Source: Thermoplasmata archaeon M9B2D (GTDB lineage: Archaea > Thermoplasmatota > E2 > DHVEG-1). From it: a DNA stretch of 6,373 bases. The stretch covers positions 1-6,373 of the forward strand of contig MUGD01000111.1 in NCBI GenBank assembly GCA_002900555.1, given 5' to 3'. Numbering within the stretch: position 1 is the stretch's first letter; each line of letters starts with the position of its first letter. Positions 1-6,373 of the stretch are shown here, in pieces. Under the pieces are notes generated by a model. That model did not search any database. It was given only the letters and a program-made list of their open reading frames with translations, and was not told the DNA's origin. Made by a program: the position numbers and the translations under genes.

Positions 1-738
1 AGTAATTTCAATATCACGTGGTTTTAATGTATGTTTCGTCCCCCGCATCTTCCGTATCGCTAGCTTCCTGCGGTCCATCGAAGGATCCACATCAAGGACA
101 AGGATGCCGTCAACAAGAAACTCGGAGACAGAATCCCTGGAAAGATTCCGGGATCCTTCAGAAATCTCTGATGTCACCAGTGCGGTGCATGAATCCTGCT
201 CAAGGATACGCAGAATTCTGCGCACATGCATCCGAGTAGCCTGAATTGAATCAACAGGCAGTGGTGTGTTTGCCACGGTGCTCTCTGGCGGGATGATCTC
301 GGACCCCCGGTTCACCACCCAGACCGGCAACTCTGAGAGGGGCGTAAGTGAGTCAAGGACGACCCGTGAATATGCTCCTAGTCGGATTTCCTCTTCCATC
401 TGTTTATGAATCGTTTGTTTCTCCAGATCAAGGAACATGAATGTTAACAGACTGTTTTTTACTGCTGTATCAAAATCAAACCCGAATTTTTTTGCTTGAT
501 GAACCAGGTTTGAAATCCGCTCATCTGAGGTTAAAAATAAACATTTTTCTTTATTTGTAATACCTGCGTTTATATAGTGGAAACACACGATGGTTTTTCC
601 TGCGCCTGGCGTTCCAGCGACTAAGGTGACACTCCCTTGCGGATAGCCGCCTTGGAGGAGACTGTCTAAGCCTTCTATTCCTGTCTGGATTCGTTTATCA
701 TTTGTTGATACTTGCTGCTCCATCCCAAATCGTACCAT
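1..738 (-). CDS. KaiC/RadA-like RecA-superfamily ATPase, C-terminus cut by window edge
   Basis: The frame is open for 246 codons from the ATG at 738 to the left edge with no stop. It reads as a single-domain KaiC-type ATPase (the KaiC/GvpD/RAD55 group common in archaea). Visible features are the N-terminal 'TGIEGLDSLLQGGYPQGS' entry, Walker A GTPGAGKT at residues 42-49, an acidic pair D72-E73 where KaiC proteins carry their catalytic glutamates, and Walker B 'RVVLDSL' with D129. The tail 'IRKMRGTKH...PRDIEIT' is the usual last strand of these proteins, so only a few residues are probably missing. The start at 738 is preferred over the ATG at 723 because GGTGAT lies 5 bases upstream of it. The family is cytoplasmic and binds ATP; these solitary archaeal copies are generally thought to be signalling or regulatory. 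The partner is unknown, and the gene is divergent from the PHP gene. The family call is firm and the role is open. Confidence 0.9.
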   Translation of the reverse strand, partial: MVRFGMEQQVSTNDKRIQTGIEGLDSLLQGGYPQGSVTLVAGTPGAGKTIVCFHYINAGITNKEKCLFLTSDERISNLVHQAKKFGFDFDTAVKNSLLTFMFLDLEKQTIHKQMEEEIRLGAYSRVVLDSLTPLSELPVWVVNRGSEIIPPESTVANTPLPVDSIQATRMHVRRILRILEQDSCTALVTSEISEGSRNLSRDSVSEFLVDGILVLDVDPSMDRRKLAIRKMRGTKHTLKPRDIEIT

Positions 739-1095
739 TCCACATCACCCTTTTAAAATTCGATTATGTTGCAGTTGTTATGAGATAAACGCTTAAATAT
801 CTTTCTTATGGAGTACGCAGAAAACTCCAGGGGAATGCGGTCAGTTGTCTCGTCTGTTTGTACAAATAAAAAACAAAGATTGGTCAACAAGTTCTAACTC
901 ACCAAAGCGATGAATACTTAACTGTTTGTTTTTTTCGAATAGCATAAATCTGCCTCTCCCAAGTCGCGACAATACCGGTGGGTTATTTAATGCTTTCTTT
1001 TTATTCCATCCTTCTGGATCAACAGAGACACTTCGTGTGGCACCGTAAATTTCTAATAGGAACGCTATCTACCATGTAGCAGCGGTTGTTCCCTG
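739..1095. other. Divergent intergenic region without a recognisable gene
   Basis: This 357-base spacer lies between the KaiC-like gene (leftward) and the PHP gene (rightward). I see no convincing coding frame: the only ATG frame of note, 808-897, would give 29 residues without family features. The left part carries the likely KaiC-side promoter. Candidate plus-strand AT-rich boxes for the PHP gene are GTTATTTAAT (about 982-991) and GTAAATTTCTAAT (about 1045-1057); neither is strong. A perfect 8-base palindrome GTCGCGAC sits at 963-970. No tRNA-like or riboswitch-like fold was recognised by eye. Confidence 0.5.
791..802 (-). promoter_or_regulatory. Possible TATA-like box for the KaiC-like gene
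   Basis: On the minus strand this reads AGATATTTAAGC, about 53-64 bases upstream of the ATG at 738. That would give a leader of roughly 30 bases containing the GGTGAT ribosome-binding site (744-749). A 6-bp inverted repeat, TGGAGT (809-814) and ACTCCA (824-829), lies just upstream of the box, where a BRE or a regulator might act. This is only a sequence resemblance to archaeal TATA elements. Confidence 0.35.
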
Positions 1096-1767
1096 ATGTT
1101 AAAATTAGATTTACACATTCATTCCTGCTTTTCACATGATGCCATTGGCACCCCTGAGGATCTTGTCAGATCGTTACAGGCGCGAGGGCTTCAGGGGATG
1201 GCTCTTACGGATCATAATACGATTAAGGGGTACCGTCAAATACAAAAGATCATGCCAACCGATTTTGTTGTCATCCCTGGGATTGAGGTTTCCACTGAGG
1301 ATGGGCATATCCTTGGGTTAAATGTCAAGGAGCCTATCCGTCCGGGTCAGTCTGTAGAAGAAACCGTTGACTGTATCCTTGATGGTGGCGGCATACCGAT
1401 TGTTCCTCATCTCTTCCGGTTGCTTTCCGGTATTAAAATAGAAAAACTACAGGCAATACGAACAAAGGTAGCAGCAATTGAAGTATTTAATGGTTGTAGT
1501 GTCCCTGCGACAAACCTCAAGACCGCGAATGTGGCCCGTTCGTATGGCCTTGGGGGTACGGGTGGAAGCGATACGCATGACCCGTTCTATGCAGGGTATG
1601 CGTATACAGTGGTTGATTCAACGGATCTGCGGGTTGATACGGTTCTTTCGGAAATCCAAAAGAAAAAAACATGGGGCGAGGGACGTACGCTTCCACTGAG
1701 CTACCGGCGGGATCGTATGGTCCTTTCAATCACGCAGTTTGTATCACGTGGGTTCAAACGCATATAG
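1096..1767 (+). CDS. PHP-domain metal-dependent phosphoesterase
   Basis: This encodes a 223-residue protein spanning a single PHP (polymerase and histidinol phosphatase) domain, the usual size for stand-alone members. The metal-ligand motifs are in order: D5-L-H7-I-H9 at the N-terminus, T38-D39-H40-N41, G62-I-E64-V-S, P104-H105, and G157-S158-D159-T160-H161 near residue 160. Such proteins are cytoplasmic, bind two or three divalent metals and hydrolyse phosphoester bonds. The substrate cannot be read from sequence; relatives act on nucleotides, 3',5'-bisphosphates or histidinol phosphate. The third motif reads VPHLFR where many relatives have A-H-P, but the histidine is kept, so activity is plausible. 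No good Shine-Dalgarno lies before the ATG. An in-frame stop at 1057-1059 rules out a much longer N-terminus, and the DLHIHS motif sits where it should for this start. The gene appears monocistronic. Confidence 0.9.
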   Translation: MLKLDLHIHSCFSHDAIGTPEDLVRSLQARGLQGMALTDHNTIKGYRQIQKIMPTDFVVIPGIEVSTEDGHILGLNVKEPIRPGQSVEETVDCILDGGGIPIVPHLFRLLSGIKIEKLQAIRTKVAAIEVFNGCSVPATNLKTANVARSYGLGGTGGSDTHDPFYAGYAYTVVDSTDLRVDTVLSEIQKKKTWGEGRTLPLSYRRDRMVLSITQFVSRGFKRI

Positions 1768-1808
1768 CGCCTTAGTCCTATTCCAAAGTCCCTCTGCAAC
1801 AAAGAACC

Positions 1809-1884
1809 TTTTTTTATCTTGAAAGAAGGCTGTATAAAAACAAGGAGGGAGAAACAGTCCTAAGTACTTGGTTGATTTTTTTTT
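1809..1884 (+). terminator. Oligo-T terminator region after the PHP gene
   Basis: Two T-tracts follow the PHP stop codon: seven T at 1809-1815 and nine T at 1876-1884. Archaeal RNA polymerase commonly terminates at such tracts without a hairpin. Between them is a purine-rich AAGGAGGGAG (about 1841-1850) that resembles a ribosome-binding site but has no suitably spaced ATG or GTG. The exact stop point is not determinable. Confidence 0.45.
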
Positions 1885-1919
1885 GCGATATACGGATTTT
1901 CGACATCTTTTCCCATTAT

Positions 1920-1928
1920 TTTATATAT
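1920..1928 (+). promoter_or_regulatory. TATA box of the C25 peptidase gene
   Basis: TTTATATAT is a near-ideal archaeal TATA box, centred about 43 bases before the ATG at 1967. It predicts a transcript start near 1950 and a short leader of roughly 15 bases. Because it lies inside the upstream extension of the same reading frame (a TTG at 1868 would otherwise be usable), it is evidence that translation starts at 1967. Confidence 0.65.
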
Positions 1929-1942
1929 ATGAAGACTCTATA

Positions 1943-1959
1943 CCTATAATAGATATAGG
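1943..1959. repeat. Inverted repeat at the predicted transcript start of the peptidase gene
   Basis: CCTATA (1943-1948) and TATAGG (1954-1959) form a perfect 6-bp inverted repeat around ATAGA. It lies downstream of the TATA box and a few bases before the ATG, overlapping the predicted initiation site. A dyad in this place could be a repressor operator or a weak 5'-leader hairpin. The sequence is AT-rich, so chance is a real alternative. Confidence 0.35.
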
Positions 1960-1966
1960 GGATCAT

Positions 1967-4408
1967 ATGAAGAAACATTTCATTGCTTTGATGCTAAAAC
2001 AGAGGCAGTTTTTTGTAGCAACCATGTCGTGTCTAATGCTTTTTGCTGTGGTAACACCGGTAAGTCAAGGTATGGATGACGCTCGTATAACAATCACGTA
2101 TGTTTTTGATAGCCCAAGTATTGAAACCGTTGATATTGCTGGTATTATCTACAATCGGGTAAGTCTGCCGGACTGCTCTCCTGCGGGCAGTGCTGGAGAA
2201 CCAAAAATCCCGTCAAAAGGAGTGTTTCTTCTCTTACCGCCGAAATCACAGGTCAGTCGAATTACAGTGACGGTCGGCGAGGGGATGTTGGTTGGGTTAG
2301 AGTACCCTGTGGAACCTACAAGCCAAGCCATCCCTCTTTCACAGTCAGAGGATGTTCCAACTCCGACTCCGAATCAATTGATTTATCAATCCGATGCGCA
2401 GTATCCTGGGAACCTGTATACAAACGTTGGTGTGTATGCGTTCCGGGGGTATCAGATTCTTGTGTTGCTCTTGCATCCCGTGCAATACAACCCTGTGACT
2501 GGTGATTTGCTGTTTTATACAAGTATGGAAGTCTCTGTGGAAACCATTCATACAGGTGTACAATCAGCCTTCTACAGGGGTTTTGACCCTGATAGGGACC
2601 AGGTGAATCAGAAAGTGGATAACCCGTGGATGTCTGCACGGTATCATCAGGAATGCACCCCTGTTCCGACACCTTTGGATTCCTATAATCTTCTCATTAT
2701 CACGACTGATGCGTTACAAAGCGGCTTTGTACCTCTGAAAGATGCGCATGACGCCACTGGTGTCACCACTGTGATTAAAACACTTACCGATATCGGGAGT
2801 AGCTCTCTCGAAAGTATACGCAACTATATTCGAGATGCCTATACGAACTGGGGTGTTGACTATGTCCTTCTTGGGGGAGATACAGATGTTGTTCCTGCTC
2901 CGATCCTCTGGGTTTCTGGTATGGATGAAAACGTCACCTACTATGAGGACACGATGCCTTCAGATCTGTACTATGCGTGTCTTGATGGTCCCTATAATTA
3001 TGATGGTGATGGCAAATGGGGTGAGCCAAACGATGGCGAAAATGGTGGTGATGTCGATCTCATTGCGGAGGTCTATGTCGGCAGAGCGTGTGTCGGGAGC
3101 ATGACAGAGGTGAATAATTTTGTCACAAAGACAGTTGCCTATATCAACAAAGACCCGACAAACGAGTACCTGAAGAAGGTTTGTTTTGCAGGTGAATACC
3201 TTGGAAACTATGGTATCGCAAGCTATGGGGGGACTTATCTTGATCAAATGGTCAATGGCTCATCGGACGATGGATACACCACGGTTGGGATCCCTGCAGA
3301 TGAGTATATCATAAATAAATTATATGATGCTCCCGGGTATGACTGGCCGAAATCAGCGATTATCTCAGTCATCAACAATGGCGTCCATATCATCAATCAC
3401 CTTGGTCACGCCTCCTATACCTATAATTTGAAGATGGGTACTTATGATGTCACTGCTCTTACTAATCCGTCGAACCGCACATGTTTTATCTATTCGCAGG
3501 GGTGCATGGCTGGGGGTTTTGATAATGGTGACTGCATCGCAGAATATTTTACGGTGAAAACAACTCACGGCGCATTTGCCTGCATTATGAACGCCCGTTA
3601 TGGTTGGTTCTGGTCCTATAGCACAGATGGGGATTCACAGCGGTTCCATCGGCAGTTCTGGGACGCGGTGTTTGGGGAAGATATTAAGGAGATTGGACGG
3701 GCAAATCATGATTCAAAAGAGGATAATATTCCCATCATCGGTCGCTCGTGCATCCGCTGGGTATACTACGAGACAAACTTATTTGGCGACCCTTCGTTAC
3801 GATTCATGGAGAGTTCGAACCATCCCCCTGAGACGCCCGATCTTCCCTCTGGTCCGACACAGGGTAAAATCGGAGTGCAGTACACGTTTACCACCAGCGC
3901 CACAGACCCTGATACAGGGGATGAGTTGTATTATCAGTGGAACTGGGGAGATGAGGTAAGCGATTGGTTTGGCCCCTATATACCAGGGGAATCTGTTGAA
4001 GCGACACATACATGGGCGGCCCCTGGAGAATATCAGATAACAGTGAAAGCAAAAGATAACGGAGGGTTGCAGAGTGCATGGTCTGATCCGCTGTCGATTT
4101 CTATCCAGGAAGGTCCTCAGATTGAGATTACTTCGATTTCTGGTGGCTTGCGGGTTACAGCGGAAATTCGTAACAATGGTATTGTGGATGCGACACATGT
4201 AAATTGGACGATTTCTTTGCAGGGACGGGTTTTGTTTGGCCAAGAAAACAGCGGTACTATCCTTGGTATTTCTGCTGGCGACAGCTTAAAGGTCTCCACA
4301 GGGTTTGTCTTTGGACTAGGCGCAGTGGATATCAACGTGACCGCAGCTGATGCAGAGATGAGCGCGACTGCTTTCTTGTTTGGGCCGTTTATCTTTACTA
4401 CACGGTAG
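1967..4408 (+). CDS. Secreted gingipain-like C25 cysteine peptidase with PKD and C-terminal surface domain
   Basis: This is an 813-residue exported endopeptidase. Residues 1-35 form a signal peptide: basic start, hydrophobic core about 15-32, polar SQG end. Residues about 36-238 resemble the C25 propeptide, with 'GEPKIPSKGVFLLLPP' and 'RGYQILVLLLHPVQYNPVTG'. The C25 catalytic domain spans about 240-613 and includes LLGGDTDVVP (301-310), a D/G-rich likely calcium segment (341-362), catalytic His481 in HLGHASY and catalytic Cys513 in SQGCMAG. The 32-residue spacing is close to that of gingipains. It ends with NLFGDPSLRF. A PKD domain (about 620-713, WNWGD...HTW...YQITVKAKD) follows. A C-terminal domain (716-813) closes the protein and is shared with the gene at 4743-5978. 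The ATG at 1967 is chosen over the longer frame from TTG 1868 because the signal peptide and TATA box both fit it. It probably degrades extracellular protein; the specificity is unknown. No downstream operon partner is present, and the next gene is convergent. Confidence 0.93.
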   Translation: MKKHFIALMLKQRQFFVATMSCLMLFAVVTPVSQGMDDARITITYVFDSPSIETVDIAGIIYNRVSLPDCSPAGSAGEPKIPSKGVFLLLPPKSQVSRITVTVGEGMLVGLEYPVEPTSQAIPLSQSEDVPTPTPNQLIYQSDAQYPGNLYTNVGVYAFRGYQILVLLLHPVQYNPVTGDLLFYTSMEVSVETIHTGVQSAFYRGFDPDRDQVNQKVDNPWMSARYHQECTPVPTPLDSYNLLIITTDALQSGFVPLKDAHDATGVTTVIKTLTDIGSSSLESIRNYIRDAYTNWGVDYVLLGGDTDVVPAPILWVSGMDENVTYYEDTMPSDLYYACLDGPYNYDGDGKWGEPNDGENGGDVDLIAEVYVGRACVGSMTEVNNFVTKTVAYINKDPTNEYLKKVCFAGEYLGNYGIASYGGTYLDQMVNGSSDDGYTTVGIPADEYIINKLYDAPGYDWPKSAIISVINNGVHIINHLGHASYTYNLKMGTYDVTALTNPSNRTCFIYSQGCMAGGFDNGDCIAEYFTVKTTHGAFACIMNARYGWFWSYSTDGDSQRFHRQFWDAVFGEDIKEIGRANHDSKEDNIPIIGRSCIRWVYYETNLFGDPSLRFMESSNHPPETPDLPSGPTQGKIGVQYTFTTSATDPDTGDELYYQWNWGDEVSDWFGPYIPGESVEATHTWAAPGEYQITVKAKDNGGLQSAWSDPLSISIQEGPQIEITSISGGLRVTAEIRNNGIVDATHVNWTISLQGRVLFGQENSGTILGISAGDSLKVSTGFVFGLGAVDINVTAADAEMSATAFLFGPFIFTTR

Positions 4409-4486
4409 CGCGTGGAAAGAACTCGGTGTTGAGTGCCTTACTTTCCTTTGGGACGATCATCTGTCGGTACATATGAGGTTAATGGA

Positions 4487-4505
4487 TTTTTTCTAGGGAT
4501 TTTTT
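4487..4505 (+). terminator. Double oligo-T terminator after the peptidase gene
   Basis: Two six-T tracts (4487-4492 and 4500-4505), both in a GGATTTTTT context, lie about 80-95 bases past the peptidase stop. No strong hairpin precedes them, only a 4-bp stem ACTC/GAGT at about 4422-4435. The pattern fits archaeal T-tract termination. Confidence 0.4.
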
Positions 4506-4691
4506 AGCGTTCCCGTCATAGGCATCTTATGTCTTGCTGCTCTACAACATCGGTGGACAGCAAATCGAGACACGTGGTCCATATAATCCCGTTGTCTACG
4601 TGATAGTGACCATGCACTCCGTATGTGTTAAAAAGGTTTGAATCAGAGTGGTTCCTATGACTATCCGATGTTCTGATAAGAATCACTTTGA

Positions 4692-4944
4692 TTTTAAACA
4701 ATACGAAAAAAAGAGAAAGGGGGATGTCCCCTTGTTGTTTCTTTATATTTTGATGAAGATGAGCAGTACTGTTGCTTCTTGGTTTTTTGTGGCTGGTCCT
4801 GCAGTCACTGTTATCGTCGTTGCCCCTAATCCTAGGATTAAACTTGATGTAATCGTCTCTTCGCCACCTGCTGCAAGCGAGGCGATGGTGCCTGTGGTTT
4901 CTTTGCCAAGGATGATAAGGCCGCCAGTGAGTTTGATGCTCCAG
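4692..4944. repeat. Long direct repeat, copy A (C-terminal domain plus terminator)
   Basis: The stretch 4712-4944 matches 6141-6373 base for base with a constant offset of 1429 and no gaps. I count 3 mismatches in 233 positions (4777/6206, 4788/6217, 4839/6268). Weaker identity continues outward through an indel-bearing A-rich stretch to the shared 11-mer TTTTAAACAAT (4692-4702 and 6108-6118). It covers the last 66 codons of the 4743-5978 gene, its stop codon and its terminator. How far the identity runs into the gene is unknown because copy B is cut by the window edge. Confidence 0.95.
4706..4733 (-). terminator. Hairpin plus T-tract terminator of the LamG/PKD gene
   Basis: On the minus strand, 10 bases after the stop codon, AAGGGG-ACATC-CCCCTT forms a 6-bp stem with a 5-base loop (4717-4733). 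It is followed by TCTC and seven T (to 4706). This is the classic intrinsic terminator shape, unusual in archaea, where the T-tract alone usually suffices. The same element ends the neighbouring gene at 6127-6162. Confidence 0.7.
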
Positions 4945-5978
4945 TCGATATCAGCCGCGTCCCCTGTGCCAGTATTTTGTACGACTGCATTTACTTTGAG
5001 TAATCCACCAGTAATCTCGCCAATCCCTATGACTGGTTGTGGTCCAACAATCGTCGCGGTTGTGGTGTCTGTGGCAATGGTTCCCTCATCGTCGGTGACG
5101 GTCAGGGTGACGTTGAAGACACCTGCTTCTGTGTAAGCGTGGGTCGGGTTTTGTTCTGTGGCTTCTTCCCCGTCTCCGAAGTCCCAGTGCCAGGTGTACG
5201 GTTCAACTCCTCCGGTCGCAAAGCCTGTGAACTGGATCTCTTCGTCTACATCTCCTTCGTATGGTCCGCCAGCACTGCAGACCAGTTCGTTACTCATTGG
5301 CACCAGTGACATATCATCATAGAAGACTTTTGAGGCAGTGTTAGCAAAGAGGTCGACTGCATCGATAACCAAAAATCCATCGCCAGCGTTATTCCAACAT
5401 GCGGTCCATGCCTTCTGTATCAATAGGTAATCGTTGTAATAGAATTTAAACCAGTCTGAATCAAGGTCGATTTCTGTACGAAGTTCAATCCATTGACCGG
5501 TTATCAGCGGTGTCGTCACAGCGTCTGCTTCTGACTCGACGATTTGATTAATCGAATCAAATCTGATTACGAGTGCCCATTTGTTATTTGATCCCGCGCC
5601 GTCCGTGTAGCTGCTGAATAACATGAAATATGATTCCCCTGCAAAGTCAGTCGGGACGAATTGCCAGGCTGTGTACACCCATTGACCTGATGTATACCCT
5701 TCATATTCATGTATCAGGTCTGAATTTAATTCGATTTTTACTGAATGCGGGGTACTTATGGATTGTTCGTTGGTGACGGTTCCATAAAATTGTGGGTCAT
5801 TGTCCCACCCTTTCCATCCACCATCATCTGGTGTCCCGTCTAATAGTTGTCCGTTGGTGTATGTATCAAAGTTATCAGCCCATGTTCGGCTCGCGCTACT
5901 AGTTAATGTGGCACTTGCTCCGAGGAATAGGAACAATGCTCCTATTGCCCCAATGGTTCTACAATAGTTTTTTTTCAT
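4743..5978 (-). CDS. Secreted ConA/LamG-like and PKD-domain surface protein
   Basis: This is a 411-residue exported protein. Residues 1-29 are a signal peptide (MKKNYCR, hydrophobic core about 9-22, then a Ser/Thr/Ala cleavage region). Residues about 33-225 look like a concanavalin-A/LamG-type jelly roll: 'DNFDTYTNGQLLDG' opening, aromatic-rich strands, and 'SKVFYDDMSLVP' close. Such folds bind or cleave polysaccharide; I see no clear catalytic motif, so binding is the safer guess. A PKD domain follows at about 236-311 (GGPYEG, WDFGDG at 265-270, HAYTEAGVFNVTLTVTDDEG). Residues 312-411 are a beta-rich domain matching the peptidase's C-terminus and ending in hydrophobic LLIFIKI. The start at 5978 is supported by GGAGG at 5989-5993 and the signal peptide. 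The gene lies downstream of, and in the same direction as, a paralog-tailed gene at 6172, but each has its own terminator, so they are probably separate transcripts. Confidence 0.88.
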   Translation of the reverse strand: MKKNYCRTIGAIGALFLFLGASATLTSSASRTWADNFDTYTNGQLLDGTPDDGGWKGWDNDPQFYGTVTNEQSISTPHSVKIELNSDLIHEYEGYTSGQWVYTAWQFVPTDFAGESYFMLFSSYTDGAGSNNKWALVIRFDSINQIVESEADAVTTPLITGQWIELRTEIDLDSDWFKFYYNDYLLIQKAWTACWNNAGDGFLVIDAVDLFANTASKVFYDDMSLVPMSNELVCSAGGPYEGDVDEEIQFTGFATGGVEPYTWHWDFGDGEEATEQNPTHAYTEAGVFNVTLTVTDDEGTIATDTTTATIVGPQPVIGIGEITGGLLKVNAVVQNTGTGDAADIDWSIKLTGGLIILGKETTGTIASLAAGGEETITSSLILGLGATTITVTAGPATKNQEATVLLIFIKI

Positions 5979-6010
5979 CTATACTACGCCTCCACATCAT
6001 ATTTTTTTTT

Positions 6011-6020
6011 TATTTTATAT
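6011..6020 (-). promoter_or_regulatory. Candidate TATA box of the LamG/PKD gene
   Basis: The minus strand reads ATATAAAATA, centred about 37 bases before the ATG at 5978. This would place the transcript start near 5990, right at the GGAGG ribosome-binding site. A second candidate, TTTAAATTAA at 6051-6060, would give a leader of about 50 bases that leaves the site fully transcribed. I cannot choose between them from sequence. The region is uniformly AT-rich, including nine T in a row at 6002-6010 on the plus strand. Confidence 0.45.
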
Positions 6021-6126
6021 GAAAATATCTGTATATTACATAGCTCTGGTTTAATTTAAATGTTTTGATACAAATACAGGTCGCTTCCTTAGGGAAATAC
6101 GAGATGTTTTTAAACAATATTACGTT

Positions 6127-6162
6127 AAAAAAAAGAAAATAGAGAAAGGGGGATGTCCCCTT
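6127..6162 (-). terminator. Hairpin plus T-tract terminator of the right-edge gene
   Basis: The same AAGGGG-ACATC-CCCCTT hairpin as at 4717-4733 is found here (6146-6162). On the minus strand it is followed by a T-rich run ending in eight T (6127-6134). The stem and loop are identical between the copies while the T-tract part has diverged in length, which suggests constraint or recent homogenisation up to the hairpin. Confidence 0.7.
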
Positions 6163-6171
6163 GTTGTTTCT

Positions 6172-6373
6172 TTATATTTTGATGAAGATGAGCAGTACTG
6201 TTGCTGCTTGGTTTTTGGTGGCTGGTCCTGCAGTCACTGTTATCGTCGTTGCCCCTAATCCTAGGATCAAACTTGATGTAATCGTCTCTTCGCCACCTGC
6301 TGCAAGCGAGGCGATGGTGCCTGTGGTTTCTTTGCCAAGGATGATAAGGCCGCCAGTGAGTTTGATGCTCCAG
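6172..6373 (-). CDS. C-terminal end of a second surface protein sharing the tail domain (partial)
   Basis: Only the last 66 codons and the stop are inside the window; the gene enters from the right. The residues, from WSIKLTGG to LLIFIKI, equal the end of the 4743-5978 product except for one substitution: Ala replaces Glu401 (GCA for GAA). The other two base changes are silent (Thr ACC for ACA, Leu TTG for TTA). The missing upstream part is probably an exported multidomain protein such as another PKD or lectin-like paralog, but that is inferred from the tail alone. It is co-directional with the 4743-5978 gene, with 193 bases between its stop codon and that gene's ATG. Confidence 0.85.
   Translation of the reverse strand, partial: WSIKLTGGLIILGKETTGTIASLAAGGEETITSSLILGLGATTITVTAGPATKNQAATVLLIFIKI

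Follow-up and report, generated by a model that had tools for sequence, protein, structure and literature searches.

Shared and Probably Recombining C-Terminal Domains in Archaea

According to the accessible part of the survey by Makarova et al. (2021, PMC8416519), many loci encoding PKD/Ig proteins are found in Methanosarcinales and Methanomicrobiales, with a C-terminal Ig domain that is either conserved or homogenised by recombination. The locus described here resembles these loci in its secreted PKD and Ig proteins, its clustered genes, its mosaics and its homogenised C-terminal Ig domain, but it belongs to another lineage. Moreover, the accessible part of that text contains no mention of a stop codon and hairpin homogenised together with the domain, of unrelated fronts on one tail, or of an apparent joint replacement of the tail type in two paralogs. 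VARTIG of Thermococcales, covered in the same pages (PMC8416519), likewise have a recombining, CARDB-like C-terminal Ig domain; unlike here, where paralogs are made alike, it is hypervariable in VARTIG, and strains and species exchange it. VARTIG proteins are recognized by a length of at least 1000 aa and by a C-terminal Ig domain that is their most variable part, whereas the protein under study has 411 aa and a neighbor with a near-identical tail. A third comparison is offered by mtrA-1 and mtrA-2, where, as far as the available portion of the article goes, one domain of archaeal paralogs has been homogenised by gene conversion and another differs (Wang et al., 2015, PMC4632066); these are, however, two enzymes of one methanogen operon, in contrast to surface-type proteins and their C-terminal domain.

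Homogenised C-terminal Ig domains are therefore already reported for other archaea, and concerted evolution of one domain is known for mtrA. What is additional here is the lineage, the inclusion of the stop and the hairpin, and the presence of unrelated fronts on one tail; there are also hints of a joint change of tail type in both paralogs. M9B2D, 3300003432D, and SM1-50 figure as Thermoprofundales (MBG-D) genomes in the portion of PMC6461988 that was available, and the names 3300003432D and SM1-50 also occur among the related loci. Among named proteins, the closest belongs to Thermoplasmata archaeon M9B2D; the source is a Thermoplasmatota archaeon of the Thermoprofundales (MBG-D) type. The same portion describes MBG-D archaea as being among the most frequent sediment archaea and as thought to degrade protein with secreted peptidases (PMC6461988). 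A search for work on shared tails of MBG-D secreted proteins found no paper among the top matches listed, most subscription journals lying outside its coverage.

Gene Layout of the Locus

The window, i.e., the whole stretch of DNA analyzed, is an entire contig of 6,373 bases (the database gives 6373 as the longest contig for P0001). An earlier note, made from the letters of this DNA, had spoken of two adjacent genes. Gene 1 is indeed complete (4743..5978, minus strand, 411 aa; ORF, homologs, and full-length model), but the second gene is a 3' fragment consisting of its last 66 codons and the stop (6172..6373, minus strand; ORF), so that any comparison is one of a complete gene with a fragment. 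In the product of gene 1, a signal-peptide-like start is followed by a lectin-like N domain, then by PKD and the C-terminal Ig domain; the full-length model has a mean pLDDT of 81, with residues 405-411 below 50. The N-terminal domain is modeled as a lectin-like β-sandwich at about residues 33-230 (5289..5882, minus strand), with a weak Foldseek match to CBM66 4b1m (rank 45, E 6.7e-5, TM by target 0.59). It is the part that differs between paralogs, and it defines the N-classes of the N tree considered below. The PKD domain (residues 236-309; 5052..5273, minus strand) matches PF18911 PKD_4 at E 2.2e-18, and its structure matches include collagenase PKD domains, with 38-39% identity in several rows. 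The C-terminal Ig-fold domain (CTD; residues 313-411; 4746..5042, minus strand) is a marginal member of CARDB.

Convergent to gene 1 lies a gene for a gingipain-like C25 peptidase (1967..4408, plus strand; PF01364 E 1.1e-56), for which 1967 is a chosen start, the listed ORF opening at 1868. The 3' end of this gene is itself a divergent copy of the CTD (4109-4405; profile match E 5e-26). At four related loci (L001, L059, L061, and L065), a C25 gene with the same tail domain adjoins a lectin-type or tail gene, and the gene order of L001 (Bin3_14.8m) is that of the window: KaiC-like (a label resting on sequence likeness), PHP, C25, and then the lectin-PKD-CTD gene. Two minor observations concern these loci. 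Between the lectin and C25 genes of L001, at ~1900-2500, an apparent remnant of a broken transposase can be seen by eye, and L061 carries at 2568-3244 pieces of a second lectin-like gene beside the intact one, as if a tandem partner had decayed.

A Near-Identical Pair of Gene Tails

Positions 4712-4944 and 6141-6373 (both minus strand) agree at 230 of 233 bases without gaps at an offset of 1429, which upholds the count of the earlier note; the agreement is 31/31 at 4712-4742 and 199/202 at 4743-4944. Among 73 control offsets (start step 50), the best 233-base stretch reached only 86/233, and a repeat search of the window returned a pair of 238 nt at 98%. As the genes lie on the minus strand, the block takes in the final 66 codons with their stop and then runs on for ~30 bases, which include a hairpin. 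Base by base, the three differences also turn out as previously described: 4777 T/G changes codon 401 from Glu to Ala, while 4788 T/G (Thr) and 4839 T/C (Leu) are silent. The terminator-like hairpin, AAGGGG-ACATC-CCCCTT, follows gene 1 at 4717..4733 and gene 2 at 6146..6162 (minus strand; letters compared, fold computed), but the T-run after it reads TTTTTTT in one copy and ATTTTCTTTTTTTT in the other. The description of the repeat as a cassette of tail and terminator is accordingly right for the stop and the hairpin, and wrong for the exact T-run.

To the left of 4712/6141, the identity drops to 7/12 and then to 15/60 and 21/60, which gives the block a sharp 3' edge just beyond the hairpin, ~30 bp past the stop. 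At the other end, copy 2 is identical to copy 1 over the final 105 bases of the window; as the window comprises an entire contig, the repeat would end on this side where the assembly stopped and not at a real boundary. Homogenisation of the pair takes in silent and non-coding sites. The two tails are 98.7% alike, whereas the second one is 77% alike to the equivalent locus L001, from which it follows that they were made alike after the lineages had split.

Tail Sharing at the DNA Level in Related Genomes

Beyond the window, DNA sharing is found in genome G001, where two genes on one contig (L006), for a DUF4394/PKD protein of 504 aa and a C25 peptidase of 902 aa, have 675 bp in common at 85%; a gene on another contig (L069), for an FG-GAP protein of 772 aa, matches this pair over 375 bp at 87%. 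The fronts of these tail-sharing proteins are unrelated. In L006, the shared DNA runs via the stop and the downstream region into the start of the next gene, so that gene end, spacer, and next gene start recur as a unit; in both L006 and L069, the non-coding sequence is homogenised through the 3' flank. This recurring unit, shared between unrelated genes, lies in L006 at 2536-2716, 4089-4266, and 10600-10728. In G005, two C25 paralogs with unlike fronts on one contig (L016) share 637 bp at 89%, the likeness ending about five bases after the stop. Two contigs of G005 (C118 and C132) have the tail and hairpin region in common, and much of the front too. At the locus equivalent to the window in G009 (L059), a tandem pair stands ahead of the C25 gene, with 89% DNA identity in the last 33 codons, 78% over the whole CTD, and mostly 41-56% in the N part. 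This is a weaker case because its 3' flanks are not alike.

For a broader view, 65 distinct complete CTDs were kept from 110 matches, 64 of which enter a sample of 192 within-genome CTD pairs. Only eight of these pairs, from G001, G005, and G009, reach 75% DNA identity, the median being 54%, and among the tandem CTD genes of G006 and of C118 in G005, homogenisation was looked for and none was seen. Homogenisation is thus the exception and not the general rule, and the suggestion that the arrangement serves to diversify exported proteins is not demonstrated by these eight pairs. As a separate observation, the equivalent lectin-PKD genes of two genomes, at L066 7110-8444 and L068 7012-8325, are 84-94% identical in the tail and 88-92% in most of the 5' part, with an N-domain block of only 61-66% in between, so that the middle looks replaced.

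Fronts and Tails of Related Proteins

Relatives were collected with the N parts of P0003 and P0001 as queries (the best 120 out of 383 matches and the best 120 out of 308, respectively); as regards the missing front of gene 2, these searches gave only relatives. From the resulting 282 proteins, 178 with the domain at the end were chosen, 175 of which can be compared in 14,970 pairs. Where the N identity is 40-60% (6,100 pairs), the CTD identity averages 48%, and a CTD identity of at least 93% together with an N identity of at most 65% occurs in 23 of the 14,970. There are relatives with N parts 46-56% identical but identical C-terminal domains. At the protein level, P0014 and P0015 are identical in their last 176/176 residues and P0009 and P0010 in their last 154/154, each pair with 51% identity upstream. 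P0003, among the closest tail relatives of P0001, shares 44% with it in the N part and 96% in the CTD.

The opposite case also exists: in 18 pairs, the fronts agree at 88% or more and the tails fall short of them by 10 points or more, the lowest tail identity being 39% (P0106/P0111). Several of these pairs are explained by two discrete tail types, named "IKI" and "GVK" after their last residues, which are only 43-45% alike in these pairs and which occur on fronts 97-99% identical (P0180/P0188, P0246/P0247, and P0247/P0251). P0180 and P0247, whose N parts are 55% alike, have a common GVK tail (98%). An IKI tail (98-100%) is shared by their near-twins: P0188, whose N part matches that of P0180 at 97%, and P0246/P0249/P0250, which match P0247 there at 97-98%. 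Since the proteins of these swap pairs come from different and partly short contigs, they are possibly chimeras joined via the PKD region.

Trees were made from 34 of the 178 proteins, picked partly because of a conflict between front and tail. The N tree falls into four classes, whose members are mixed in the groups of the tail tree; the N-class label requires three changes on the former and 19 on the latter. Six AU tests, of groups that were named after viewing the tree of the other region, all end in rejection: three N classes fail as clades with the tail data (p 6e-8 to 2e-80), as do three tail groups with the N data (p 5e-23 to 3e-63). Paralog similarity restricted to one region, combined with conflicting trees, is the mark of gene conversion, and it is found here at the protein level among these 34 chosen rows of relatives.

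Origin of the Shared Tail

The tails of the window probably form a recombining module, one of which has been copied over the other by recombination between paralogs. Gene 1 and its truncated tandem neighbor would share a module made of the C-terminal, CARDB-like Ig domain, the stop, and the hairpin, often joined in relatives by the PKD domain. Homologous recombination between paralogs, either gene conversion or ectopic crossover, presumably RadA-dependent, would recently have overwritten one tail with the other, and the copying would stop upstream where the fronts are too unlike to pair. Conversion or ectopic recombination is our first choice because of the pattern among the relatives and the sharp 3' edge; we infer that conversion and not duplication made the pair, and that the second gene has a different front. 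For the family as a whole, the idea of a recombining tail is largely supported by identical tails on unlike fronts, by conflicting trees, and by shared DNA behind unrelated fronts. A recently duplicated or converted tail, as first proposed, was therefore the right kind of explanation, although only a part of the family shows a fixed tail with a variable front.

A plain and recent tandem duplication, making gene 2 a near-copy of gene 1 throughout, is somewhat unlikely, but it keeps some weight because the front of the second gene lies past the contig end. The unbroken run of identity to that end is what a full-length duplicate would give. It is harder to reconcile with the loss of identity so soon after the stop, with the very different fronts that near-identical tails can carry in relatives, P0003 being one close to P0001, or with the tandem pair of L059 in G009, whose N parts differ.

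Recombination between paralogs may also be looked at from the side of the tail types. It can be hypothesized that the tail is a strain-specific surface address, of which all paralogs of a strain carry one type and switch together, a new type being taken from the dozens of CTD genes in the genome, e.g., to match a changed surface partner. This rather unlikely reading would be based on the common GVK tail of P0180 and P0247 and the IKI tail of their near-twins P0188 and P0246/P0249/P0250, all of them from different contigs.

That the second tail is an assembly artefact, i.e., a copy of the first misjoined at the contig end, is improbable. The contig does end inside the repeat, as is typical of short-read assemblies. 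Two contigs of G008 (C30 and C37; L064 and L065) end in PKD with an exact overlap of 99 bp, which amounts to an unresolved branch, and swapped-tail protein pairs from metagenomes could include chimeras via near-identical PKD DNA. Against this stand the three differences along the block, the separate 3' flank of each copy, the tandem arrangement found again in L059, and the 11-15% difference between the copies in L006 and L016, which is too much for a collapse. In 32 loci, there are six cases of a match no more than 15 bp from a contig end, one of them in the N part and five in PKD/CTD; two of these five are probably the two ends of one gene. With the window added, six of seven contig ends fall in the tail, a weak excess since the tail already makes up 44% of the protein. 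A tail that recombination partly homogenises or exchanges may help to explain why some draft contigs break inside these genes.

A dedicated site-specific system, shufflon-like or integrase-driven, that moves tail cassettes is very improbable. The occurrence of IKI and GVK tails on almost identical N parts would suit it, but no recombinase was found among the five proteins scanned in the window, and tract starts vary between protein pairs. The sole inverted repeat that the repeat search gave at a block edge (922-948/4693-4719) has 27 nt at 74%, is T-rich with its arms 3.7 kb apart, and looks like chance. Strong selection keeping the tails identical without recombination is extremely improbable: the family does have conserved columns, among them N23, G71, and G73, invariant in the alignment A2, but the 66 codons contain no more than two silent changes, the identity extends to the non-coding hairpin region, and the same domain falls within A2 to 33% protein identity with the window copy.

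The C-Terminal Domain and Its Possible Role

The domain of the window is an Ig-like β-sandwich of ~100 residues, a CARDB feature known from PF1109, and its model is all β. In isolation it scores 23.7 bits against CARDB PF07705, above the cut-off of 22.7, and as part of the whole gene 1 protein 21.2 bits, below it; CARDB is matched by 26 of the 51 members of A2 at E<=0.01. A PDB sequence search with the CTD profile was not used; its matches were for the most part designed trefoils, along with the surface protein 2l0d (E 0.47) and a propeller protein. In the VIA-align rows, Ig folds of transglutaminases and glycosidases dominate; T9SS domains are absent among the rows listed, which proves nothing.

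A further known parallel is provided by the C-terminal domains of Type IX systems, which, according to the available part of a recent article, are also Ig-fold tails on secreted proteins, including C25 peptidases such as gingipain RgpB (Mizgalska et al., 2024, PMC11285876). In contrast to those systems, as that part presents them, none of the 45 family genomes has a SprA match above the cut-off (one weak match, E 6.5e-7; none in 14 control genomes, which include no positive control), and the 51 members searched against NCBIfam at E<=0.01 gave no sorting-model match, only TIGR01451 in four. The C25 neighbor scores 51.7 bits with the PorU model, for which the cut-off is 420. A T9SS-like reading, suggested by the Ig-fold tail and the C25 neighbor, was rejected on the SprA and sorting-model results. 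What counts against the rejection is that a table within the available part of PMC6461988 gives one C25 peptidase of M9B2D the name "Protein containing Por secretion system C-terminal sorting domain".

Regarding its position, 101 of 106 CTD matches in frames with a stop end at most eight residues from that stop in the fetched loci, or 73 of 78 when distinct domain sequences are counted once, as the loci overlap; the profile itself was made from C-terminal examples. By simple hydropathy, 165 of 170 full-length relatives have a signal-peptide-like start, and five of 170 have a membrane-length stretch (19 hydrophobic residues) in their last 105. From this it follows that secreted-type proteins commonly end in this domain, which is probably not a membrane anchor. 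Anchors of the archaeosortase type (PGF-CTERM-like) have a C-terminal transmembrane helix. Transmembrane or archaeosortase-type anchoring was rejected here on the all-β model and the rarity of hydrophobic stretches.

All β, last in line, and common to lectin-like, peptidase, and other secreted-type proteins, the domain may serve in docking or retention, so that many secreted proteins, C25 peptidases among them, would be held at the cell surface. Shared by dozens of exported-type proteins, it would be a candidate for their retention there. C25 peptidases have 5 to 36 matches per genome in all 45 genomes of the family of G001. Their number correlates with that of CTDs (Spearman 0.70, 45 genomes), which was not used as evidence because both follow genome size (0.78 and 0.72) and C25 is present in 45/45. 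The CTD model itself has between 0 and 59 matches per genome, with at least one in 44 of the 45 family genomes and at least 20 in 16 of them, and at E<=1e-12 the domain is matched in 66 of 80 genomes of the class.
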